The notes beneath the pieces were generated by a model. It was not told where the DNA came from and ran no database searches. It saw only the letters and a list, made by a program, of their open reading frames with translations. This document shows, one piece after another, positions 1 to 64,000 of a stretch of DNA of 64,000 nucleotides (within the stretch, counting starts at the first letter, position 1; the number at the start of each line of letters is the position of its first letter). Position numbers and translations under genes: made by a program. This DNA comes from a virus, in IMG/VR virus record IMGVR_UViG_3300030329_003954, positions 1 to 64,000 of that record; one strand, written 5' to 3'.

Positions 1-357
1 ATGGCTGGTAACCTTATCCCTATTCCTGGAGTGGGCCAGGGCATAGGTGCGCTTGCTGGCGGCATCATCGGCGGGATAATGGAGATCGTTGACCACACTA
101 AAGGCACAGAAGAAGAGCTTGCGAAGCAAAGGGCAAACGAAGAAAGAAAAGACAGAGAGCGAGCAGCGGCTAGATCTCAAGAAGCGTCTCAAATGCAGTT
201 CACTGCCGAATACATTAGAAGAAGCACAAGGGAAGCTCAGGTTTCCGATCCCAAAGTACAACAAATGCTCGTAGATAATCTGCGAGAAATTCGAAAAATG
301 AACAACCTACTAGCGGCTAGAGGTAATAAGGGCACACTCCCAATCGGGGATCAGTAA
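1..357 (+). CDS. small hypothetical protein upstream of baseplate genes, possibly truncated at the window edge
   Basis: 118 residues. An ATG is the first codon of the window, so the true start may lie further upstream. The N-terminus (residues 1-30) is a glycine/isoleucine-rich hydrophobic stretch that could be a membrane or membrane-active segment. Residues 35-75 are strongly charged (Lys/Glu/Arg) and probably helical or coiled coil. It ends six bases before the tail-tube-initiator-like gene and reads in the same direction, so it belongs to the tail/baseplate operon. I recognise no family. A small virion or tail-assembly protein is only a guess from position. Confidence 0.6.
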   Translation: MAGNLIPIPGVGQGIGALAGGIIGGIMEIVDHTKGTEEELAKQRANEERKDRERAAARSQEASQMQFTAEYIRRSTREAQVSDPKVQQMLVDNLREIRKMNNLLAARGNKGTLPIGDQ

Positions 358-362
358 TAAAC

Positions 363-1433
363 ATGGTAAGTTTTTTAAAAGATTTATTCAAAGGCTTTGA
401 TGGGAAGCTTAATAAGAACAAGCGACTTCTTCAAGAGAGAGCCCACTTAACTCTAGAGTTCCCCCACAGCGAGGATAGAGTTATTAGAACCTTCATCCCT
501 TTTTTGGAGAACCCTTCGATAAAGGAGAGAGGCAAAGCTAATCTTAATGAGTATAACCTAGTTGGTCGAGCCGGTCAATTGTTCTCTTATGGAGGGGCTC
601 AGTCGAGAAGGTTCTCAGTAACGTTTAACTTTAGCTTATTGCACTTAATTGAAGTCAATCTTGAAGAGGGCATAACTGATAAATTTACCAGACAATTTAA
701 AACTTTTTTCACTGAGAGGGAACAGGCTATTGAACTATTTTCACTTGTGAATGAAATAAACACCGAAAGAGAGGCACAATCTCTGGGGCTACAAAGTGTA
801 GAGTTCACAGATCAGAATGTAAAAAATATTACCAAGAAACTTAATGAAAAGCAGAGAGTGACAGATATTAGTATTGAAGATCCTCAGGGCAAAGGAAGAA
901 ATCACGCACAAATCAACAGAAAATACTACCGGAAGATAGCTGGTTTAATAACTAATCAAGAGCCTTTCTTTGATGCTGAAGCAGTTGTAGACAGCTTGCT
1001 TCCATTCACGGTTAATGATGAAGAGGAAGATCAGGATAACGTAAAAACATTAAATGATTCCATAGATCTCATTTATGTTTGGTTAAACTTAATTAGAGCT
1101 TCTGTTCTCAACCGATCAGACAATACGATTTATGGGCCACCCATTGTTAGGTTAACTCATGGCGCAATGTATAACAATATTCCATGCCTAGTAGAAAACT
1201 ATGACATAAATATAATAGAAGAAGCTGGATATGAAGTCACAACTCTCACTCCCAAAAGACTAGAAATTACCATGAACATGGTAGAAACAAGAACTGGTGA
1301 CTTTGGCGATTACGCTGCTGGCAGGGTCGTGACTGGAGATAACCTAACTGGTTGGGAGTCTATTATAGGTAATAATGAATTAGACCCATACAACGGAATT
1401 GTTGGTCAATCTGGAGATTTTAATGACTTATAA
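363..1433 (+). CDS. tail-tube/baseplate initiator-like protein (T4 gp48/gp54 or LysM-baseplate type)
   Basis: 356 residues. Residues about 30-90 contain the pattern of baseplate tube-initiator proteins of contractile systems: a PFLENPSIKE-type strand, then LVGRAGQLFSYGG and RRFSVTFNFSL. The C-terminal part (about 255-310) reads NIPCLVENYDINI followed by LTPKRLEITMNM, also typical of this group. Such proteins cap the central hub and start tail-tube polymerisation. The gene precedes a gp53-type wedge gene and overlaps it by 11 bases, matching a baseplate operon. No LysM repeat is visible, so assignment to gp48, gp54 or a LysM-baseplate family is uncertain; the general role is better supported than the exact homologue. 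Confidence 0.6.
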   Translation: MVSFLKDLFKGFDGKLNKNKRLLQERAHLTLEFPHSEDRVIRTFIPFLENPSIKERGKANLNEYNLVGRAGQLFSYGGAQSRRFSVTFNFSLLHLIEVNLEEGITDKFTRQFKTFFTEREQAIELFSLVNEINTEREAQSLGLQSVEFTDQNVKNITKKLNEKQRVTDISIEDPQGKGRNHAQINRKYYRKIAGLITNQEPFFDAEAVVDSLLPFTVNDEEEDQDNVKTLNDSIDLIYVWLNLIRASVLNRSDNTIYGPPIVRLTHGAMYNNIPCLVENYDINIIEEAGYEVTTLTPKRLEITMNMVETRTGDFGDYAAGRVVTGDNLTGWESIIGNNELDPYNGIVGQSGDFNDL

Positions 1434-1713
1434 GAATCACTTAAAAGCGGGCTTTAGGGAGACTACTCATCGAGATAAGAAAGTTGTATCTTCTTTAAAC
1501 TCCACTGAGTTTCAATCTTTTTTAAAAAGCTTAACTGAGTCCTCATACAAAGTCGGCACTATCCCTCCTGGATTTGAGCATAGAGCGGATAAAATTGCTG
1601 ATCTATTCTACGAGTCTCCTGATCTTGATTGGCTTGTTTGTTGGGCTAATAACGTTTCTGATCCTTTTCAGCAATTAAACGCTGGAGATCGTATTAAGAT
1701 ATTAGACCTGTAG
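1423..1713 (+). CDS. gp53: baseplate wedge protein, T4 gp53-like
   Basis: 96 residues from the ATG at 1423, which has a GGAG seven bases upstream; a TTG at 1399 would add eight residues but lacks this signal. The motif FYESPDLDWLVCWANN followed by DPFQQLNAGDRI is the recognisable core of T4-type gp53 wedge proteins. gp53 joins baseplate wedges to the hub. The protein is about half the length of T4 gp53 and looks like the conserved core alone. Its start overlaps the end of the previous gene, and the hub-like gene begins two bases after its stop, suggesting coupled translation. Confidence 0.85.
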   Translation: MTYKNHLKAGFRETTHRDKKVVSSLNSTEFQSFLKSLTESSYKVGTIPPGFEHRADKIADLFYESPDLDWLVCWANNVSDPFQQLNAGDRIKILDL

Positions 1714-1714
1714 C

Positions 1715-4444
1715 ATGAAGTCCTTCCCTTACAACGCGATCATCACAAAGTCTCCTGAAGTGATAGACTCCTTATTTTTCCCCACGAACAGGCAGAGGAT
1801 AAGTTTTGATCAATTTATAAGGGACTTACCAGAGGAAGATAAATCAAACCTTCTTGTTCTATCGCCAGGAAGAGGTTATGGCTTTTTAGAGCTTGACATA
1901 AACTTTCCTGAAGGTGGGGGTGTTAATAACTATGTTAATCTTAAGATGGTTGATACTTCAGAAATTGTTGATTTCTTTGTTGTTGATAGACATCCCGTGG
2001 ACAATGAAGTTATTAGAAGATTAGAAAGATCTGATAATTTTTTTAAAGACAAGATCCAAAAGCTAATAAAGAATTCAGGAAGGTTTTACTTGTCTTTTGG
2101 TGTTGGTGATGATCTTAGAAAATGGTCTGGCCCATACTCAATGCAGATTAGCAATGCGGTCATGAACGTAAATGCTGATGGAGTTAGGGAGATTGATTTA
2201 GGCTTTATTCCAAATCCTGAAAGTATTAAAGTATTCACAAACAGATTTTTTAATGACGCTGGTTACGCTCAGTTAGAATCCAAATTTGATTCTAAATCTA
2301 GAAAGAACAAAGAGATAGAAATAAGGACTGATTGTATTTTTGATGTTGAAAACGGCAGTCTCCCAGTTCGAAAGCCAGGGGGAGATAGTAGATGGAATTA
2401 CTGGGTTAGAAGAGTAGTAGCTGGATATTTAAACAACCTATACCCAGGCACGCCTGTCGGAAACATACTACCCTTATTTGGAACTGATCTTGATAGGCCA
2501 GCCGTAGGATCTAGTGATATAACTAATGGGATAATTAATATACCAAATGTAAATGAAAAAACAATTCTGGATCACGCTAAAAACTTAGCGAAGTTGGGGA
2601 TACTAATTACCGTTGAAGAAGAAGTTAAAGAATCTAAACCCAAAAAAGATCAAACTGAAAAAGTCTTACAGCAAAAGAGAGGACCTAACTCTACTATTGA
2701 TTCTGGCACAGTGGACTCTCCTGTGGATGCATTTAAGCAAGAAACAATTCCTGTTGACCCTGCATTTAAATCAGGCACAATTTCTGTAGACGCCGCACCT
2801 CTTGACCCATCAAGATTCGTAGCTGGAGAGTCGGACAATGAAAGGACAAATCGCATTGCTCGTGAGAGAAGAGAACTGAACTCATTAACCAGAGGGGGAC
2901 GTAGTATCCCAAGATCTAGCCAACCACCCTCTAGGGAAGAGATTCTTAATCGTTTAGCAGATGGGATATCACAGCCGGTGGTCGAATCTAAAGTAGCAAG
3001 ACAAAATCCAGACTATCTAGCAGAGACTGACAATCTTCTACCTCCAGTCATTAAGAAAGCTAAAATGACTATGATGCATAGGTGGAAAGCCGAGGACACC
3101 TCAGACTCTCTAAACACTTTAATGGCTCCCCTCTACACTTTTTACAGAGGTGTGAGACAACGTCGAAGCAAGAACATTCAATTTACAATGTTTGAAGAGA
3201 CAGACTCACACATTCTCAAATTCTTGAAAGAGTCTAATGTGATAGAGGACGAAACCAAGCCCGTAATTGTTTTTGGTGAGAAAGAGATAATTAAAAACCT
3301 AATGTACCCTGCTCAGGAGTATGCCACTGTAGCTGCCGCTCATGAAAATAATGAGTTCAAAGACTTCCAAGGCTCTGCTGCTGGAAGTGAAGTTGGATTT
3401 GAATCAACTTTTACATACAACCCCACGGGCCGCTTGGGTGATTGGCCTAGGTATTCTAAGAAATTTGTAAATCACTTTTACAATTCTGTCAGAGGCCGCA
3501 CTTCTTCTTTCGGGGAGGCGATCGACTTTGGACCTTTCACTAAATCATTGAAAGATAAGGTAAAAGGCAGTGATTTGGTTTTCATGCATAATGTAAAAAA
3601 CACAAATGTTTTAGACGTTAGGTTTGAGAATGTAGGGTATTACGCGAGTTTATTAAGTTTAGCTGCGGAGTCTAAACTATTATCGGTGGCAAACAACAAA
3701 GCAACTTCTGAAATAATATCTGATAACAGATTGGGCTTATCGGAGATAGCTGAATACGTTTCTAAGAAAACAAAAGACATTCCAAAAGACGATATTAAGT
3801 TAAACGTCTTGGAGATGTTAAAAAAAGATAAAGGGCTTAAGAGACTTGTATTTTTAAAAGATGATTTAAAAAATACAAAAGTCGTAGACTTTTTAGATGT
3901 TATCACGTTCTTAGTAACAGGTGATGCCCTCCCTTCCCCAGGCCCCGTTGTAAAGGTACGACCTGGAGAGAGGCACAAAGTTTATGCTGATGTTCTAGAG
4001 GATATAAGCAAGTATACTATAAATGCAGATGTTAGAACCGTTCCATTCTTTAATCAACCCAAGCTTTTTGGAAGAGAGTGTTTTCTTTTTGGATTGAGCA
4101 ATAAAGTTGTCGGATCCATTCTAGATAAAACAAAAACATACGCTCCCTTTACCGGAAGATATCTAGTAGTGGGGACTAGACACTACATGTCTAGCAATGA
4201 TGCATTTTCAAGTTTTAAGTTGTTAAGAATAGATGCAGTGGGGAATCCTACTCAAGAGTCATTGGACATTTTAAACATGACCATTGGTGAGTTTGTGGGG
4301 GAGTTTATGAGTTACATGAACGTGAGGGTAGGAGAGGAGGAAGACCTAGAAAAGCTTGCTCAACGTGGTGAAGAGCGCGGTCTGTTTATTAAACCGGCTA
4401 TTCAAAGGTTTGTTAACTATTTTAAAAACTTATTTACGGATTAA
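1715..4444 (+). CDS. probable baseplate hub protein (gp27-like role)
   Basis: 909 residues, far longer than T4 gp27. It lies between gp53 and the gp5-like spike, where a hub is expected. Near the C-terminus (about 800-850) it has FTGRYLVVGTRHYMSS followed by a strand with KLLRID, the pattern of the beta-barrel in phage hub proteins of the gp27/gpD type. Residues about 310-440 are a low-complexity Ser/Pro/Asp/Lys-rich stretch, perhaps a linker or inserted surface loop. The hub clamps the spike and caps the tube. The assignment rests on position and the short C-terminal pattern, so moderate confidence. Confidence 0.55.
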   Translation: MKSFPYNAIITKSPEVIDSLFFPTNRQRISFDQFIRDLPEEDKSNLLVLSPGRGYGFLELDINFPEGGGVNNYVNLKMVDTSEIVDFFVVDRHPVDNEVIRRLERSDNFFKDKIQKLIKNSGRFYLSFGVGDDLRKWSGPYSMQISNAVMNVNADGVREIDLGFIPNPESIKVFTNRFFNDAGYAQLESKFDSKSRKNKEIEIRTDCIFDVENGSLPVRKPGGDSRWNYWVRRVVAGYLNNLYPGTPVGNILPLFGTDLDRPAVGSSDITNGIINIPNVNEKTILDHAKNLAKLGILITVEEEVKESKPKKDQTEKVLQQKRGPNSTIDSGTVDSPVDAFKQETIPVDPAFKSGTISVDAAPLDPSRFVAGESDNERTNRIARERRELNSLTRGGRSIPRSSQPPSREEILNRLADGISQPVVESKVARQNPDYLAETDNLLPPVIKKAKMTMMHRWKAEDTSDSLNTLMAPLYTFYRGVRQRRSKNIQFTMFEETDSHILKFLKESNVIEDETKPVIVFGEKEIIKNLMYPAQEYATVAAAHENNEFKDFQGSAAGSEVGFESTFTYNPTGRLGDWPRYSKKFVNHFYNSVRGRTSSFGEAIDFGPFTKSLKDKVKGSDLVFMHNVKNTNVLDVRFENVGYYASLLSLAAESKLLSVANNKATSEIISDNRLGLSEIAEYVSKKTKDIPKDDIKLNVLEMLKKDKGLKRLVFLKDDLKNTKVVDFLDVITFLVTGDALPSPGPVVKVRPGERHKVYADVLEDISKYTINADVRTVPFFNQPKLFGRECFLFGLSNKVVGSILDKTKTYAPFTGRYLVVGTRHYMSSNDAFSSFKLLRIDAVGNPTQESLDILNMTIGEFVGEFMSYMNVRVGEEEDLEKLAQRGEERGLFIKPAIQRFVNYFKNLFTD

Positions 4445-4445
4445 A

Positions 4446-5531
4446 ATGAAAATAGTAAAAGGACAAGTTGTATCGAATGTTGACGGAACTAGGTCAGGTG
4501 TGTTCATGGCAAAGTTTCCTAGCATAAACGCAGGGGCTCATCCAGTTACTTACACTTCACCGTTTTTCAAAGTAAACGCTGGAGGTTTTCTTGCGATACC
4601 CGAGGTGAACGATGAAATTTTAGCAGTCTTTAATCCTGATCCACCAGACGATGAGCAGATGTTTTACTATCATTCTACCATCGTATCTAAGAAAAACCTA
4701 AGCTCTGAAGAAGAGAATTCTAACTTCAAGGTTATACCAGACAATGATAGGCAAGTTTATGGTGATAAATCAAAGCCAGTCATGCAGCATTTTACAAATC
4801 ATGCAGGTGCTGGATTATACATCCATAGAGAATTTACAGCGTCTAAAATCAGCAATAACGTCACCATGCGATCTGAAGGTGGTGAAGAGGTGAACGTGGG
4901 TCCGGTGGGTGTTCAAATACGAAATGCTGATGGAGATTCCATTATTTTAAATGGGGCGGAGCCTAATGATGCTTACGCAGCTAGATCTCTCTCGATCGAG
5001 ACCAGGGGATCCCAGCAGTATAAATGCACTGGCTCAGATATTAACATGCGTATTGTAGACGGTGGAGATATTAATATTGAGAACAACTCAACAGGACTTA
5101 TGTCCTTGGGTAAGTGGTTTGGTAATATCAGACTAAAAAGTAGGTTTCGTAATATTGATTTAGCAGCCCTTGGTCCTGCAAGTCATGTAAATATCTATAC
5201 ACTTGGAGCAACCATTCAAGTAGATGGAACAGGAGCAGTGAAAGTTTTAGCAGCAGGAAATATAGATTTTAATAGTGCTGGCTCGATTAATCTTAATGGA
5301 GCTTTGGGCGTTAATATCTTTGGAGGTCAGGGACTTAATTTAGGATCAACAGGTTCAGTGGCCCTAAATGGGGCTAGCATCCTTCAGAATGGGATTCCTC
5401 TATTATTCTCGGCAGGAGCACCTGGATCCGATTTTACTAATAGCACACCCGTCCCTGGCGGTGCTGGCATACCTGCTCCTCCACCAACTTTCACACCTAA
5501 CGATTATCTTGATCCTGGAGGTGCAGTTTAA
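4446..5531 (+). CDS. gp5: baseplate central spike, gp5-like, without lysozyme domain
   Basis: 361 residues from the ATG at 4446; an upstream in-frame start at 4356 lies inside the hub gene and is rejected. Residues 1-65 look like the OB-fold of gp5/VgrG spikes (KGQVVSNVDGTRSGVFMAKF, then GGFLAIPEVNDEILAVF). The C-terminal half is a repeating Asn/Gly/Ala pattern (VDGTGAVKVLAAGNIDF, SAGSINLNG) typical of the triple-stranded beta-prism needle. The last 40 residues are Pro/Gly-rich. No lysozyme domain like that of T4 gp5 is present, so cell-wall digestion must come from another protein. It overlaps the next gene by one base. Confidence 0.75.
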   Translation: MKIVKGQVVSNVDGTRSGVFMAKFPSINAGAHPVTYTSPFFKVNAGGFLAIPEVNDEILAVFNPDPPDDEQMFYYHSTIVSKKNLSSEEENSNFKVIPDNDRQVYGDKSKPVMQHFTNHAGAGLYIHREFTASKISNNVTMRSEGGEEVNVGPVGVQIRNADGDSIILNGAEPNDAYAARSLSIETRGSQQYKCTGSDINMRIVDGGDINIENNSTGLMSLGKWFGNIRLKSRFRNIDLAALGPASHVNIYTLGATIQVDGTGAVKVLAAGNIDFNSAGSINLNGALGVNIFGGQGLNLGSTGSVALNGASILQNGIPLLFSAGAPGSDFTNSTPVPGGAGIPAPPPTFTPNDYLDPGGAV

Positions 5532-8128
5532 TGGCATTTGATGCAAAAACGTTTTTAGCAGGTGGAGGCAGTATATCAAATTTAGCCACCTCTTTTGGTA
5601 TTCCTAGTTGTGCTCTCGGTCTTGCCAGCGATGTTCTAGGTTTAATCCCAACCCCCATTCTTTTGGCTCTTCGTCAGGCGATGGTGGCGGCAACCCAAAT
5701 AGCTGATGCCATTATAAAAAGAATTAACTCTTACATTAGAGATCTTTTAGGTATTTCACTGTTTCCTAATAGAGATGGATTTTTTGGTTTCTTCTCAAAT
5801 TCCTCTAGATTTGGATTAGATCTATTTGCTGGTATTACAGCGGCAATAGGAGCATTCCTTGCCGTGGTAGGCACGATTCAAGCATTAGAGACAAAGCTTG
5901 AAGAGGCCAAAAAGTGCATGAAGTCCTTCAAGGATTACTTGGACTTTACAGGAGGTAACGCTGCCAAGAAAAGGGAGGAACTGGCAGATCTAAGTCCTGA
6001 GATTTACAAAGAATTAATAGATTCTCAGTTTTCTGTTTATCTTGATCAAGCTCAACAAGCTCAAGACTTTATAGATGAGGCAAACGCTCAAATAGCTGTC
6101 ATTGATGGCATCCTTCTTGCTAGAACTTTAGATCCCTCCTTGGAGCCTGGGGAGGAAGACGAGATCACCGAATCGGTATTTCGCCTTGAAGCTGGTCCTC
6201 CAAAGTCAACATCTGGTAAATTTATCCTATCCGTTGACGGGTTATACTACGATTCTCAAACCGATGGAATTCAACCTGCCCTCCTTGAGCTTGCTGAAAG
6301 AGAGGACGACCTTAAATTTAAAGAAAGAGGATTTACCAACGGAGATCTTTGGAAACTTGAATTTGATCCCAGCTTAGGTGGTAGAGGCATTCCCTTAACA
6401 TCCAATGACTTAAGATATTATTTCAATAGTATATTAGATCCTGATCAAGTTGATAACTCACGGACAATTACAAAGTACTACAATCAGGATGAGCTTCTAT
6501 TAAGCTTAGAGGGGCAGAAAGATAGAAGAGTTTTCGATGTTTCATCTGAGTTACAAGAGTTAATTGATGACAACTCATCTCAAGCGATTATTGATAATAT
6601 GCGTCAAGTAATGTTTTCTGATACCGCTCAGTTCCAAGACAGAATCAATAAACGAAAGAAGCAAATTGAATTAGCTGTTAAGATTCCCACTTTCTTAGGT
6701 AAGGGTCCTCAGTATACTCCAGGTAACGTCCCTGTCAACGACTTCTCGTACTTAGCTGGGTCTAACTTTTTAGTGGATATTGAAAATCAACGTAAAATTA
6801 CTTTAGATCAAACTGATGTGACAGGCGTAGTATTACCACTAGAAGTTAAATTTACTGAGAAGATTGAAACTACGGACACGGTGTTCCTTGATCATATTCT
6901 TCTTGCTAATGTTGCCAGGGGTGAAACAGTCGCATCTCCTTTAGAGCCTTCTGCCGCTTCGTTACAAATAACGGATAGGATAGTGGAGGATGATTTGTTT
7001 GCTCTATACAATTATCTATCAGTTGAAACTGATAACCCCTCAGGCTCTAACTTTGGAAATCACAATTCAAGCCGGTTAGGAGTTGATGTTAACTCTCAAA
7101 TAGTTGGTGATTTCTCCAGCATTTTCGATAGGGGTCTGGGTGTTCCCTTCTTTAGTGGAGTCTCCTTTCCTAAGGAGGGATCATCTGAAATTGAAAGCAT
7201 GGGTAGTTATGTTAAACTTCCTGAAAACTCTGATTTTCAAGATTTCCTCTACAACACCAATGGAGCCACCTTTGAATCTTGGGTACATATGCCCGATTTA
7301 GATGGGACTACGTATGGTTGGAATATGCATGATAACAGTACGCTAGGATTATATAGATTAATTCTTGCTAATGAAAATGTAGGGTTGTCCGAGTCCAAAT
7401 CTCCTCAACCTAATATTAATAAATTACAAGCAGATAGTGGCACTGGTATTGTTCGGGGTGCTATACTTGGGTTTACACGAGACAGGAGATTTACATTGGG
7501 ATTGGACCCTAGCAATGATAATGGGGATAACGATATAGCTAACCTGTCTCTTGTTCTAGCTCCCACACAATCCTACGATTCCTCTAGCGCAGGATTTATT
7601 ACAAATAGTCAGAGAGATTGTAATAGAACTTCTCCCTATGGTTTGACGGTTCCTGTCTTCGATACCTTTAATGGAAAGTCACTATCCAGTTGTGGCAATT
7701 CCTTTGTGCAATTATCGGTGTCGTTAGACCCTCAAAAGGATGAAGTCAGAGTCTATGCTGACGGCGTCAAGCTGATGACATCTAGTTATCATGACGTTTT
7801 CCCAACTACAAGAACGGGGCAAACTTACAAAGCCCCTTCCATAAAACAGAACAATTCTTTTGAATATTCAGGAGGCCCTTCATTGGACACTTACTTTACT
7901 CCTTGGATTCTCGGAGGCGGATATACAGACGGATTATCAGCAGGCAACTTCATGGGAGGTGAGTTTGGCGGTAAAGTAAGCGGTTTGAAGGGTTACTTAG
8001 GATGTACTAGATTTTACTCAAAACCTCTTGATGACAGCGAGGTGCTAAATAACTACAAAGCAACTCAGAACTTCTTTAAGAATGTTGAAGTACCCAACTC
8101 TATGTGGGAACCCCTTGAGATACCGTAA
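5531..8128 (+). CDS. large tail protein with C-terminal LamG/concanavalin-like domain
   Basis: 865 residues, starting in a TAATG overlap with gp5. Residues about 30-125 hold two hydrophobic helices (around LIPTPILLALRQAMVAA and ITAAIGAFLAVVGTI), followed by a charged helical part. The C-terminal third (about 560-850) resembles a LamG/concanavalin lectin: ATFESWVHMPD, FVQLSVSLDPQKDEVRVYADG and a final LGCTRFYSKPLDDSEVLNNY. Such domains bind glycans. Position between gp5 and gp25 suggests a baseplate-attached adhesin or side-fibre component. The N-terminal half matches nothing I know. Hydrophobic helices in a tail protein are odd and might contact membrane after contraction. Confidence 0.6.
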   Translation: MAFDAKTFLAGGGSISNLATSFGIPSCALGLASDVLGLIPTPILLALRQAMVAATQIADAIIKRINSYIRDLLGISLFPNRDGFFGFFSNSSRFGLDLFAGITAAIGAFLAVVGTIQALETKLEEAKKCMKSFKDYLDFTGGNAAKKREELADLSPEIYKELIDSQFSVYLDQAQQAQDFIDEANAQIAVIDGILLARTLDPSLEPGEEDEITESVFRLEAGPPKSTSGKFILSVDGLYYDSQTDGIQPALLELAEREDDLKFKERGFTNGDLWKLEFDPSLGGRGIPLTSNDLRYYFNSILDPDQVDNSRTITKYYNQDELLLSLEGQKDRRVFDVSSELQELIDDNSSQAIIDNMRQVMFSDTAQFQDRINKRKKQIELAVKIPTFLGKGPQYTPGNVPVNDFSYLAGSNFLVDIENQRKITLDQTDVTGVVLPLEVKFTEKIETTDTVFLDHILLANVARGETVASPLEPSAASLQITDRIVEDDLFALYNYLSVETDNPSGSNFGNHNSSRLGVDVNSQIVGDFSSIFDRGLGVPFFSGVSFPKEGSSEIESMGSYVKLPENSDFQDFLYNTNGATFESWVHMPDLDGTTYGWNMHDNSTLGLYRLILANENVGLSESKSPQPNINKLQADSGTGIVRGAILGFTRDRRFTLGLDPSNDNGDNDIANLSLVLAPTQSYDSSSAGFITNSQRDCNRTSPYGLTVPVFDTFNGKSLSSCGNSFVQLSVSLDPQKDEVRVYADGVKLMTSSYHDVFPTTRTGQTYKAPSIKQNNSFEYSGGPSLDTYFTPWILGGGYTDGLSAGNFMGGEFGGKVSGLKGYLGCTRFYSKPLDDSEVLNNYKATQNFFKNVEVPNSMWEPLEIP

Positions 8129-11100
8129 TGCCAAAAATTAATCCTGATATCCCTGCAAACTCAGTTCAGTACTTCTCCAATGCTAGAGGAGTTAATTATC
8201 TCCCTTCGTTAGACTCAGAGTGGGAAAAGAGTGGATACCTACCTAGACCAGATTTTGTTACAGCGTTCGATCTTAATGCTAAAGGTAATTCGGACGGTTT
8301 GCCACCTCCTGCTCTCTTCACAGAAATTGGCGTTGCTGAGTCCAAAATTTTTGTAGGAGTTAATCCGGCATCAATATGGTATTACTATAATGAAAGTGAT
8401 CATGAGAAGGGATTAATTAAGTTAAAAAAATTAGGAATTAACTGTATACGAACTCCTTTATTCTATGACATTTACCATTTCAATGCCACCAGTTATTTAG
8501 AGAATGTAAAAAGTTTCTTAAAAATGTGCGACCGGCACAATATAAGAGTTCAGTTTGTTTTATGGGATTCTGAGCAAAGCACCAGAACTATTAGCTCTGT
8601 TAGCGGACTAGCTGCATTATCCGAGCAAGCAACACCAAATCTTACAACGGCATTAACTCTGGAGAAAGCTAGAAACCCTAATATTACTTTAGCAGCTTCC
8701 CCTTCATTTTTCAATGCATCGGCTGGCCCTTACATAGATGCTTTAGCTAGCTCTGTCTCATCTTATCAGTCTATGTGGTGCTTTGATTTGTGCAATAAGC
8801 CTACATCAGAATTTCTTAATTTAGCGGTATCTTCTCAAGCAAGACTTAATCAAAATTTATCATCAACAAACATAAAGTATACATTCTCCCCTAAGGATGG
8901 ATTAAATATATTTAATGACACAGATTACTTGGACAATGGTCGAGGCACTGGCCCGAGTGGTTCTTATGGTATTGAAGATATTAAGACGTTTTCTAGTTTG
9001 ATTGACTTTGTATCAGTTCCTTTTATTGCAAATAATGATTATGCATTTAACAGATATTTAAATGGATCTATAAGTGGAACCTCTTCTTCAGGTATAAATA
9101 AACCTTTCATGGTTTACGCGGCCTACGATCCTGAAGTTTCTCAGAATCTTAATACAACCTTAGATGTTCTTCAAGCTAGTTCTGTTGGATACTTCAATAA
9201 TTTGGGTGTTATTGACTCGCCTTTTAGTTTTGGATTTGATAAATTAAAATTTGGAAACATTTACTCTGATGGGGAGTATCGAGATCTTAAAGCTGCAAAC
9301 TCCCTGCTTCTTAAAGCTCAAGATGCTAATTGGTTCAATAGGAGGGATATATCTAAAGCTGCTAATCTTAAAGAAAAACAAGAAAGTTCTTTCTCGGGAA
9401 CTTCCAATGAACTAACAACTTTAGATAGCTCTGTATCCCCGAAAGCGGTCCAATCGTGGGACATCCTTAAAAATTATTACGTAAACGCTGGTCCTAATCT
9501 TCTTGAAGGGCTCGGTAGATCTGATAAAGCTTCTCAGAAATTTAAAGCTGGATTTGATTCTGAATTTAGTCAATCAGTAAATCACAATGTGATGGCTTCC
9601 TCGTTTAACGATAACAGCTTAGAGGAAAATCTTAGGATACTTTATAATTTTGATACTCACTTTCCCCCTCTGTCTAACTTCACTTTTTCTGTTTCGGGTG
9701 ATAATTGGCAAAAGATTAATGAGTCAATGGTCATAAGAAATGGATTTTTACAATCCCTTGCCAAGTTTGTGGTTGATTATGATTCTGATACCGTGGGGTA
9801 TGCGGAGCTTAGAAACAGCACATATGATACGAACCCAATTCCTGATTATGAAAGGGGCGTATTGACGGAATTAATAGAGTTTATGACGGACTCCTTTACT
9901 ATACAATCAGGCGGTAAAAAGGGCGAAGTTTGGACTAGAAATCCAACTACTACAAAAATAACAGATCTGTCATCTACCTTTACCTACGAATATGCTTATG
10001 CTTTCTATGGAGTTTCAGATAGCGGGACGGACTTTTCTAACTACTATGATAATTATTACGAGAAATTAGTAAACCAACTTAAGAAATGCTTAATGTGGAT
10101 ATTTTGGAAGGGGACCACAGATACTGAGTTTAAGATTGTCAGTGATTCCTTCCTAAGCGATATATCTTTTGTAGCTTCCTCAATAAGTTCTGTTGAGATT
10201 TATGATTCGACCGTGACTGCTAATGATACCTACACTCCAGGAAACCTGAACTCTGTAAAGTCACCTCTCTACACCGTTGAAGTTTACAACCCATCTACAA
10301 GTCTTTGGGCTTCTTCCTTTGTGACAGTTGTATCAGGTCAGGCAAGACAGATAACAAGCGAGCAAGCTACGGGTCCTTTCTCTTCTTACGGTATAGGGGT
10401 TAGTGGGTCTAACGCCCCGATTAGCTTTACAACTTTCGGAACGAGTGGTATCGCTAAGGTAAGAGTTAAGAAAACTAACGCGCAGTCAATTACATCAAGT
10501 GAGGTGTATCCTAAGAGAAGCTCTAAGATTAGACAACCAAGCATTTTTACATTTGGTGACGCATCTACAAGAGGTATTGAGTTTACTACTTACATTGGTG
10601 ATAAGTTATATATTGAAATAGACGGCAATACAAGTGCTCCTTTGTGTATATTCGCGGATCCTTTCAAACCTGCGATACCTTCTGGACTGACAACCTATGC
10701 AGGCCAGAACAGAGCCACCTACAGTAGAGAATCCAATCTCAATTTAACTTCTGGCACAAATTCATACAACACAGTTAATTGGGATGTTAGTGCTAATCGG
10801 TTTACCTCATACCCTGATAGTCTTTACTTTCCGCCAGGGGTGCATGACCTAAGTGCAGGACTTCCATTATCTTCTAACACGGTTGTGTACATTGATGCTA
10901 ACGCTTATATCAAAGGTGGATTTGATCTTGTAAGCGGCTATGATTGTAGATTCTTAGGTAGGGGTCTGATCTCAGCAGAGATGTATCCTAGACAACCCTT
11001 TATAGAGTCTGTTAAATCTGATATTTCAGACGACGCTGCTGGCTTTTATATGCCCATAGGCATTAGTGTATCTTCTGTATCCGAACAATACCCAGGAGCA

Positions 11101-12015
11101 ACAAGCAGTGAATGGCCTGGAGCAGTAGTAGAGGGTTTAGTTTTAGCTAATCAGGCATTCTATGGGACGGGTCGTTATGCTTGTAATTCATTTGACAATT
11201 GTAAGCATTTATCTCCTTACACCTTTAACTCTGATGGTTTAAAGAGTAGTCCGAAGTGTCAATATAGCTTGTACGGTGTCACAAACTCCATGATGTTATG
11301 CGGTGATGATACCATGACTCCGTTTACCTACCTTTACAGGGCTCCTTCGTATTACAGAAATAACTTTGTAGGAAGCTTTAGATCCTCTGTTGTAGCAACT
11401 TATTTTGGTGGAGGTCTCATTAATAGAGCAATAATTAAGGATATTGATATCCTTAACTACAGTTGGTCAGGCTCTGTTACTGATGCATCCAAAACACCTA
11501 TTACAGGGAATGCCCTTATCAACATGTTTACCGATTTTGAGGATGGTTTAACCTTTGATTGTGGTTTGGGCAATGTTGAGATATCTAACTGGGATCTTCA
11601 TCAAGGAGATGGTTCCGCTATCTACATGGGAATGTATCATATTGCGAATCAAAACTATATATACCAGACCAGGGATGGGAGTGCTTGTGGGGTTGTGTCA
11701 GGGATTAATATCACTAACATTAATCTGAACCCTTCAGCGTTGAACCCTCCTGATTCACTTGCAACATCAAGTGCTATTTACGGTCTTTCTGCGGGTCCGA
11801 CACCTGCTCAGACGGCAGCAGGCTCACCTCAATCAGCCAATAGGCCAATGAATATAACGTTTACCAACTTTAAGATAGGTTCTGACACATTCTTAACAGA
11901 CACTAACGTAGACGACTTTACGTTATGGTACAACCCTGTTAGTGCCACTCTTTCCGTTACCGACCCAGACTCTGCTTCTGGCGCAGGATCAAACATAGTA
12001 TTTAAGACAACCTAA
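8128..12015 (+). CDS. giant tailspike-like protein: degenerate GH TIM barrel plus GH49-like beta-helix
   Basis: 1295 residues. Residues about 75-390 resemble a clan GH-A TIM barrel (LKKLGINCIRTPLFYD at about 100, IRVQFVLWD, then MWCFDLCNKP). Active relatives have Asn-Glu-Pro where this has Asn223-Lys224-Pro225, and the expected nucleophile region reads KPFMVYAAYDP without Glu, so the barrel looks catalytically dead. Residues about 890-1290 look like a right-handed beta-helix of the GH49/GH28 type: LYFPPGVHDL, NTVVYIDANAYIKGGF, then NSDG (1034-1037) and GDD (1059-1061) at the positions of catalytic acids. Likely a receptor-binding and possibly polysaccharide-degrading tailspike. Activity is inference. 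Confidence 0.6.
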   Translation: MPKINPDIPANSVQYFSNARGVNYLPSLDSEWEKSGYLPRPDFVTAFDLNAKGNSDGLPPPALFTEIGVAESKIFVGVNPASIWYYYNESDHEKGLIKLKKLGINCIRTPLFYDIYHFNATSYLENVKSFLKMCDRHNIRVQFVLWDSEQSTRTISSVSGLAALSEQATPNLTTALTLEKARNPNITLAASPSFFNASAGPYIDALASSVSSYQSMWCFDLCNKPTSEFLNLAVSSQARLNQNLSSTNIKYTFSPKDGLNIFNDTDYLDNGRGTGPSGSYGIEDIKTFSSLIDFVSVPFIANNDYAFNRYLNGSISGTSSSGINKPFMVYAAYDPEVSQNLNTTLDVLQASSVGYFNNLGVIDSPFSFGFDKLKFGNIYSDGEYRDLKAANSLLLKAQDANWFNRRDISKAANLKEKQESSFSGTSNELTTLDSSVSPKAVQSWDILKNYYVNAGPNLLEGLGRSDKASQKFKAGFDSEFSQSVNHNVMASSFNDNSLEENLRILYNFDTHFPPLSNFTFSVSGDNWQKINESMVIRNGFLQSLAKFVVDYDSDTVGYAELRNSTYDTNPIPDYERGVLTELIEFMTDSFTIQSGGKKGEVWTRNPTTTKITDLSSTFTYEYAYAFYGVSDSGTDFSNYYDNYYEKLVNQLKKCLMWIFWKGTTDTEFKIVSDSFLSDISFVASSISSVEIYDSTVTANDTYTPGNLNSVKSPLYTVEVYNPSTSLWASSFVTVVSGQARQITSEQATGPFSSYGIGVSGSNAPISFTTFGTSGIAKVRVKKTNAQSITSSEVYPKRSSKIRQPSIFTFGDASTRGIEFTTYIGDKLYIEIDGNTSAPLCIFADPFKPAIPSGLTTYAGQNRATYSRESNLNLTSGTNSYNTVNWDVSANRFTSYPDSLYFPPGVHDLSAGLPLSSNTVVYIDANAYIKGGFDLVSGYDCRFLGRGLISAEMYPRQPFIESVKSDISDDAAGFYMPIGISVSSVSEQYPGATSSEWPGAVVEGLVLANQAFYGTGRYACNSFDNCKHLSPYTFNSDGLKSSPKCQYSLYGVTNSMMLCGDDTMTPFTYLYRAPSYYRNNFVGSFRSSVVATYFGGGLINRAIIKDIDILNYSWSGSVTDASKTPITGNALINMFTDFEDGLTFDCGLGNVEISNWDLHQGDGSAIYMGMYHIANQNYIYQTRDGSACGVVSGINITNINLNPSALNPPDSLATSSAIYGLSAGPTPAQTAAGSPQSANRPMNITFTNFKIGSDTFLTDTNVDDFTLWYNPVSATLSVTDPDSASGAGSNIVFKTT

Positions 12016-12016
12016 A

Positions 12017-12460
12017 ATGCCTATTTCAAATAATGTTACTGTTCATGGTAATGTAACACCTCGTCAAATAAGAAGGGTTGTTTCAATAGAAGATCCTAAA
12101 TTTCAGGGTTTAAGATATCCCATACCCCTAAACCCAGAGAATGGATATTTTAGCAAAGCTTCAGGTCTACCTCTAATAAAGTCCAATTTATCCTCACTGA
12201 TAAAAACTGGAAGGGGTGAAAGATTCATGCGTCCTGATCTGGGGTGTAATCTTAGGAAATTCCTAATGGAGCCTCTGGATGAAGTTACTTTCTCCATGAT
12301 AAAAGAGGAAGTCGTTATCTCGATACGTAGATATCTTAGCACAGTTGCAATAGGCAAGCTACAAGTTTTTGAAACTCGTAGCGGTCAGTTAAAGGTCAAT
12401 CTTTTCTGTTCGATCAGGGACGCTATTGCTTCCGCATTTAATATCGGAGTTAGAATATAA
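12017..12460 (+). CDS. gp25: baseplate wedge protein gp25-like
   Basis: 147 residues, close to T4 gp25 (132). The family core is present: LIKTGRGERFMRPDLGCNLRK, then EVTFSMIKEEVVISIRRYL. In contractile systems gp25 joins the wedge inner ring to the sheath and helps trigger contraction. The gene overlaps the gp6-like start by one base, and the order gp25-gp6-gp7-like agrees with the wedge core. The start at 12017 lies one base after the previous stop. Confidence 0.9.
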   Translation: MPISNNVTVHGNVTPRQIRRVVSIEDPKFQGLRYPIPLNPENGYFSKASGLPLIKSNLSSLIKTGRGERFMRPDLGCNLRKFLMEPLDEVTFSMIKEEVVISIRRYLSTVAIGKLQVFETRSGQLKVNLFCSIRDAIASAFNIGVRI

Positions 12461-14064
12461 TGGTTGTTTTTTCAGGAACAGTTGAATCAGACTTTTTAAA
12501 GCTGATACCGTCCAAACTAGATAATAAAGAAAAGCTTATTGATTTTAGTGCTTCTGACTTTGAAAGTTTAAGAGAAACTTTAATAAAATACACTAAGGCT
12601 ACTTTTCCGTTAGATTACAATAATTTTGAGGCATCCGACTTTGGTGTTTTACTGATTGAATTAATGGCGGCAATTGGCCATATTCAATCCAACAAATCTG
12701 ATTTTCTAGCTAATGAGAATTACATAGGGACCGCTAGAAGTAGAGACAGTGTAAAAAGACTTTTAGAGCTTATAGGTGTCCGTATGAAGGGGCCTATCTC
12801 TGCGGCTGCCAACGCCGCACTATCTTATACTACAGGGACTGTAGCCGCTCCCGCTTCTCTTACGGTAGATGCATCAAATCGTGTAACCACTATTACTTCT
12901 CCCGAGGATGGAGGCACATTAACTTATACTCTTTATAAAGTTAACAATAATGGAACGGTTGATCTAACTGATCCTTCAGAAGATCTAACATTCAGTGTGA
13001 GTGCCTCTGGTGGAAATGTTCTTATCACAGATGCCGTTTTACTTGAAGGAGCCCTTGTCGTCGAGACTGGCACTTTCACATCTCCTGAGGCTGTCAAATC
13101 TATTAATTTATCACAATTTCCTTATGTCGAGAAAAGTGCTCAAGTTTTCCTAACTGGGAATACAGAGTCTCAGGGCATCTACAAAGAAGAGGAAAATGTT
13201 TACTTTGCTTCAGGGGCCACAGATAAAGTTTTTCAAGTTACAACTGATGAGAATTTTAAAGCATCGATCCTCTTTGGTGATGACAGTGTAGGCAAATCTC
13301 CAGCCATAGGAGACAGCTACGTGGTGACCTACCGTGTGGGTGGTGGTTCCCGTGGGAACATAGCAGAAAGTTTTATTAACTCACAAATTGTTGGCACTTC
13401 AGTTTCGGGTGGAGATAGTGAACAGGTTACAATGATTCTTGAGAACACAAGCCTTGCAACTGGTGGTAGAGATGCAGAGACAGTAAATCAAGCTAAGAGA
13501 TACGCACCCTTATTATTTAGAACACAAGACAGGCTTGTAACTCTGCCAGACTTTAAAGGTTTCGCTAATTCTTTTGCATCCAATTATGGATCAACAGGTA
13601 AAGCTACAGCATCAGTTAGGAGAGCTTTCTCATCTGCTAATATTATTGATTTATTTGTTCTTGAAAGAGCCTCAGACAGTCAATTGAGAAGAGCAACTCA
13701 GGAATATAAGCGTCAGTTATTGGAGGCAATAGACGGTAAAAAAATGCTGACTGATGAAGTTGTTGTAGTTGACGGATTAATTAGAACTTTAGATTTAGTG
13801 GTCACTTTGAATATTGATGAAAAGTTCAGAAGAGGTGAGGCTCAGTTACTTCAGTCTGCAAGAAGATCAATTCTGAATTACATGAATATTGACAACACAG
13901 ATTTCTCTGAGCCTTTTGTGCCTCAGGATCTTATAAGAGTTCTCTTAAAAGACGAAACCAATATTAGATATGCGGAAGTTAACAATGTTGATAGGCCCAT
14001 AAATGTTGGGTTTAATGAAATTATTCAACTGAACAATCTAACCCTACGAGTAGAGTACGTTTAA
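12460..14064 (+). CDS. gp6: baseplate wedge protein gp6-like (baseplate J family)
   Basis: 534 residues against 660 in T4. The N-terminal part has the baseplate J/gp6 signature: ASDFGVLLIELMAAIGHIQ, then FLANENYIGTA and a helix with LLELIGVRMKG (about 65-110). The middle is beta-rich, and the C-terminal part (about 360-530) contains a helical segment with AKRYAPLLFRTQDRLV, typical of J-like proteins (baseplate proteins read 'A...AP...RA..RAVT.EDY'). gp6 dimers form the inner ring of the baseplate iris. One-base overlaps on both sides suggest coupled translation. Confidence 0.85.
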   Translation: MVVFSGTVESDFLKLIPSKLDNKEKLIDFSASDFESLRETLIKYTKATFPLDYNNFEASDFGVLLIELMAAIGHIQSNKSDFLANENYIGTARSRDSVKRLLELIGVRMKGPISAAANAALSYTTGTVAAPASLTVDASNRVTTITSPEDGGTLTYTLYKVNNNGTVDLTDPSEDLTFSVSASGGNVLITDAVLLEGALVVETGTFTSPEAVKSINLSQFPYVEKSAQVFLTGNTESQGIYKEEENVYFASGATDKVFQVTTDENFKASILFGDDSVGKSPAIGDSYVVTYRVGGGSRGNIAESFINSQIVGTSVSGGDSEQVTMILENTSLATGGRDAETVNQAKRYAPLLFRTQDRLVTLPDFKGFANSFASNYGSTGKATASVRRAFSSANIIDLFVLERASDSQLRRATQEYKRQLLEAIDGKKMLTDEVVVVDGLIRTLDLVVTLNIDEKFRRGEAQLLQSARRSILNYMNIDNTDFSEPFVPQDLIRVLLKDETNIRYAEVNNVDRPINVGFNEIIQLNNLTLRVEYV

Positions 14065-17000
14065 TGTCAGGTAAAACTTATTTAAAAAATAATAAATTTT
14101 TCCAAAGGAATTACTTTGAGGCATTAAAGTATATCCTACCAGAATACCTATATGAAGACGATGTATCGGGGACACCTAAAGCAGATGACCCTATAGACAC
14201 AATAATCAACAGCCACATTGATATAGCTTCTAACTTTGGATCTGTTATAAATGTAAGCGCAGTTGAGAATACTGCCTTTAGCTCGATAAATACTATAAAC
14301 GGCATAGCGCCTTATTTTATTAAGCAAAATGAATTAACAAATATTAATACTGAAAACTTTGAAAATAATATTCTATCTTTTTTTGGAAAAAAATTCAAAG
14401 ACTTTGCCTCTCAAGATAGTTTCTCTGATTATGTTGAAACAACCTTACTACCCGCTATAGAGTTAAATAATCCAGATCCAACCATATTTGCCAGTCTTGG
14501 TAGTGCGTCGAGCACTCACAATTATTTAATTTCAAATCTATCTTGGATGTATTTCTTAAATACTTCTGGGCAGTATTTTGATCCCTCATCTTATGTTAAA
14601 GATTCTATAGTAAGCAGCCTTTTTGAAGGCAAATCTTTTAATCTGGCTGATGGAATTAACGGTCTTAGTGAGTTTCTTTGGAAGAATGCTTCATCAGCAT
14701 ACTACCCTTCAGATTTATTTTCCAGCGGAACTAGATCTGATTTAAGTGGAACACAACAGTTAGATAAGTTAAAAACGTGGAATGAGATTATTTATTCCCC
14801 TCTATTCGCAGACTCCTCAGACTTTAGAGTTAGAGACAAGTTTACAACATATATTGAAAGCAATCTAAAGTCTGCTAAAAAAATTGAGGATGGGCCTTTT
14901 GCAAGATTGATAAGAGCTTTGTCTTTCTTTGCGTTTGATGTAAACAACGACACTGAAGAAATATCAACCCTTTATGATTTAGATGATTGCCCAGACGAAT
15001 ACCTTCCCTTAATTGCCCAACTAATCGGCTGGGACTTATTTGGAAATAGACCTGAAAGATGGAGGCTTCAGCTTAGGAACGCAGTCCCTATCTATAAGGC
15101 CGTAGGCACTAAAAAAGCTGTTCAAAGTACAGTCGATACGATCTTTCCAAAAGACAGTTTTCCAATTCAAGGTAAAATTACAGAGCTTTGGGAGTCTTAT
15201 GTTCCCTTTCTAATTTATTATTCTTTGGCTACTGAATCTTCTAAATTTAGAAGTTTTGAAAGCTACACCCCCGGTGATGCTACCGCTTTGAATATTGAAA
15301 AATATTCAACCTCTAGCATGGATGATAATATTAGATTAGCAGTAGATCAAATATTGTTGGAGATTATCAGACAATTCCCAAATAATTTCCCTATTAATTC
15401 ATGGTTGTCTGAATTTAAGGGCACATTTACTTATAGAGGTAGAGACTTTTCCATACCTCCTTTTGAGGAGTATCCCTATTACGTAAACACTGAGTTGGAT
15501 GCTGATATGGTCACCTTCATAGCAGATAGGTTGGCTTGTTATGGTGTTAGGGAAGAGTTTGCAATAGATGTAAGTTCGTATATAACAGACAACGCTTTAA
15601 ATGTTGAAGATCAGCCCAGGTTAGGGTCTTGGCTAATATTTACATCGGGATACAATGCTCCTCCAAATTTTGATAATTTGGTTAGGAATTTAAACGATAA
15701 TAGATTTGATTATGCATCTCTTTGGTCCGGCAAATCATCCCACTTTAAACTTGTCCTGGAGGCAAGTGATTTTGATTTCTCAAAGAAAAACTTAAATACC
15801 ACAGGGACTGGAGATGCTGTTCAATTTGCTTCGCAAGCTGTTGGTAAAACTGCACCGGCTCACTCCATTCCTTTAATTTCATTAGAAGTCTCAGCAGGAC
15901 CAGACAACCTATCGTTTGAGGCAAGTGCGTTACCTCACATATACCAGGATCGCGAGCAGATTAAAGTAGCTGCTGGTAATAACACTTTCACATCTGGACT
16001 TTTCTTCAATAGCTATATGCGTGGTGTTAGGTCGGATGGTGACGTATTCCCTAGATCAGATACACAATCTCTGGTGACTTCTAGGTTCTTAAGTGCTTCT
16101 AGTATTGACTCAATACCAAGAAATACATCCAGAAGAAGATCCTTTGAGAAGATAATGCCCTTTAACGGTTATTATGATCGAACTGGATTTAACATGCCCG
16201 TTTCGTTTGGTGCTTCCTCAGGACCTAGCGCGATTCCTTTGGGATTAATCCCAAGTTCGCTATCTTACACTCCCGTAAGCAGCCATATTAATCTCCCTCC
16301 AATATACGCTCAATGCGAAGACTTGAATTCTATTAATAGTTATTTTGAGTATGATGTAAGTAACACTCAGAATACTAGAGGAAAGACAGATGTATTTCAA
16401 TCCAACGCAGATCGCACTACCGACCGTGGCCAGCTTCCAGGTATTTATGCTGCGATGCATAGAATCGGGGAAGGCAAAAAATACTTTAAAGCTTTGGATG
16501 ATATCATCCCTGATTTGAATGAATACTTGGAGGCGTTAATTTATATCTTACCGCTTCACGCAAGTAACCCTGACGAATCTGCTGTAATTCTTAGTGAGAT
16601 AGAGCGAGTTCGAGCCCTAGTTAACGGAGACTTTAGATCTCTTATTACTAGTGGCACCAACGCAGATGCTGCTGGTTACAAATTCCCAGAGTCTATAAAT
16701 GATTATTACAATTTTGAATTTGGGAGAGATTTCCACAGGCTTTACAAAACATATCAAGAAAACTTTATTTGGCACAGATTAAGCCCCGATATTCAAAAGC
16801 AGGATGGTCCGAATATATTCTCACACACTTTTGGACCTCTCCTTTATAATCACGACTTTGAAGAGCTTGGAACTGTGAGAGCGTTGGTTGCATCCTCTTT
16901 CGCCAACCCTACAAGGATAGATGTATCTAGTGTTCCGTTTACAGGGGTGGGATCTTTCGCCGCTGAAGGTGATTCCCAAATGTATCTGGAGACCTTTGAA

Positions 17001-18065
17001 CGTGTTTCCTCTGGCATTCTAGAGGCCGTAGAACTGGTTCTAACGTCTGGTGTGACGGGTGAAGGGTCATTCTCTATCATAGATGTCCCAGGTTCTCAGA
17101 GGGCTTCCTATGAGGACCCTTACTTGTTTGATAATACTTTGGTGTTAATGAGGTCAGGAAATGGCGCAGCCACTAGGTTGAGGTTTGATATTTCAAAATA
17201 CCCAACACCAGCCTCCTACCCAATCAATAAAAATTTCTTATCTCCAGATCACGATTTTAAAGTTAATTTACATAGCCTTACCAGCAGGGATTCTGGGACA
17301 ACTCTAGGCGGTCGGAGCGTGGGGATATGGATTCACACGAAACCTGAGAGTGGTATGATGTGGAGCTTTACACCAAAGGGTGAATGGGTTCAACATAACC
17401 AGTTGATAACTAGATCGAGCATGATCAACAATTTCGCTCATACCAAACAGTTGCCATTTAAAAATAATGTTCCAAACTCGACCAACTCAACAGATTTTGT
17501 ATGCTTAAATCAAGTTACTACAAACCGAACATCCCCTGTTATTGGTATTGGCGAGGAGGACTTTGAGGACTTTGAGGTTACCTTCAACACTCGCAATAGA
17601 GATTTAAGGCTACCCGCTGATTATCAAAAAACATACAAGCAGCTACATCGACTGAATCAAAACTATGTTGTTGAAGTCTTCATGGCTCCTGGTGCTGCTA
17701 TGGATGAGTTCATGCTTGTTGATAGTGTTGAGATTCAGGATTTAACTTTGAAGAAGCTTTCTGAGATCTTTGCAGCAGGTAAACTAAGCGACCCCCTGTG
17801 TGTTTTAAAGGAACTTAAGAGGGAGTGCCAAGAGTATCGCCTTGAGCTTAGTAAGCAAGACCTTTTTGATATCTTTAAGCACTTCAATAATATCGCGGGT
17901 AAGAACGCTGCCACAGCATACGCTAGCCGAGACAAGACTAAGACTGCGACTATAATGGAATCTGAGGGTGGTTCAAAGATTGATTACAGGCTACCAGATG
18001 AAATGCTTTCGGTAACTTACTCGACGCGAGGGAACTACAAAGCTGAGGTTAAAATTACGATATAA
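14064..18065 (+). CDS. very large baseplate wedge protein with tail-protein-I domain (gp7-like)
   Basis: 1333 residues. Residues about 300-375 match the P2 gpI / T4 gp7 core: LYDLDDCPDEYLPLIAQLIG, then WRLQLRNAVPIYKAVGTKKAV. This core forms the heterotrimer with gp6. The rest is mostly unassigned, with beta-rich stretches at about 530-1200 that could hold fibre-docking or carbohydrate-binding domains. The C-terminal 80 residues are helical and charged. At the gp7 position (after gp25 and gp6) and longer than T4 gp7 (1032), it is best read as a wedge scaffold with added domains. Confidence 0.7.
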   Translation: MSGKTYLKNNKFFQRNYFEALKYILPEYLYEDDVSGTPKADDPIDTIINSHIDIASNFGSVINVSAVENTAFSSINTINGIAPYFIKQNELTNINTENFENNILSFFGKKFKDFASQDSFSDYVETTLLPAIELNNPDPTIFASLGSASSTHNYLISNLSWMYFLNTSGQYFDPSSYVKDSIVSSLFEGKSFNLADGINGLSEFLWKNASSAYYPSDLFSSGTRSDLSGTQQLDKLKTWNEIIYSPLFADSSDFRVRDKFTTYIESNLKSAKKIEDGPFARLIRALSFFAFDVNNDTEEISTLYDLDDCPDEYLPLIAQLIGWDLFGNRPERWRLQLRNAVPIYKAVGTKKAVQSTVDTIFPKDSFPIQGKITELWESYVPFLIYYSLATESSKFRSFESYTPGDATALNIEKYSTSSMDDNIRLAVDQILLEIIRQFPNNFPINSWLSEFKGTFTYRGRDFSIPPFEEYPYYVNTELDADMVTFIADRLACYGVREEFAIDVSSYITDNALNVEDQPRLGSWLIFTSGYNAPPNFDNLVRNLNDNRFDYASLWSGKSSHFKLVLEASDFDFSKKNLNTTGTGDAVQFASQAVGKTAPAHSIPLISLEVSAGPDNLSFEASALPHIYQDREQIKVAAGNNTFTSGLFFNSYMRGVRSDGDVFPRSDTQSLVTSRFLSASSIDSIPRNTSRRRSFEKIMPFNGYYDRTGFNMPVSFGASSGPSAIPLGLIPSSLSYTPVSSHINLPPIYAQCEDLNSINSYFEYDVSNTQNTRGKTDVFQSNADRTTDRGQLPGIYAAMHRIGEGKKYFKALDDIIPDLNEYLEALIYILPLHASNPDESAVILSEIERVRALVNGDFRSLITSGTNADAAGYKFPESINDYYNFEFGRDFHRLYKTYQENFIWHRLSPDIQKQDGPNIFSHTFGPLLYNHDFEELGTVRALVASSFANPTRIDVSSVPFTGVGSFAAEGDSQMYLETFERVSSGILEAVELVLTSGVTGEGSFSIIDVPGSQRASYEDPYLFDNTLVLMRSGNGAATRLRFDISKYPTPASYPINKNFLSPDHDFKVNLHSLTSRDSGTTLGGRSVGIWIHTKPESGMMWSFTPKGEWVQHNQLITRSSMINNFAHTKQLPFKNNVPNSTNSTDFVCLNQVTTNRTSPVIGIGEEDFEDFEVTFNTRNRDLRLPADYQKTYKQLHRLNQNYVVEVFMAPGAAMDEFMLVDSVEIQDLTLKKLSEIFAAGKLSDPLCVLKELKRECQEYRLELSKQDLFDIFKHFNNIAGKNAATAYASRDKTKTATIMESEGGSKIDYRLPDEMLSVTYSTRGNYKAEVKITI

Positions 18066-19123
18066 TGTTTGTTCAAGGGTTTGGAGAAGTTTTAGCTGAT
18101 GTCTTCACGGTTAATCCGGCAATTGCCGATTTACCCAGTGCATCGGCAATTCTTGATGCTTCAAACTACACCTTTCAAGCTGTAACCTTCGGTAAGGAGT
18201 CTGACGGGTTTAGTAGACACTCTCACGTAGTCTCATCAACTCAGCGTATCGATCTTAATGCTGCCTCGTCAATTAGTGGCTATGATAGTGGCGTATTGCT
18301 AATTGTAAATAAAGGCTCCTCTGATCCTAGTAGCACCTCATCATACGTGGTCAGTGCAGAGTATGATACGCCTGCATTTAGAAAGGCCGTTACGACCTCT
18401 AGCTATTACAACTCTGTACCCAATGATCCCTTCCCCTCAGATACTAGGCTTGAGCGTGGGTCAACATTATCTACGAATTTGTCCTCTTTCTCAGCAGTTG
18501 TAGGTGGTGAAATTGCTGTAAGTTCATTGCCTAATTTAGGACATTATCCCAACGCTATTTTGAATCCACAGCTAAGTTCAATATGGAATAAGGTCGGCGG
18601 ATTTGCTCCCTCTGGTGGTGCGTCGGCGTTCTTCTACGATAAAGACGAAACCATAGTATTCGAAACCACATTAAGCGGTGCCTTTAACACCAGCGGCTTA
18701 ATGGATAAAAACGGCTACTTGACGGTTTCTCCAGACTCAGCATCAGCAGGCGTCAACTACACACAAGGGGCGATTGTAACCTCAAGCACGGACACCTTGG
18801 TTACCAGCGGCCAGCTAATATTAAGAGCTAGCGTTTCTGGTGGCGATGCAATTTCATTAGTATCATTTGGCAGTTTTAAGCATGTTGGAGTTTATTGCTT
18901 AGATATGCAGCAAATGTTATCTACAGGGTTAATGCCCCCTTATGACTGGGACGCTCTAAATAATAACAGGAAGTATAAGCTGGTGGCTAAATCAACCATC
19001 TTGGACAATCCTTTAGTTCACAGGGATGTAGCCCCAGCGGGCTCCTCAAATGTCGAATCTGGGTTGGCTCACTGGTTGGCTTCCAACTCTGTATTAATTT
19101 CTTTAAATTTTGATTTCAAATGA
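18065..19123 (+). CDS. hypothetical tail/baseplate structural protein
   Basis: 352 residues, rich in Ser, Ala, Asn and Val and with no hydrophobic segments, in keeping with an extracellular beta-rich virion protein. It overlaps the gp7-like gene by one base and the next gene by four (ATGA). Position after gp7 would be that of gp8 in T4, but I see no gp8 signature. The N-terminus begins with an aromatic/Gly-rich segment (FVQGFGEVLADVF). Likely a fibre-network or wedge accessory protein; function unknown. Confidence 0.55.
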   Translation: MFVQGFGEVLADVFTVNPAIADLPSASAILDASNYTFQAVTFGKESDGFSRHSHVVSSTQRIDLNAASSISGYDSGVLLIVNKGSSDPSSTSSYVVSAEYDTPAFRKAVTTSSYYNSVPNDPFPSDTRLERGSTLSTNLSSFSAVVGGEIAVSSLPNLGHYPNAILNPQLSSIWNKVGGFAPSGGASAFFYDKDETIVFETTLSGAFNTSGLMDKNGYLTVSPDSASAGVNYTQGAIVTSSTDTLVTSGQLILRASVSGGDAISLVSFGSFKHVGVYCLDMQQMLSTGLMPPYDWDALNNNRKYKLVAKSTILDNPLVHRDVAPAGSSNVESGLAHWLASNSVLISLNFDFK

Positions 19124-19737
19124 TTAAGTCTCTGACAAATCAGTTAGGTATTAAGGGTCATTTAACGGTTCACAAGATCGTTGATGGTCAGGAAGAACTT
19201 GTATATGACGAGGATAATGTCATTGTTTCAGGATTTGGCTGGGCACTTTCTCACCTTTACGGTAAGGTAGGCTCAGATAGTATCACTGATTACCAGATTG
19301 ATAGATTCAAGTTAGGTGTTAGTGGTAACGCTGAGTTGCAGGTTAGCACCACAAACAATCTGTCTGGGGAATTATCCTCTATTACAGAATATTTAGGGAC
19401 CACGGGAGATAGTAACCTGGAGATTGTGTCTGGTTTTAGGTGGGCTGATAACTTTGCCACCACAACTCTTGAACCTTTTGCAAAAATTCCTTTTAGCAAA
19501 GTAACCAAGGTCGATGATAGGACTGTTAGATTTACTATCTTTGTAGATGAGGATTCTTGCAATAATCTTACTCGGCATGGAGACGTTGTTAATTTAAATG
19601 AAATTGGATTGTTTATTAAGAATCCAAAGGCAAGTGCTACGGAGACATCCATTCTTGCCGCTTACAGATATTTTAGTGACATTAGAAAAACATCAGACTT
19701 TGCTCTAGTTTTTAGATGGACAATCTCATTCGGATAA
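19120..19737 (+). CDS. tail-fibre-like structural protein
   Basis: 205 residues. It resembles small phage tail-fibre or fibre-connector proteins in pattern: an early strand ending DEDNVIVSGFGWALSHLYG, a central variable part and a C-terminal VVNLNEIGLFIKNP, then ILAAYRYFSDI and a final LVFRWTISF. Final beta-strands of this kind are common in proteins that assemble around fibre bases. ATGA overlap with the preceding gene and one base before the next place it in the fibre cluster. Family identity is not certain. Confidence 0.55.
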   Translation: MIKSLTNQLGIKGHLTVHKIVDGQEELVYDEDNVIVSGFGWALSHLYGKVGSDSITDYQIDRFKLGVSGNAELQVSTTNNLSGELSSITEYLGTTGDSNLEIVSGFRWADNFATTTLEPFAKIPFSKVTKVDDRTVRFTIFVDEDSCNNLTRHGDVVNLNEIGLFIKNPKASATETSILAAYRYFSDIRKTSDFALVFRWTISFG

Positions 19738-19738
19738 C

Positions 19739-22700
19739 ATGTTAAACCCAAGCGACGTATACGTACAAGGAGGCTCTGACAACCTTTTAGCCTGTTGGAC
19801 TGATAAGGTTACTAAGTATGACGCCAGTTCATTCTATAACTTTGAGCAGGACAATCTACCTCTTCATGATTTAGATGAGCGAACGACTCTTCTCTGGGAG
19901 AAGTTTGGCCATCCAACGTCTTCCCTAACTGGTATGTCGTTCGTGGTTTCTGCTGATGCTGTCTCATCCTGCAACCCTTTGTATTTTACCACACTTAGTG
20001 CTTGCATCAACGCTTTACCTGAAGTTATTAACTATCCGATATTAGTTGAAGTCGCTAGCTTTGGTGACCTTGGCACTCTTAATATTTCTAACAAAGCATT
20101 TGGACCTAATGGGTCCTTAGAAATTATCAATCGAAATAGTGCTTTCGCAGGAGCCATGGACCTTTCGGGTAACGTTATGTCAGCAGAGCAGTACGATACT
20201 GCATACACAGACTTCAATCTTGCCTCAGCAGTAGCTCCTACATCGGCAGCAAGCGGCGCTTCCGGCCCAGGGCTGGCTTTCGATATGCAATCTGCTCAGA
20301 TTTTCTCTACAGGTCAATACATTTCTTCTGCTGTTAACCGTTGGACAGATCTTAGATACAACTACAATGCTCCTTATGTTTTCTCCAAGAAAGTTAGAGG
20401 AACACAACTGAATAGATTAACAGGATCTCTAAGTAGCACTATAGCTCCCTGGGTTAGCAGCCTTGGAAGTTATGCTGCCGCTAATTCTTTTAAGTTTGTA
20501 CCTTTTGATAAAAATAGAGCGACAGCAGGCGGAGCAGAATCTAATATCAATGTTTATGATGCCAGCACACTTAATATCATAACTAACACTGATATCAATT
20601 GGGGTGATGGTAGAGACTTCTTCGACTCTGGATCTGATTCAACAGCAAGTAAGGATGTCGCCGCTGCCGCATTTGCATACTTTAATAACCTAGCCTCCAT
20701 TAAGGTTCACGATTGTAACGGTCCTATATTTATTAGGAATTTCAACGTTGATGGTGAGAACTCTAGAACTCGTGGTATCGAGATTAAGAACTCAACAGTA
20801 AACCTGGAGAGGTGTTCAGTTTCTAGATGCACCGAGGCTGGGCTGCACACTGACAACTCAGAGGTTAACTTACTTAGAGGTTTTGTAAGCTACCGTAACT
20901 ACGGATTTGACAATGCCACCAGAACAGGTATCCCATATCGCGGCAAGCGTGAAACTTACCAAGTCATGGGTTCGTACGGCGCTGGTATTCGAGCAGTTAA
21001 CTCTCATGTTAACTTCAAATCGACATATGTTAGAGACCTTGATAAATCGCTTCAAGCAAGTGCATCTCTTGGTTTAGGCGCATACGATGGTTACGTGGGT
21101 GGATTGCCTGCTCCTTCTCTTGAAGCTCTATACTGTTTATCAAGAAATGACATAGGTATTGATGCTGTTGACTCTAACATTACAGGCGGTCGCACTGAAC
21201 TTAATGGTAGTTCTTTAGCCTCCTACAATGATGCTACTCAAATCTTCTCAGAATTAAGCACCGAAGCAGGTATTCGCCTTAACAACAGTGTTCTAAATTA
21301 CAGTGGTAGATTACTTGTAGATGGTAATTATTTTGGATTAGACTCTGTAAACTCTAAAATGTATGTTGATTCGTTCGCAGCTAGATTCAATCAATCAACT
21401 GCATTGAATCTTGTGAACTCAGACTTTGCATACAATAAAGACTTGTATGGTGGTCTTCTCCAATCCGACACCGATCACGTTGAATCCTTCTTGCAATCTC
21501 AAGTTGCTTTTATAGATAACGGTCAAGCTATAGCGTCTGATAACTCTGTCGTCAGACCCTTGTACACAAGCTCGATGCCTTCTACTTATAAGATGGTGTA
21601 TGCCAGTGGTTGTTTTGGCATGGAAAATGATTCCACCAAGATTTTACCCACTGTTCATTTAAAGGGCGGATCTGATGCTGATTTTATCCACACTCACTTA
21701 GAGCAAGTGGTTTCTGGTGGTACAGGCGCTGCTCAATATGGACTTCTCGCTAATGTCGAAGACAACTCAACTATGACCATGCGAGGTTCTAACGATTACG
21801 CTAATATCCTTATAGGTCCTGGTGGAAGGTTTGAAAACTCTAAAGTCGCTGGCATATATGTTAACAACGGATCCACGATTAAAGTCCAAGGACCTACATC
21901 CCTGGTCAGAATGGGTGTTAACATTTTAGCTGAGGACAGTTCGAACATTGAGATGACACCTCACCAGACTAACAAAGGTGCATTACTGGTGTCATCATTC
22001 AATCTTTCGGACTCGAACAACCACACGATGGTTGAACTACACTCGACTAGAGCTTGCCTAGTAGCTAATAAAAACTCAAATATTTTCCTTGAGAATTTAG
22101 GAGATTACTCAGATAAATGGGTCAGCGGAGCTTATGGTAGTTCTATTAATATTGCTCAAGATTATGTGAGTCTCTCTGCCGCAACCTTTGCCAGTGGTGG
22201 ATTCTTACAGTTCTACCCTAATGCTAACACTGACCCTATTGCTGGTGGTCTTGTGGTTAGTGACTTTATCTTACCTACTGGAGATAGTAGATACACTTTT
22301 GTTGACGGTACTAATCCTGCTCCTCGAAAATTTGCACATGATGTGGCTAACGACATCTCAGGTATTTCTACAGGAGGTATGTGTGTTCGAGCCGTTGAAA
22401 ATAGTGTTGTTCATGCTAATAACGTTCACTTCCCCGCTACATGGCATAATACTTCCTCAATGGTTTATGACCTCGTCGGCACGGCTCCATTGCTAGGTCC
22501 TAAATGTTCTAGATTGTTTATCTGGAACATTGCTGATGACTCTCTCTTGAAAGCCTCTTACTTGTCAGTAAACGGTAAGCACCCTAGAGATGCCGGATAT
22601 CATGGCCCCTCGGGTGTATACACCAGTGGCGTTGCAGGGGGGTTTGTAGCTTCTGGAGCACCCCATGCAACACCCGATACCAGCAGTCTTTCAGTTCTTG

Positions 22701-23242
22701 ATTACTATGGGCATGGTCCCGCTAACCCATTTGGTAAGTCTGTTAGTGGCGAAAACTTTGGAGCGTTTAGACTATACTTCTCTGTAGATCCTGTAACTAA
22801 CTTTATGGTTGCGACTGAGCAGGAAGGGCTTAGTCATAATTCTCTAGCAGGCTGGGCTAGGCAAATATTCGCTCAAGGATATAACTTCTCAGGAAACCTT
22901 GTTGCTTCAGGTGACGCTGATTCTACATACTTCTCAGCGGTAGAGAATAATTTAGGTATTTTACAGCGACAAAATGTTTCTACTAGAGTAGTTGAGCCCT
23001 CAGGCTTCTACTACGCATCAGCGATGTTGACAACCCCAAATAATGTAAAAGCGGTTCTCGATGACTCTGCTCTCAATAGCTTTGCTAACGCAAAGCATAA
23101 TACGGTTGGTAAGTCTGGGTTGGGCAAAGTCGTGCAGGGCTATTATGCAGCTAGTGGATTCGGTGGAGACTCTTACAATGATTATGCTTATGGTAAGGGT
23201 ATCGCATCCATAAATAACTTTGATCTTAAGAAGGATAACTAA
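19739..23242 (+). CDS. large parallel beta-helix tail-fibre/spike protein
   Basis: 1167 residues. Residues about 20-60 contain FYNFEQDNLPLHDLDER, a motif related to the start of the next gene and probably a virion-attachment segment. From about 320 to 850 there are repeated short strands with Asn/Ser turns (GIEIKNSTVNLERCSVSRC, AGLHTDNSEVNLLRG, GIRAVNSHVNFKSTYV), the ladder pattern of a right-handed parallel beta-helix as in pectate-lyase-like spikes. No catalytic acid pair was identified. It overlaps the next gene by one base. Likely a receptor-binding fibre; the ligand is unknown. Confidence 0.65.
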   Translation: MLNPSDVYVQGGSDNLLACWTDKVTKYDASSFYNFEQDNLPLHDLDERTTLLWEKFGHPTSSLTGMSFVVSADAVSSCNPLYFTTLSACINALPEVINYPILVEVASFGDLGTLNISNKAFGPNGSLEIINRNSAFAGAMDLSGNVMSAEQYDTAYTDFNLASAVAPTSAASGASGPGLAFDMQSAQIFSTGQYISSAVNRWTDLRYNYNAPYVFSKKVRGTQLNRLTGSLSSTIAPWVSSLGSYAAANSFKFVPFDKNRATAGGAESNINVYDASTLNIITNTDINWGDGRDFFDSGSDSTASKDVAAAAFAYFNNLASIKVHDCNGPIFIRNFNVDGENSRTRGIEIKNSTVNLERCSVSRCTEAGLHTDNSEVNLLRGFVSYRNYGFDNATRTGIPYRGKRETYQVMGSYGAGIRAVNSHVNFKSTYVRDLDKSLQASASLGLGAYDGYVGGLPAPSLEALYCLSRNDIGIDAVDSNITGGRTELNGSSLASYNDATQIFSELSTEAGIRLNNSVLNYSGRLLVDGNYFGLDSVNSKMYVDSFAARFNQSTALNLVNSDFAYNKDLYGGLLQSDTDHVESFLQSQVAFIDNGQAIASDNSVVRPLYTSSMPSTYKMVYASGCFGMENDSTKILPTVHLKGGSDADFIHTHLEQVVSGGTGAAQYGLLANVEDNSTMTMRGSNDYANILIGPGGRFENSKVAGIYVNNGSTIKVQGPTSLVRMGVNILAEDSSNIEMTPHQTNKGALLVSSFNLSDSNNHTMVELHSTRACLVANKNSNIFLENLGDYSDKWVSGAYGSSINIAQDYVSLSAATFASGGFLQFYPNANTDPIAGGLVVSDFILPTGDSRYTFVDGTNPAPRKFAHDVANDISGISTGGMCVRAVENSVVHANNVHFPATWHNTSSMVYDLVGTAPLLGPKCSRLFIWNIADDSLLKASYLSVNGKHPRDAGYHGPSGVYTSGVAGGFVASGAPHATPDTSSLSVLDYYGHGPANPFGKSVSGENFGAFRLYFSVDPVTNFMVATEQEGLSHNSLAGWARQIFAQGYNFSGNLVASGDADSTYFSAVENNLGILQRQNVSTRVVEPSGFYYASAMLTTPNNVKAVLDDSALNSFANAKHNTVGKSGLGKVVQGYYAASGFGGDSYNDYAYGKGIASINNFDLKKDN

Positions 23243-25905
23243 TGGCTAACGAAATTAGATATTACCAAACACCTTTCACTTTTATCAGCCCTGTTAGGCA
23301 TTTCAAGGCTAACGACCCTTACTACTATGAGGTTGATAACATTCCAGTCAAACAATTAGAGGAATCTCAAAACTTCCTCAAGGACCAAGTTGACGGTATC
23401 ATTGCTCGTCAGAACAATAAGCAGGAAATAGAAATCGATAGAAGTGGCTTTTCTGAATTAAAGCCTTTTGCTACTGGCAATGATAGGAAGGTGAAAGTTA
23501 AGCCCGGTAAATTCTCAGCTAGAATTAACAATGCTTTTGCCCTGACTCCACTCCAGGTAATTCAACAAATTGGAGGCTTTAGTAACACGAGAAACGCTGA
23601 TGGCACAATTTCAGATTTGAATACTTACCAAGTTCAAACAAACATAGGCACCGCCGCCGCCGCTGTTCTTGAAGAATTCCAAAAGGGTCTTCTAGGTAAT
23701 GCTTTGAATATGAACGGTCTCGCAGAGAGAGCTTTTGTTTTTCCCTTCTTTACTGAATCAGGCTTTCATTTAGCTCAGGGGATAGCTGTGTCTGGCACCG
23801 ACTCTCCTGGATATTCTCAATTTGATGGTGACTTTGATGCTGATGAAAGACCACTATATCCTAACTTTATTGGTGCTATCTTAAAGCACAGCACTCCTGA
23901 GACCACTAGAAATTTAACTCTCATAAAAAACGTTTTTGACGGAGATGAGAACACCGATCCTCAGGGAACTGAGCAAGGCCGTTTGGAGTCCGAGTTTATA
24001 AAGAGATGGAGAGGCGCGATTAGGACATCGATTGTGGATGTTCCTGAACAGCTTGAAATTACTGTTCCCGACTTTGATGAAAACGATTTCTTTTTCTTGG
24101 ATTCAGCAGGCACTAAACAAACTCTTGCTGCTAATCAAAGAATAGATCTTCTCTTTATTTACTCGAAGGGAGTTGATGAGGAATCAACCACAATTCCTAA
24201 GTTTGATAGTAATGGTAATCCCACAAACTTAACTACGGCAACCTTAGGTATTTTAAAAGGGGCTGGTATTGGTGTCTCTAGGCAAACATCCGTCAATTCT
24301 AATAATACCGATGATCGAGTAAACCTCCAAACCCTTGATGGTGTCCCAATTATGTTGGCTCATCCTGGCGATGAAAATGGAACTAATAATGGCTTTGCAA
24401 CTTCGGCGGGTATAATTAGAGGTTCGTTCCCGTCTCCTGATGATTTGATGAACTTAGCCCCCGCGCTATCTGAACAGTTGGAGACTGCTGCGTTTCAATT
24501 GATTGGACAGTCTATTCTTCCAATCGCTTACATTAGAGTTCAAGCTGATTCTGGACCTATTGCTGATCTAATTACCGAAGAGGATATTATTGATATTCGT
24601 CCATTCTTTAGGACGACTGAATTAGCCTATAACGAGCGTGCGGGCATCGCCGCTGCAATGCCTCAAGCTTCAATAGCTAATCCCGTTGTCACCGAAGCGG
24701 GTTTAGAGCGAGTTAGGAAAGAAGTTTATACGGATTTAGACGATAGACTGGGAGCTATTGAGGGATCTATTGTTACCGTCTCAACTAATGTAGGGAACAT
24801 TCAAGGTCCTGGAAATTCTGGTGCTAGAACAATCGCGGCTGGTAATGTTTTAGGTGGTTATTGGGGTCCTGAGGGCGCTCTTATTAAACAAGCTAAACGA
24901 GATGCGGCAGGCGGATTAAGAGAAGCTCAGATGAACCAACTAGTAGATTTAGTGGAATCCGAGTTTGGTTATCCTGAAGGATCTATTCCTTTCCGCCCAA
25001 ATTGGGATAAGGCGAAATGGTATTCTAACGGTCAATTCACTGGAGATCAGATATGCGATCACATTAATGTTGGCAATGCAACGATCACTGAGTTCGCTGG
25101 ACCTGATAACGATGTTAAGTATTTACCTCCCTGGCAAAGCGCCACGGGTAATCAACAATCCACAGTTGATGCACTCAGAACTCAATTTGGATTTGATCCA
25201 TACGCCATCTACTCATGGGGGATCGGACGCCCTGGACTACTTCCAGAACCGACCTTCAGCCCTGGTGGTCGCCGGGGTATACAAAGAGGTCTTGTAGGTA
25301 TACCTTTTGGCCAGATAAAAAACATAAACGCTAGAAATATTCAAGTTAATTTTGTCACTAAAAGAATAAAATTAAATTTAGATGCCACTCCTTGGGTAAA
25401 AGATTATCACGTAAAAGTAAATCTTCTACATTGTAATCCCCTTGGACAAGGCGAAAAAACAGATTTAAGGCAAACTTCCAATGTTTGGGTTCAAAAATTT
25501 AAAGATCACTTTGTAATTTGTGTGGCTTGGGCTGGTGGCGATTTACCTCTCACTAACGCGGAAGATCACTGTCCTTGGAAAAACAGAAATCTTCCCAGGA
25601 AGTTCGCAGGATTTGTCATGCCACAAATGCCAATTATAAGCAATGGCACGTTCAGTCAGGGTGGGTCCTCTAAAATTAAACAATCCTTGAATCTTAGTCA
25701 AAGTGAAGCAGATCGATATTTCAATGTAAGATTGGGTGAGAATAGCCATACCTCTGAGCCCAACTTCTTTAACACACTTGTACCAGTTCTTTACCCATCT
25801 GTGCAATGGGAGGTAATCGGAGTGGCTGATGATTACCTTACAAACTCCCTAGGCCCGGGAAGAACTAAAATGAGAGAAAAAGACCCAACTGTTATTTGCA
25901 GCTAA
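23242..25905 (+). CDS. tail/baseplate structural protein sharing an N-terminal attachment motif with its upstream neighbour
   Basis: 887 residues. Its N-terminus has PYYYEVDNIPVKQLEESQNF, resembling FYNFEQDNLPLHDLDER in the gene just upstream, which suggests both dock on the same baseplate site. Residues about 20-480 are mixed alpha/beta, with TEEDIIDIRPFFRTTELAYNE near 450. From about 490 a coiled-coil stretch is likely (AGLERVRKEVYTDLDDRL). The C-terminal part has tryptophans and an HCPWKN segment of unclear role. I know no family name. Position and composition support a baseplate or short-fibre protein. Confidence 0.6.
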   Translation: MANEIRYYQTPFTFISPVRHFKANDPYYYEVDNIPVKQLEESQNFLKDQVDGIIARQNNKQEIEIDRSGFSELKPFATGNDRKVKVKPGKFSARINNAFALTPLQVIQQIGGFSNTRNADGTISDLNTYQVQTNIGTAAAAVLEEFQKGLLGNALNMNGLAERAFVFPFFTESGFHLAQGIAVSGTDSPGYSQFDGDFDADERPLYPNFIGAILKHSTPETTRNLTLIKNVFDGDENTDPQGTEQGRLESEFIKRWRGAIRTSIVDVPEQLEITVPDFDENDFFFLDSAGTKQTLAANQRIDLLFIYSKGVDEESTTIPKFDSNGNPTNLTTATLGILKGAGIGVSRQTSVNSNNTDDRVNLQTLDGVPIMLAHPGDENGTNNGFATSAGIIRGSFPSPDDLMNLAPALSEQLETAAFQLIGQSILPIAYIRVQADSGPIADLITEEDIIDIRPFFRTTELAYNERAGIAAAMPQASIANPVVTEAGLERVRKEVYTDLDDRLGAIEGSIVTVSTNVGNIQGPGNSGARTIAAGNVLGGYWGPEGALIKQAKRDAAGGLREAQMNQLVDLVESEFGYPEGSIPFRPNWDKAKWYSNGQFTGDQICDHINVGNATITEFAGPDNDVKYLPPWQSATGNQQSTVDALRTQFGFDPYAIYSWGIGRPGLLPEPTFSPGGRRGIQRGLVGIPFGQIKNINARNIQVNFVTKRIKLNLDATPWVKDYHVKVNLLHCNPLGQGEKTDLRQTSNVWVQKFKDHFVICVAWAGGDLPLTNAEDHCPWKNRNLPRKFAGFVMPQMPIISNGTFSQGGSSKIKQSLNLSQSEADRYFNVRLGENSHTSEPNFFNTLVPVLYPSVQWEVIGVADDYLTNSLGPGRTKMREKDPTVICS

Positions 25906-25913
25906 TTTAAATC

Positions 25914-28900
25914 ATGACTGACCCCGAGAATCCTTTAATCTTCCCTTGTGGTAGAGGGGTCAGACCCGGTACTCAAGGCCCTGGATTTGGCGGTCAAGAG
26001 CCAACTACAACACCTCCGGTGTTAGTGCCTAAACCTCCAATAGAGCCTATACCACCTTACATCCCTCCTGACATACCGCCTCAAGAACCGGCAGTAAAGT
26101 GTGTTAAGATTAGTCCTGGACAAGGCGCTCCAAGCCCTGATCCGGGATTTACGTTTACCAATCCCCCCTACAGGCAATGTATGCCTTGTGATGGTTTGCC
26201 GAATACCATAACGGACCCTAGAACGGGTCTTCGTATTGGCGATCCAAATAATCCATCGCCGGGAGATGCAGGATGTATATATGTAAGTCTGAATGACTGT
26301 AGGCCAAATTGTTTAAATCCTCAAGAGAGAGTTCGTGAGCCGGGGGACGTTGTCCCACCAGGCGGTGGCGGCGGCGGCGGGCAAACGGGCCGCCCCGGTG
26401 ATGTCGTACCTCCATCTCGCGGCCCTCTTAAGCCAATAACTTCCAATCCTGGGGGCACACGATTCCCCGGTCTTCCTCCTTTCCCCCCTGCTCCTCCACC
26501 ACCGCAAGGCCCTACGACTGGTGGTATTATATATTACAGATGCGAGGTTGTGGCTCTGGGTGTTTGTCCTGGGGAAGAAGGATTACCTCTGAATGAGGCT
26601 ACTATCACATCGGTGTTTACCGAGTGTCGAACGTGTAGTCCAAATATTGTAAATGCTAATGGGTCAGTTGAGCCTGATCCTACTTGCAATTTTTCTAGTT
26701 TAGCCTTGTGTGAAGCTAACTGTATCTCACCCACGTTTACAAACCTCCCATGCCCACCGGAAGTGTCCACTCAGGAGCCAGACCCAACTTTAGGGACCAC
26801 TACAACGTCTGAGCCTGGAGGTTCAACGACTGATCCTGCAAGAGGCCAAGGTGTTTCAATCTCTCAACCAACTCCTCCAGCTTTAGGGACCACTACAACG
26901 TCTGAACCCACAACACCTCTTGGAGATCCTATTGTTATTGTGCCATTTTCCACAGCAAATGAGCCTAGTGTGATTGCTCCTGGGCTACCACAGACTGTCC
27001 AACCTCAATCGCCATCAGTAAGTACAAACACTACCAATCAAGCTAATCAAATAATCAGTAACCAGCAAGCTGTCAACGGCAACCTCATAACTGTAAATGA
27101 GATGGTTGAAGAAGAAAACTACGTAGACATTGAAAAAGGTATATCGGAACCCTTTCTATTTGATCCTAATTTAAATTTCTTTAAAACTGAGCCAACCCAG
27201 GAAACCATTATTGTATCCAACAACCTAAATTTAAATGTATTCAAATCTGAAGTGACCGAAGAGGTTGCTAATTTACTTCAATCCAAAAATTCTACTGGTC
27301 CTTGGGATGAGATAACTCTTCAAAATTTATCGGACGATAAGTTGCTAATCAGCTTGAACCCTCTTCTATCAAATACTTTTCAATATTTAAGGTACCCTGG
27401 TGGTCAACCAATCGGTGTTTCTACGTTATTGAATGTCGTAAGAAAACATTTACTTGAGGGCACCATTGATGAATTCGATCCTAATTACTACTTACAAGCT
27501 GCTGAGGGGCAACTAAATCAAAAGTTTGATGTGTTGGAAAGACCGAAGGACAAAGAGCTAGCCGACCGTCTAGCCATTAAATTTCTAACTAACGCTGCTA
27601 ACACCTACGAGAATAGTAAAAATTCCTCGTGGAGAAACTTTCAAATCAATAGAGTTAGACCCCTTAATGAAGACGTTAAATTACAGGTGGCTGTTACAAC
27701 TTTAGACGGCACAGTAAAAGATTTAAATATACCTAATGATGGTTTTGAAGTTAGCACACTTAGTGCGGTGGGTCAGGTAACTATCCCAGCTTTGGGTGCT
27801 CCAAACAAACTAAACATTGGAGATGGTGGCGGTTATTACATTGATGCTTTAAAGTCTGGTAATGAGGCAGACGCTGTGTACACAGGTAATATTATACCTG
27901 ATTCATATTATGCCCCTCCGTCAGTTAGATTGAAAGTTCTAGAGATGCTGGATATAGATCCAGCCATCACTATTACGGCATCATCAATTCCAAATCAACA
28001 TGAATTTATCGCGGGAGATCTCGGTGCCTCTGCCACAAAGCCTCTGTATTTCATTCTTGACCTAAGTTCTGTTAATGGAAATTATGCTAGCAATTCGTTG
28101 GTTGAGAATTATAGCGGAACTTACACACTGCTCACCGCTTCCGCAGACATTCAAAGACACGTAAACAATAACGCTTTGAATACCCCTATGCTTTCTATTG
28201 ATTACAGAGATCCAATATACAGATACATTCTTGATACTTCTGGATTTACGGCATCACTCAACGACTTCAACCTTAATGGATTTAAAGACAAAGGGTTCTC
28301 TTCGATAGGATCGCGTTTTGTTAAAAATATACCTTTTGGATTTGTAGTAACTCCAGTTGCTGGTGGTAAATATAATCCATTTAACGGAAATTCAAATCTG
28401 AAAACTCACGGTGAGACTCATGTAAGATCTCTCTCTGTACTACCTGCAACAGATGCTTTCATTGACGGAGGTAATCCGCCCATGTTCAGATCTTATAGTT
28501 TAAATGTTGTAAGCGGAGTAAATAGTGTCGGTAATGGTGAAGAGGAGAGTGATCAAAATATTGGGTATCAATATTTGGAAGAAGATTTCACACAAACCTT
28601 CTATTCCGCCAGTTCCGACGAATATGGCACTAGCTCCACGCCTGTATCCGCTCAAGGCACGGCTTACATGCTTAGAGAGGTTATTGATTATTTGTCGTCA
28701 ACCTATAGCACCACAACGCTAACTTGGTATGACGTTTTCAGTAGGATGCCCATTAATAAGATGGGTCAAGTTTTCTACGACAGTGATAAAGATTTAATAC
28801 TTAAAATTGCAAATGGCCTAAGGGGCGGCATCAAAATAGAAAATATCGAGGCGGGATTTAATACCTCGTCTAGGATTATTGCGGAAGACTCTAAAACTAT

Positions 28901-28946
28901 CGTATCCTCGGAGGATAGGAAGAACGTTAGTAAGATTAGAGTATAA
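25914..28946 (+). CDS. Pro-rich, Cys-repeat virion protein of unknown function
   Basis: 1010 residues. Residues 1-70 and 120-210 are extremely Pro/Gly-rich (PPYIPPDIPPQEP; a run of seven glycines between two PGDVVPP repeats). Two Cys-rich units, CIYVSLNDCRPNC at about 122 and CNFSSLALCEANC at about 260, share the pattern C-aromatic-x-S-L-x-x-C-x-x-x-C. Residues about 290-340 hold a duplicated LGTTTTSEP encoded by an exact 25-base direct repeat. From about 400 the sequence becomes normal globular protein. It closes the tail block. Probably an extended surface protein stabilised by disulphides; no family identified. Confidence 0.6.
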   Translation: MTDPENPLIFPCGRGVRPGTQGPGFGGQEPTTTPPVLVPKPPIEPIPPYIPPDIPPQEPAVKCVKISPGQGAPSPDPGFTFTNPPYRQCMPCDGLPNTITDPRTGLRIGDPNNPSPGDAGCIYVSLNDCRPNCLNPQERVREPGDVVPPGGGGGGGQTGRPGDVVPPSRGPLKPITSNPGGTRFPGLPPFPPAPPPPQGPTTGGIIYYRCEVVALGVCPGEEGLPLNEATITSVFTECRTCSPNIVNANGSVEPDPTCNFSSLALCEANCISPTFTNLPCPPEVSTQEPDPTLGTTTTSEPGGSTTDPARGQGVSISQPTPPALGTTTTSEPTTPLGDPIVIVPFSTANEPSVIAPGLPQTVQPQSPSVSTNTTNQANQIISNQQAVNGNLITVNEMVEEENYVDIEKGISEPFLFDPNLNFFKTEPTQETIIVSNNLNLNVFKSEVTEEVANLLQSKNSTGPWDEITLQNLSDDKLLISLNPLLSNTFQYLRYPGGQPIGVSTLLNVVRKHLLEGTIDEFDPNYYLQAAEGQLNQKFDVLERPKDKELADRLAIKFLTNAANTYENSKNSSWRNFQINRVRPLNEDVKLQVAVTTLDGTVKDLNIPNDGFEVSTLSAVGQVTIPALGAPNKLNIGDGGGYYIDALKSGNEADAVYTGNIIPDSYYAPPSVRLKVLEMLDIDPAITITASSIPNQHEFIAGDLGASATKPLYFILDLSSVNGNYASNSLVENYSGTYTLLTASADIQRHVNNNALNTPMLSIDYRDPIYRYILDTSGFTASLNDFNLNGFKDKGFSSIGSRFVKNIPFGFVVTPVAGGKYNPFNGNSNLKTHGETHVRSLSVLPATDAFIDGGNPPMFRSYSLNVVSGVNSVGNGEEESDQNIGYQYLEEDFTQTFYSASSDEYGTSSTPVSAQGTAYMLREVIDYLSSTYSTTTLTWYDVFSRMPINKMGQVFYDSDKDLILKIANGLRGGIKIENIEAGFNTSSRIIAEDSKTIVSSEDRKNVSKIRV
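26788..26905 (+). repeat. pair of 25-base direct repeats inside a coding region
   Basis: The same 25 bases, starting ctttagggaccactac, occur at 26788-26812 and 26881-26905, 93 bases apart, and both copies encode LGTTTTSEP in the same frame. The spacing is a multiple of three, so recombination between them would delete 31 codons without breaking the frame. Confidence 0.85.
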
Positions 28947-28999
28947 TTTTATAAAATTTATTCAGAGAAATTGAGTACATAGTAATACAGGAGTATATT

Positions 29000-29365
29000 A
29001 TGCGTTACATTAATGTTGAAGATGACTACGTCGGTAAGATTCTTGCCGCCAACCAACTCGTTGAATCGAAAGAGGTGAACGAGGCTCAAGAAGTTGAGAC
29101 CGTTGAAGAGGCTTGTGAAGAAGGCCATGTTTGCCCGCTGTGTGAGTCGGAGTTAGATGCCCCGATCTCGGAAGAGGCGATGCAAGAGTGTGTGGACTTC
29201 ATCCTTGGCACCATCAACGAAGCCCTTGAGCAAGATGGTGAGTTCCTTGAGGAAGACGAGGACCTCGATGAAGCCGAAGATAACGACGACGAGGACGAGG
29301 ACGACGACAAGAAGAAGAACGGCAAGAAGAAGGACGACGACGAAGATGACGACGACGAAGAGTGA
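29000..29365 (+). CDS. small highly acidic prohead-core-like protein
   Basis: 121 residues. A GGAG lies 10-13 bases before the ATG. The middle has CPLCESEL with a single CxxC, and the last 35 residues are almost only Asp, Glu and Lys. It is the first gene of the head block, in the place where T4 has the small core proteins gp67/gp68 just ahead of protease gp21. An acidic prohead core component, cleaved or expelled on maturation, is a reasonable inference, but I see no diagnostic gp67 motif. Codons are C/G-ending (gac, gag), unlike the A/T-rich tail genes, as in other abundant proteins here. Confidence 0.65.
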   Translation: MRYINVEDDYVGKILAANQLVESKEVNEAQEVETVEEACEEGHVCPLCESELDAPISEEAMQECVDFILGTINEALEQDGEFLEEDEDLDEAEDNDDEDEDDDKKKNGKKKDDDEDDDDEE

Positions 29366-29374
29366 GGTTAAAAG

Positions 29375-29824
29375 ATGAGTGCTAGCACTAAAGATCTTTT
29401 AGCCCTCTCCGAAGGCATCCTAGCTCAAACTCCTCCCGTGAAGGAGGCGTCTGTCCCCACTGTGGAAAGTCCAGTCATGGCGAGTCCTATGGTGGGGAGA
29501 CCTGTCGAGGATGGTGGTATAGAGTCTGTCGTTGTACCCAACTCTTATGTTGATCAGATTGTTGGTTTCAGTAACGCTTTAAACGAAAGCTCTGACCCCG
29601 AAAAGAAACAAGAAATGATGCCTGTGTTTGAGCCTATCTCAGAGGCAGGCATACTGAAAGAGAGGCTTGAAACTTTAGTAGAGCATCTTAAGCAATTGTT
29701 GAAAGAAGCGAGAGATGTCATGGAAGAGATGACAACCACTGGCATGATTGGCGTTAACCTAGTTGCTAATAAGAAAAAGAAATATGGATCTCGTAAACGT
29801 AATAAAAGAAACAAGAGCAAGTAA
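29375..29824 (+). CDS. hypothetical prohead-core-region protein
   Basis: 149 residues. The N-terminal half is Pro/Val/Ser-rich and probably disordered. Residues about 90-125 form a likely amphipathic helix (ILKERLETLVEHLKQLLKEA). The last 18 residues are almost all Lys, Arg, Asn and Ser, a nucleic-acid-binding-like tail. It lies between the acidic core-like gene and the prohead protease and overlaps the following basic gene by 41 bases. A head-core or internal protein is inferred from position. Confidence 0.6.
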   Translation: MSASTKDLLALSEGILAQTPPVKEASVPTVESPVMASPMVGRPVEDGGIESVVVPNSYVDQIVGFSNALNESSDPEKKQEMMPVFEPISEAGILKERLETLVEHLKQLLKEARDVMEEMTTTGMIGVNLVANKKKKYGSRKRNKRNKSK

Positions 29825-30182
29825 AGCTCGGGGGTCTGCTGAAGGTAGATCTAAAATGAAAAAGGGTGGGGCTAAAACCAAAGCCTCTAAATCCCGTGTT
29901 AAAGTTTACGACTCTATTACAACTGCTTTAAAGAAAGGCTTTGTTGGTCAAATCTTCTCTACAAAAAATTCAAACCGTCTTTATGTCATTACTAAGCGTA
30001 AGTGGGGTAAAGATGATGAGCAGGAAGTTGGAGGTCGTGTTGCCAAAGGATTCTCTCCCGGCACCATACCCTCCAAGTTTTCAGATGTGAAGAAATATGC
30101 CGTCAGAACTCTGGTCAGGCATGGTAAGCAAAAATCCAGTAAGTTCAAGAGCAAGAAATACTGGTCTCGCAAGCAGAAATAG
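29784..30182 (+). CDS. small very basic protein, probable internal head protein
   Basis: 132 residues from the ATG at 29784; a TTG at 29763 would add seven residues. The reading frame overlaps the end of the previous gene by 41 bases. It is rich in Lys and Arg throughout (KSRVKVYDS, YVITKRKWGKDDEQ, a final SKKYWSRKQK). The YDSITTALKKGFVGQIFSTKNS and NRLYVITKRKWG parts suggest a small folded beta-containing domain rather than a pure disordered tail. A basic protein next to prohead core genes could contact DNA inside the capsid. No family recognised. Confidence 0.6.
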   Translation: MDLVNVIKETRASKARGSAEGRSKMKKGGAKTKASKSRVKVYDSITTALKKGFVGQIFSTKNSNRLYVITKRKWGKDDEQEVGGRVAKGFSPGTIPSKFSDVKKYAVRTLVRHGKQKSSKFKSKKYWSRKQK

Positions 30183-30190
30183 GATTTATT

Positions 30191-31426
30191 ATGTTACTCG
30201 TCGAGTGCAATGTTTTAGAAAAGGTAGAAGTTATTAATGAAGGCAAAGAGGGTAACACCCGCCTTCGTCTGCGAGGCAAGTTCCAACAATGCGATGAGCA
30301 GAACAATAACGGAAGAATCTATCCTAGAAAGATTCTGGAGGGCCAAGTTAAAGCCATTCAGGAGAAGATCGGTGATCGCTCTTTAGTTGGTGCTCTCGAT
30401 CACCCAGCCAATGATGCTATTCACCTTTCGCAGGCTTCCCACCTTATCACTGGTTTGAATGTTGCTAAGGATGGCTCCGTCATAGGTGAGTGTGAGATTC
30501 TCTCGACTCCCAACGGCAAGATTGTTGAAGCTCTTATTAATGACGGTGTGAAGATTGGGATCTCCAGCCGTGGTGTCGGTAGTGTTACAGAGGGCATCAA
30601 GGGTAAGATTGTCAACGAAGACTTTAAACTTATCACGTTTGACCTTGTATCGGATCCGTCCACACGAGGCGCTTTCCCTGAGCTTTCTGAGTCTATGCGT
30701 GAGAACAGTCAGCGTGCTCAAGAGATTGTCTCCAAGCACAAGAAAGATCGAGTTCTGCTCACCATGCTGGAGAGCAAGATCAGTGAGGCTTTGAAGGGCA
30801 AGCAGAAGAAGCTTGATAAGAACAAGAATAACAAGATCGATTCCGAAGACTTCAAGATGCTCAGAGGTGAAAAGAAAGATGACGATAGCATGGACGAAAA
30901 ATCGTTTCCTGATTTAAGTGGTGACGGCAAGGTCACGATGAAGGACATCCTTATGGGCCGTGGTGTCATTAAGAAAGGTAAGAAGAAAAAGTCTATGGAA
31001 GAGGGGAGTATTAAAGATGATCCAGAAGCTTTCAAGAAAGCTAAGGCTAAAGCGAAAGCTAAAGGCCAGCAAACAGAAATGCCCAAACCCAAAGAAAGCA
31101 TCGACATTGGAGCGGTGGCAGTTGAAGGCCTAAAGAAAGTTTGCTGGGGTGATCGACACGATGAAGGCGAGACGAAAAGAATGAATAAGCGCAGAAGACA
31201 AGCCATGGATACACGAGCCGGAGCACAGAGGCCAAGTCTTGACACGCCAGATACGGCCCGCTCAAAAGCTTATGATGCTCTCAAAGGTGACTTTAGTCGA
31301 GTGGCAAAATCCTACCTTAAGGCCAAGGAATATGGCAGAAGCGGTGAAGCAGCAGCAGCCAGAGCACGCGCTAGAGCGACCGGAGTGAGAGCACCTGTAA
31401 AGCCCAAAAAACGAAACAATCAATAA
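30191..31426 (+). CDS. gp21: prohead maturation protease gp21-like with dockerin/EF-hand-like C-terminal extension
   Basis: 411 residues, nearly twice T4 gp21. The protease domain (1-165) has NNNGRIYPRKILEG, LVGALDHPA with His71, GISSRGVGSV with Ser125/Ser126, and LITFDLVSDPS, matching the serine protease of T4-type phages that cleaves the prohead core and capsid protein. Residues 209-252 hold two calcium-loop-like motifs (D209 to D220 and D241 to D252, with Asp/Asn/Ser at loop positions 1, 3, 5 and 12). The last 130 residues are very basic and Ala-rich. The extension may be a core or scaffold segment fused to the protease. It stands just upstream of scaffold and capsid genes. Confidence 0.88.
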   Translation: MLLVECNVLEKVEVINEGKEGNTRLRLRGKFQQCDEQNNNGRIYPRKILEGQVKAIQEKIGDRSLVGALDHPANDAIHLSQASHLITGLNVAKDGSVIGECEILSTPNGKIVEALINDGVKIGISSRGVGSVTEGIKGKIVNEDFKLITFDLVSDPSTRGAFPELSESMRENSQRAQEIVSKHKKDRVLLTMLESKISEALKGKQKKLDKNKNNKIDSEDFKMLRGEKKDDDSMDEKSFPDLSGDGKVTMKDILMGRGVIKKGKKKKSMEEGSIKDDPEAFKKAKAKAKAKGQQTEMPKPKESIDIGAVAVEGLKKVCWGDRHDEGETKRMNKRRRQAMDTRAGAQRPSLDTPDTARSKAYDALKGDFSRVAKSYLKAKEYGRSGEAAAARARARATGVRAPVKPKKRNNQ

Positions 31427-31442
31427 ACCCAAGGAATGAACC

Positions 31443-31928
31443 ATGTCAAAACATGAAGACTATGACGATTACAACACCGGAAAGCAGACATTTATTGTGA
31501 AAGACGAAAAGGCAGCACTGAAGATGAAGCGGGAGGAGGCGAAAGCCGCCCGTGATAAGTATAAGGCTGTCGTAGCTCGCGAGAGAGAAGAAAAGGCTGC
31601 TGAACGTGCTATTCAAAGAGATAAGATTCAACTTGAATTAACTAAGCTGAAGCTGTCTCAGAGTGCTAGTGAGAAAGCTCGTACTAACATCGCTCTCACA
31701 ACGCCTGCTCTTCTTGTTCTGTTGATTGGTGGCTTCATTGCCATGCTTGGCACAGGCTCTATCCCTGATGATCAAGTATCAGTTGCTTCAGCATTGTTAA
31801 CTCTTGTAGCAACCGCTTTAATGCAAAACTTACGATCCATCGTGTCTGAAGGTGCTGCTGAAGCATCTGATGCCAATGGCAACGGTAATGGTCGTGATGA
31901 CAAAAAGTCTAAGGAATCTAAGAAATGA
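31443..31928 (+). CDS. coiled-coil protein with two transmembrane helices (holin candidate)
   Basis: 161 residues with AAGGAA before the start. Residues 20-80 are a strongly charged Ala/Lys/Glu/Arg coiled coil. Residues about 85-105 (LTTPALLVLLIGGFIAML) and 113-132 (VASALLTLVATALM) are two membrane helices joined by a short loop, followed by a charged tail. A two-helix membrane topology with a charged C-terminus fits some phage holins, but the long N-terminal coiled coil and position between protease and scaffold could instead mark a membrane anchor for prohead assembly. It overlaps the next gene by four bases (ATGA). Confidence 0.6.
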   Translation: MSKHEDYDDYNTGKQTFIVKDEKAALKMKREEAKAARDKYKAVVAREREEKAAERAIQRDKIQLELTKLKLSQSASEKARTNIALTTPALLVLLIGGFIAMLGTGSIPDDQVSVASALLTLVATALMQNLRSIVSEGAAEASDANGNGNGRDDKKSKESKK

Positions 31929-32482
31929 CCGACAAGTCTAAAGTTTTAGACAAGATTGCAAAGGAGTTGGACAAGGCTGTCGAACTCCATGCCAGTCAAG
32001 CTAAAAGGATTAGAGCATTATTGAATAAAAAAAGCGAAGCCAACGAGTCTCTCATCTACGAAGACTTACGTAAATGGGTTCAACAACGCTGGGTTGATAT
32101 CGGTGCTCCTAAGAAAGGTGGCGGTTTTAAACCCTGCGGTCGTCAAAAAGGTGAGAAACGCAAGGGGTATCCAAAGTGTGTGCCCGCTGCGAAAGCTGCT
32201 CGTATGAGCAAAGGTCAGAGAAGATCTGCTGTTAAACGTAAAAGAGCAGCAGGAAATCCAGGAGGTAAACCTACCATGGTTTCTACATTTAAGAATAGAG
32301 CTAAGAAAAGAGAAGCCTTTGAAAGGCTTGGTCAAATAATTGAAGGTAAGTTATGTCCTAAGGGAAAAGCTGCTGCGAAACGTAAGTTCGCTGTCTACCC
32401 TTCGGCATATGCTAACATGTACGCTTCGGCTGTTTGTAGTGGCAAGGTAACCCCTGGAGGTAAGAAGGGTAAGAAAAAATAA
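31925..32482 (+). CDS. basic Cys-containing protein (DUF5872-like), probable internal virion protein
   Basis: 185 residues, about one quarter Lys/Arg. The part LRKWVQQRWVDIGAPKKGGG followed by CGRQKGEKRKGYPKCVPAAK is a conserved motif of phage and virus proteins that I recall as DUF5872. A second conserved segment, FAVYPSAYANMYAS with VCSGK, lies at about 155-175. Such basic proteins often occur near head genes and may coat or organise DNA, but the role is not known to me. It lies between the membrane protein and scaffold. The minus-strand gene at 48132-49085 is compositionally similar. Confidence 0.65.
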   Translation: MTDKSKVLDKIAKELDKAVELHASQAKRIRALLNKKSEANESLIYEDLRKWVQQRWVDIGAPKKGGGFKPCGRQKGEKRKGYPKCVPAAKAARMSKGQRRSAVKRKRAAGNPGGKPTMVSTFKNRAKKREAFERLGQIIEGKLCPKGKAAAKRKFAVYPSAYANMYASAVCSGKVTPGGKKGKKK

Positions 32483-32484
32483 TT

Positions 32485-32507
32485 GGTATTAAAAACATAC
32501 TAATACC
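32485..32507 (+). other. seven-base-pair inverted repeat before the scaffold gene
   Basis: The arms ggtatta and taatacc (32485-32491 and 32501-32507) are perfect complements around a nine-base loop in the 50-base gap ahead of the scaffold gene. There is no T tract after it, so a terminator is unlikely. It could be an mRNA hairpin or processing site for the abundant scaffold/capsid message. Confidence 0.35.
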
Positions 32508-32532
32508 CTACATACCTACATAGAGGTTTAAC

Positions 32533-33186
32533 ATGTCGCAACAAAAAGATATTTTAGATTCGGTTGCTGAGTATCTTCCTGAGGGTCTGGATGAAAGCAC
32601 CCTTGAAAAGGTATCTGAGCTTGTCGCTGTGATCATTGAACAGCGCGTCGAAGAGCAAGTTAGTGACCTGTCCACGAAGGTCCAATCTTTTATTCGTGGT
32701 AACATTGAGAAGCTGAAAGAGCAAGCCCTTAAAGAGCTTGAACTTGAAAACGAGACGTTCCGTAACGCTCAAATGTTCGAAACCGTCCGCTCGATGTTTG
32801 CACTAGAGAACACCCAGCAAGATGAAATGAACGGCATGGAAGTTCTCGCGTCCCTTGGCGAGCAGCAGGAAGAGAAGAACCAAGCTCTGCTCCGTCAGGT
32901 TGATAAGCTCCTTAAGGAGAACGTTAACCTGAAGCGTCAGTCTAAGGTCGCAAATGATAAGAACCAAAAGTTAGAAGAGGCTTTGCAAACAATCCATGGT
33001 GAAATGGAAAGTCTGCAAGAATCTAATAACGCTGAGAGGCAACTCTCGGAAACGGCACTGGTCATCAGTGAGGATAACTTCAAAGTGAAGGAAGCTGATG
33101 AAAAGTTAAATGAAAACCACGCTGGCCACGGTAATGAGTGGATCAATCAAGGCGTGTTAGCAAAACTCAACAGTTATAGAGGTTAA
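32533..33186 (+). CDS. gp22: prohead scaffold/core protein gp22-like
   Basis: 217 residues against 269 in T4. An AGAGG lies nine bases before the start. The protein is nearly all charged helix, with long coiled-coil stretches (about 55-90 and 115-165), as expected of the phage core that shapes the prohead and is later degraded by gp21. It lies directly before the major capsid gene with a two-base gap, as in T4-like phages. Residues around 45-100 (VAVIIEQRVEEQVSDL, RNAQMFETVRSMFA) fit the known gp22 pattern. Codons are biased like the capsid gene, in keeping with high expression. Confidence 0.88.
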   Translation: MSQQKDILDSVAEYLPEGLDESTLEKVSELVAVIIEQRVEEQVSDLSTKVQSFIRGNIEKLKEQALKELELENETFRNAQMFETVRSMFALENTQQDEMNGMEVLASLGEQQEEKNQALLRQVDKLLKENVNLKRQSKVANDKNQKLEEALQTIHGEMESLQESNNAERQLSETALVISEDNFKVKEADEKLNENHAGHGNEWINQGVLAKLNSYRG

Positions 33187-33188
33187 TT

Positions 33189-34880
33189 ATGACCGCAATT
33201 GATAGAAACGATTTACTGAAGCGTTGGGAACCACTCCTTGAAGGTATCGGGGATGATCACATCGCGTACCAGACTGCTCGTCTCTTTGAAAACCAAGCCA
33301 AAGAATTCACGAAGCAGACTCTGAATGAAGAATTAAGCCCTGCGGCTACGACCACAGGTAAGATCGGCACTTTCCAAAAGTTCGCCTTCCCGCTGATTCG
33401 TCGCACCTACCCTGAGCTTATGTTCAACAAGATCGGTGCCACGCAAGCGATGGACGGCCCGGTGTCGCAAATCTTCTACATGGGCAACTCGCGTGCTCTG
33501 GGTGGTGATATCGAGCAAACGATGTACTCGAAGTTCAACATCACTCCGCGTAACCTGACTGCCACGAAGATTGGTTCTTACGATGGTTCTGCACCAAGTG
33601 AACTGCTCGATGATTGGACCACTGGTGGCACTTTTGCTAGCGGTTTACAAAACAGAGCTAGCACCAACTCAACCTCTAGCTTTGATAACGTCGCTTCGTC
33701 CTTCGATCTGTCCAACGTTATCAGTGATGTGAACGGTTCGCCCTCGACCACGATGGGTGGTAAGCTTGCTTCGTTCCCGAGTGGCACCTCGATCCTGGGT
33801 TACGCTGTTTCCGCCGCTGAAAGGTTGAAGAGCAACGAGATTCCTGAGGTCAACCTGCACATCCAAAAGCAAACGGTTCAAGCGCGTGAGCGTAAGATGA
33901 GAGCCCTTTGGACTCTGGAAGCTGCTCAAGACCTGAAGGCTTACCACAACCTGGATATGGAAGCTGAACTCACGGATCTGCTGTCGAAGGAAATGAACCT
34001 TGAAATCGACCGTGAACTGATCGAAGACATCCGCATGCTTGCTTACGGCCCTGCCGCTGTCGGCTCACTTGGTGGCTGGACTCTCGATTCGCTTTACCAA
34101 GGCGGTGCTGATAACTTCACCGGCATGGGTGGTACGGGAGCTAACAATACTGGCCCTGGTGGCACTTTTGTTGCTGGCGCTTACGAATACGACTTCTCGA
34201 CGGCTCTGACCAACGAGGACAAGACTCCTGCTGGTCAAGGCGGTGGTATGGATCGTAAGTACTCGAACATCTTCGTCATGGACCTTAAGCAGTTCATTGA
34301 AGGTTCGCAGACCAACCTTCGTCCGAGACACCTCGGTGAAGTGTACTCGAATGTCCTTGCTCTGATTAACTTCGCGAGCACCGACATCTACAAGACGACC
34401 CTACGTGGGCCGGGTAACGTCCTGGTTTGCTCGCCTGTCATGGCGTCGATGCTGGAGTCGGCTGCGAAGCTTGAGGGTGGTATCGATCGCACTGAAGGTC
34501 CGACCAACATGGGTGCCAACCAGATCTCTTACGCTGGTAAGTTCGCTGGTAAGTACGACATGATCATCGATCCGATGTTCCCAGAGGACGAAATCATTGT
34601 TGGCTACAAGGGCAACAACGCGATGGACGCTGGCTACTTCTACTGCCCGTACATCCCGCTGCAAACTCTGGATACCGTTACGGATCCTGAGACCTTCCAG
34701 CCGAGAAAGGGCATCCTGACTCGCTACGGCAAGGTTGCGGTTCAACCCGCCTCGCGCTTCTACCGCGTCATTCGTGTTATCGGTCAAGGTAGTGACTTCC
34801 TCACGCCGCAGATCTTCAGAAACACGGGCCATGGTGGCACGGCGTTCGCTGGTGACTACGCTGTGGGTGGCGATCTCTAA
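33189..34880 (+). CDS. gp23: major capsid protein gp23-like
   Basis: 563 residues against 521 in T4. Typical features are LLKRWEPLLEG at the N-terminus, ENQAKEF in the part normally removed by the prohead protease, FAFPLIRRTYPEL with the following DGPVSQIFYM, and the C-terminal ILTRYGKVAVQPASRFYRVI. The mature protein forms the HK97-fold capsid shell. Codon use is clearly different from the tail genes (ggc, gac, aac, tcg, ctg favoured), fitting very high expression. A strong terminator follows. The region about 150-200 (residues ANRASTNSTSSFDNVASSF) is Ser/Asn-rich and probably a surface insertion. Confidence 0.95.
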   Translation: MTAIDRNDLLKRWEPLLEGIGDDHIAYQTARLFENQAKEFTKQTLNEELSPAATTTGKIGTFQKFAFPLIRRTYPELMFNKIGATQAMDGPVSQIFYMGNSRALGGDIEQTMYSKFNITPRNLTATKIGSYDGSAPSELLDDWTTGGTFASGLQNRASTNSTSSFDNVASSFDLSNVISDVNGSPSTTMGGKLASFPSGTSILGYAVSAAERLKSNEIPEVNLHIQKQTVQARERKMRALWTLEAAQDLKAYHNLDMEAELTDLLSKEMNLEIDRELIEDIRMLAYGPAAVGSLGGWTLDSLYQGGADNFTGMGGTGANNTGPGGTFVAGAYEYDFSTALTNEDKTPAGQGGGMDRKYSNIFVMDLKQFIEGSQTNLRPRHLGEVYSNVLALINFASTDIYKTTLRGPGNVLVCSPVMASMLESAAKLEGGIDRTEGPTNMGANQISYAGKFAGKYDMIIDPMFPEDEIIVGYKGNNAMDAGYFYCPYIPLQTLDTVTDPETFQPRKGILTRYGKVAVQPASRFYRVIRVIGQGSDFLTPQIFRNTGHGGTAFAGDYAVGGDL

Positions 34881-34910
34881 GATCTAGCACTCAGCTAACA
34901 ACGGAAGAAA

Positions 34911-34939
34911 GGGCTCAGTTTTATACTGAGTCCTTTTTT
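34911..34939 (+). terminator. intrinsic terminator after the major capsid gene
   Basis: Nine-base-pair stem (gggctcagt with actgagtcc, one G-T pair) with a five-base loop, followed directly by six T residues at 34934-34939. It lies 30 bases after the capsid stop and ends the head transcript. Confidence 0.93.
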
Positions 34940-34944
34940 CATTT

Positions 34945-34958
34945 CTAGGGTAAATATA
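34945..34958 (+). promoter_or_regulatory. promoter-like motif CTAGGGTAAATATA before the neck operon
   Basis: The sequence ctagggtaaatata begins five bases after the terminator T tract and ends six bases before the ATG of the gp13-like gene. No Shine-Dalgarno lies between. A closely related motif precedes the gene at 37117, and another lies on the minus strand near 49105. The TAAATATA part resembles the T4 late promoter TATAAATA in composition. Start site not known. Confidence 0.5.
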
Positions 34959-34964
34959 TTTGTT

Positions 34965-35837
34965 ATGCCTGAGTATGGAGACAAAGTAGTAGTACCAGTC
35001 GTTAGATCCTACGGATCTTCCTACGGCACATATGGTGGTAATCGCCTTAAAGATTACAAAAGTCCGAAGGATACTGATTTAAATAATAAGGATGCCAAGG
35101 ACGTAAACGAGTTTAAGACCTTTAACAGGACTATAAAAGACTACGTTCTGGCAAAGCTAGGGCATCCAGTCATTGATGTTGAACTTGATGACTTTCAAAT
35201 TCAAATATGTGTGGATGAAGCCATCTCTAAATTAGAGTATCATGCTCCTGATTGGATGACACAGTACGCTGTCTTTAAGACAGAAGCAAATAAGAATGTT
35301 TACGAACTTCCTCAAGAGATTGCAGACAACTTAAATGACTGTTGGTATCGCAGAGATTTTTTCAAGTTTGGTGCAAACCCTGGCTCACTTGAGTTTGATT
35401 TTGCTATCATGTTCTTTACGAATACTGGTTTATTTAACAATTACAATGTTAGCCAGTATCTTCTTATGCAGCAATACCTAAAACAAGTTAAGAATGTTTT
35501 AGGTCAGATGTCTACATGGCAACTCGTTAACAACAAGTTTCTGCATATTTGGCCAGTGCCCGAGAACAACGACGAGGATGTTCTCTTAGAGTTTAGAGCT
35601 TTTGATCCTAATACTCTACACCATGCGTATAAGAGTTGGTTGCAGAGATACACTTTAGCATTAGCCAAAGAAATTCTAGGTGGTATCAGAGGTAAATATG
35701 CGACTCTTCCTGGCCCTGGCGGTGGCACGAGACTGAATGGTGCTGAATTATCTGCTGAAGCTCAGAGAGAGAAAGAGATGCTTGTAGAGGAACTCAAAAC
35801 TGAGATCGAACCACCTGCGTTATTTGATATCTTCTAA
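34965..35837 (+). CDS. gp13: neck protein gp13-like
   Basis: 290 residues against 309 in T4. The C-terminal region WLQRYTLALAKEILGGIRGK followed by LPGPGGGTRLNG is characteristic of gp13 head-completion proteins. The N-terminal 30 residues are Gly/Tyr/Ser-rich. gp13 and gp14 close the head portal and let the tail join. It begins a transcript after the capsid terminator and overlaps the gp14-like gene by one base. No ribosome-binding site is visible ahead of the ATG. Confidence 0.88.
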   Translation: MPEYGDKVVVPVVRSYGSSYGTYGGNRLKDYKSPKDTDLNNKDAKDVNEFKTFNRTIKDYVLAKLGHPVIDVELDDFQIQICVDEAISKLEYHAPDWMTQYAVFKTEANKNVYELPQEIADNLNDCWYRRDFFKFGANPGSLEFDFAIMFFTNTGLFNNYNVSQYLLMQQYLKQVKNVLGQMSTWQLVNNKFLHIWPVPENNDEDVLLEFRAFDPNTLHHAYKSWLQRYTLALAKEILGGIRGKYATLPGPGGGTRLNGAELSAEAQREKEMLVEELKTEIEPPALFDIF

Positions 35838-36382
35838 TGTCTAGATTTAAGGTAAATACCCCTCCTACAAATTTTCCAACGGAGAGGGACACTAGGTTAT
35901 CGTTATTCAAAAAGAAGAACGATAAGAATCTCTTTAATATGGTGGACTACGAAAACATTAAGTTGTCTGGTTCACGAATTAAAGTGTTTGAATACATACC
36001 CTCTAATGACATTGATGATGTGTATCAAGAATCCAGACAGAAAACAATTGCTCAAGAACCAGTAACTGTTTGGGCTCACTATGATCCTCGACCAATAGAG
36101 GAGAACCTTTCTCAATTTGGTGTTGAGATGCAAATAGATCAGGTGTTTGTATTTAATAAATCTTACACGGAAAACTCCTTGGGTAGATCAATCGCTATTG
36201 GTGACGTTCTTCAACCTGAGTTTCAAGAGATGAAGTTTGAAGTGTTTGAGGTTCAAGAGGATAGCTTTGAAGCCTATGGTGTTTATCACTTAATGGTACA
36301 CGCGAAACTCCTCAGAGACTCTCAAGACATTCACAATCAAGATTTCTTTGATCGTCCTGATCAGGTAGGAGGCAGATACTAA
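35837..36382 (+). CDS. gp14: neck protein gp14-like
   Basis: 181 residues, shorter than T4 gp14 (256). Located between gp13-like and gp15-like genes with one-base overlaps on both sides, the fixed T4 order. The pattern FVFNKSYTENSLGRSIAIGD, then EFQEMKFEVFEVQEDSFEAYG, fits neck proteins of T4-like aquatic phages in my recollection, and the N-terminal SRFKVNTPPTNFP is disordered. Assigned mostly by order, so medium confidence in the exact homologue. Confidence 0.7.
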   Translation: MSRFKVNTPPTNFPTERDTRLSLFKKKNDKNLFNMVDYENIKLSGSRIKVFEYIPSNDIDDVYQESRQKTIAQEPVTVWAHYDPRPIEENLSQFGVEMQIDQVFVFNKSYTENSLGRSIAIGDVLQPEFQEMKFEVFEVQEDSFEAYGVYHLMVHAKLLRDSQDIHNQDFFDRPDQVGGRY

Positions 36383-37065
36383 TGCGTAAGGAATCACTTA
36401 AAAGCGACTTGAGTGTGCGAAACAAAATAGTTGATCTTACATCAACCAAGCTTTTGCCTGTAATTGATAACGTCTATAAAGAGAGCCTTCGTAGCATGTT
36501 ACACATCTTTGGTAACATGTACTACATTGATGGTAACGGGAATAGAATTAAGATCAATTGCTCGCATGGTAACCCTGAAAGAATAGCGGGTCGCTTAAAG
36601 GCAGATAATACGTTAATTCTCCCTATGATCACAGTTGTGGAGACTCAAACAGAGAGCGATCAGAATAGGATGAGATATCAAAACATCATAAGTGAGAAAG
36701 CTTATGATCCTAAAAAACGTAGAGCCACACGAGTCCTCAGCTTACCACCCAGACCAATAAATATTACGTATGAGGTCAATCTGTGGTGTAAGTACAAAGC
36801 TGATTTAGACATGATTAGGTCCAATATCTTCTCGATGTTTAGCCCTGATTTAAACATTGAAACCCTCTATTCGGTCCATAATAAAGCCTTCATAAATAAC
36901 GAACGAGAGGTCGGAAATGTTACCGCGTCTGACACTGGGGACAGGATCCTTCAGAAGACCTTGTCCATCACTTTAGAGACCTACATACCCAGTCCTAAGT
37001 TTGCGTTTACAAATACGGGTGAAATTGAGGAGTTTAATTTCAATATCACCCTCGATGAAAGCTGA
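36382..37065 (+). CDS. gp15: tail completion/sheath stabiliser gp15-like
   Basis: 227 residues against 272 in T4. The segment PPRPINITYEVNLWCKYKAD followed by LDMIRSNIFSMFSPDL is the recognisable gp15 core. gp15 forms the hexameric ring that closes the tail and contacts the neck. The gene overlaps the gp14-like gene by one base (TAATG). T4 next has terminase genes 16 and 17, which are missing here; instead a small unknown gene and the sheath follow. Confidence 0.83.
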   Translation: MRKESLKSDLSVRNKIVDLTSTKLLPVIDNVYKESLRSMLHIFGNMYYIDGNGNRIKINCSHGNPERIAGRLKADNTLILPMITVVETQTESDQNRMRYQNIISEKAYDPKKRRATRVLSLPPRPINITYEVNLWCKYKADLDMIRSNIFSMFSPDLNIETLYSVHNKAFINNEREVGNVTASDTGDRILQKTLSITLETYIPSPKFAFTNTGEIEEFNFNITLDES

Positions 37066-37085
37066 AATTAACTATTTTTAAATCT

Positions 37086-37102
37086 CTAGGGTAGTAAATA
37101 TA
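37086..37102 (+). promoter_or_regulatory. promoter-like motif CTAGGGTAGTAAATATA before the sheath operon
   Basis: The motif ctagggtagtaaatata resembles the one at 34945 with a three-base GTA insertion. It lies in the 51-base gap between the gp15-like gene and the small gene at 37117, and is followed by TAGGAG (37104-37109), a good ribosome-binding site. Probably a late promoter for the abundant sheath and tube proteins. Confidence 0.5.
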
Positions 37103-37116
37103 GTAGGAGCTTTTAT

Positions 37117-37368
37117 ATGAAAATTGTTAAAAATACAAGTATGCAAGGTTTAAACATACCCTTCGGAACACCGGATGGTACTAAAACTTTTTTCTTGGCT
37201 CCTAAGGATAGGCTTGAAGTTCCTCCTACATGGAAAAGCAAGATTGCGGAGAACTTGGTTCATCGCAGATTAGTAAAAATAATCAACATCGCAGATCCGG
37301 CTCCCAAGCAAGCAGTGCCTGTCCAACCTAACCTTAAGAATAAAAAAACCATCCGTAAAAGTAGTTAA
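37117..37368 (+). CDS. small hypothetical protein before the tail sheath
   Basis: 83 residues with TAGGAG seven bases ahead of the ATG. It has the arrangement MKIVKNTSMQGLNIPFGTP, then FFLAPKDRLEVPPTW, resembling small beta-rich structural or decoration proteins, and a basic Pro/Lys tail. The first gene of the sheath-tube transcript, two bases ahead of the sheath gene. Small proteins of this pattern are common beside sheath genes of aquatic phages; function unknown. Confidence 0.65.
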   Translation: MKIVKNTSMQGLNIPFGTPDGTKTFFLAPKDRLEVPPTWKSKIAENLVHRRLVKIINIADPAPKQAVPVQPNLKNKKTIRKSS

Positions 37369-37370
37369 TC

Positions 37371-39413
37371 ATGGCAATTCCAACCAGTCCATCCGTTGTA
37401 GTTCTTGAAAATGATATTTCGATTTTCACCCCGAATATCAACTCAAGCGTTGTAGGCATAGTCGGCTTCGCTAACAAAGGTCCGATCAATAAGCCCACTC
37501 TTATTACGAGCCAAGAGAATCTCATTAGAAAGTTTGGTAAACCAGACACAACCCTTTTGGGCCAAGGGCTTGAAGGCGCTCTTGAAGTGTTAGAAGCTAC
37601 TAATCAATTGTACTTTGTTAGAGGTATTGATACTGATTCTGCTTCCTCTTATGCCTCAGCCGCTATTACTGTTGGTGCGTCTCCGGCAGTTTTAGTTAGT
37701 GGCTATGTTCCCAGCGTCAACGCCTCCTCTATCCTGTATCAAACGAAGAGTAACGACGGCACAAAGAGTGCCCAGGGGGTTGTTACTCTCGTAAGCTCGA
37801 CAGACACAGTTGGAGACACCTCTGCGGTTACCCGTGCAAAGATTTTTGAAAAAGCATTTGACCCTGGCATTGTTGGGAATCAGGATGTCTTTGCATTTGT
37901 TGATGGCAATGATGTTTTCTTGGGTTCCCGATTCGCAGGTTCCGGTGCAACTCTTCAATTATCGGCTAACTACCTCGATGGACACGATCAAGAACCTTTA
38001 GGTTTCTCAGGTCTTAATATCATGGGGGTTGCCGATGAAGGCTTCTTACCAGATAATTATGGTGTTAGTGGTAACAATGTGACGGTCAGCGGCTACAGTT
38101 CTTCTGACGTTGCTCTCAATGCATACTCAATCTACCCTGGCATGGGTTACAACTTTAGTAGCCTTAGGGATGGCTCAACACAAGGAATTTCAATTGAGCT
38201 TAACAACGTCTCGGTTAGGGATCAGTTGGTGATTAATGACAGCGGCTCTCAAGTTGAATCCTACAATGCGATTGAGCTTGCTGCTTCAAGTGCCAATTCT
38301 GTTGAGTTCTTACTTAATGTTGATGAAGACAATAATGAGTCGGAATACGTGTTTGTGGAGCTTGAGAAAGACACAAGTGATTATGAGGCTCCTTCCTCAT
38401 TCGGCGTGACAGCAGCGGCGGGTGGCTTCATAGGTGGTTCAGCCTTGGATAACAGGCCAGACGCTACACCTAGATTCTTGAAACTTGTTGATGGCGACTA
38501 CAGATTTATTGACGGGGATAGTGGTGCTACTAATGCAACGTCCTTAATTGGAACGGCTGCAAAGAAAACTGGAATCTATGCTCTCGATGATGATTCTTTA
38601 AACATCTCGATTGGTATTGTTCCTGGTGTTACCGATGATGCTGTTCAAAATGCCTTTATTACTTTGGCTGAGTCTTCCAAAAACTTCTTAGCCTTAGTTG
38701 CTCCGCCGTTTGGGTTGGATGAGGTTCAAGATGCGATTCAATGGATCAACGGTCAAGACGCTGCAACCAGAGCAACTGCACTGAACTCCTCTTACGCTGC
38801 CGTTTACTGGCCGTGGGTTCAGATCTTCAACGCCTTTGCGGGTGCAGAAGAATACTATGATCCGTCGATCTTTGCTGCTAGACAGTGCGTCTTCACAGAT
38901 GCTGTCTCGGAGCCTTGGTTTGCTCCGGCTGGTTTCCGAAGAGGGCGTTTAACTAAGCCTACGGACGTTGAGATCGCTCTTAACCAAGGCGATAGAGATG
39001 CCCTTTACTCTAACTCGATCAACCCGATCACTAAGGATCCAACCACGGGTATTACAATCTTTGGTCAGAAGACCACGCAAAGAGCACCAACTGCTCTTGA
39101 CCGAGTCAACGTCCGCAGATTGATGATCTATACTCGTAAGGTTCTGCTTGAGCTTGGTAAGCCCTTCCAGTTTGAGCCTAACGATCAATTCACATGGGAA
39201 CTGGTCGAGGAGTCGATCAACCCGTTCCTCGACGACCTTCTGGCTAGAAGAGCCATCGTTGAAGGTTCTGTTAAGTGCGACTCGACAACGAACACTCCCG
39301 CAAGAGTTGATAGAAATGAGCTTTGGTGCTCGGTGACAATCAAGCCTACGAAGGCTGCTGAAACGATTGTCTTCGAGGTCAACCTCACTAGCCAATCGGC
39401 AACCATTAACTAG
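37371..39413 (+). CDS. gp18: contractile tail sheath protein gp18-like
   Basis: 680 residues against 659 in T4. The N-terminus SVVVLENDISIFTPN followed by VGIVGFANKGPINKPTLITS is the sheath signature (interlocking N-terminal arm). The C-terminal part has RVNVRRLMIYTRKVLLELGK, then LDDLLARRAIVEG and TIVFEVNLTSQS, also typical. Residues about 95-345 are variable and probably form surface-exposed domains. The sheath contracts to drive the tube through the envelope. Codons shift towards the biased set in the C-terminal half. Confidence 0.94.
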   Translation: MAIPTSPSVVVLENDISIFTPNINSSVVGIVGFANKGPINKPTLITSQENLIRKFGKPDTTLLGQGLEGALEVLEATNQLYFVRGIDTDSASSYASAAITVGASPAVLVSGYVPSVNASSILYQTKSNDGTKSAQGVVTLVSSTDTVGDTSAVTRAKIFEKAFDPGIVGNQDVFAFVDGNDVFLGSRFAGSGATLQLSANYLDGHDQEPLGFSGLNIMGVADEGFLPDNYGVSGNNVTVSGYSSSDVALNAYSIYPGMGYNFSSLRDGSTQGISIELNNVSVRDQLVINDSGSQVESYNAIELAASSANSVEFLLNVDEDNNESEYVFVELEKDTSDYEAPSSFGVTAAAGGFIGGSALDNRPDATPRFLKLVDGDYRFIDGDSGATNATSLIGTAAKKTGIYALDDDSLNISIGIVPGVTDDAVQNAFITLAESSKNFLALVAPPFGLDEVQDAIQWINGQDAATRATALNSSYAAVYWPWVQIFNAFAGAEEYYDPSIFAARQCVFTDAVSEPWFAPAGFRRGRLTKPTDVEIALNQGDRDALYSNSINPITKDPTTGITIFGQKTTQRAPTALDRVNVRRLMIYTRKVLLELGKPFQFEPNDQFTWELVEESINPFLDDLLARRAIVEGSVKCDSTTNTPARVDRNELWCSVTIKPTKAAETIVFEVNLTSQSATIN

Positions 39414-39421
39414 TAATAATC

Positions 39422-40009
39422 ATGGTAGATAGTTTTTTAAAGAACGACTACAGAGCGAACTTTGAGCCTGGGAAGAGCCTTCCTAAGATCTCCACGAAGC
39501 TCGACGCTGTAAGATCGTATCAGTTTGAAGTGAAGTTCTTTGGTGTTCCGCCTGAGTTCATCGGTACCCAACAAGTTTTAACTGCTGCTGCGAAGCAAGT
39601 CAGTCCGGTTGGTGGTGCGGTTGATGACATCGTTGTTGATCGTCTTAATGATAAGATGTACTACCCTGGTAAGTTCACGCCTGAGGCTGTCACGATCACC
39701 TTTGATAATCAGTTATTGACTCAAACCACTCCTGCTCTTTGGAATTGGTTTAAGACAATCTATGATCCGATTTCGGGTGACATGACCAAGCTGGCTGCTC
39801 CTGGTGGTCCTGGGAACAGATCATTCAAGGCTAACAAACTTACTATTCTTGAGCTTGATAACACTAACGAGCCACATGCCTTCATCGAAATGTATGGTGT
39901 GTATCCCACAGGTGTTAGATACTCGGAGAAGAACTACGCCACGAATGATTTCTCCACTGTCGAAGTGACCTTCCGCTACGACTTCGTGGACTACGACAAG
40001 ATCAACTAA
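39422..40009 (+). CDS. gp19: tail tube protein gp19-like
   Basis: 195 residues against 163 in T4. Conserved features are DAVRSYQFEVKFFGVPPEF, QVSPVGGAVDDIVVDRLNDK and a final VEVTFRYDFVDYDKIN. Hexameric rings stack to form the inner tube inside the sheath. It follows the sheath by eight bases and is followed by a long hairpin. In T4 the portal gene 20 comes next; here a 785-residue unknown protein takes that place. Confidence 0.94.
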   Translation: MVDSFLKNDYRANFEPGKSLPKISTKLDAVRSYQFEVKFFGVPPEFIGTQQVLTAAAKQVSPVGGAVDDIVVDRLNDKMYYPGKFTPEAVTITFDNQLLTQTTPALWNWFKTIYDPISGDMTKLAAPGGPGNRSFKANKLTILELDNTNEPHAFIEMYGVYPTGVRYSEKNYATNDFSTVEVTFRYDFVDYDKIN

Positions 40010-40029
40010 CCTCTTAGATCTAATTCGGG

Positions 40030-40063
40030 TAGCCTTCTCCCTAAATAAGGGAGAGGGCTATTT
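40030..40063 (+). terminator. probable terminator after the tube gene
   Basis: A thirteen-base-pair stem (tagccttctccct with agggagagggcta, one G-T pair) around a five-base loop aaata, followed by only TTTGT. The stem is very strong but the T tract is short, so termination may be partial. Confidence 0.75.
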
Positions 40064-40065
40064 GT

Positions 40066-40073
40066 CTATTATA
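40066..40073 (+). promoter_or_regulatory. CTATTATA box four bases before the 785-residue gene
   Basis: CTATTATA starts three bases after the terminator hairpin and ends four bases before the ATG at 40078. No ribosome-binding site is present. One of six boxes of the form CTATNATA with identical placement; an RNA start at the ATG itself would give a leaderless message. Confidence 0.55.
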
Positions 40074-40077
40074 AGTT

Positions 40078-42435
40078 ATGGATAAAAGAGATTTACTAAA
40101 AAGGTTTAGCAAAGTTCACAACAAAAAATTAAGATTGTTGGAACAACAGGATGACCCTCGCATTCAACAGGCTGAGGGTCTTCTCGCAAACATACAATTC
40201 TCTCAGGATCCTACATCGCCCTACTTAAATGTGGGGCAAACCCTAGACGGTAAAACAGTAAAGTACAATCCAAAAAGCGGAAAATTGACAGGGGCAAATA
40301 GCTTTCAAAGGGCTACTTATCTTAATGGGAGGTTAAGTCCCCCAGAGGGTAAAAATCCTGAGGATGCTTTCAATAAAATGATAGGCTACCTTGTTGATGA
40401 GGCAAGCCCTGAAGCAGATCAACCTGTTATTGACCCTGTCTTAGATGAAAAGTTAACTGAATTAGGTGTAGACATAAAAGATCCTGAGTTAGTTCAACCC
40501 CTTATAACTTTGCTGGATAAAGCAAAGGCTAGCAACGTTGGTCGTGATGGCGGTAAAAACGCTAGAAATCTTGTGAGATCTTTAGTGGCTGATTATCCAG
40601 TTGTGGTAAAAGAAGGGGAATTCTACAGAGTCGAGCCGAGAGAGTCTAGTGTGGAAAGAGCTTTTAATTTAGCTGAGGCTCTCAACGGTATAGGATCCGA
40701 AGGTTACTGCGAAAGGTTTCAACGCACTGACAAGGGTGACATGGTAGTGTATACTGACTCTGGTGAAGGGCAAGAAGGGACTGTCTTCAGTAAAGGTAAA
40801 GCCAGAGCAATAGCTAACATGATCAGTGATTGCGATGACATTAAGGAGATCAATATAATACAGGAAGCCGCCGAAAGCTTGGGAGGCGAAAGTAATATAC
40901 GAGGTAATACTTTAGAGTATCCCCCAGACTTATTCGCATTAAGTAGAACCTACTTCAAGAATAGAGAATCGCTTACTGAGGAACAACGTAAGAGATCTGA
41001 GAAGTTAATTAAAGACGTAGCACTTAAAATTGAAACAGGGATTAGATCCTTAATCGAAAATCGCGAAACATGGTTAAGGACAGCTAGAGATGCTGCCATC
41101 CCACTAGAGAGCCAAGCTGAGTTTGATAAACTGATGAGTTTGTTGGAAGACAATGGTAGGAATATTCAGGCTTCATTTCATGTGGCTTCCTTATCCAATA
41201 AAGAAAGGCTACCTGATTTATCGGTCAGATCTGGAGAAGTTACTAAAAAAGGTAGGAAGCAAGACTCAGTAGAGATTTGGTATGAGGAGGGTGCAGCTAA
41301 AAAAGCTTTAGATCAGGAGAAGCTAGAAGCTGTTGATGCTAAAGATCTATTCGATAGCCTCAACAAAACAGATTACTACAATGAGTTAGTTGATGCTGGT
41401 TACTTAAAGCCAGGGCAGCAAGTGTATGTGGGTGAGATTAGTTACAAAAACTATATCGCAAATGCTAACACAATTATGGGGAGCTTTTCAGATAATAACA
41501 CTGGGGATTTTATGAGCGGTAACGCTAAAGACAACCCCGTATGGAAAACTTTCACAAAAGAAATAAGTTCGAAGACGATGGCTCAATATCGAGGTGAGTT
41601 TGATGCTATTCACAAAGAGCAGATGCAGATTAGGAAAGAGATTAACTCATTATCGAATAACATAGAGACAGAAGTAAACGGGAAAAAGGTGACAGTTAAA
41701 GCTTTAAACGAGATTATCAAGACCACACTGAACAACATACAGAAGAACTCTACGTTCACAGACACGCAACGAAACCAATTATTCAATAAACTAAGTAAAC
41801 AAGCTACGGCATACAAGAATTCTAAAACTAATAAAGAAAGAAAAAAGATAGAATCTCAAATGAAATCCGCTCTTCTCATGCCTGCGTTAATGAGTAATCT
41901 AAAGGAAAGAGGTCCGCACAATAAGGCTGTGCAGATTTATGCATTAGGCTTAAACTATGCTGCGGGGGCCTCATATAGTAACAACACTGTGTTGCAGACA
42001 AACATGCTCAACGAAGGTATTAGCTACACTACTACTCAGAACAAAGCTTATCAAGAGATTGCAAAGTCTATTAGGCTCAACAATGATTCATGGGATTTAA
42101 ATATCACTCAGAGTGGGTTATCCTTTACTAGGGCGGGTAATAAAAAATCTTCAATCTCTCTAGCGATGACAAGAGGAAACCTACAGTCTAAAAAATCTGA
42201 CACACTGACGAGAGAGGGTAAGAAGATAAGATTCCTTGGTGCGGGTGGTGAGAGACGAACTGTTTCAAAAAAACCTAACCCATTAGGAGCAGCAGATACT
42301 TCTAATCCTGATAGGTTAGCTCCTTATGATAAATTGATCACACCAAGAGAAAGCTTGATGTGGGATGCATTGAACAAACTTCATGAAGCTTTAGGCGTCA
42401 TCAAGGAAAAAGTAAGAATCATCAATGTTGACTAG
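40078..42435 (+). CDS. large hypothetical protein at the portal-gene position
   Basis: 785 residues, mostly charged and helical, without signal peptide or membrane helices. The N-terminus is basic (KRDLLKRFSKVHNKKLRLLE). A region at about 190-280 (RAFNLAEALNGIGSEGYCERF, DKGDMVVYTDSGEGQEG) and a central helical stretch at about 500-580 (EMQIRKEINSLSNNIETEVNG) are the clearest blocks. The C-terminal basic part has SISLAMTRGNLQSKK. It is not a portal protein by sequence. It overlaps the convergent nuclease gene by 45 bases. Either an internal/ejected virion protein or a large core protein; unresolved. Confidence 0.6.
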   Translation: MDKRDLLKRFSKVHNKKLRLLEQQDDPRIQQAEGLLANIQFSQDPTSPYLNVGQTLDGKTVKYNPKSGKLTGANSFQRATYLNGRLSPPEGKNPEDAFNKMIGYLVDEASPEADQPVIDPVLDEKLTELGVDIKDPELVQPLITLLDKAKASNVGRDGGKNARNLVRSLVADYPVVVKEGEFYRVEPRESSVERAFNLAEALNGIGSEGYCERFQRTDKGDMVVYTDSGEGQEGTVFSKGKARAIANMISDCDDIKEINIIQEAAESLGGESNIRGNTLEYPPDLFALSRTYFKNRESLTEEQRKRSEKLIKDVALKIETGIRSLIENRETWLRTARDAAIPLESQAEFDKLMSLLEDNGRNIQASFHVASLSNKERLPDLSVRSGEVTKKGRKQDSVEIWYEEGAAKKALDQEKLEAVDAKDLFDSLNKTDYYNELVDAGYLKPGQQVYVGEISYKNYIANANTIMGSFSDNNTGDFMSGNAKDNPVWKTFTKEISSKTMAQYRGEFDAIHKEQMQIRKEINSLSNNIETEVNGKKVTVKALNEIIKTTLNNIQKNSTFTDTQRNQLFNKLSKQATAYKNSKTNKERKKIESQMKSALLMPALMSNLKERGPHNKAVQIYALGLNYAAGASYSNNTVLQTNMLNEGISYTTTQNKAYQEIAKSIRLNNDSWDLNITQSGLSFTRAGNKKSSISLAMTRGNLQSKKSDTLTREGKKIRFLGAGGERRTVSKKPNPLGAADTSNPDRLAPYDKLITPRESLMWDALNKLHEALGVIKEKVRIINVD

Positions 42436-42912
42436 ATCACTAAGTCTAAACATTGCAACTTTAACATCACCAACAGAACCCACAAAGCTTGGACCCTTAA
42501 CTGGCAGGCTTAACTCGTTGGTTATAGCTATTGGCTCCTTTCGATTCTGACCAATAAGCAACAAAAACTTTCTTGAAGATTTCTTGGAATCTCGATGAGA
42601 TTGAGCTATCATCTTTGAAATTGTTGATTTAGGATTTAATAAATCACTTACTTGTTCATCATTATATCCTTTCTTACATTCAATAATGAATCTAAACTTT
42701 TCAGGAGTTATTAAGTCTCCATATACTTTCAAGTATTCAGGCAACTTGTGAGTTGTAGCAAAGGCCCCAGATCCTGGGGTGCGACAGAACTCTTTTGTGT
42801 CAAATCTCTCGTTCAGAGTCTTAGCAATCTTGTTCTCGAACCTGTTACCTTTAGCTCTTGAGTTTACCTTTTTCTTTTTTCTTAATGGCGATACATCAAA
42901 ATCGTCTTTCAT
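42391..42912 (-). CDS. PD-(D/E)XK nuclease (resolvase-like)
   Basis: 173 residues on the minus strand, AGAGG seven bases before its ATG. A PD-(D/E)XK core is visible: GNRFENKIAK with Glu26, then GDLITPEKFRFIIECKKG with Asp66, Glu78 and Lys80. The motif CRTPGSGAFAT just before is common in phage and archaeal Holliday-junction-resolvase-like enzymes. The N-terminal 20 residues are very basic. A role in recombination or debranching of replicated DNA is plausible. Its 3' end overlaps the convergent 785-residue gene by 45 bases. Confidence 0.72.
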   Translation of the reverse strand: MKDDFDVSPLRKKKKVNSRAKGNRFENKIAKTLNERFDTKEFCRTPGSGAFATTHKLPEYLKVYGDLITPEKFRFIIECKKGYNDEQVSDLLNPKSTISKMIAQSHRDSKKSSRKFLLLIGQNRKEPIAITNELSLPVKGPSFVGSVGDVKVAMFRLSDLVNIDDSYFFLDDA

Positions 42913-42927
42913 TTTAAAACCTCTAGA

Positions 42928-42936
42928 CTATAATAG
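42928..42936. promoter_or_regulatory. bidirectional CTATAATAG/CTATTATAG box between divergent genes
   Basis: ctataatag at 42928-42936 reads ctattatag on the minus strand, so the near-palindrome gives a CTATNATA box both ways. On the plus strand it ends five bases before the ATG at 42941, with no ribosome-binding site. On the minus strand it lies 16 bases before the nuclease ATG, with AGAGG between. Confidence 0.55.
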
Positions 42937-42940
42937 CTGC

Positions 42941-43303
42941 ATGGATAAAGTATCATTATCGTTTAAGGATACCAAATTTAAATTAGTTGAACGCAGTAGA
43001 GGACGTATGAAAATTCAGATTAAGTTTTCCAAGGAAGAAGCCGAGGGCTTCAAGAACTTTTGTAAACTCAAGCCACCAGAACTTGAGGATGACACCTTTT
43101 ATAAGCAAATCTTCTTTGCTGGTTGTAACGCAATGACTGAGCAGATTCAGTCGTTGGTTGAAGCTCATAAAGCCTCTCAGGAGGAAGGAGTGACTGAGGA
43201 TGTAGCAGGGGTTGAACCTCTCAGTCCTGATGGAAAAGATCTTATTCAAGAAGACGATGGTCACCAAGATGAGCAAACAGAAGAACAACTTCAAGACAAA
43301 TAG
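42941..43303 (+). CDS. small acidic-tailed protein in the sigma-factor region, function unknown
   Basis: 120 residues from the ATG at 42941; a start at 42779 would fall inside the divergent nuclease gene. The N-terminal half is basic (SFKDTKFKLVERSRGRMKIQ, FSKEEAEGFKNFC), the middle has YKQIFFAGCNAMTEQ, and the last 40 residues are acidic (Glu, Asp, Gln). The size and mixed charge would suit a small transcription cofactor such as T4 gp33 near the sigma gene, but the sequence does not resemble gp33, so this is only a suggestion. Confidence 0.6.
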   Translation: MDKVSLSFKDTKFKLVERSRGRMKIQIKFSKEEAEGFKNFCKLKPPELEDDTFYKQIFFAGCNAMTEQIQSLVEAHKASQEEGVTEDVAGVEPLSPDGKDLIQEDDGHQDEQTEEQLQDK

Positions 43304-43640
43304 TATCCAAAACTCGAAGCATTTGAGTTCTATTGTAACTTCAAATATTGAGAGTAAGCAAAACTCGTACTACCTTATCACCAACACATGGGATAAGGTT
43401 TGCAATCATTTCAACGATAGGCTTCCGTCAGATGGCACTACGGATTTAAACGTTGTAGACATTTTTAATGTGCCTAATGCCCTGGACGTAATTAAGTCCG
43501 CGATTAAATCTCATAGAGAGACAATATCAACATCCTGTCTCTCGCGTTATGACCAACTACCCATGTTGGTTGTGATTCATAAGTCCTTCCCAAGAGTCGT
43601 ATCTTATAATGGCTCAGTTGGCGCAGAGATTGGAGTCTAG
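43257..43640 (+). CDS. small hypothetical protein overlapping the preceding gene
   Basis: 127 residues from ATG 43257, with AGAAG a few bases upstream; ATG 43269 (four residues shorter) is also possible. It overlaps the previous gene by 47 bases and its stop overlaps that of the convergent sigma gene. The N-terminus is Lys/Asn-rich. The rest has YYLITNTWDKVCNHFNDRLP and a final LVVIHKSFPRVVSYNG, looking like a small folded domain. No family recognised. Confidence 0.5.
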   Translation: MVTKMSKQKNNFKTNSIQNSKHLSSIVTSNIESKQNSYYLITNTWDKVCNHFNDRLPSDGTTDLNVVDIFNVPNALDVIKSAIKSHRETISTSCLSRYDQLPMLVVIHKSFPRVVSYNGSVGAEIGV

Positions 43641-43990
43641 ATAGAGCTTGGATCCTTAGGAGTACCCATTTTATGGCTCCTATAGGATTCAAGTTTTTCG
43701 TTATACTTCTTGTTCTTGGAGTATAGAAGGCGTAGGTTATTCAGTATTACTGTTGTGAAGTAATTGAAAGCCTGCCCAGATTCCCTGTTGAAGTTTTTGA
43801 GTACTTTAAGTATAAGTAGGAAGCATTCCTGTTTAGCTTCTTCATGATCAACATTAAACTTGAAAGACAACATGAGTCTATTGATTAATATGTCGAACAT
43901 GTTGAACAGTTCATCCTCGTTAGTTCGAATATCAAGTTTGAATTCTTGGATCAAATCCTCAAATCTTTTGTTGTCAATATAATAACTCAC
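43637..43990 (-). CDS. gp55: late sigma factor, T4 gp55-like
   Basis: 117 residues, GTG start. The core HEEAKQECFLLILKVLKNFN followed by GQAFNYFTTVILNNLRLLY and KNKKYNEKL is the sigma region 2 pattern of T4 gp55 and its relatives, which binds core RNA polymerase and melts late promoters. T4 gp55 has 185 residues; here only region 2 and a short tail remain. It faces the polymerase gene at 44008 across 17 bases containing one symmetrical promoter box. The factor probably reads the promoter motif used in this phage. Confidence 0.85.
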   Translation of the reverse strand: MSYYIDNKRFEDLIQEFKLDIRTNEDELFNMFDILINRLMLSFKFNVDHEEAKQECFLLILKVLKNFNRESGQAFNYFTTVILNNLRLLYSKNKKYNEKLESYRSHKMGTPKDPSSI

Positions 43991-43994
43991 TTAC

Positions 43995-44003
43995 CTATCA
44001 TAG
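43995..44003. promoter_or_regulatory. symmetrical CTATCATAG/CTATGATAG box between sigma and polymerase genes
   Basis: ctatcatag at 43995-44003 gives CTATCATA ending five bases before the plus-strand ATG 44008, and CTATGATA ending five bases before the minus-strand GTG 43990. The two starts are 17 bases apart, so one near-palindrome sits at equal distance from both. No Shine-Dalgarno is present on the plus side; only GGTAA on the minus side. Confidence 0.6.
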
Positions 44004-44007
44004 TCTT

Positions 44008-45042
44008 ATGCCACAACTAAGTTTCCAGGGTGTCAACTCCAAGTGTGAGGGTTGCCCTGCGTTGAAGATGAATCTACCGACGCATACGATCTTGGACTAT
44101 GAGTACAAAAACACTCCAGTAGACATCCTCTTCATATCTGATTCAGCAAAGATGTTTGAAGGTGAGTTTACCGCCTTTCGACCGCAAGAGTACAGCATCA
44201 TCCAGCGTGAGCTTGCCAGATTTTCAAAGGATTGGGATGTTGGCTATACAACCGCTGTAAAGTGTCCCAATATTACTTCTGAGAATCTCAGCACTGGTAT
44301 AAAAAAATCATGTAAGATTCACCTACATGATACAATCGATCACTACAAGCCTCGACTTGTCTTCGCTTGTGGAAAGGTCGCGACCACCCTTTTATATGGT
44401 AAAGCAAAGGAGGAGAGTAAGATTCGAGGCAAGGTTGATACCTTGGCAACGGAGACTGGGACAGAGTTCCAGGTTGTCCCAGTTATTCACCCGTTCCAAG
44501 TCGTGGCAGAGCCTAAGAACGCTTATCTTTTCAGGACCGACCTAGAGAATGCTCTAAATAACGAGCTATTAGGGAAGGCTACAGACGCTCAAGTGGACCA
44601 TACTCTTGCTTTGAGCATAGGGGAATTGGACGAGGTAAGTGGTGATTTTATTGATACCAACATGGATCTTGCTGTGGATATTGAGACTACGGGTCTCAAT
44701 TTTCTTGAGGATACAATTCACACAATCTCAATGACGCTTGTCAATCGCGATAGTGGTGAGCTTGGCAGAACCTTAGTATTACCCATTGATCATAAAGAAG
44801 CAAAGCTTGGTTATAAGGTGAAAGGTGCTTTTATGCGATTCATCTGTCAGGCTATGGCGAATAAAAATAACAGAAAGATATTGCAGAATGCGGGTTTCGA
44901 CCTTAAGTTCTTGAAGAGGTATGGTGTCGAAGATGTGTATAATGTTTACGACACTAAACTCCTCCAACACCTATACAAAGAGGATGTTCCTAAGTCGCTT
45001 GCTGATCTCGTGTACTACTACTTCCCAGAAGAAAAGTTCTAA
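44008..45042 (+). CDS. family 4 uracil-DNA-glycosylase-like domain fused to DNA polymerase I exonuclease domain
   Basis: 344 residues. Residues 1-190 are UDG family 4-like: Cys13 and Cys16 (CEGC), Cys86 (TTAVKCPN) and Cys102 (KKSCKIHL) match the four iron-sulphur cysteines, and VPVIHPFQV fits the glycosylase motif. Residues about 220-344 are a DnaQ/Pol I-type 3'-5' exonuclease: DIETTGL (Asp224, Glu226) and NAGFDLKFL. Exonuclease motif III is missing here and lies in the next frame. A UDG-like domain in front of a family A polymerase is, as I recall, known from phage SPO1. Ends TAATG, so the next gene starts inside its stop codon. Confidence 0.85.
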   Translation: MPQLSFQGVNSKCEGCPALKMNLPTHTILDYEYKNTPVDILFISDSAKMFEGEFTAFRPQEYSIIQRELARFSKDWDVGYTTAVKCPNITSENLSTGIKKSCKIHLHDTIDHYKPRLVFACGKVATTLLYGKAKEESKIRGKVDTLATETGTEFQVVPVIHPFQVVAEPKNAYLFRTDLENALNNELLGKATDAQVDHTLALSIGELDEVSGDFIDTNMDLAVDIETTGLNFLEDTIHTISMTLVNRDSGELGRTLVLPIDHKEAKLGYKVKGAFMRFICQAMANKNNRKILQNAGFDLKFLKRYGVEDVYNVYDTKLLQHLYKEDVPKSLADLVYYYFPEEKF

Positions 45043-45566
45043 TGCTAACAGTTGAAGGTAAGAAGTTTGATTGGAAGAATATCCCATTGATTCAATGCGT
45101 TGAGGGTAATGCAAAGGATACCTATGCCACCGCAAAGGTGTATGTAAAACTACTCGAAGAGGTTCGTCAGAAGAAGTTAGAGCACCTATACGAGAAGTTA
45201 ATCGCACCTCTGACAGTTGCCTTTCGTGACATGGAGTTTGAAGGATTGCTTATCGATGAGGATAAGCTCAACGAGTTGGATCAGCAACTTCAAGACAAGC
45301 TCAAACTGGCTGACATTGCTTTGCGAGACGCTGCTGGTTTGGAGGAGGACGCCAACCTTAATTCCACTAATCAGCTTGTGAAAATTATCTATTCATTTGA
45401 GAAGAATGATGAAGGTGAATGGATTCAAGTTGACGACTTCGGTCTTGGACTGTATCCTTTCGAGTTTACTAAAAAGGGCGCACCTTCTACCAACGAAGAA
45501 ACGTTGACTAAGGTGAAAGCCATGGTTGAAGAAGAGTTCACAGCGAGAGGCTTGAAGGTTGAATAA
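45042..45566 (+). CDS. DNA polymerase I middle part (end of exonuclease and start of polymerase thumb)
   Basis: 174 residues, start overlapping the previous stop (TAATG). Early on it has VEGNAKDTYATAKVYVKLLE, the exonuclease motif III, so the exonuclease domain is divided between two polypeptides. LYEKLIAPLTVAFRDMEFEG and LLIDEDKLNEL continue the pattern of the polymerase N-terminal/thumb region, and GAPSTNEETLTKV the usual family A motif. It ends within the start of the third part. Relative to the first gene the frame shifts by -1. Confidence 0.8.
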   Translation: MLTVEGKKFDWKNIPLIQCVEGNAKDTYATAKVYVKLLEEVRQKKLEHLYEKLIAPLTVAFRDMEFEGLLIDEDKLNELDQQLQDKLKLADIALRDAAGLEEDANLNSTNQLVKIIYSFEKNDEGEWIQVDDFGLGLYPFEFTKKGAPSTNEETLTKVKAMVEEEFTARGLKVE

Positions 45567-46623
45567 CGAAGAAGTAAGCATCGCCAAGGCAGTCCTGAAC
45601 AACATGTCGAATGACCAGTTGAAGGCTGCTAAGAAGTTCTTTGATCGTTTCTCGGAGTATAAAAAGCTGACCAAGCTTCACTCTGTTTACATTGAAGGTG
45701 CTCGCACCGCACTACAGAATACTGGTAACAGTAGAATGTATGTGAAGTATAACATCGATGGTACGGTTACAGGGCGAATCTCAAACTCTGGTGCCAACGT
45801 TGGTAGGAAGAAGACTGATAAAATTGGAGTGTCCTTCCACACTCTTCCTCGTGAGTCACTTGATGTAAATATTCGTGATTACGTGGTAGCCCCAGAGGGT
45901 CACGACTTTATCACGATCGACATGAAAGCCATGGAGCTAAGAGTTCTCGCTCATGTTGCCAATGAGGAGAACATGATTCACGCCTTTAAATCTGGCGTGG
46001 ACTTGCACAGCTATTCTGCTGGATTGACGTTCAATAAGGACCCCAAAGATGTGAGTAAACTTGAACGACAGATCGCGAAAGAAGTGAGCTTCTTAACAGT
46101 GTATGGCGGAACTGCATACACTCTTGCTTCGAAGCGTAACATTCCAGAGGATCGCGCTGAGGAGATTATCAATAGTTGGCTAGCGGCTTTCCCAGGTGTA
46201 GGCCGATACATGAACACTATCGACGAATACATTAAACAGTTTGGTTACGCTAAGACCATCTTCGGTCGTTATCGCCACCTCCCTAATGTCCGCTCACCAT
46301 TCAAGGGCGTCCGTCGCGAGGCGTTCCGACAAGGTTTGAACTTTACAATTCAATCTGCCGCCAGCGATATCCTACTGTGCGGTATGCTTGGTGTGATTGA
46401 GAAGCTTAAGGGTATGAAGGCTAAAGTTGTAGCCACTGTTCACGACTCAATTGAACTCATAGCTCCTAAAGAAGAGACTAGGAGGGTCGTTGAAATTGTT
46501 AGCGACGAGCTTGAAAACTACCACTATCTAAAAGACAACTTCAACATTCACTTGAAGGTACCGCTGGGTGTTGATGTTGAAGTTGGTTCTAGCTTTGGTA
46601 ATGGTGTTGAGTATGAACTTTAA
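45559..46623 (+). CDS. DNA polymerase I family A catalytic palm/fingers part
   Basis: 354 residues from TTG 45559, with GAGAGG eight bases upstream; it overlaps the previous gene by eight bases. Motif A is IDMKAMELRVLAH (Asp121, Glu126), motif B ERQIAKEVSFLTVYGG (Arg170, Lys174, Phe178, Tyr182) and motif C VATVHDSIEL (His295, Asp296; Ser instead of the usual Glu). The first 60 residues are the helical thumb tip (FFDRFSEYKKLTKLHSVYIE). All polymerase catalytic aspartates are present, so this part should be competent with the other two. It ends at a convergent stop shared with the glycosidase gene. Confidence 0.9.
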   Translation: MNNEEVSIAKAVLNNMSNDQLKAAKKFFDRFSEYKKLTKLHSVYIEGARTALQNTGNSRMYVKYNIDGTVTGRISNSGANVGRKKTDKIGVSFHTLPRESLDVNIRDYVVAPEGHDFITIDMKAMELRVLAHVANEENMIHAFKSGVDLHSYSAGLTFNKDPKDVSKLERQIAKEVSFLTVYGGTAYTLASKRNIPEDRAEEIINSWLAAFPGVGRYMNTIDEYIKQFGYAKTIFGRYRHLPNVRSPFKGVRREAFRQGLNFTIQSAASDILLCGMLGVIEKLKGMKAKVVATVHDSIELIAPKEETRRVVEIVSDELENYHYLKDNFNIHLKVPLGVDVEVGSSFGNGVEYEL

Positions 46624-48113
46624 CGACCTAGGTAATCCATCACTCCTAGCCATTTAGGGGCAGTGCTCTTGTGTTGAGTTTGCCATTCTAAAAGACCGAA
46701 AGAGCCGTATCTCCCAAAGTCTCCTGTGAGCCTATACAGCATAAAGAGATCGGCTCCCTCACTAAACCACTCATCGAGATCGATGTAGTAAAGCTGCCGC
46801 ATACCTGGATCTCTGTTGGCTGCTACAAATAAGTTTGTAAGCGTTTGATTGTTTTGTGCGGCACCTACACCTACAAGATGCTGACCCCCTTCGTAGGCAA
46901 GCAATCTCAAGCCTCTTTGGTTTGTGTCAATTTTATTTTGCCTAGTGAACACATGGTGATTATTGACTATGTTTGCCTGACAGAGGGTGAGAAGATAGGG
47001 TATCGAAAAGGTCGGAGCTAGCGGAACGTTGTTTAGATTCCCAAAACCACCGCCAAAGTAAGGGGCGACCGCAAATGCATCAGCACTTTCATATGCATTC
47101 TGCCAGTCCATGATCTGCCTATTAATCCAAGGGTTAACACTCTGACCTGCAAGCACTCGTACAAGTCTCCTGTCATTTAACTGATTATACATGTTAGAGA
47201 ACAGGTTGAAAACTTCCACTGATCTTTGAGAATAAAATAACCAGCCAGCGTGCCAAGGCTGTGGATTAAGCCCCAAAGCCATGCCTTCATTTTGTGCGTA
47301 AGTATTTTGATCGAAGATTCCGTTCCATACTTCATTACTATATTCCAAATAAATTGTAAGTGATGGGTCTAGAGCGATTCGACATAATAAAGCAAGATAC
47401 TGAACATATAGGTCGTTTGCCATGTGAGGCACACAGATCCACATGTTCTTACATGTCTTGTTGCACAGATCAATCATGTACAACGGGTGGACACCTTCTG
47501 ATGTAGCCTGCGTGTAATTATAAAAGTTGGTAGCATCATACCAATTGATCACAGGATTATCGTTGGTCCTACCCCAATTCATGAACCTAATCGTATCGAA
47601 AGGCTCCAAGCTCTTCATGAAATCAGGATGAAATATTCTTTGTGAGTTATCATATCCAGGTAAGTAGACTCTAATATTTTCAATGGGCTGGACGATGTCA
47701 GTAATTCTAAGTGTAAAATACCCATCGCTTGGGACCTGTAAATTAATTTTAATGTGGCCTTGAGTCTGTTGAACTATTGTAACAGAACCATTACCTCCTG
47801 CTAAGGGTTGGACAGTTCCGACACCGTCGTATCGAATATTGTAGATGCCGTCAGGGTAGTTGGGAGAACCATTGGAGAATATGATAGATTCAATCCACTG
47901 ATTAGACTGAAGACTCTGAGGCCATCCCAACTCATCTGTAATGACTGTTGGGCCTGTGCCCCATGAGAATGGACTTGCTTGGTGGCTTATCCATTCACGG
48001 GAGCTTTTAAAAGCGTCTACGAAGGGAGTCTGCTGGTGCCAGTCAGTGACTGTCTCTAAATTAATACCAACAGGGCCTTGTGGGGCGAGAGCGAGCAGCA
48101 TTGAAAGTAGCAT
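46620..48113 (-). CDS. glycoside-hydrolase-like TIM-barrel enzyme, possibly secreted
   Basis: 497 residues on the minus strand. The N-terminus LLSMLLALAPQGPVGINLE is hydrophobic, perhaps a short signal peptide, though without a basic start. Residues 16-160 include NLETVTDWHQQTPFVDAF and an open beta-domain. From about 170 a clan GH-A-type barrel is likely: YLEYSNEVWNGIF with Glu261 as acid/base and RLLAYEGGQHLVG with Glu408 as nucleophile, both intact. I cannot name the family. Unlike the tail genes it stands in the replication block on the opposite strand, suggesting a recently gained auxiliary gene. Substrate unknown. Confidence 0.65.
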   Translation of the reverse strand: MLLSMLLALAPQGPVGINLETVTDWHQQTPFVDAFKSSREWISHQASPFSWGTGPTVITDELGWPQSLQSNQWIESIIFSNGSPNYPDGIYNIRYDGVGTVQPLAGGNGSVTIVQQTQGHIKINLQVPSDGYFTLRITDIVQPIENIRVYLPGYDNSQRIFHPDFMKSLEPFDTIRFMNWGRTNDNPVINWYDATNFYNYTQATSEGVHPLYMIDLCNKTCKNMWICVPHMANDLYVQYLALLCRIALDPSLTIYLEYSNEVWNGIFDQNTYAQNEGMALGLNPQPWHAGWLFYSQRSVEVFNLFSNMYNQLNDRRLVRVLAGQSVNPWINRQIMDWQNAYESADAFAVAPYFGGGFGNLNNVPLAPTFSIPYLLTLCQANIVNNHHVFTRQNKIDTNQRGLRLLAYEGGQHLVGVGAAQNNQTLTNLFVAANRDPGMRQLYYIDLDEWFSEGADLFMLYRLTGDFGRYGSFGLLEWQTQHKSTAPKWLGVMDYLGR

Positions 48114-48117
48114 ACCT

Positions 48118-48125
48118 TTATATAG
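48118..48125 (-). promoter_or_regulatory. CTATATAA box before the glycosidase gene
   Basis: On the minus strand CTATATAA is followed by AGGT and the ATG at 48113. The spacing of four bases equals that of the CTATNATA boxes, although the sequence differs at positions 6 and 7. It may be the gene's own promoter. Confidence 0.4.
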
Positions 48126-48131
48126 GCATGG

Positions 48132-49085
48132 CTACTTTCTTATTCTTCTACCTTGTTTGTCGAATTTGAGCACGCCCATATCCTTCATCAATTGAATGTT
48201 GGCTGCCCCGGTCTTTTTACCCATCGCTCTCTTCTTAGCAGCGATCTTAGACTCCTGACCTCTGACACCCATTTTGTTGACATTCTTTTTGGACATAGGC
48301 TTCTCACTAGTGCCTTTCTTAAAGTTTTCTTTACCGCCCTTTACATCCTTTTTTACCGGGATTTGACGAGTCGGAGCACTTGGGCCTTCCGCACCTTTAG
48401 CAGGTTGAATTCTTTCTCTGCGGAACTTGCCACCGCTTCTTCCAATAGCGGCTCTGCGGCTAGGGTTCTTCTTCTTTGACACAGGCTTAGGATCTTTTTT
48501 AGCCTTTTCCTTCTTGTATGCCTCGGGATCACCTCCAGCCTGCTGAATTGAAGCAGGTGTGGTTTTCATTCGAGGATCGTTTTCTTCTTTAACACAGTTG
48601 GGGACCATCTTTTTACCCTTCTTCTTTAATCCTTTCTGAGTCCAGCCGACCCAACACCTTTCAGCTAAATCTAATCTTGCATTTTTCACACGACGAAGCA
48701 TTGCCTTGGGAACAACTTTAGGCTTTCCTTCGTTGAGTAACTTATTCACGATCATTTCACTCATTCTGTCTAAAGCGTCAGAGTTTATATCGGTTGAACA
48801 ATTCCATCTACGACGAGCCGCCTTACCACGCTCACCTGTCCATCCTCTACTTCTAGCACAGAATGACTTCCGACGTTTAGCCGCTTTGCTGCCGGGTTTC
48901 AGTTTGGAGGGAGGTGTGGTCACAGCAGTCTTCAGTTTAGAGCCTGGGTTTTGACGACGATACTTCTCAACACCTTTCTGTGTCAACCCAGCACCGCTTT
49001 TAGTAGACCTCTTGTGCCCACCCTTCTGTGTCATACCAGACATATCACCTTTTTCTAGCAAAGCTTGCTTAAACTTTCCAACCAT
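48132..49085 (-). CDS. basic Lys/Arg-rich protein, DUF6321-like N-terminus
   Basis: 317 residues on the minus strand, about one quarter Lys/Arg. Residues about 30-90 have GAGLTQKGVEKYRRQNPG, then LKTAVTTPPSKLKPGSKAAK with KSFCARSRGWTG, a motif I recall as DUF6321 in phages and giant viruses. Residues about 145-165 have RCWVGWTQKGLKKKGKKMVP with a final Cys. The C-terminal half is low-complexity and basic. Basic proteins like this may bind phage DNA or RNA or be packaged internally. A possible late-type promoter motif and GGAG lie just upstream. Confidence 0.6.
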   Translation of the reverse strand: MVGKFKQALLEKGDMSGMTQKGGHKRSTKSGAGLTQKGVEKYRRQNPGSKLKTAVTTPPSKLKPGSKAAKRRKSFCARSRGWTGERGKAARRRWNCSTDINSDALDRMSEMIVNKLLNEGKPKVVPKAMLRRVKNARLDLAERCWVGWTQKGLKKKGKKMVPNCVKEENDPRMKTTPASIQQAGGDPEAYKKEKAKKDPKPVSKKKNPSRRAAIGRSGGKFRRERIQPAKGAEGPSAPTRQIPVKKDVKGGKENFKKGTSEKPMSKKNVNKMGVRGQESKIAAKKRAMGKKTGAANIQLMKDMGVLKFDKQGRRIRK

Positions 49086-49104
49086 GGCTATAATACTCCT
49101 ATCC

Positions 49105-49116
49105 TATTTACCCCTA
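49105..49116 (-). promoter_or_regulatory. minus-strand promoter-like motif TAGGGGTAAATA
   Basis: The minus-strand sequence TAGGGGTAAATA resembles CTAGGGTAAATA at 34945 and lies 20 bases before the ATG at 49085, with GGAG in between. It overlaps the ATG of thyX on the other strand. A third instance of the motif in the window, and weaker than the other two. Confidence 0.4.
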
Positions 49117-49892
49117 TGATAGACTTTCTTCAAGATAAAAAGAGTTCCGTTTCTTTGGTTGATCGCATGATGGCTGACTCAGCCCTTAAAACTGTCAACG
49201 CAGCTAGATGTTCTTATGATAATGAGAAAGACCTATTTGATGATAGAGATAGGAAGCTTACAAATTTTCTGTGGAAACATGAGCACACATCTCCCTTCCG
49301 TCACAGCTACTATACATTTCAATTGAAGCTGCCAATTTTTGTGGCTAGGCAGTTAATGAAATATCAGGTTGGTTCGGGGTTTAGGTCAGTAGAGGCTGAC
49401 GGAAGGGAGATATTTATTGAGGAGTTTGATCATTTGTATGATATTGACAAGGGCTGCTCCTGGAATGAAGTCAGCGGTAGATACACTAGGACATCGGATG
49501 ATTATTATCTCCCGACAGAGTTGAGATCTAATCCTCCTCATGGAAACAAGCAATCATCTGAGGAATATGAAAACCCCATGGATGAGAATACCATGGGTTA
49601 TATGTATCCAGGTGAGATTATTGAATATATGGATCAGCTATGCACTAATTCCCTACACATGTATAATCGAATGATTAAAAACGGTGTAGCTAAAGAGCAA
49701 GCAAGAGGCATCCTTCCCCAATGCATGTATACCAAGGCATACTGGACTCTCAGCCTGCAAAGTGTTATTTGGTTCTTGCATCAACGTCTAAAGCCAGACG
49801 CTCAGTATGAGATTAGGATGCTGGCTGAAGGCATCTACGAATTGATGAGAGATGATCTTTGCAAACTAGGCATTACAAAGGAGAGTCTGTGA
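49116..49892 (+). CDS. thyX: FAD-dependent thymidylate synthase ThyX with an unusual insertion
   Basis: 258 residues from the ATG at 49116; an upstream start at 49065 would overlap the divergent gene. ThyX makes dTMP from dUMP using methylene-tetrahydrofolate and FAD. Family features are FLWKHEHTSPFRH, VARQLMKYQVG (position of RHR), WNEVSGRYT and, near the end, EQARGILP, FLHQRL and AQYEIRMLAEGI. KYQ replaces Arg-His-Arg, as in some aquatic phage ThyX proteins that read KHT or similar. About 28 residues (about 86-113) separate this from WNEVS, whereas relatives usually have about five. The gp47-like GTG overlaps the stop. Confidence 0.87.
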   Translation: MIDFLQDKKSSVSLVDRMMADSALKTVNAARCSYDNEKDLFDDRDRKLTNFLWKHEHTSPFRHSYYTFQLKLPIFVARQLMKYQVGSGFRSVEADGREIFIEEFDHLYDIDKGCSWNEVSGRYTRTSDDYYLPTELRSNPPHGNKQSSEEYENPMDENTMGYMYPGEIIEYMDQLCTNSLHMYNRMIKNGVAKEQARGILPQCMYTKAYWTLSLQSVIWFLHQRLKPDAQYEIRMLAEGIYELMRDDLCKLGITKESL

Positions 49893-50941
49893 AGAAATGC
49901 CTGATCATTGGAGACACTCACTATGATACCAAATGTGAAGGCTATCTCCAAAGCCAAATAGAATCTACGATTAGGCTTGTCAATGAGCACAAGCCAACTC
50001 ATATTGTTTTCCTTGGTGACATCTATCACCATCGAAAGCCTTCACCTGATGTGATCGTAGAAACTCATAAGATGTTTCAGAAACTGGCTCTTATCCCAGG
50101 TCTAAAACTCATGTATGTGCTTAGAGGGAACCATGATTCGCAAAATAGAAACGATGACGGGTTGACTGCGCTGGAAACACTTTGCTACCCAGGGTCAAAA
50201 GTGCGGCTTGTCCAGCAGACTCACGTTGATACTAATCTTAAGTTATTACTAATACCACACTATGAAAATGAAGAAACGATTAAGGAACACTTACGTAGAG
50301 GACCTGATGATAATTATATCGCTTTCGGCCATTTCAGCTACTGTCCTGATCACCTTGGCATTCGTGGCTTTAACTCTAGCCTTACGCTGAAAGACTTTGA
50401 ATGTCGTACAATTCTTGGTCACATTCATAAGTATTTAGAGGATGAGCACGTAACTATTCTCGGAACTCCCTGGTCTACAAACTTCGGAGAAGCTGATAAT
50501 GAACATTACGTTGGCATCCTAGAGGAAACTCCTAACGGCTGGGGGCCACTTAATAAATTTAAAGTAGGATTTGGACCTCGCTTCTACGAGGCCCCCTACG
50601 ATGCTCTTGAGGCAATGGAAGAGGAGATCTCAGATCCGAGCTACTTTACTCTTCTGCGCGTTACTATTGACAAGTTCTCAGAGGATCCACCTTCTCTTCT
50701 TCGCGCTGACATTGCTAATAAATTTAAAGTGGCTTATGTCGATTTAAAGTTTCAACCCGTTTATGATGATACTTTGAACGAGAGATTGTCGGGCTATGAT
50801 CCTAATGTGCCTTTAACTGTAATTGATGCAGATATCATTGGGAAGTATATCGAAGAGCAATGCTCCACAATACCTAAGGAGAGATTAGAGGAAGGGCTAA
50901 ACCTTATCAAAGATTATGCAGATCAAGAAGATCACAGCTAA
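49889..50941 (+). CDS. gp47: Mre11/SbcD-like recombination nuclease, gp47-like
   Basis: 350 residues from GTG 49889, with AAGGAGA five bases upstream and the start inside the thyX stop; an earlier TTG at 49859 is rejected. Metallophosphoesterase motifs are all present: IGDTHYD (Asp9, His11), LGDIYHHRKPS (Asp44), RGNHDSQN (Asn81, His82), then a GHFSY and ILGHIHKY. With gp46 it resects DNA ends for recombination-dependent replication. Its end overlaps the gp46-like gene by 26 bases, suggesting a coupled pair. Confidence 0.93.
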   Translation: MKKCLIIGDTHYDTKCEGYLQSQIESTIRLVNEHKPTHIVFLGDIYHHRKPSPDVIVETHKMFQKLALIPGLKLMYVLRGNHDSQNRNDDGLTALETLCYPGSKVRLVQQTHVDTNLKLLLIPHYENEETIKEHLRRGPDDNYIAFGHFSYCPDHLGIRGFNSSLTLKDFECRTILGHIHKYLEDEHVTILGTPWSTNFGEADNEHYVGILEETPNGWGPLNKFKVGFGPRFYEAPYDALEAMEEEISDPSYFTLLRVTIDKFSEDPPSLLRADIANKFKVAYVDLKFQPVYDDTLNERLSGYDPNVPLTVIDADIIGKYIEEQCSTIPKERLEEGLNLIKDYADQEDHS

Positions 50942-52517
50942 AAACTTCTACTCATTCAAACATTTAGACCTAAACTTCTCGGACCTCGATGGGATAACCA
51001 GGATCCTGGGTCGGAACAAAGATAGTGGAGGATCCAATGGCGCTGGCAAGAGTGCTCTGTTTGAGGCTGTCACCTGGGGCATCTATGGCACCACGATTCG
51101 CAAGTCTACCGAGGCGGCTCTAGTTAACGCTCAGGCTGGCAAGGATTGCTCTGTATGCGTTGAAATTGAAAAGAAGGGTATTGGGACCATCGTAATTACG
51201 AGGTCTAAGAGACCCACTGGTTTGGACGTAGAAGTTAACGGCACCTTGGTAAACAAGTCTAATGCGACTCAAACTCAAGAGGCATTAGAGGAATTGCTTG
51301 AGAGCGACTACAAATCTTTCCTTGCATCAGTGGTGTTTGGTCAACACTCTACATTCACCTTTCTCGATTCGACCCCAGAAGATAAGCGTAAGATTATTAA
51401 GAACTGTTTTAACCTTGATGACATTTTCTCAAAGCGTGCATCCGTTAAGCAATTAAAGTCTTCGTACCAAGGCGAGTTAAAGGTAATTGGAACTCTGTTA
51501 GCTAATCTTATCAACGAGAGAGATAAGTTGCAGGCTGAAGTCCCTGATGAGAAGTATAAGCTCATGAAGCTCCCAAGCCTGGAGAATATTCTAAAAGATG
51601 AATCCAAGATCGCTGAAAATGAGAAACACATACGAGAGTATCAACGAGCGATAAAAAAAGAACGTGACCGTCTTCGTAGAGTTAACGATGCAATTAAGGA
51701 AGGAGTCTACGAGGAAGAAAAAGAATGCCATGTCTGTAAAAGCACTTACTCCAAGTCTCAAACAAAAAAGGACATAGCGGAACTTAAGAAAGAAGCGAAA
51801 GAGTTAACAAGCCAACTTAAAGATAAGGAGATCTTGGTAAAGGACCTCAGAGACATTAATGACACATCAAAGCCGAAGATTTCTTCGTCTGAGTGGGCAA
51901 AATACAATAAGAAAAATAAACAGATTGAGAATGCTCAAAGTAGCATACATAGATTATCCCAAGTGTCAGCGCAGTTAGAGGAATATGAAGCCAAAAGACT
52001 TGAGCTTGATTCTTTACTTGAGGTTATGAAGTTCTGGGAGATTGCTTTCTCAGAAAAGGGGCTTATTCGTTACATCATTAGGAACATTTTGGATTACTTT
52101 AACTTACGATCTAACGAGTATGCTTCAATCCTTACTGGTGGACAGTTCTCTTTGGAGTTCAACGATGAACTGTCAGAAACCATTTGTAACAACAACGTAG
52201 AGACCAAGTATATTTCTTTATCTGGGGGTGAGAAAAGGAAGGTCAACCTAGCTATAATGCTTGCCCTTCAAGATCTTAGCTCTAAGATTTCGAGAACTGA
52301 TTGCAACCTCTTGTTCTTTGATGAGGTTTGTGATAACATCGACAATCCTGGTATCTTGGCCGTTAACAGTCTTCTTCGCACTTTAGAATCCCAGAACCCT
52401 GAGAAGAAGGTCTTAGTGATTACACATAATAACTATTTACAGGAACTTCTGGGGGATACGAACGCAATTACAGTTAGAAAACACAAAGGTATTAGCAAGA
52501 TTAGCAATGGCAATTAA
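50916..52517 (+). CDS. gp46: Rad50/SbcC-like ATPase, gp46-like
   Basis: 533 residues against 560 in T4. N-terminal Walker A GSNGAGKS (39-46), coiled coil from about 165 to 260 and 275 to 375 with a zinc-hook CHVC at 271-274 between, signature LSGGEKRKV at about 435 and Walker B LLFFDEVCDN at about 465. It works with gp47 as an SMC-type DNA-tethering nuclease complex. The coiled coil is short, as in T4. The following ribonucleotide reductase starts 11 bases before its end. Confidence 0.93.
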   Translation: MQIKKITAKNFYSFKHLDLNFSDLDGITRILGRNKDSGGSNGAGKSALFEAVTWGIYGTTIRKSTEAALVNAQAGKDCSVCVEIEKKGIGTIVITRSKRPTGLDVEVNGTLVNKSNATQTQEALEELLESDYKSFLASVVFGQHSTFTFLDSTPEDKRKIIKNCFNLDDIFSKRASVKQLKSSYQGELKVIGTLLANLINERDKLQAEVPDEKYKLMKLPSLENILKDESKIAENEKHIREYQRAIKKERDRLRRVNDAIKEGVYEEEKECHVCKSTYSKSQTKKDIAELKKEAKELTSQLKDKEILVKDLRDINDTSKPKISSSEWAKYNKKNKQIENAQSSIHRLSQVSAQLEEYEAKRLELDSLLEVMKFWEIAFSEKGLIRYIIRNILDYFNLRSNEYASILTGGQFSLEFNDELSETICNNNVETKYISLSGGEKRKVNLAIMLALQDLSSKISRTDCNLLFFDEVCDNIDNPGILAVNSLLRTLESQNPEKKVLVITHNNYLQELLGDTNAITVRKHKGISKISNGN

Positions 52518-54411
52518 ACAATTGGATAGTATAGGTCAAGAAATTTTCATGTCTCGTTACGCTTACCCAGGCGAAACGAAATATTCAGAGAGATGTAAGG
52601 CGATGGCGAAGCACATCGCATCTGTTGAAGGTGATGAAGAAATTGAAAAGTATGAGAAGAAGTTCTACGACGCCCTCAGCACTGGTGATCTTGTACCTGG
52701 GGGTCGTATTATTTATGGTGCTGGCCGTAGTCAGCAAAATCTTCTCAATTGTTACGCTATTGAGCCTGACGACAGTGTAGAATCTATCGGTAAGACCATT
52801 CAAGATATGTATCGCATCTCCTGTGGGGGTGGTGGCATTGGTTTTAACTTCTCTAAGATTCGCCCGAAGGGCGATGACATTGGTAACGTGAAGAACTCTG
52901 CTCCTGGCTCTGTGTCGGTGATGCAAATGATTAACGAGGTAGGAAATCATGTTAAAGCAGGTAAAAACAGACGAACAGCACTTATGGCAGAACTTAATGT
53001 GGATCACCCTGATCTACTGGACTTTTTGCATATTAAGCTGGATCTTTCTCAGTTAACAAACTTCAACATCTCAGTTGCGATTACTGATAAGTTTATTGAA
53101 GCATGTGAAAATGATGACACTTGGCAGTTTAAGTTTGGCAACCGGGATTACAAGGTGTACTCGGCAAACAGAATCTCCAGTGATGGACACAGTGAGGTTA
53201 TCAACATTGTCGCACTGTCTGAAGAGGATGCTCTTGGTCGTGCGAAGCAACACCATCTTCGTGGCTGGGATGACCAATTTGAGGATGTTCAGGAAGTTCA
53301 ATTCAAGGCTATTGACCTGTGGAATCGACTGTGGAAGAATGCTGTGAAGTCTGGTGAGCCGGGTATCTTTAACCTGTCGCTGACAAATCGTTACACCAAC
53401 ATGTCCTACTTCCTTCGCATGAATGCCACTAACCCTTGTGGTGAGATTCCATTAGACTCTTACGCCAATTGCTGCTTGGGTCATATCAATCTGTCCAACA
53501 TGGTGAACGAGGATTCTAGCGATTTGGATTGGAATCGGCTTGCTAGGACTATTCGCACTGGCATTCGATTCCTCGACAATACTCTAACTGCAAATCACTA
53601 CCCTATTGAAGAGTGTAAGATTGCAGGTGATCGCTCCCGCCGTATTGGTTTGGGCACGATGGGTTTGCACCACATGCTTATCAAACTTGGCATCAAGTAT
53701 GGCACGGACAAATGCATTGAGTTTATTGATCGACTCTATACCACGATTCGTAACGAGTCTTACCTTGCGTCGGTTTACATCGCCCGTGAGCGTGGCTCTT
53801 TCCCCGAGTTCAATGCTCGCAAATACCTGAACGAAGAGTTCGCTAAGACGCTTCCGGCTCGTATCAGGATGCTTATTAAGGAGCATGGCATTCGTAATGC
53901 TGTCATGCTTACTGCCGCTCCCACGGGTACTGTCGGTATGATTCACGGTGCGTCTACGGGTATTGAACCCATCTTTGCCCCGATGTATGATCGCCGCTAC
54001 CGTGAGGGTAATACTTGGAAGTCTCAGATGGTTCTCGATCCTCTGTTCAAAAAAGATCTAGAATCTGGTGGCAATGGTCGTCACATTGTAGGATCCTATG
54101 ATATTACTCCTGAGCAACACATGGCTGTTCAGGCATGTATTCAAAAGTATGTGGACAATGCAATCAGTAAGACTATCAATCTCCCTGAAGATGCTGATTA
54201 CGAAGTTGTTTCCAAAATGGCTTTGAAGTATGCTCCTTATCTTAAGGGCATGACTGTCTATCGTGCGGGTTCGAAGGGCATGGAGCCACTCAAAGCCCTG
54301 CCACTTACTGACGAAAATATTGCCAAGGCTAAGGAACTTATTGCAAGCGATCAAGCTGAATCAGAAATGGCTGTGGAAGCCTGCAAGATTGGTGGGGAGT
54401 GTGGAGCCTAA
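52507..54411 (+). CDS. nrdJ: class II (adenosylcobalamin-type) ribonucleotide reductase
   Basis: 634 residues. Active-site features are LLNCYAIEP (Cys82), NPCGEIPLDSYANCC (Cys311), ISCGGGGIGFNFSKIRPKG, TAAPTGTVGMIHGASTGIEP and a C-terminal CKIGGEC cysteine pair for reduction. It has no NrdB partner in the window, and the length and N-terminus fit the B12-dependent class II. It supplies deoxyribonucleotides and so would need host B12. Codon use is biased like that of capsid genes in part. Class II versus a class I large subunit whose partner lies elsewhere cannot be finally decided. Confidence 0.8.
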   Translation: MAIKQLDSIGQEIFMSRYAYPGETKYSERCKAMAKHIASVEGDEEIEKYEKKFYDALSTGDLVPGGRIIYGAGRSQQNLLNCYAIEPDDSVESIGKTIQDMYRISCGGGGIGFNFSKIRPKGDDIGNVKNSAPGSVSVMQMINEVGNHVKAGKNRRTALMAELNVDHPDLLDFLHIKLDLSQLTNFNISVAITDKFIEACENDDTWQFKFGNRDYKVYSANRISSDGHSEVINIVALSEEDALGRAKQHHLRGWDDQFEDVQEVQFKAIDLWNRLWKNAVKSGEPGIFNLSLTNRYTNMSYFLRMNATNPCGEIPLDSYANCCLGHINLSNMVNEDSSDLDWNRLARTIRTGIRFLDNTLTANHYPIEECKIAGDRSRRIGLGTMGLHHMLIKLGIKYGTDKCIEFIDRLYTTIRNESYLASVYIARERGSFPEFNARKYLNEEFAKTLPARIRMLIKEHGIRNAVMLTAAPTGTVGMIHGASTGIEPIFAPMYDRRYREGNTWKSQMVLDPLFKKDLESGGNGRHIVGSYDITPEQHMAVQACIQKYVDNAISKTINLPEDADYEVVSKMALKYAPYLKGMTVYRAGSKGMEPLKALPLTDENIAKAKELIASDQAESEMAVEACKIGGECGA

Positions 54412-54968
54412 TGCCTTACTATAACTATTACTGCGTGGAGTGTGACAAAGAAGAAATGCGTCACATTCCTTTGGTGGATGACGTATTCACTGAACAAGTT
54501 TTAGTTAGTAGCCTCAGTCAGGAAGAGATTGATGCTCTCCCTGACTGGGACGATCCTAGGGATTATGAAGTTTATAAGGAAGTTAAGTATGGAGATATGC
54601 CACCTGATGTGGTAGACTGTCTCTGTGGAGGCAAAGGCGAGCGTCTGGTTGACGGAGCACCAATGATTAAGCATGGTAGAAACTCTTACCAAGCAATGAA
54701 GGAACGTCAACGCTACCACACTGAAGGTATGGATAAAGTGCAAGCAGAAAAGTTCTATAAAGAATCTTGCGAAGCAACAAAAGAAAGAATTAAAACAGGC
54801 GATCAGCACTACAAGAGGGTGGTTCCTAATTGGAAAGTCCTTGAGAAGGAAGGAGTCGTCAAAAGAACTAGCTCTGATCAAGCCACAAAGAACAGAGAAA
54901 TTTTAAAGCAAGCAAACATTCAAGCAACAAAAGACGGTACCATCGGAAAAGCAGCTAGGAAAAAGTAG
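54411..54968 (+). CDS. small zinc-ribbon-like protein
   Basis: 185 residues from the ATG in the preceding stop overlap (TAATG at 54409). The N-terminus MPYYNYYCVECDKEE has a CxxC, and CLCGGKGERLV at about 72 supplies a second CxC, together resembling a zinc ribbon of the FmdB type. The rest is charged and helical, with MIKHGRNSYQAMKERQRYH and a basic end. Such proteins are common beside phage replication genes. Role unknown. Confidence 0.6.
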   Translation: MPYYNYYCVECDKEEMRHIPLVDDVFTEQVLVSSLSQEEIDALPDWDDPRDYEVYKEVKYGDMPPDVVDCLCGGKGERLVDGAPMIKHGRNSYQAMKERQRYHTEGMDKVQAEKFYKESCEATKERIKTGDQHYKRVVPNWKVLEKEGVVKRTSSDQATKNREILKQANIQATKDGTIGKAARKK

Positions 54969-54977
54969 ACCCTGACC

Positions 54978-54985
54978 CTATCATA
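54978..54985 (+). promoter_or_regulatory. CTATCATA box four bases before the helicase gene
   Basis: CTATCATA ends four bases before ATG 54990 in a 21-base gap. No Shine-Dalgarno is present. Same arrangement as at 40066, 42928, 43995 and 58592. Confidence 0.55.
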
Positions 54986-54989
54986 AACT

Positions 54990-56300
54990 ATGCCCTACCA
55001 TATTAGCGACAACACCAAGCGTGGTTGTCTGTACCTTCTCAAGAAGGACATTGAGTTCTTCTCTGAGATCGTTCCACTTCTAAAGGCTGATTACTTCGAC
55101 TTTCCTGCTTACAAGAATGTTTTCTTGGGGGTAAGGAATTACTACGATAAGTATCGAAAGCTGCCCTCTGACTCAGTTCTGCCAGACTACATTAATGCTA
55201 GCGTCTCTGGTGCGGCTGACACTGGTATTGATTACGAGAATACCATTGCAGAGATCAACACTATCGACAAGTCTTGCCTTGGTGACCGTGAATTCCTTCT
55301 CGACACCGTAGAAGAGTTCGCTCGCCAAAAGGCAATGGACGGTGCGGTTCGTAAAGCGATGGTCATCCTAAACGAAGAGGGTGAAATCGCAGAGGTTGAG
55401 GAGCTTGTAAAGAACGCGCTACTCGTAAATCGCAACGTAGACGTTGGCCAGGACTACTTTGAAGAAGTTAACGCTCGCCTATACAGATCTTACCAGGATA
55501 ACAACCAGCGAAAAATTTCTACAGTCTTCGCTACCCATGATAGGCACCTTGAAGGTGGTTTAGCAGCTAAAGAGCTTGCCATTGTGGTCGCACCTCCAGG
55601 TGTTGGTAAGTCACTATACCTTGTGAACCAGGGTGCTCATGCCATCTATGAGGGTAAGAATGTCTTGTATCTCTCATTGGAGATGAGCCAAGATAAGATC
55701 GCAGGACGATTCGACTCTGTGCTCACAGAGATTCGTAATGCTGATCTCAAGAAGCCTCATGCTCAGTTGAAACTTAAGGATCGCCTTAAAGAAGTTCAGA
55801 AGAAAACCAACGGCAGGCTGATTATTAAAGAATTCCCAACGGGTGCATCTAATGTAAATCAGTTGCGAGCCCTGCTGGTACAGTTGCGACTTCACAAGGA
55901 CTTCGTACCTGATCTGATTATTGTAGACTACCTGGAGCTTCTACGTCCAAACCGTATTATTGATTCTGAGTATCAAGCTCAACAGAGAATCGCAGAGGAG
56001 CTTCGAGGGCTTGCGGTCGAGCATAATTGCCTTGTCTGGACAGCCTCTCAAACCAACCGTCAGGCACGCCGTGTCAACATTATCACAGACGCAGAGCTTG
56101 GCGACTCCTATGGAAAAATCCGCCCTGCTGACTGGGTCATCTCTTTGAATCAGACTCAAGAGGAGTATGATGAGGGTCAAATGCGGGTCTTCGTTATTAA
56201 GGCTCGTGACTCGAAACAGCACTATCTAATTAATATTGGGATCGACTACACGACCCTTCAGATGAGAGAACCATCACATGAAGAACAGCAAGCCGAGTGA
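54990..56300 (+). CDS. gp41: replicative DNA helicase, DnaB/gp41-like
   Basis: 436 residues against 475 in T4 gp41. The N-terminal helical domain has FFSEIVPLLKADYFDFPAY. The RecA-like core has Walker A VAPPGVGKS at about 200-208, YLSLEMSQDKIAGRFDS, Walker B LIIVDYLELL at about 310 and WTASQTNRQARR, all typical of hexameric DnaB-type helicases. It unwinds DNA ahead of the polymerase. No primase domain is fused. The next gene starts 23 bases before its end in another frame. Confidence 0.92.
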   Translation: MPYHISDNTKRGCLYLLKKDIEFFSEIVPLLKADYFDFPAYKNVFLGVRNYYDKYRKLPSDSVLPDYINASVSGAADTGIDYENTIAEINTIDKSCLGDREFLLDTVEEFARQKAMDGAVRKAMVILNEEGEIAEVEELVKNALLVNRNVDVGQDYFEEVNARLYRSYQDNNQRKISTVFATHDRHLEGGLAAKELAIVVAPPGVGKSLYLVNQGAHAIYEGKNVLYLSLEMSQDKIAGRFDSVLTEIRNADLKKPHAQLKLKDRLKEVQKKTNGRLIIKEFPTGASNVNQLRALLVQLRLHKDFVPDLIIVDYLELLRPNRIIDSEYQAQQRIAEELRGLAVEHNCLVWTASQTNRQARRVNIITDAELGDSYGKIRPADWVISLNQTQEEYDEGQMRVFVIKARDSKQHYLINIGIDYTTLQMREPSHEEQQAE

Positions 56301-56679
56301 TTTCCCTTTTATAAAAGACAAAAAACATATCTACAATAAATTTGTAGATAAAGAAATCGGTGAGATAGAACTGGGGTGGGCCACGTTCACCTTTGAGCTT
56401 CACTCAGACTTGCATCAGGACGATCAGAAAGTTGACGGCGTATGCTGTTGGGATGAGCGTGCAATAAAATTAGAGATGAATCTCTCTGATTTCGATGCTC
56501 GTGAGACTATAATTCATGAAATCTACCACTGTATGCTAGAAGGTGTAGGATTAGACGAGAAAAACTTTGACCAGCAGAGGATGTTTATGTCTAATGAGCA
56601 GCTTGTGGTAGCCCTCACTAAACAGACCATGTTAATTCAAAAGTTTAACCCCAAATTATTCGCAACAATTTATGCTTGA
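56278..56679 (+). CDS. small HExxH zinc-metallopeptidase-like protein
   Basis: 133 residues. The motif ETIIHEIYHCMLEG gives His80-Glu81-x-x-His84, with a possible third ligand in NEQLVVALT (Glu107). The layout fits ImmA/IrrE or SprT-like proteins, which are often found in phages. It overlaps the helicase gene by 23 bases and the next gene by eight. Its substrate is unknown; phage anti-repressor or host protein cleavage is speculative. Confidence 0.6.
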   Translation: MKNSKPSDFPFIKDKKHIYNKFVDKEIGEIELGWATFTFELHSDLHQDDQKVDGVCCWDERAIKLEMNLSDFDARETIIHEIYHCMLEGVGLDEKNFDQQRMFMSNEQLVVALTKQTMLIQKFNPKLFATIYA

Positions 56680-57094
56680 TCCAGAAAACATTACGCAGGA
56701 ATCCTACGAAACCGCTATTAGGGACGTAGGGCAAGTGGCCCGTGATCCAAACGAGGTCGCCAACCAGCTTCGTGAAATCTCAGCACTCTACGGCTATTAT
56801 TATGGTGTCATGATTAAGGTCAAAAGACTCCTAGACAACGCTGAGGATGCTTTGGAGAACTATAAGGCATCTGCTCGTACCGCCAAAAGAAGCGAAGGCG
56901 TTAAGCTGACTGCTGTCGCCGCTGAAGATTACGTTCAGTCGCTTGAGGTGACTGGAGAATTAAACAACGAATTTCGTCGTCTCAAGGAAAGCTACGGCTA
57001 TGCTAAGGGTATCTGTAGCACCTTGGAGATGAAGAAAGATATGCTTGTCCAGCTTTCCGCTAACAGTCGGCAGGAATCCAAGCTTTACCAGTAA
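56672..57094 (+). CDS. small helical protein, possibly UvsY-like recombination mediator
   Basis: 140 residues, almost all helical (VARDPNEVANQLREISALYG, GYYYGVMIKVKRLLDNAEDA, YGYAKGICSTLEMKKDMLV). T4 UvsY has 137 residues with the same all-helix layout, and many T4-like phages keep it near gp32 and recombination genes; here it lies just before gp32. I see no conserved signature strong enough to prove this, so it is a suggestion. Confidence 0.35.
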   Translation: MLDPENITQESYETAIRDVGQVARDPNEVANQLREISALYGYYYGVMIKVKRLLDNAEDALENYKASARTAKRSEGVKLTAVAAEDYVQSLEVTGELNNEFRRLKESYGYAKGICSTLEMKKDMLVQLSANSRQESKLYQ

Positions 57095-57140
57095 CTTGTT
57101 AGAACTCGATTGCAAACCAACAGCCTAAAGGAGAAATAAA

Positions 57141-57965
57141 ATGGCAAAAACACTAGCAGAACTTCGCGAGATGCACAAGAAGATTATGAACGACGACAAG
57201 CCACAAGGTGGTGGCGGTGGTCAGGGCGTATCTAACTGGGCTACGTTCCAGGAAGGCGATAACTTCGTCCGGTTCCTTCCCGGTAAGGATGACCCGTTGG
57301 AATTCTTTGTGGAAGGCGCTGTCCACAAATATCAAAACAGCGAGGGTCAATGGCGGAACTTTAAGTGTCGTAAGACTCAGGGTGAAAAGTGCCCTGTGTG
57401 CGACTTCTACTTTGACCTGTGGCGTCGTCACAAGGAACTGAACCTGGGTAAGGATGCGACTGGCAAGAACGTCAAGTCGAAGTTTGGTGACCTTGCAACT
57501 CAACTCAAGGCAAAGCCGAGATTTTACTCGATCGGTGTAGTGCGTGCTCTTGAGGAGGCTGATGAGGATCCAGTCAAGTACATCGCCATGAGCAAGCAAT
57601 TGTTTGATCGTGTGATGTCGGCCATGATTAACGAGGACTTCCAAGATGAGGATGATCCTGATAACAGCACGATCATTGATTTGGAGCGTGGTAACGACTT
57701 CAACATCCGCATCACCAAGCAAGGTCAATGGCCTAGCTTCATCGAGTCTAATGCTAAGTACAAGAAGACTCGCGCTGGAACACCCGCTCAGGTTGCTGAG
57801 TGGATGGATAATGAATTGAACCTCCAATCTCTTGTTGAGATTGGTAGCTATGAGGAGGGCAGGGAACTTGTAATGAACCTTGAAGCCTCTCTCAACCCCG
57901 TTAAGACCGAGACCACCTCGGACGCTCCACCTTGGAGTGATGACAAGGGAGATTTGCAAGTATGA
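57141..57965 (+). CDS. gp32: single-stranded DNA-binding protein gp32-like
   Basis: 274 residues against 301 in T4. AAAGGAG lies nine bases before the ATG. An N-terminal basic helix and Gly-rich loop are followed by WATFQEGDNFVRFLPG, KCRKTQGEKCPVCDFY with the zinc-binding cysteines, and a C-terminal acidic part ending DDKGDLQV. gp32 coats single strands and interacts with polymerase, helicase and UvsY. Codons are strongly biased, in keeping with abundance. The next gene starts within its stop. Confidence 0.93.
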   Translation: MAKTLAELREMHKKIMNDDKPQGGGGGQGVSNWATFQEGDNFVRFLPGKDDPLEFFVEGAVHKYQNSEGQWRNFKCRKTQGEKCPVCDFYFDLWRRHKELNLGKDATGKNVKSKFGDLATQLKAKPRFYSIGVVRALEEADEDPVKYIAMSKQLFDRVMSAMINEDFQDEDDPDNSTIIDLERGNDFNIRITKQGQWPSFIESNAKYKKTRAGTPAQVAEWMDNELNLQSLVEIGSYEEGRELVMNLEASLNPVKTETTSDAPPWSDDKGDLQV

Positions 57966-58519
57966 TGAATAAGAAATTTTGGTTGACAGGCTTTTTCGTT
58001 ACAGTATTTGGCCTTCTGTGTACTGGTTGTGCGTTAGCGGAGAGTCTCTTCTCTGATAAAGTGGTTACCACCATTGGAAACGTGCGTCCCGAAGCTCGCG
58101 CTGAAGCCGTTCCGGCTGATTTAGGTATGCTTCCTCCAGAGGTTGCAGGCAAGATGGCAGCTAAAGGTGAGACTTTAGTTCTCGTAGACAAGGCCCACGT
58201 TTTGGACCCCACAGGGGATGTCGTGGATGTGATGGATCCTGGTTCGGAGGCTTTGGACTCTGCAATCAGCATGGCTCTTGGGGGTCTGAATACAGTCTTC
58301 CCGGGTGTTGCTGCTCTTGAGGGTCTTGGCCTTCTCTTCTCAAAGAGAAAGCGTAAACACTACGGTGCTGCTGTTAAGGCTGCTGTTCCTGGCAATGGCA
58401 AGATGGAGTTGAAAGATGCCGTGATGTCGCTTGGTAAGGCTATTGGTGCGGCTCACAGTTCGGATGGTTCGAAGAAGGTCTTCGAAGAAGAAGATAAGAA
58501 ACCTACGGCTTCAGCATAA
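57962..58519 (+). CDS. secreted or lipoprotein-like small protein of unknown function
   Basis: 185 residues with an N-terminal signal sequence: basic MNKK, hydrophobic helix (WLTGFFVTVFGLLC) and LCTGCALAES. Cys23 could be a lipobox cysteine (Gly before it, but not the usual Leu at -3) or the site may be a signal-peptidase I cut after ALA. A second hydrophobic segment, ISMALGGLNTVFPGVAALEG, lies at about 100-120 and is followed by the strongly basic KRKRKHY. The C-terminus is Glu/Asp/Lys-rich. It could be a lysis or envelope protein; no family recognised. A terminator follows. Confidence 0.65.
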   Translation: MMNKKFWLTGFFVTVFGLLCTGCALAESLFSDKVVTTIGNVRPEARAEAVPADLGMLPPEVAGKMAAKGETLVLVDKAHVLDPTGDVVDVMDPGSEALDSAISMALGGLNTVFPGVAALEGLGLLFSKRKRKHYGAAVKAAVPGNGKMELKDAVMSLGKAIGAAHSSDGSKKVFEEEDKKPTASA

Positions 58520-58544
58520 AAAAACAAAGGGCGAACCAATGTTT

Positions 58545-58579
58545 CTAACCCAGGTCCTTGGATCTGGGTTAGTTTTTTT
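58545..58579 (+). terminator. intrinsic terminator after the replication block
   Basis: A perfect nine-base-pair stem (ctaacccag with ctgggttag) around ten bases, followed by seven T residues at 58573-58579. It closes the replication operon and separates it from the glycan cluster. Confidence 0.93.
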
Positions 58580-58591
58580 ATACTCATAGGA

Positions 58592-58599
58592 CTATTATG
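58592..58599 (+). promoter_or_regulatory. CTATTATG box five bases before the glycan cluster
   Basis: CTATTATG lies 13 bases after the terminator T tract and ends five bases before the ATG at 58605. No ribosome-binding site is present. The last base differs from CTATNATA. Confidence 0.5.
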
Positions 58600-58604
58600 T
58601 CCCT

Positions 58605-59768
58605 ATGCGTAAACTGAAGATACTAGTTGTATTCGCAAACCACGGAGGGTGTAGTTACTATAGGCAATTAAGTCCCATAGGAATGATGTCTCAGGAATTA
58701 AGTGATAAGGTTGAAGTTAGATTCAACGACAACCCTTTAGAGGTGGACCCTGAAAAGAACTACGCTCCTCCAGCAGAGAAGCTCAATGACATGAATTGGG
58801 CTGACATTGTCTTTGTCGCAAACATTCTAAAGTATGGAGGCCCCTATACCGCTCGTGTTGTTGGGATCGCTAAAGAATTAAAGAAGTTTGTTCACTTTGA
58901 CACAGATGACTTGCTGACCGATCTTTATGAAGAGCATCACTTATTTGAAACCTACAGAGACAACAAGCTTGGTGAAGTTACAAAGTATTGCTATTACAAC
59001 GCTGACCTAGTGACTGTTACGTCTGCTAAGTTTGCTAATAGAATTAGACCTTTCATAGGTAGATGTTTAGCTGTAGTTAAGAACAACCTAGATTACCAGC
59101 TACCTGCGTGGAACCACCCAAAAACCAAAGCGAAGTTTACAAGAATTGGTTACGCGGCAGGTATTCACCACCGGGGTGATGTTAAGGTCTTCAACGCCAT
59201 CCCTCACCTTGTCAATCAAAAGGTTGGCAAGGAAAATGTGCAATGGAATTTCTATGGCCACCCACCCCCAGACCCCAAGAAGCCTAAGGATAGTTGGGAG
59301 GCTAAGGTCTGGCCTGAGTACCTCTCACAGCTTCTGAGGGGCTTCAAGGGGCACAAAAACTATAACATCCACTACGCGCTACCTCCTGATGCTTACGGAC
59401 GTTATTACGCGGATATGGACGTTGCGATAGCACCCTTGCAGATGAACAACTTTAACGATTCTAAATCAGATATTAAGGTGGCTGAATGCTCTCGGTACAA
59501 GATTCCGCTGGTTGCCAGTAACGTTGGCTGCTATGAAGATACAATTATTAACGGTGAGACAGGCTATTTGATTGATCCTGATGCTCCTAAGAGTGAATGG
59601 ATAAGGATACTTACTAAACTTTGCAAGGATAAAAAGCATCGTATTGAATTGGGTAGAAACTTACATGAACGAACAAAGGATTTGTTTGATGGGCGAAAGT
59701 CGTGCCAGGGGAGGTATGACTTGTACATGCAAGCAATGCAGCAAGTGGGGTATAAATTAAATGATTAA
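58605..59768 (+). CDS. GT4-like glycosyltransferase
   Basis: 387 residues. Rossmann-type GT-B pattern: LKILVVFANHGGCSYYR at the start, MNWADIVFVANI, FDTDDLL, then DVAIAPLQMNN with the phosphate-binding EC/E region VAECSRYKIPLVASNVG and GYEDTIINGETGYL, typical of GT4. It transfers a sugar from a nucleotide donor. First gene of the glycan cluster after a terminator and promoter box. The next gene starts eight bases before its end. Donor and acceptor cannot be read from the sequence. Confidence 0.85.
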   Translation: MRKLKILVVFANHGGCSYYRQLSPIGMMSQELSDKVEVRFNDNPLEVDPEKNYAPPAEKLNDMNWADIVFVANILKYGGPYTARVVGIAKELKKFVHFDTDDLLTDLYEEHHLFETYRDNKLGEVTKYCYYNADLVTVTSAKFANRIRPFIGRCLAVVKNNLDYQLPAWNHPKTKAKFTRIGYAAGIHHRGDVKVFNAIPHLVNQKVGKENVQWNFYGHPPPDPKKPKDSWEAKVWPEYLSQLLRGFKGHKNYNIHYALPPDAYGRYYADMDVAIAPLQMNNFNDSKSDIKVAECSRYKIPLVASNVGCYEDTIINGETGYLIDPDAPKSEWIRILTKLCKDKKHRIELGRNLHERTKDLFDGRKSCQGRYDLYMQAMQQVGYKLND

Positions 59769-60528
59769 ATTTGTTAGTGGTTGGGGTGGTCCTGGCGGTT
59801 CCACCATCGCTTTTAATAGTCTTGTAAACGCTCTTAATGCGAAGGGTATCAAGTCTTGTTTTTACACTCCGCATAAGTGGGAGGGTATAACCTGTGAATG
59901 GAAGCATCATGATGAGGTGTCTCCTTTAAAAGAAGATGTGTTTGTATACCACTACATGCGTGTGACTGACAAGTTGCCTGTTAAGAAACAGATACTATCT
60001 TGCCATGAGACAGAGATCTTCCCGATCAAAGAGATGAATGACTTGGTGTTTGATGACGTTCACTTTGTCTCTAACTTTCAAAGAGATTGGCACGGTATCG
60101 ATGGGCATGTTATCCCGAACATTGTTCAAAAATACACGCCCAAAGATAATAAATTTAAAGTGGCTGGTATTATTGGTAGCGTAGATGAGAACAAAAGAAC
60201 TCACGAATCTATCGAGAGAGCCCTAAAGCATGGGCACGACGATGTTAGAATTTATGGAGCGGTTACCTCTCCTGAATATTTTAACGATAAGGTGTTGCCT
60301 TTGCTTGGTAACAAAGTCTCCTACAGAGGCGTCTCCACGGACATGCAGTCAGTGTATGATGTATTAACTGATGTCTTCCACTCTCCAAAGCTTGAGACCT
60401 TTAACTTAATCAAGCCTGAGTGTAAGAGTGCAGGAGTGAAATACCACGGCAACGAGGGTAATGACACCCAGGCTGAGTACTGGGAAGACGATAAGGTTCT
60501 TGAAGCATGGATCGACTTATTGAACTAA
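59761..60528 (+). CDS. short GT4-like glycosyltransferase
   Basis: 255 residues, shorter than usual for GT4 (about 350-400). KFVSGWGGPGGSTIAFNSLV at the start is the N-terminal nucleotide-sugar pattern, followed by LSCHETEIFP, FVSNFQRDW and IGSVDENKRTHESIERAL, which fit the GT-B layout. The C-terminal domain seems reduced, with VFHSPKLETFNLIKPECKSA. It may still be active or depend on a partner. It overlaps the previous and next genes by 8 and 22 bases, all in one operon. Confidence 0.7.
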   Translation: MIKFVSGWGGPGGSTIAFNSLVNALNAKGIKSCFYTPHKWEGITCEWKHHDEVSPLKEDVFVYHYMRVTDKLPVKKQILSCHETEIFPIKEMNDLVFDDVHFVSNFQRDWHGIDGHVIPNIVQKYTPKDNKFKVAGIIGSVDENKRTHESIERALKHGHDDVRIYGAVTSPEYFNDKVLPLLGNKVSYRGVSTDMQSVYDVLTDVFHSPKLETFNLIKPECKSAGVKYHGNEGNDTQAEYWEDDKVLEAWIDLLN

Positions 60529-61121
60529 CTAAAACTAAGAACTACGTCATCAATGTAGACTCATCAAAGGAGTCCATGGCAGAGTGTAAAAATGTCTTGG
60601 ACCAGCTTGGTGTGCCTTTTGAGAGATCATCTGCTAACACTACGTCTTCACCATCAAATCCCTACGGTAATCACTTTGTGGGTTGTGGCTTGTCTCACTT
60701 GCATCTTCTGAAAAACATGAAGCCGGGGACTGTAGTGTTTGAGGATGATATTGTGCCAACAGACGCTTTCAAGTTAAAGTTTTCAGTGCCTGAATATACT
60801 GACGCTGTCTATTTAGGGGTGTCTAATCATGGCACAATTAGGAATAATAATTTTGGATATCCTGGTATCGTGATGGCTACTCAAGAGACACCAGAATTTA
60901 AAAGAGTGTATAACATGTGCGGAACTCATGCCATGTTGTTCTTGAGTCAGAGATACATCGACGCTGCTGCTGAAGTTATTGAATCTTATCTTAATGACTT
61001 CATTCCTTGCGATGTGGCGTTAGCTTCCATACACAAGGACTTCAAGGTTCTAACGCCAAATAGCCCTTACTTCTACCAAAAAGATCAACCAGATCTTACT
61101 AACTTCACATTGAAAGTATGA
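60507..61121 (+). CDS. GT25-like glycosyltransferase
   Basis: 204 residues. The segments FVGCGLSHLHLLKNMKPGT and TVVFEDDIVPTDAFK (Glu79, Asp80, Asp81) match the GT25 pattern of LPS-modifying galactosyltransferases, and MCGTHAMLFLSQRYID and IPCDVALASIHKDFKVLTPN fit its C-terminal part. The start overlaps the preceding gene by 22 bases. Acceptor unknown; GT25 enzymes commonly act on lipopolysaccharide. Confidence 0.75.
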   Translation: MDRLIELTKTKNYVINVDSSKESMAECKNVLDQLGVPFERSSANTTSSPSNPYGNHFVGCGLSHLHLLKNMKPGTVVFEDDIVPTDAFKLKFSVPEYTDAVYLGVSNHGTIRNNNFGYPGIVMATQETPEFKRVYNMCGTHAMLFLSQRYIDAAAEVIESYLNDFIPCDVALASIHKDFKVLTPNSPYFYQKDQPDLTNFTLKV

Positions 61122-61903
61122 GTAATATAATCACTTCAGATGTTATTGGGCCATCACCTGGATGTGCAGGTATTGGCAATCAGCTATTTCAAATAGCCTC
61201 AGTTCTAAGTTACTCAAAAGACAATGGACACAAGGCAATCTTCCCAATCATAAAGAGTCCAAACCATGGGGGCTACTTCAATAACTTCTTAAGGAGATTA
61301 TGCACCGACGAGTCCGAGGGTCATGCCTTCGTATTCACCGAGTCTTCATTTGAGTTCGAACCTATTCCAGTGGTTAATAACTCAGTTTTTATTAAGAATA
61401 GTTACCTTCAAAGTCATCGCTACTTTCAACACAATAGAGACCACATTCTAAAAATGTTTGAGATGACCGATGAGGATTTAAACTATCTGAAGAGCAAGTA
61501 TAAGGTAGATGAGTTTACGACTGGAATGCACATCCGCAGAGGAGATTACCTAGAGCTTCCTTATTCAAACTATCATGCTGATCTGACGAGCACAGACTAC
61601 TATGAGAGAGCCTTAGACTTGCTCAAGCCATCCAACCTACTCATCTTCACTAACGATAAGGAGTGGGCAAGAGAGAGGTACCCAGGCCATGTAATAGCTG
61701 ATGAGGATAAGGATTATATGGAGATTTACCTCATGTCCTTGTGTCAGAACAATATAATTGCTAACTCTAGCTTCTCTTGGTGGGGAGCTTGGTTAAACAA
61801 TAATCAAGGTAGGAAGATTGTTGCTCCCACCAAATGGTTCGGGCCTTTAAACGCTCATTTATCAACAAAGGATATGCATCCGAAGGATTGGATTTTAATA
61901 TGA
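61118..61903 (+). CDS. alpha-1,2-fucosyltransferase-like GT11
   Basis: 261 residues. The family signatures are all visible: GIGNQLFQIA (18-27), HIRRGDYLE (138-146) and NSSFSWWGAWL (216-226), plus KIVAPTKWFG. GT11 enzymes transfer fucose from GDP-fucose to the 2-position of a galactose, making the H-type antigen structure in bacteria and animals. No GDP-fucose synthesis genes are in the window, so the donor would come from the host. ATGA overlap with the previous gene; the next ATG lies within its stop. Confidence 0.88.
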   Translation: MSNIITSDVIGPSPGCAGIGNQLFQIASVLSYSKDNGHKAIFPIIKSPNHGGYFNNFLRRLCTDESEGHAFVFTESSFEFEPIPVVNNSVFIKNSYLQSHRYFQHNRDHILKMFEMTDEDLNYLKSKYKVDEFTTGMHIRRGDYLELPYSNYHADLTSTDYYERALDLLKPSNLLIFTNDKEWARERYPGHVIADEDKDYMEIYLMSLCQNNIIANSSFSWWGAWLNNNQGRKIVAPTKWFGPLNAHLSTKDMHPKDWILI

Positions 61904-62598
61904 AAATAGCTTTCGTAATTGTAGCGACCAATGACTATGTGAAGTTTGTTAACCCCCTGTTAGACTCTATTCACAAGTACTTTCTAAAGAATCACGATAG
62001 AGATTTCTTCGTGTTCACGGATAACGTGAATCATCCTTTGAATCACGATGCTGTCGCATTAAAGATTGAGCCGAGGGGTTGGCCTGGAGATTCCTACTAT
62101 CGTTATCACTACTTCCTAACAATAAAGGATAAGCTAAAGGACTACGATTACATTTACTATTTAGATGCAGATATGCTTGTCGTTGATCATGTTGGCGAAG
62201 AAGTCCTTACTGATCTTTTAGGAGTTCAGCATCCCGGCTTTATAGTTAACAAGCAAGGTACACCAGAGGATGTACAGACAGAATCCACAGCCTATCTTAA
62301 GAAGGAAGAGGTGTCACAATACTGTTGTGGAGGCTTCCAAGGAGGTTCCGCTGACGAGTATCTTAAGCTTTGTGAAGTGGTGTCAAAAAATATTGACAAG
62401 GATGACTCTAAGGGCATATTAGCAATATACCATGATGAATCACATGTTAATAGGTATTTCGCGGATAATCCTCCAACGAAAATCTTAGATGCAGGTTATT
62501 GTGCTCCTGAATCAGCTTGGTCGATACCATTCCCCAGCATGATATTAGCGTTGGATGTTTCTGTAGATCAGATATTAAAGAAGGATTCCCGTGGATAA
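61900..62598 (+). CDS. GT6-family glycosyltransferase (ABO-like alpha-1,3-Gal/GalNAc transferase)
   Basis: 232 residues from the ATG overlapping the previous stop; an earlier start at 61834 lies inside the GT11 gene and is rejected. Signatures are YYLDADMLVV with Asp89-x-Asp91, YCCGGFQGGSADEYLKL and IYHDESHVNRYF, which match the GT6 core of ABO-type and related enzymes. GT6 transfers Gal or GalNAc alpha-1,3 to a fucosylated galactose or similar. As I recall, most bacterial GT6 proteins have NxN in place of DxD, so the DxD here is notable. It is next to the GT11 gene. Confidence 0.85.
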   Translation: MKIAFVIVATNDYVKFVNPLLDSIHKYFLKNHDRDFFVFTDNVNHPLNHDAVALKIEPRGWPGDSYYRYHYFLTIKDKLKDYDYIYYLDADMLVVDHVGEEVLTDLLGVQHPGFIVNKQGTPEDVQTESTAYLKKEEVSQYCCGGFQGGSADEYLKLCEVVSKNIDKDDSKGILAIYHDESHVNRYFADNPPTKILDAGYCAPESAWSIPFPSMILALDVSVDQILKKDSRG

Positions 62599-63232
62599 TT
62601 ATCTAAAAGGAAAGAGAGTAGCCTTGGTTGGCCCTGCTAAATCGATTGAAGGGAGCAACAATGGTGCTTACATAGATTCTCATGATGTGGTCGTTAGATT
62701 GAATCATGCTAAAATTGGTAATCCGTTAGACTCAGGAACCAGAACAGACATCATCTATTATGATGGTTCCTACCATGATTATGGAGATACAAAGCTTAAA
62801 TATCTCGTTTGCTCTTATCCTCCTTCGGAATGGTTCTTCAATGAACGATGTCTGGAAACTTGCCATGTGTATGGTTACACTTATTTAAACAAGCACGAGA
62901 TAATAGATTCGGATCTGTATTCTAATATTAAAACAAGCTTGAATGAAAACAATAAGAGCAGACCTAATACTGGCCTAATTGCCATGGTGGATTTGCTGAA
63001 CTATGATATCGATAGCTTATTTATCACTGGATTGGACTTCTACCGCACCAGTTACGCTAAAGAGCATCCTGATTACGGGGATACCGATTTGGAGAGAATA
63101 AGCGAAATATTCAAAATTGGAGACAATGGGGACTATCATGATATCGAAGGTCAATTTCAATACTTTTTAAACAACGTAGCGACTGACAAACGTTTGAAGG
63201 TGGATGACTTTCTTAGCGATTATTTACCGTAA
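62591..63232 (+). CDS. GT29-like (sialyltransferase-like) protein
   Basis: 213 residues from GTG 62591, overlapping the previous gene by eight. The N-terminal GKRVALVGPAKSIEGSNNG followed by HDVVVRLNHAK is the nucleotide-binding sialyl-motif-like pattern of GT29 and related proteins found in phages and viruses. SRPNTGLIAMVDLLNYDID and LFITGLDFYRTSY continue the pattern. Whether it uses CMP-sialic acid is not shown by the sequence, since phage and bacterial members may use other donors. Confidence 0.75.
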   Translation: MDNYLKGKRVALVGPAKSIEGSNNGAYIDSHDVVVRLNHAKIGNPLDSGTRTDIIYYDGSYHDYGDTKLKYLVCSYPPSEWFFNERCLETCHVYGYTYLNKHEIIDSDLYSNIKTSLNENNKSRPNTGLIAMVDLLNYDIDSLFITGLDFYRTSYAKEHPDYGDTDLERISEIFKIGDNGDYHDIEGQFQYFLNNVATDKRLKVDDFLSDYLP

Positions 63233-63234
63233 AC

Positions 63235-64000
63235 ATGTTAGACATTGAACACTTTGATCACAAGTTTAGAACTATAATATCAACTCCTGAGTTTGACGAG
63301 TTGAAGAAGTTATACAGTGAGGCAACCCATGTTTTTTACTTTGGACACGGTGGCAACATGTCAATCGCGGAGCACGCTGCAATTGACGCTTCACGCCTGA
63401 CGGATAAAAATATCGTGGCACCTGCGGGTGGAGTTTTATGCACCTCAATTCAGAGCGATACTAATTTTAATGATTGGTTGATGCACTGGTTGGATATGCG
63501 TACTCGTGGTTTAGATAAGAGTAAATGCCTTGCAATAGGTATGTCTTGCTCAACCAGCGGCAAGTCCTCAGACTGTTTAGCTACTGCCTTAAACTGGGCA
63601 TCTAATAACGGTATAAAATCTTGCTTGTGGGCGGCTCAACCGAAAGAAAAAGACATCAATTCAGATGTTCTTCAAATTATACAGAACGTGAAGTATTATC
63701 ATACTTCTGAGTTAATGTCATTAGCACTAACTTACGAGCTTATTCACGGTGCGGGACATACGTGCCCCAGCATATCCAAGAAAGCTAAAAGCAGACGTTT
63801 TGATTGCTTAGGTATTAAATCAGAAGTTGAAGAGGGTACATTATACAATCAGCAGGTGCCCCCAGGTCTTGAAGAAGAACTTGATACATTGGCCATCGAC
63901 TTTGATGGAGTCATTCATACCTTTGATAAAGGGTGGCATGATGGCACTTGCTACGGTGATCCAATAGAGGGCTCGTTAGAAGCTATTAAGGAGCTAGCTA
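63235..64000 (+). CDS. SIS-domain sugar isomerase fused to a HAD-like phosphatase domain (cut by the window edge)
   Basis: At least 255 codons are open to the window end, so the gene is partial at its 3' side. It starts at the ATG at 63235, two bases after the previous stop. Residues about 15-170 have the SIS pattern (HVFYFGHGGNMSIAEHAA, AIGMSCSTSGKSSDCLATAL) of sedoheptulose-7-phosphate isomerases such as GmhA. Residues about 220-255 have LAIDFDGVIHTFDKGW with the first HAD motif DFDGV, then GDPIEGSLEAIKEL. A GmhA plus GmhB-like fusion could make a heptose precursor for the glycan. The second domain is only partly visible. Confidence 0.8.
   Translation, partial: MLDIEHFDHKFRTIISTPEFDELKKLYSEATHVFYFGHGGNMSIAEHAAIDASRLTDKNIVAPAGGVLCTSIQSDTNFNDWLMHWLDMRTRGLDKSKCLAIGMSCSTSGKSSDCLATALNWASNNGIKSCLWAAQPKEKDINSDVLQIIQNVKYYHTSELMSLALTYELIHGAGHTCPSISKKAKSRRFDCLGIKSEVEEGTLYNQQVPPGLEEELDTLAIDFDGVIHTFDKGWHDGTCYGDPIEGSLEAIKELA

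Follow-up and report, generated by a model that had tools for sequence, protein, structure and literature searches.

A predicted family A DNA polymerase encoded by three consecutive genes in uncultured T4-like phages

Family A polymerases are the textbook one-chain DNA polymerases, whereas in the locus described here the parts of such an enzyme are spread over three overlapping reading frames. The window analysed covers the opening 64,000 nucleotides of an IMG/VR virus record of 91,106 bases and carries the three ORFs on its plus strand: P1 (44008–45042, 344 aa), with a family-4-like Fe-S UDG fold and the first half of a 3'-5' exonuclease (motifs I and II); P2 (45042–45566, 174 aa), with the first half of the thumb preceded by exonuclease motif III, which includes the equivalent of Asp501; and P3 (45559–46623, 354 aa), with the remaining thumb, the palm and the fingers, including motifs A, B and C. 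Pfam assigned P1 to UDG (4e-7) and DNA_pol_A_exo1 (6e-11), P2 to the N-terminal edge of DNA_pol_A at a value under the curated cut-off (2.5e-3), and P3 to nearly the whole DNA_pol_A domain (5e-72). The family profile of P2 matched Klenow and Bst chains (2e-7), P2 matched PHROG 17 (1.7e-10), and P3 matched Bst pol I by profile (1e-64). Profile search also placed the three collinearly on PHROG 17, P1 at 546–785, P2 at 796–920 and P3 at 929–1237. Since these matches are sequential, the pieces together represent one ancestral polymerase with almost nothing lost at the joints, and an alignment with intact enzymes was likewise partitioned collinearly, nearly without gaps. As judged from these alignments, P1, P2 and P3 are consecutive pieces of one UDG-exonuclease-family A polymerase and share common ancestry with the one-chain enzymes. 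A first-pass annotation had read the three frames as parts of one polymerase, with exonuclease motifs I and II on the first, III on the second and motifs A, B and C on the third; the ORFs, the joints and the motif assignment were all borne out.

The residues expected of a polymerase core were found on P3. Motif A (45919–45936) spans D121 to E126 in the D-x4-E form seen in members of the group, and motif B (46066–46107) includes R170, K174, F178, which corresponds to Klenow Phe762, and Y182, as placed by alignment. Phe762 is kept in 132 of 135 sequences. Motif C (46438–46449) reads VHDS, with serine at the Glu883 position, and VHDS stands in place of VHDE in 130/135 sequences. With motifs A, B and C and the two catalytic aspartates, D121 and D296, P3 belongs to family A. 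The palm, fingers and thumb are usually on one polypeptide, whereas here each of the 137 distinct loci collected below has a thumb shared by P2 and P3; this is a difference of gene organisation and not of homology.

The exonuclease site is likewise distributed. Motif I, DIE (44677–44685), supplies P1 D224 and E226, equivalent to Klenow 355 and 357, and the motif II aspartate (44899–44901) is P1 D298, equivalent to Klenow 424; these residues are invariant in 68 P1 sequences. Motif III, GNAKD (45105–45119), occupies P2 residues 22–26, where D26 corresponds to Klenow Asp501; its G, N and D are invariant in 65 aligned sequences, and the pattern GN[AYC]xD was found in 124. All four acidic ligands are thus kept, Asp355, Glu357 and Asp424 on P1 and Asp501 on P2. 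On the other hand, the motif III tyrosine of DEDDy exonucleases (Y-x3-D), present at the Tyr497 position in all six intact phage enzymes aligned, is replaced by glycine in 124/124 P2 sequences with a recognisable motif. This replacement throughout the clade suggests that proofreading may be weak, altered or different.

The N-terminal domain of P1 (44008–44560) has a UDG fold, and its four cysteines of Fe-S type (C13, C16, C86 and C102) are invariant in 68 P1 sequences. Foldseek matched P1 to family 4 UDG and UdgX (E 2e-7), the best matches being UDG followed by the pol A exonuclease. In alignment to TM0511, however, SDSxK replaces GEGPG, the catalytic motif I of family 4 UDG (GE[AG]PG type), which makes glycosylase activity of P1 doubtful. 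The AF2 model of P1 had a mean pLDDT of 86.6 and contained the UDG fold and the exonuclease core, with values below 50 at residues 318–328 and 340–344; these stretches coincide in the model with the predicted site where P2 would pack. The AF2 model of P2 (pLDDT 84.3) was mostly helical, and its first 27 Foldseek matches were all family A polymerases, with E from 0.006 upward and a best probability near 1.

The two joints were located on Klenow in an alignment that also contained six intact phage enzymes. Joint 1 (45040–45044), a TAATG stop/start overlap, falls at Klenow 473/474 and separates exonuclease motif II from motif III. Joint 2 (45559–45566), where the ORFs share 8 bases and P3 begins with a TTG five bases ahead of the stop codon, falls in the thumb after Klenow ~613. 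Because the joints map to these positions and P2 D26 corresponds to Asp501, the exonuclease and the thumb are each divided over two chains. Around joint 2, ~45 extra residues (45504–45639), made up of the C-terminal tail of P2 and the N-terminal tail of P3, are absent from the six intact phage polymerases and Klenow; the tails were present in distant members of the clade too, and, lying on both sides of the cut, they probably form a new P2–P3 interface.

Relatives were collected in seven IMG/VR scans, with P3 identity to that of the window from 100% down to about 49%, and the loci with all three pieces were deduplicated by DNA to 137. All 137 were cut at the same two places, a recurrence far beyond what chance would give, and gene order was constant; the only fused gene belonged to a remote outgroup, L074, with 21% identity. 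The pieces were adjacent in 103 loci, and 34 had other DNA between P1 and P2, which contained genes wherever its content was read; in 33 of these it lay at that place only. The remaining one, L099, carried a 2OG-Fe(II) oxygenase gene (3274–3831 of that locus) at the first joint and a DUF6445 gene (4360–4986), at the second, between P2 and P3, and two others (L089 and L102) had opposite-strand ORFs between P1 and P2. In a P3 tree the split sequences grouped into a single clade (100/100) separate from the intact sequences, although the branches were long. Alignments in which short chains and fused reads were combined came out misaligned and were left out. Comparison with four close relatives gave dN/dS of 0.006–0.035 in the ORFs, with one P1 comparison saturated; these values, rough because dS was near saturation in several comparisons, show purifying selection on the polymerase ORFs at the level of sequence. 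Cultured-phage DNA searches with the window or L089 returned no match, and a scan of genome contigs found no cellular relative.

The start codons were conserved at both joints. At joint 1, an ATG began two bases past the first base of the stop in 76 of 111 distinct loci, with variants in single loci (TAG with GTG; a shift of frame with TAATATG). P3 started at −5 relative to joint 2 in 73/111 loci (GTG in 50, TTG in 16, ATG in 7), with other offsets elsewhere. A purine-rich SD-like motif (GGAG, GAGG or AGGA) preceded the P3 start in 93/110 loci and the P2 start in 44/107, both as raw counts. The frame relation, on the other hand, was variable: P2 was distributed over the three frames relative to P1 in 85, 14 and 12 loci, and P3 relative to P2 in 95, 14 and 2. 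Starts that are kept as ATG, GTG or TTG while the frame relation changes fit separate initiation and rule out frameshifting for the clade.

These data bear on the alternatives offered by the first-pass annotation, a functional split polymerase or a programmed frameshift, and on its view that an assembly error was less likely. Ribosomal frameshifting at both joints, which would yield one long polymerase, is suggested by the close overlaps of the ORFs and, in the window, by the return to the first frame after the two shifts. It is nevertheless refuted for the clade, and we consider it very improbable for this locus, given that each joint shows all three frame relations, starts are conserved, other genes intervene between pieces and no slippery heptamer was found in the window. 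Of the two alternatives, the functional split polymerase is thus supported and the frameshift excluded. An artefact of sequencing or assembly, or decay of the gene, has nothing in its favour beyond the split itself, and its probability is negligible in view of the low dN/dS, the conserved catalytic residues and the identical cuts. The search for homologous phage genomes with the same split, which the annotation had proposed as a check, had produced these cuts in 137 distinct loci on many independent contigs, so that an assembly error is excluded. The pieces might also be rejoined after translation by split inteins or at the RNA level by introns, since phage polymerase genes can carry elements of this type (MIJ3 pol B intein, PMC6892783). 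However, the overlaps of 1 and 8 bases leave no space for such a sequence, the pieces align to the polymerase right up to the joints without intein halves, and the region had no Rfam match; both elements were rejected, and the chance that either operates here is equally minute.

A more substantial alternative is that P3 alone is an exonuclease-free polymerase and that P1 and P2 are separate proteins with other roles. The loss of the exonuclease Tyr497 in the clade, the UDG domain that P1 carries of its own and the DNA that separates P1 from P2 in 34 loci are all consistent with this possibility. Yet P3 would lack half of a thumb; P2 is a fragment by fold, but its polymerase landmarks, including Asp501, are invariant; and neither the grouping of the three genes nor their order is broken in any of the 137 loci, despite the insertions. 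We therefore regard it as unlikely.

The three ORFs are three separate genes and very probably encode an obligate three-chain family A polymerase, the replicase of the phage. Where the genes are adjacent, they would be translated by stop/start coupling or reinitiation. P1 would contribute a domain of UDG-like Fe-S type and, of the four acidic ligands, the three that belong to the exonuclease core. P2 would add the fourth ligand (Asp501) and begin the thumb, which P3 would complete along with palm and fingers, and the tails at the second cut would make the P2–P3 contact. We infer that P1, P2 and P3 come together in one complex and that this complex copies DNA; the arrangement of residues further suggests that the proofreading site (Asp355, Glu357, Asp424 and Asp501) and the thumb would form only upon assembly. 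The genes of the record include T4-like head, sheath and baseplate genes together with a DnaB-type helicase, SSB and RNR. The 91 kb record has no DNA_pol_A other than P3, and likewise only one was found in each of six relatives of 92–131 kb. Searches of the record and of these six relatives detected neither pol B nor pol III alpha; all are metagenomic and possibly incomplete, so that a further polymerase could sit in the missing parts. On the sequences at hand, a large uncultured group of T4-like phages encodes its only recognisable DNA polymerase as three proteins.

Polymerases of this kind had been expected to be one protein, which holds for the cultured relatives checked. One-chain UDG-exonuclease-polymerase enzymes occur in Bacillus phage phi18, Lysinibacillus LysYB1, Streptomyces Zuko and Rhodobacter RcMenchie; they are 865–926 aa long, compared with 872 for P1, P2 and P3 together, and their polymerase and exonuclease motifs align; for LysYB1 and RcMenchie, the similarity to P1 was detected directly. 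These enzymes are about 22–35% identical to the split one, with about 30–35% in the nearest of the cultured phages. Unlike the split enzyme, the cultured enzymes are single proteins that have Tyr497 and lack the ~45 residues at joint 2. Phage pol A is also cut into separate ORFs in OM43 phages MEP401/402 and in most members of their group (PMC10580990), but there in two pieces with a small ORF between them, with the cut just before motif A in the palm, the exonuclease whole on one chain and the tyrosine retained; the cuts here, at Klenow 473/474 and after ~613, are different. Jumbo phages have a split pol III alpha, whose catalytic core is predicted to reconstitute from separate chains (PMC7824862); this is an unrelated family, in two pieces, with a family B replicase alongside. 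Pseudomonas phage MIJ3 resembles the present clade in a replicative polymerase split over ORFs, its pol B being in two ORFs with a split intein (PMC6892783), but the MIJ3 intein halves can rejoin the chains, whereas the present clade has no intein halves. Two-part phage splits are thus known, and no report of a three-part pol A split inside domains was found in the accessible literature, which included few subscription papers. Rhodothermus phage RM378 is another phage associated with a split polymerase. It was rejected as a counterpart, since homologues of all three pieces were absent from its first 50 kb and the exonuclease-like gene of this phage resembles the pol B type.

A stable three-chain form of the enzyme, with cuts inside two domains and retained by a widespread uncultured clade as its sole recognisable polymerase, would, if true, show that nature can reconstitute the family A fold, together with its proofreading site, from parts. 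It would offer natural cut points for engineered split polymerases and raises the question of whether proofreading is regulated via P1. Surveys that use phage polA as a marker gene may score these phages as truncated or exonuclease-free.

Two further genes lie upstream of P1. A thioredoxin-like protein without the CxxC pair is encoded at 43269–43640 on the plus strand (counterpart in relative L072 at 2812–3129), and a gene of this type lies within 1.8 kb upstream of P1 in 252/262 loci, duplicates included; its profile matches thioredoxin folds weakly (best E 0.002). T7 polymerase uses thioredoxin on its thumb, which makes a link between the thioredoxin-like protein and the polymerase a candidate by analogy. 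T7 gp5, like the putative assembly of P1–P3, is a family A replicase, and the mode could be similar if the thioredoxin-like protein binds the thumb. However, gp5 is one chain that uses host thioredoxin, whereas the protein here is phage-encoded, lacks CxxC and binds only putatively; no large thumb insertion was seen in P2. Tentatively, the T4-like clade may replicate by an obligate heterotrimeric family A polymerase with its proofreading site across P1 and P2, its thumb across P2 and P3 and an interface evolved at the cut, in which the thioredoxin-like protein is perhaps a further subunit acting on the thumb, as in T7. The thioredoxin-like protein is possibly a polymerase partner or part of late transcription control. 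Between its gene and P1, a small protein resembling sigma-70 region 2 is encoded on the minus strand (43637–43990; E 2.5e-4, just under the curated cut-off). Such a gene was found in several lineages, including L072 (3128–3472, minus strand), and the protein could be a late sigma factor like T4 gp55.
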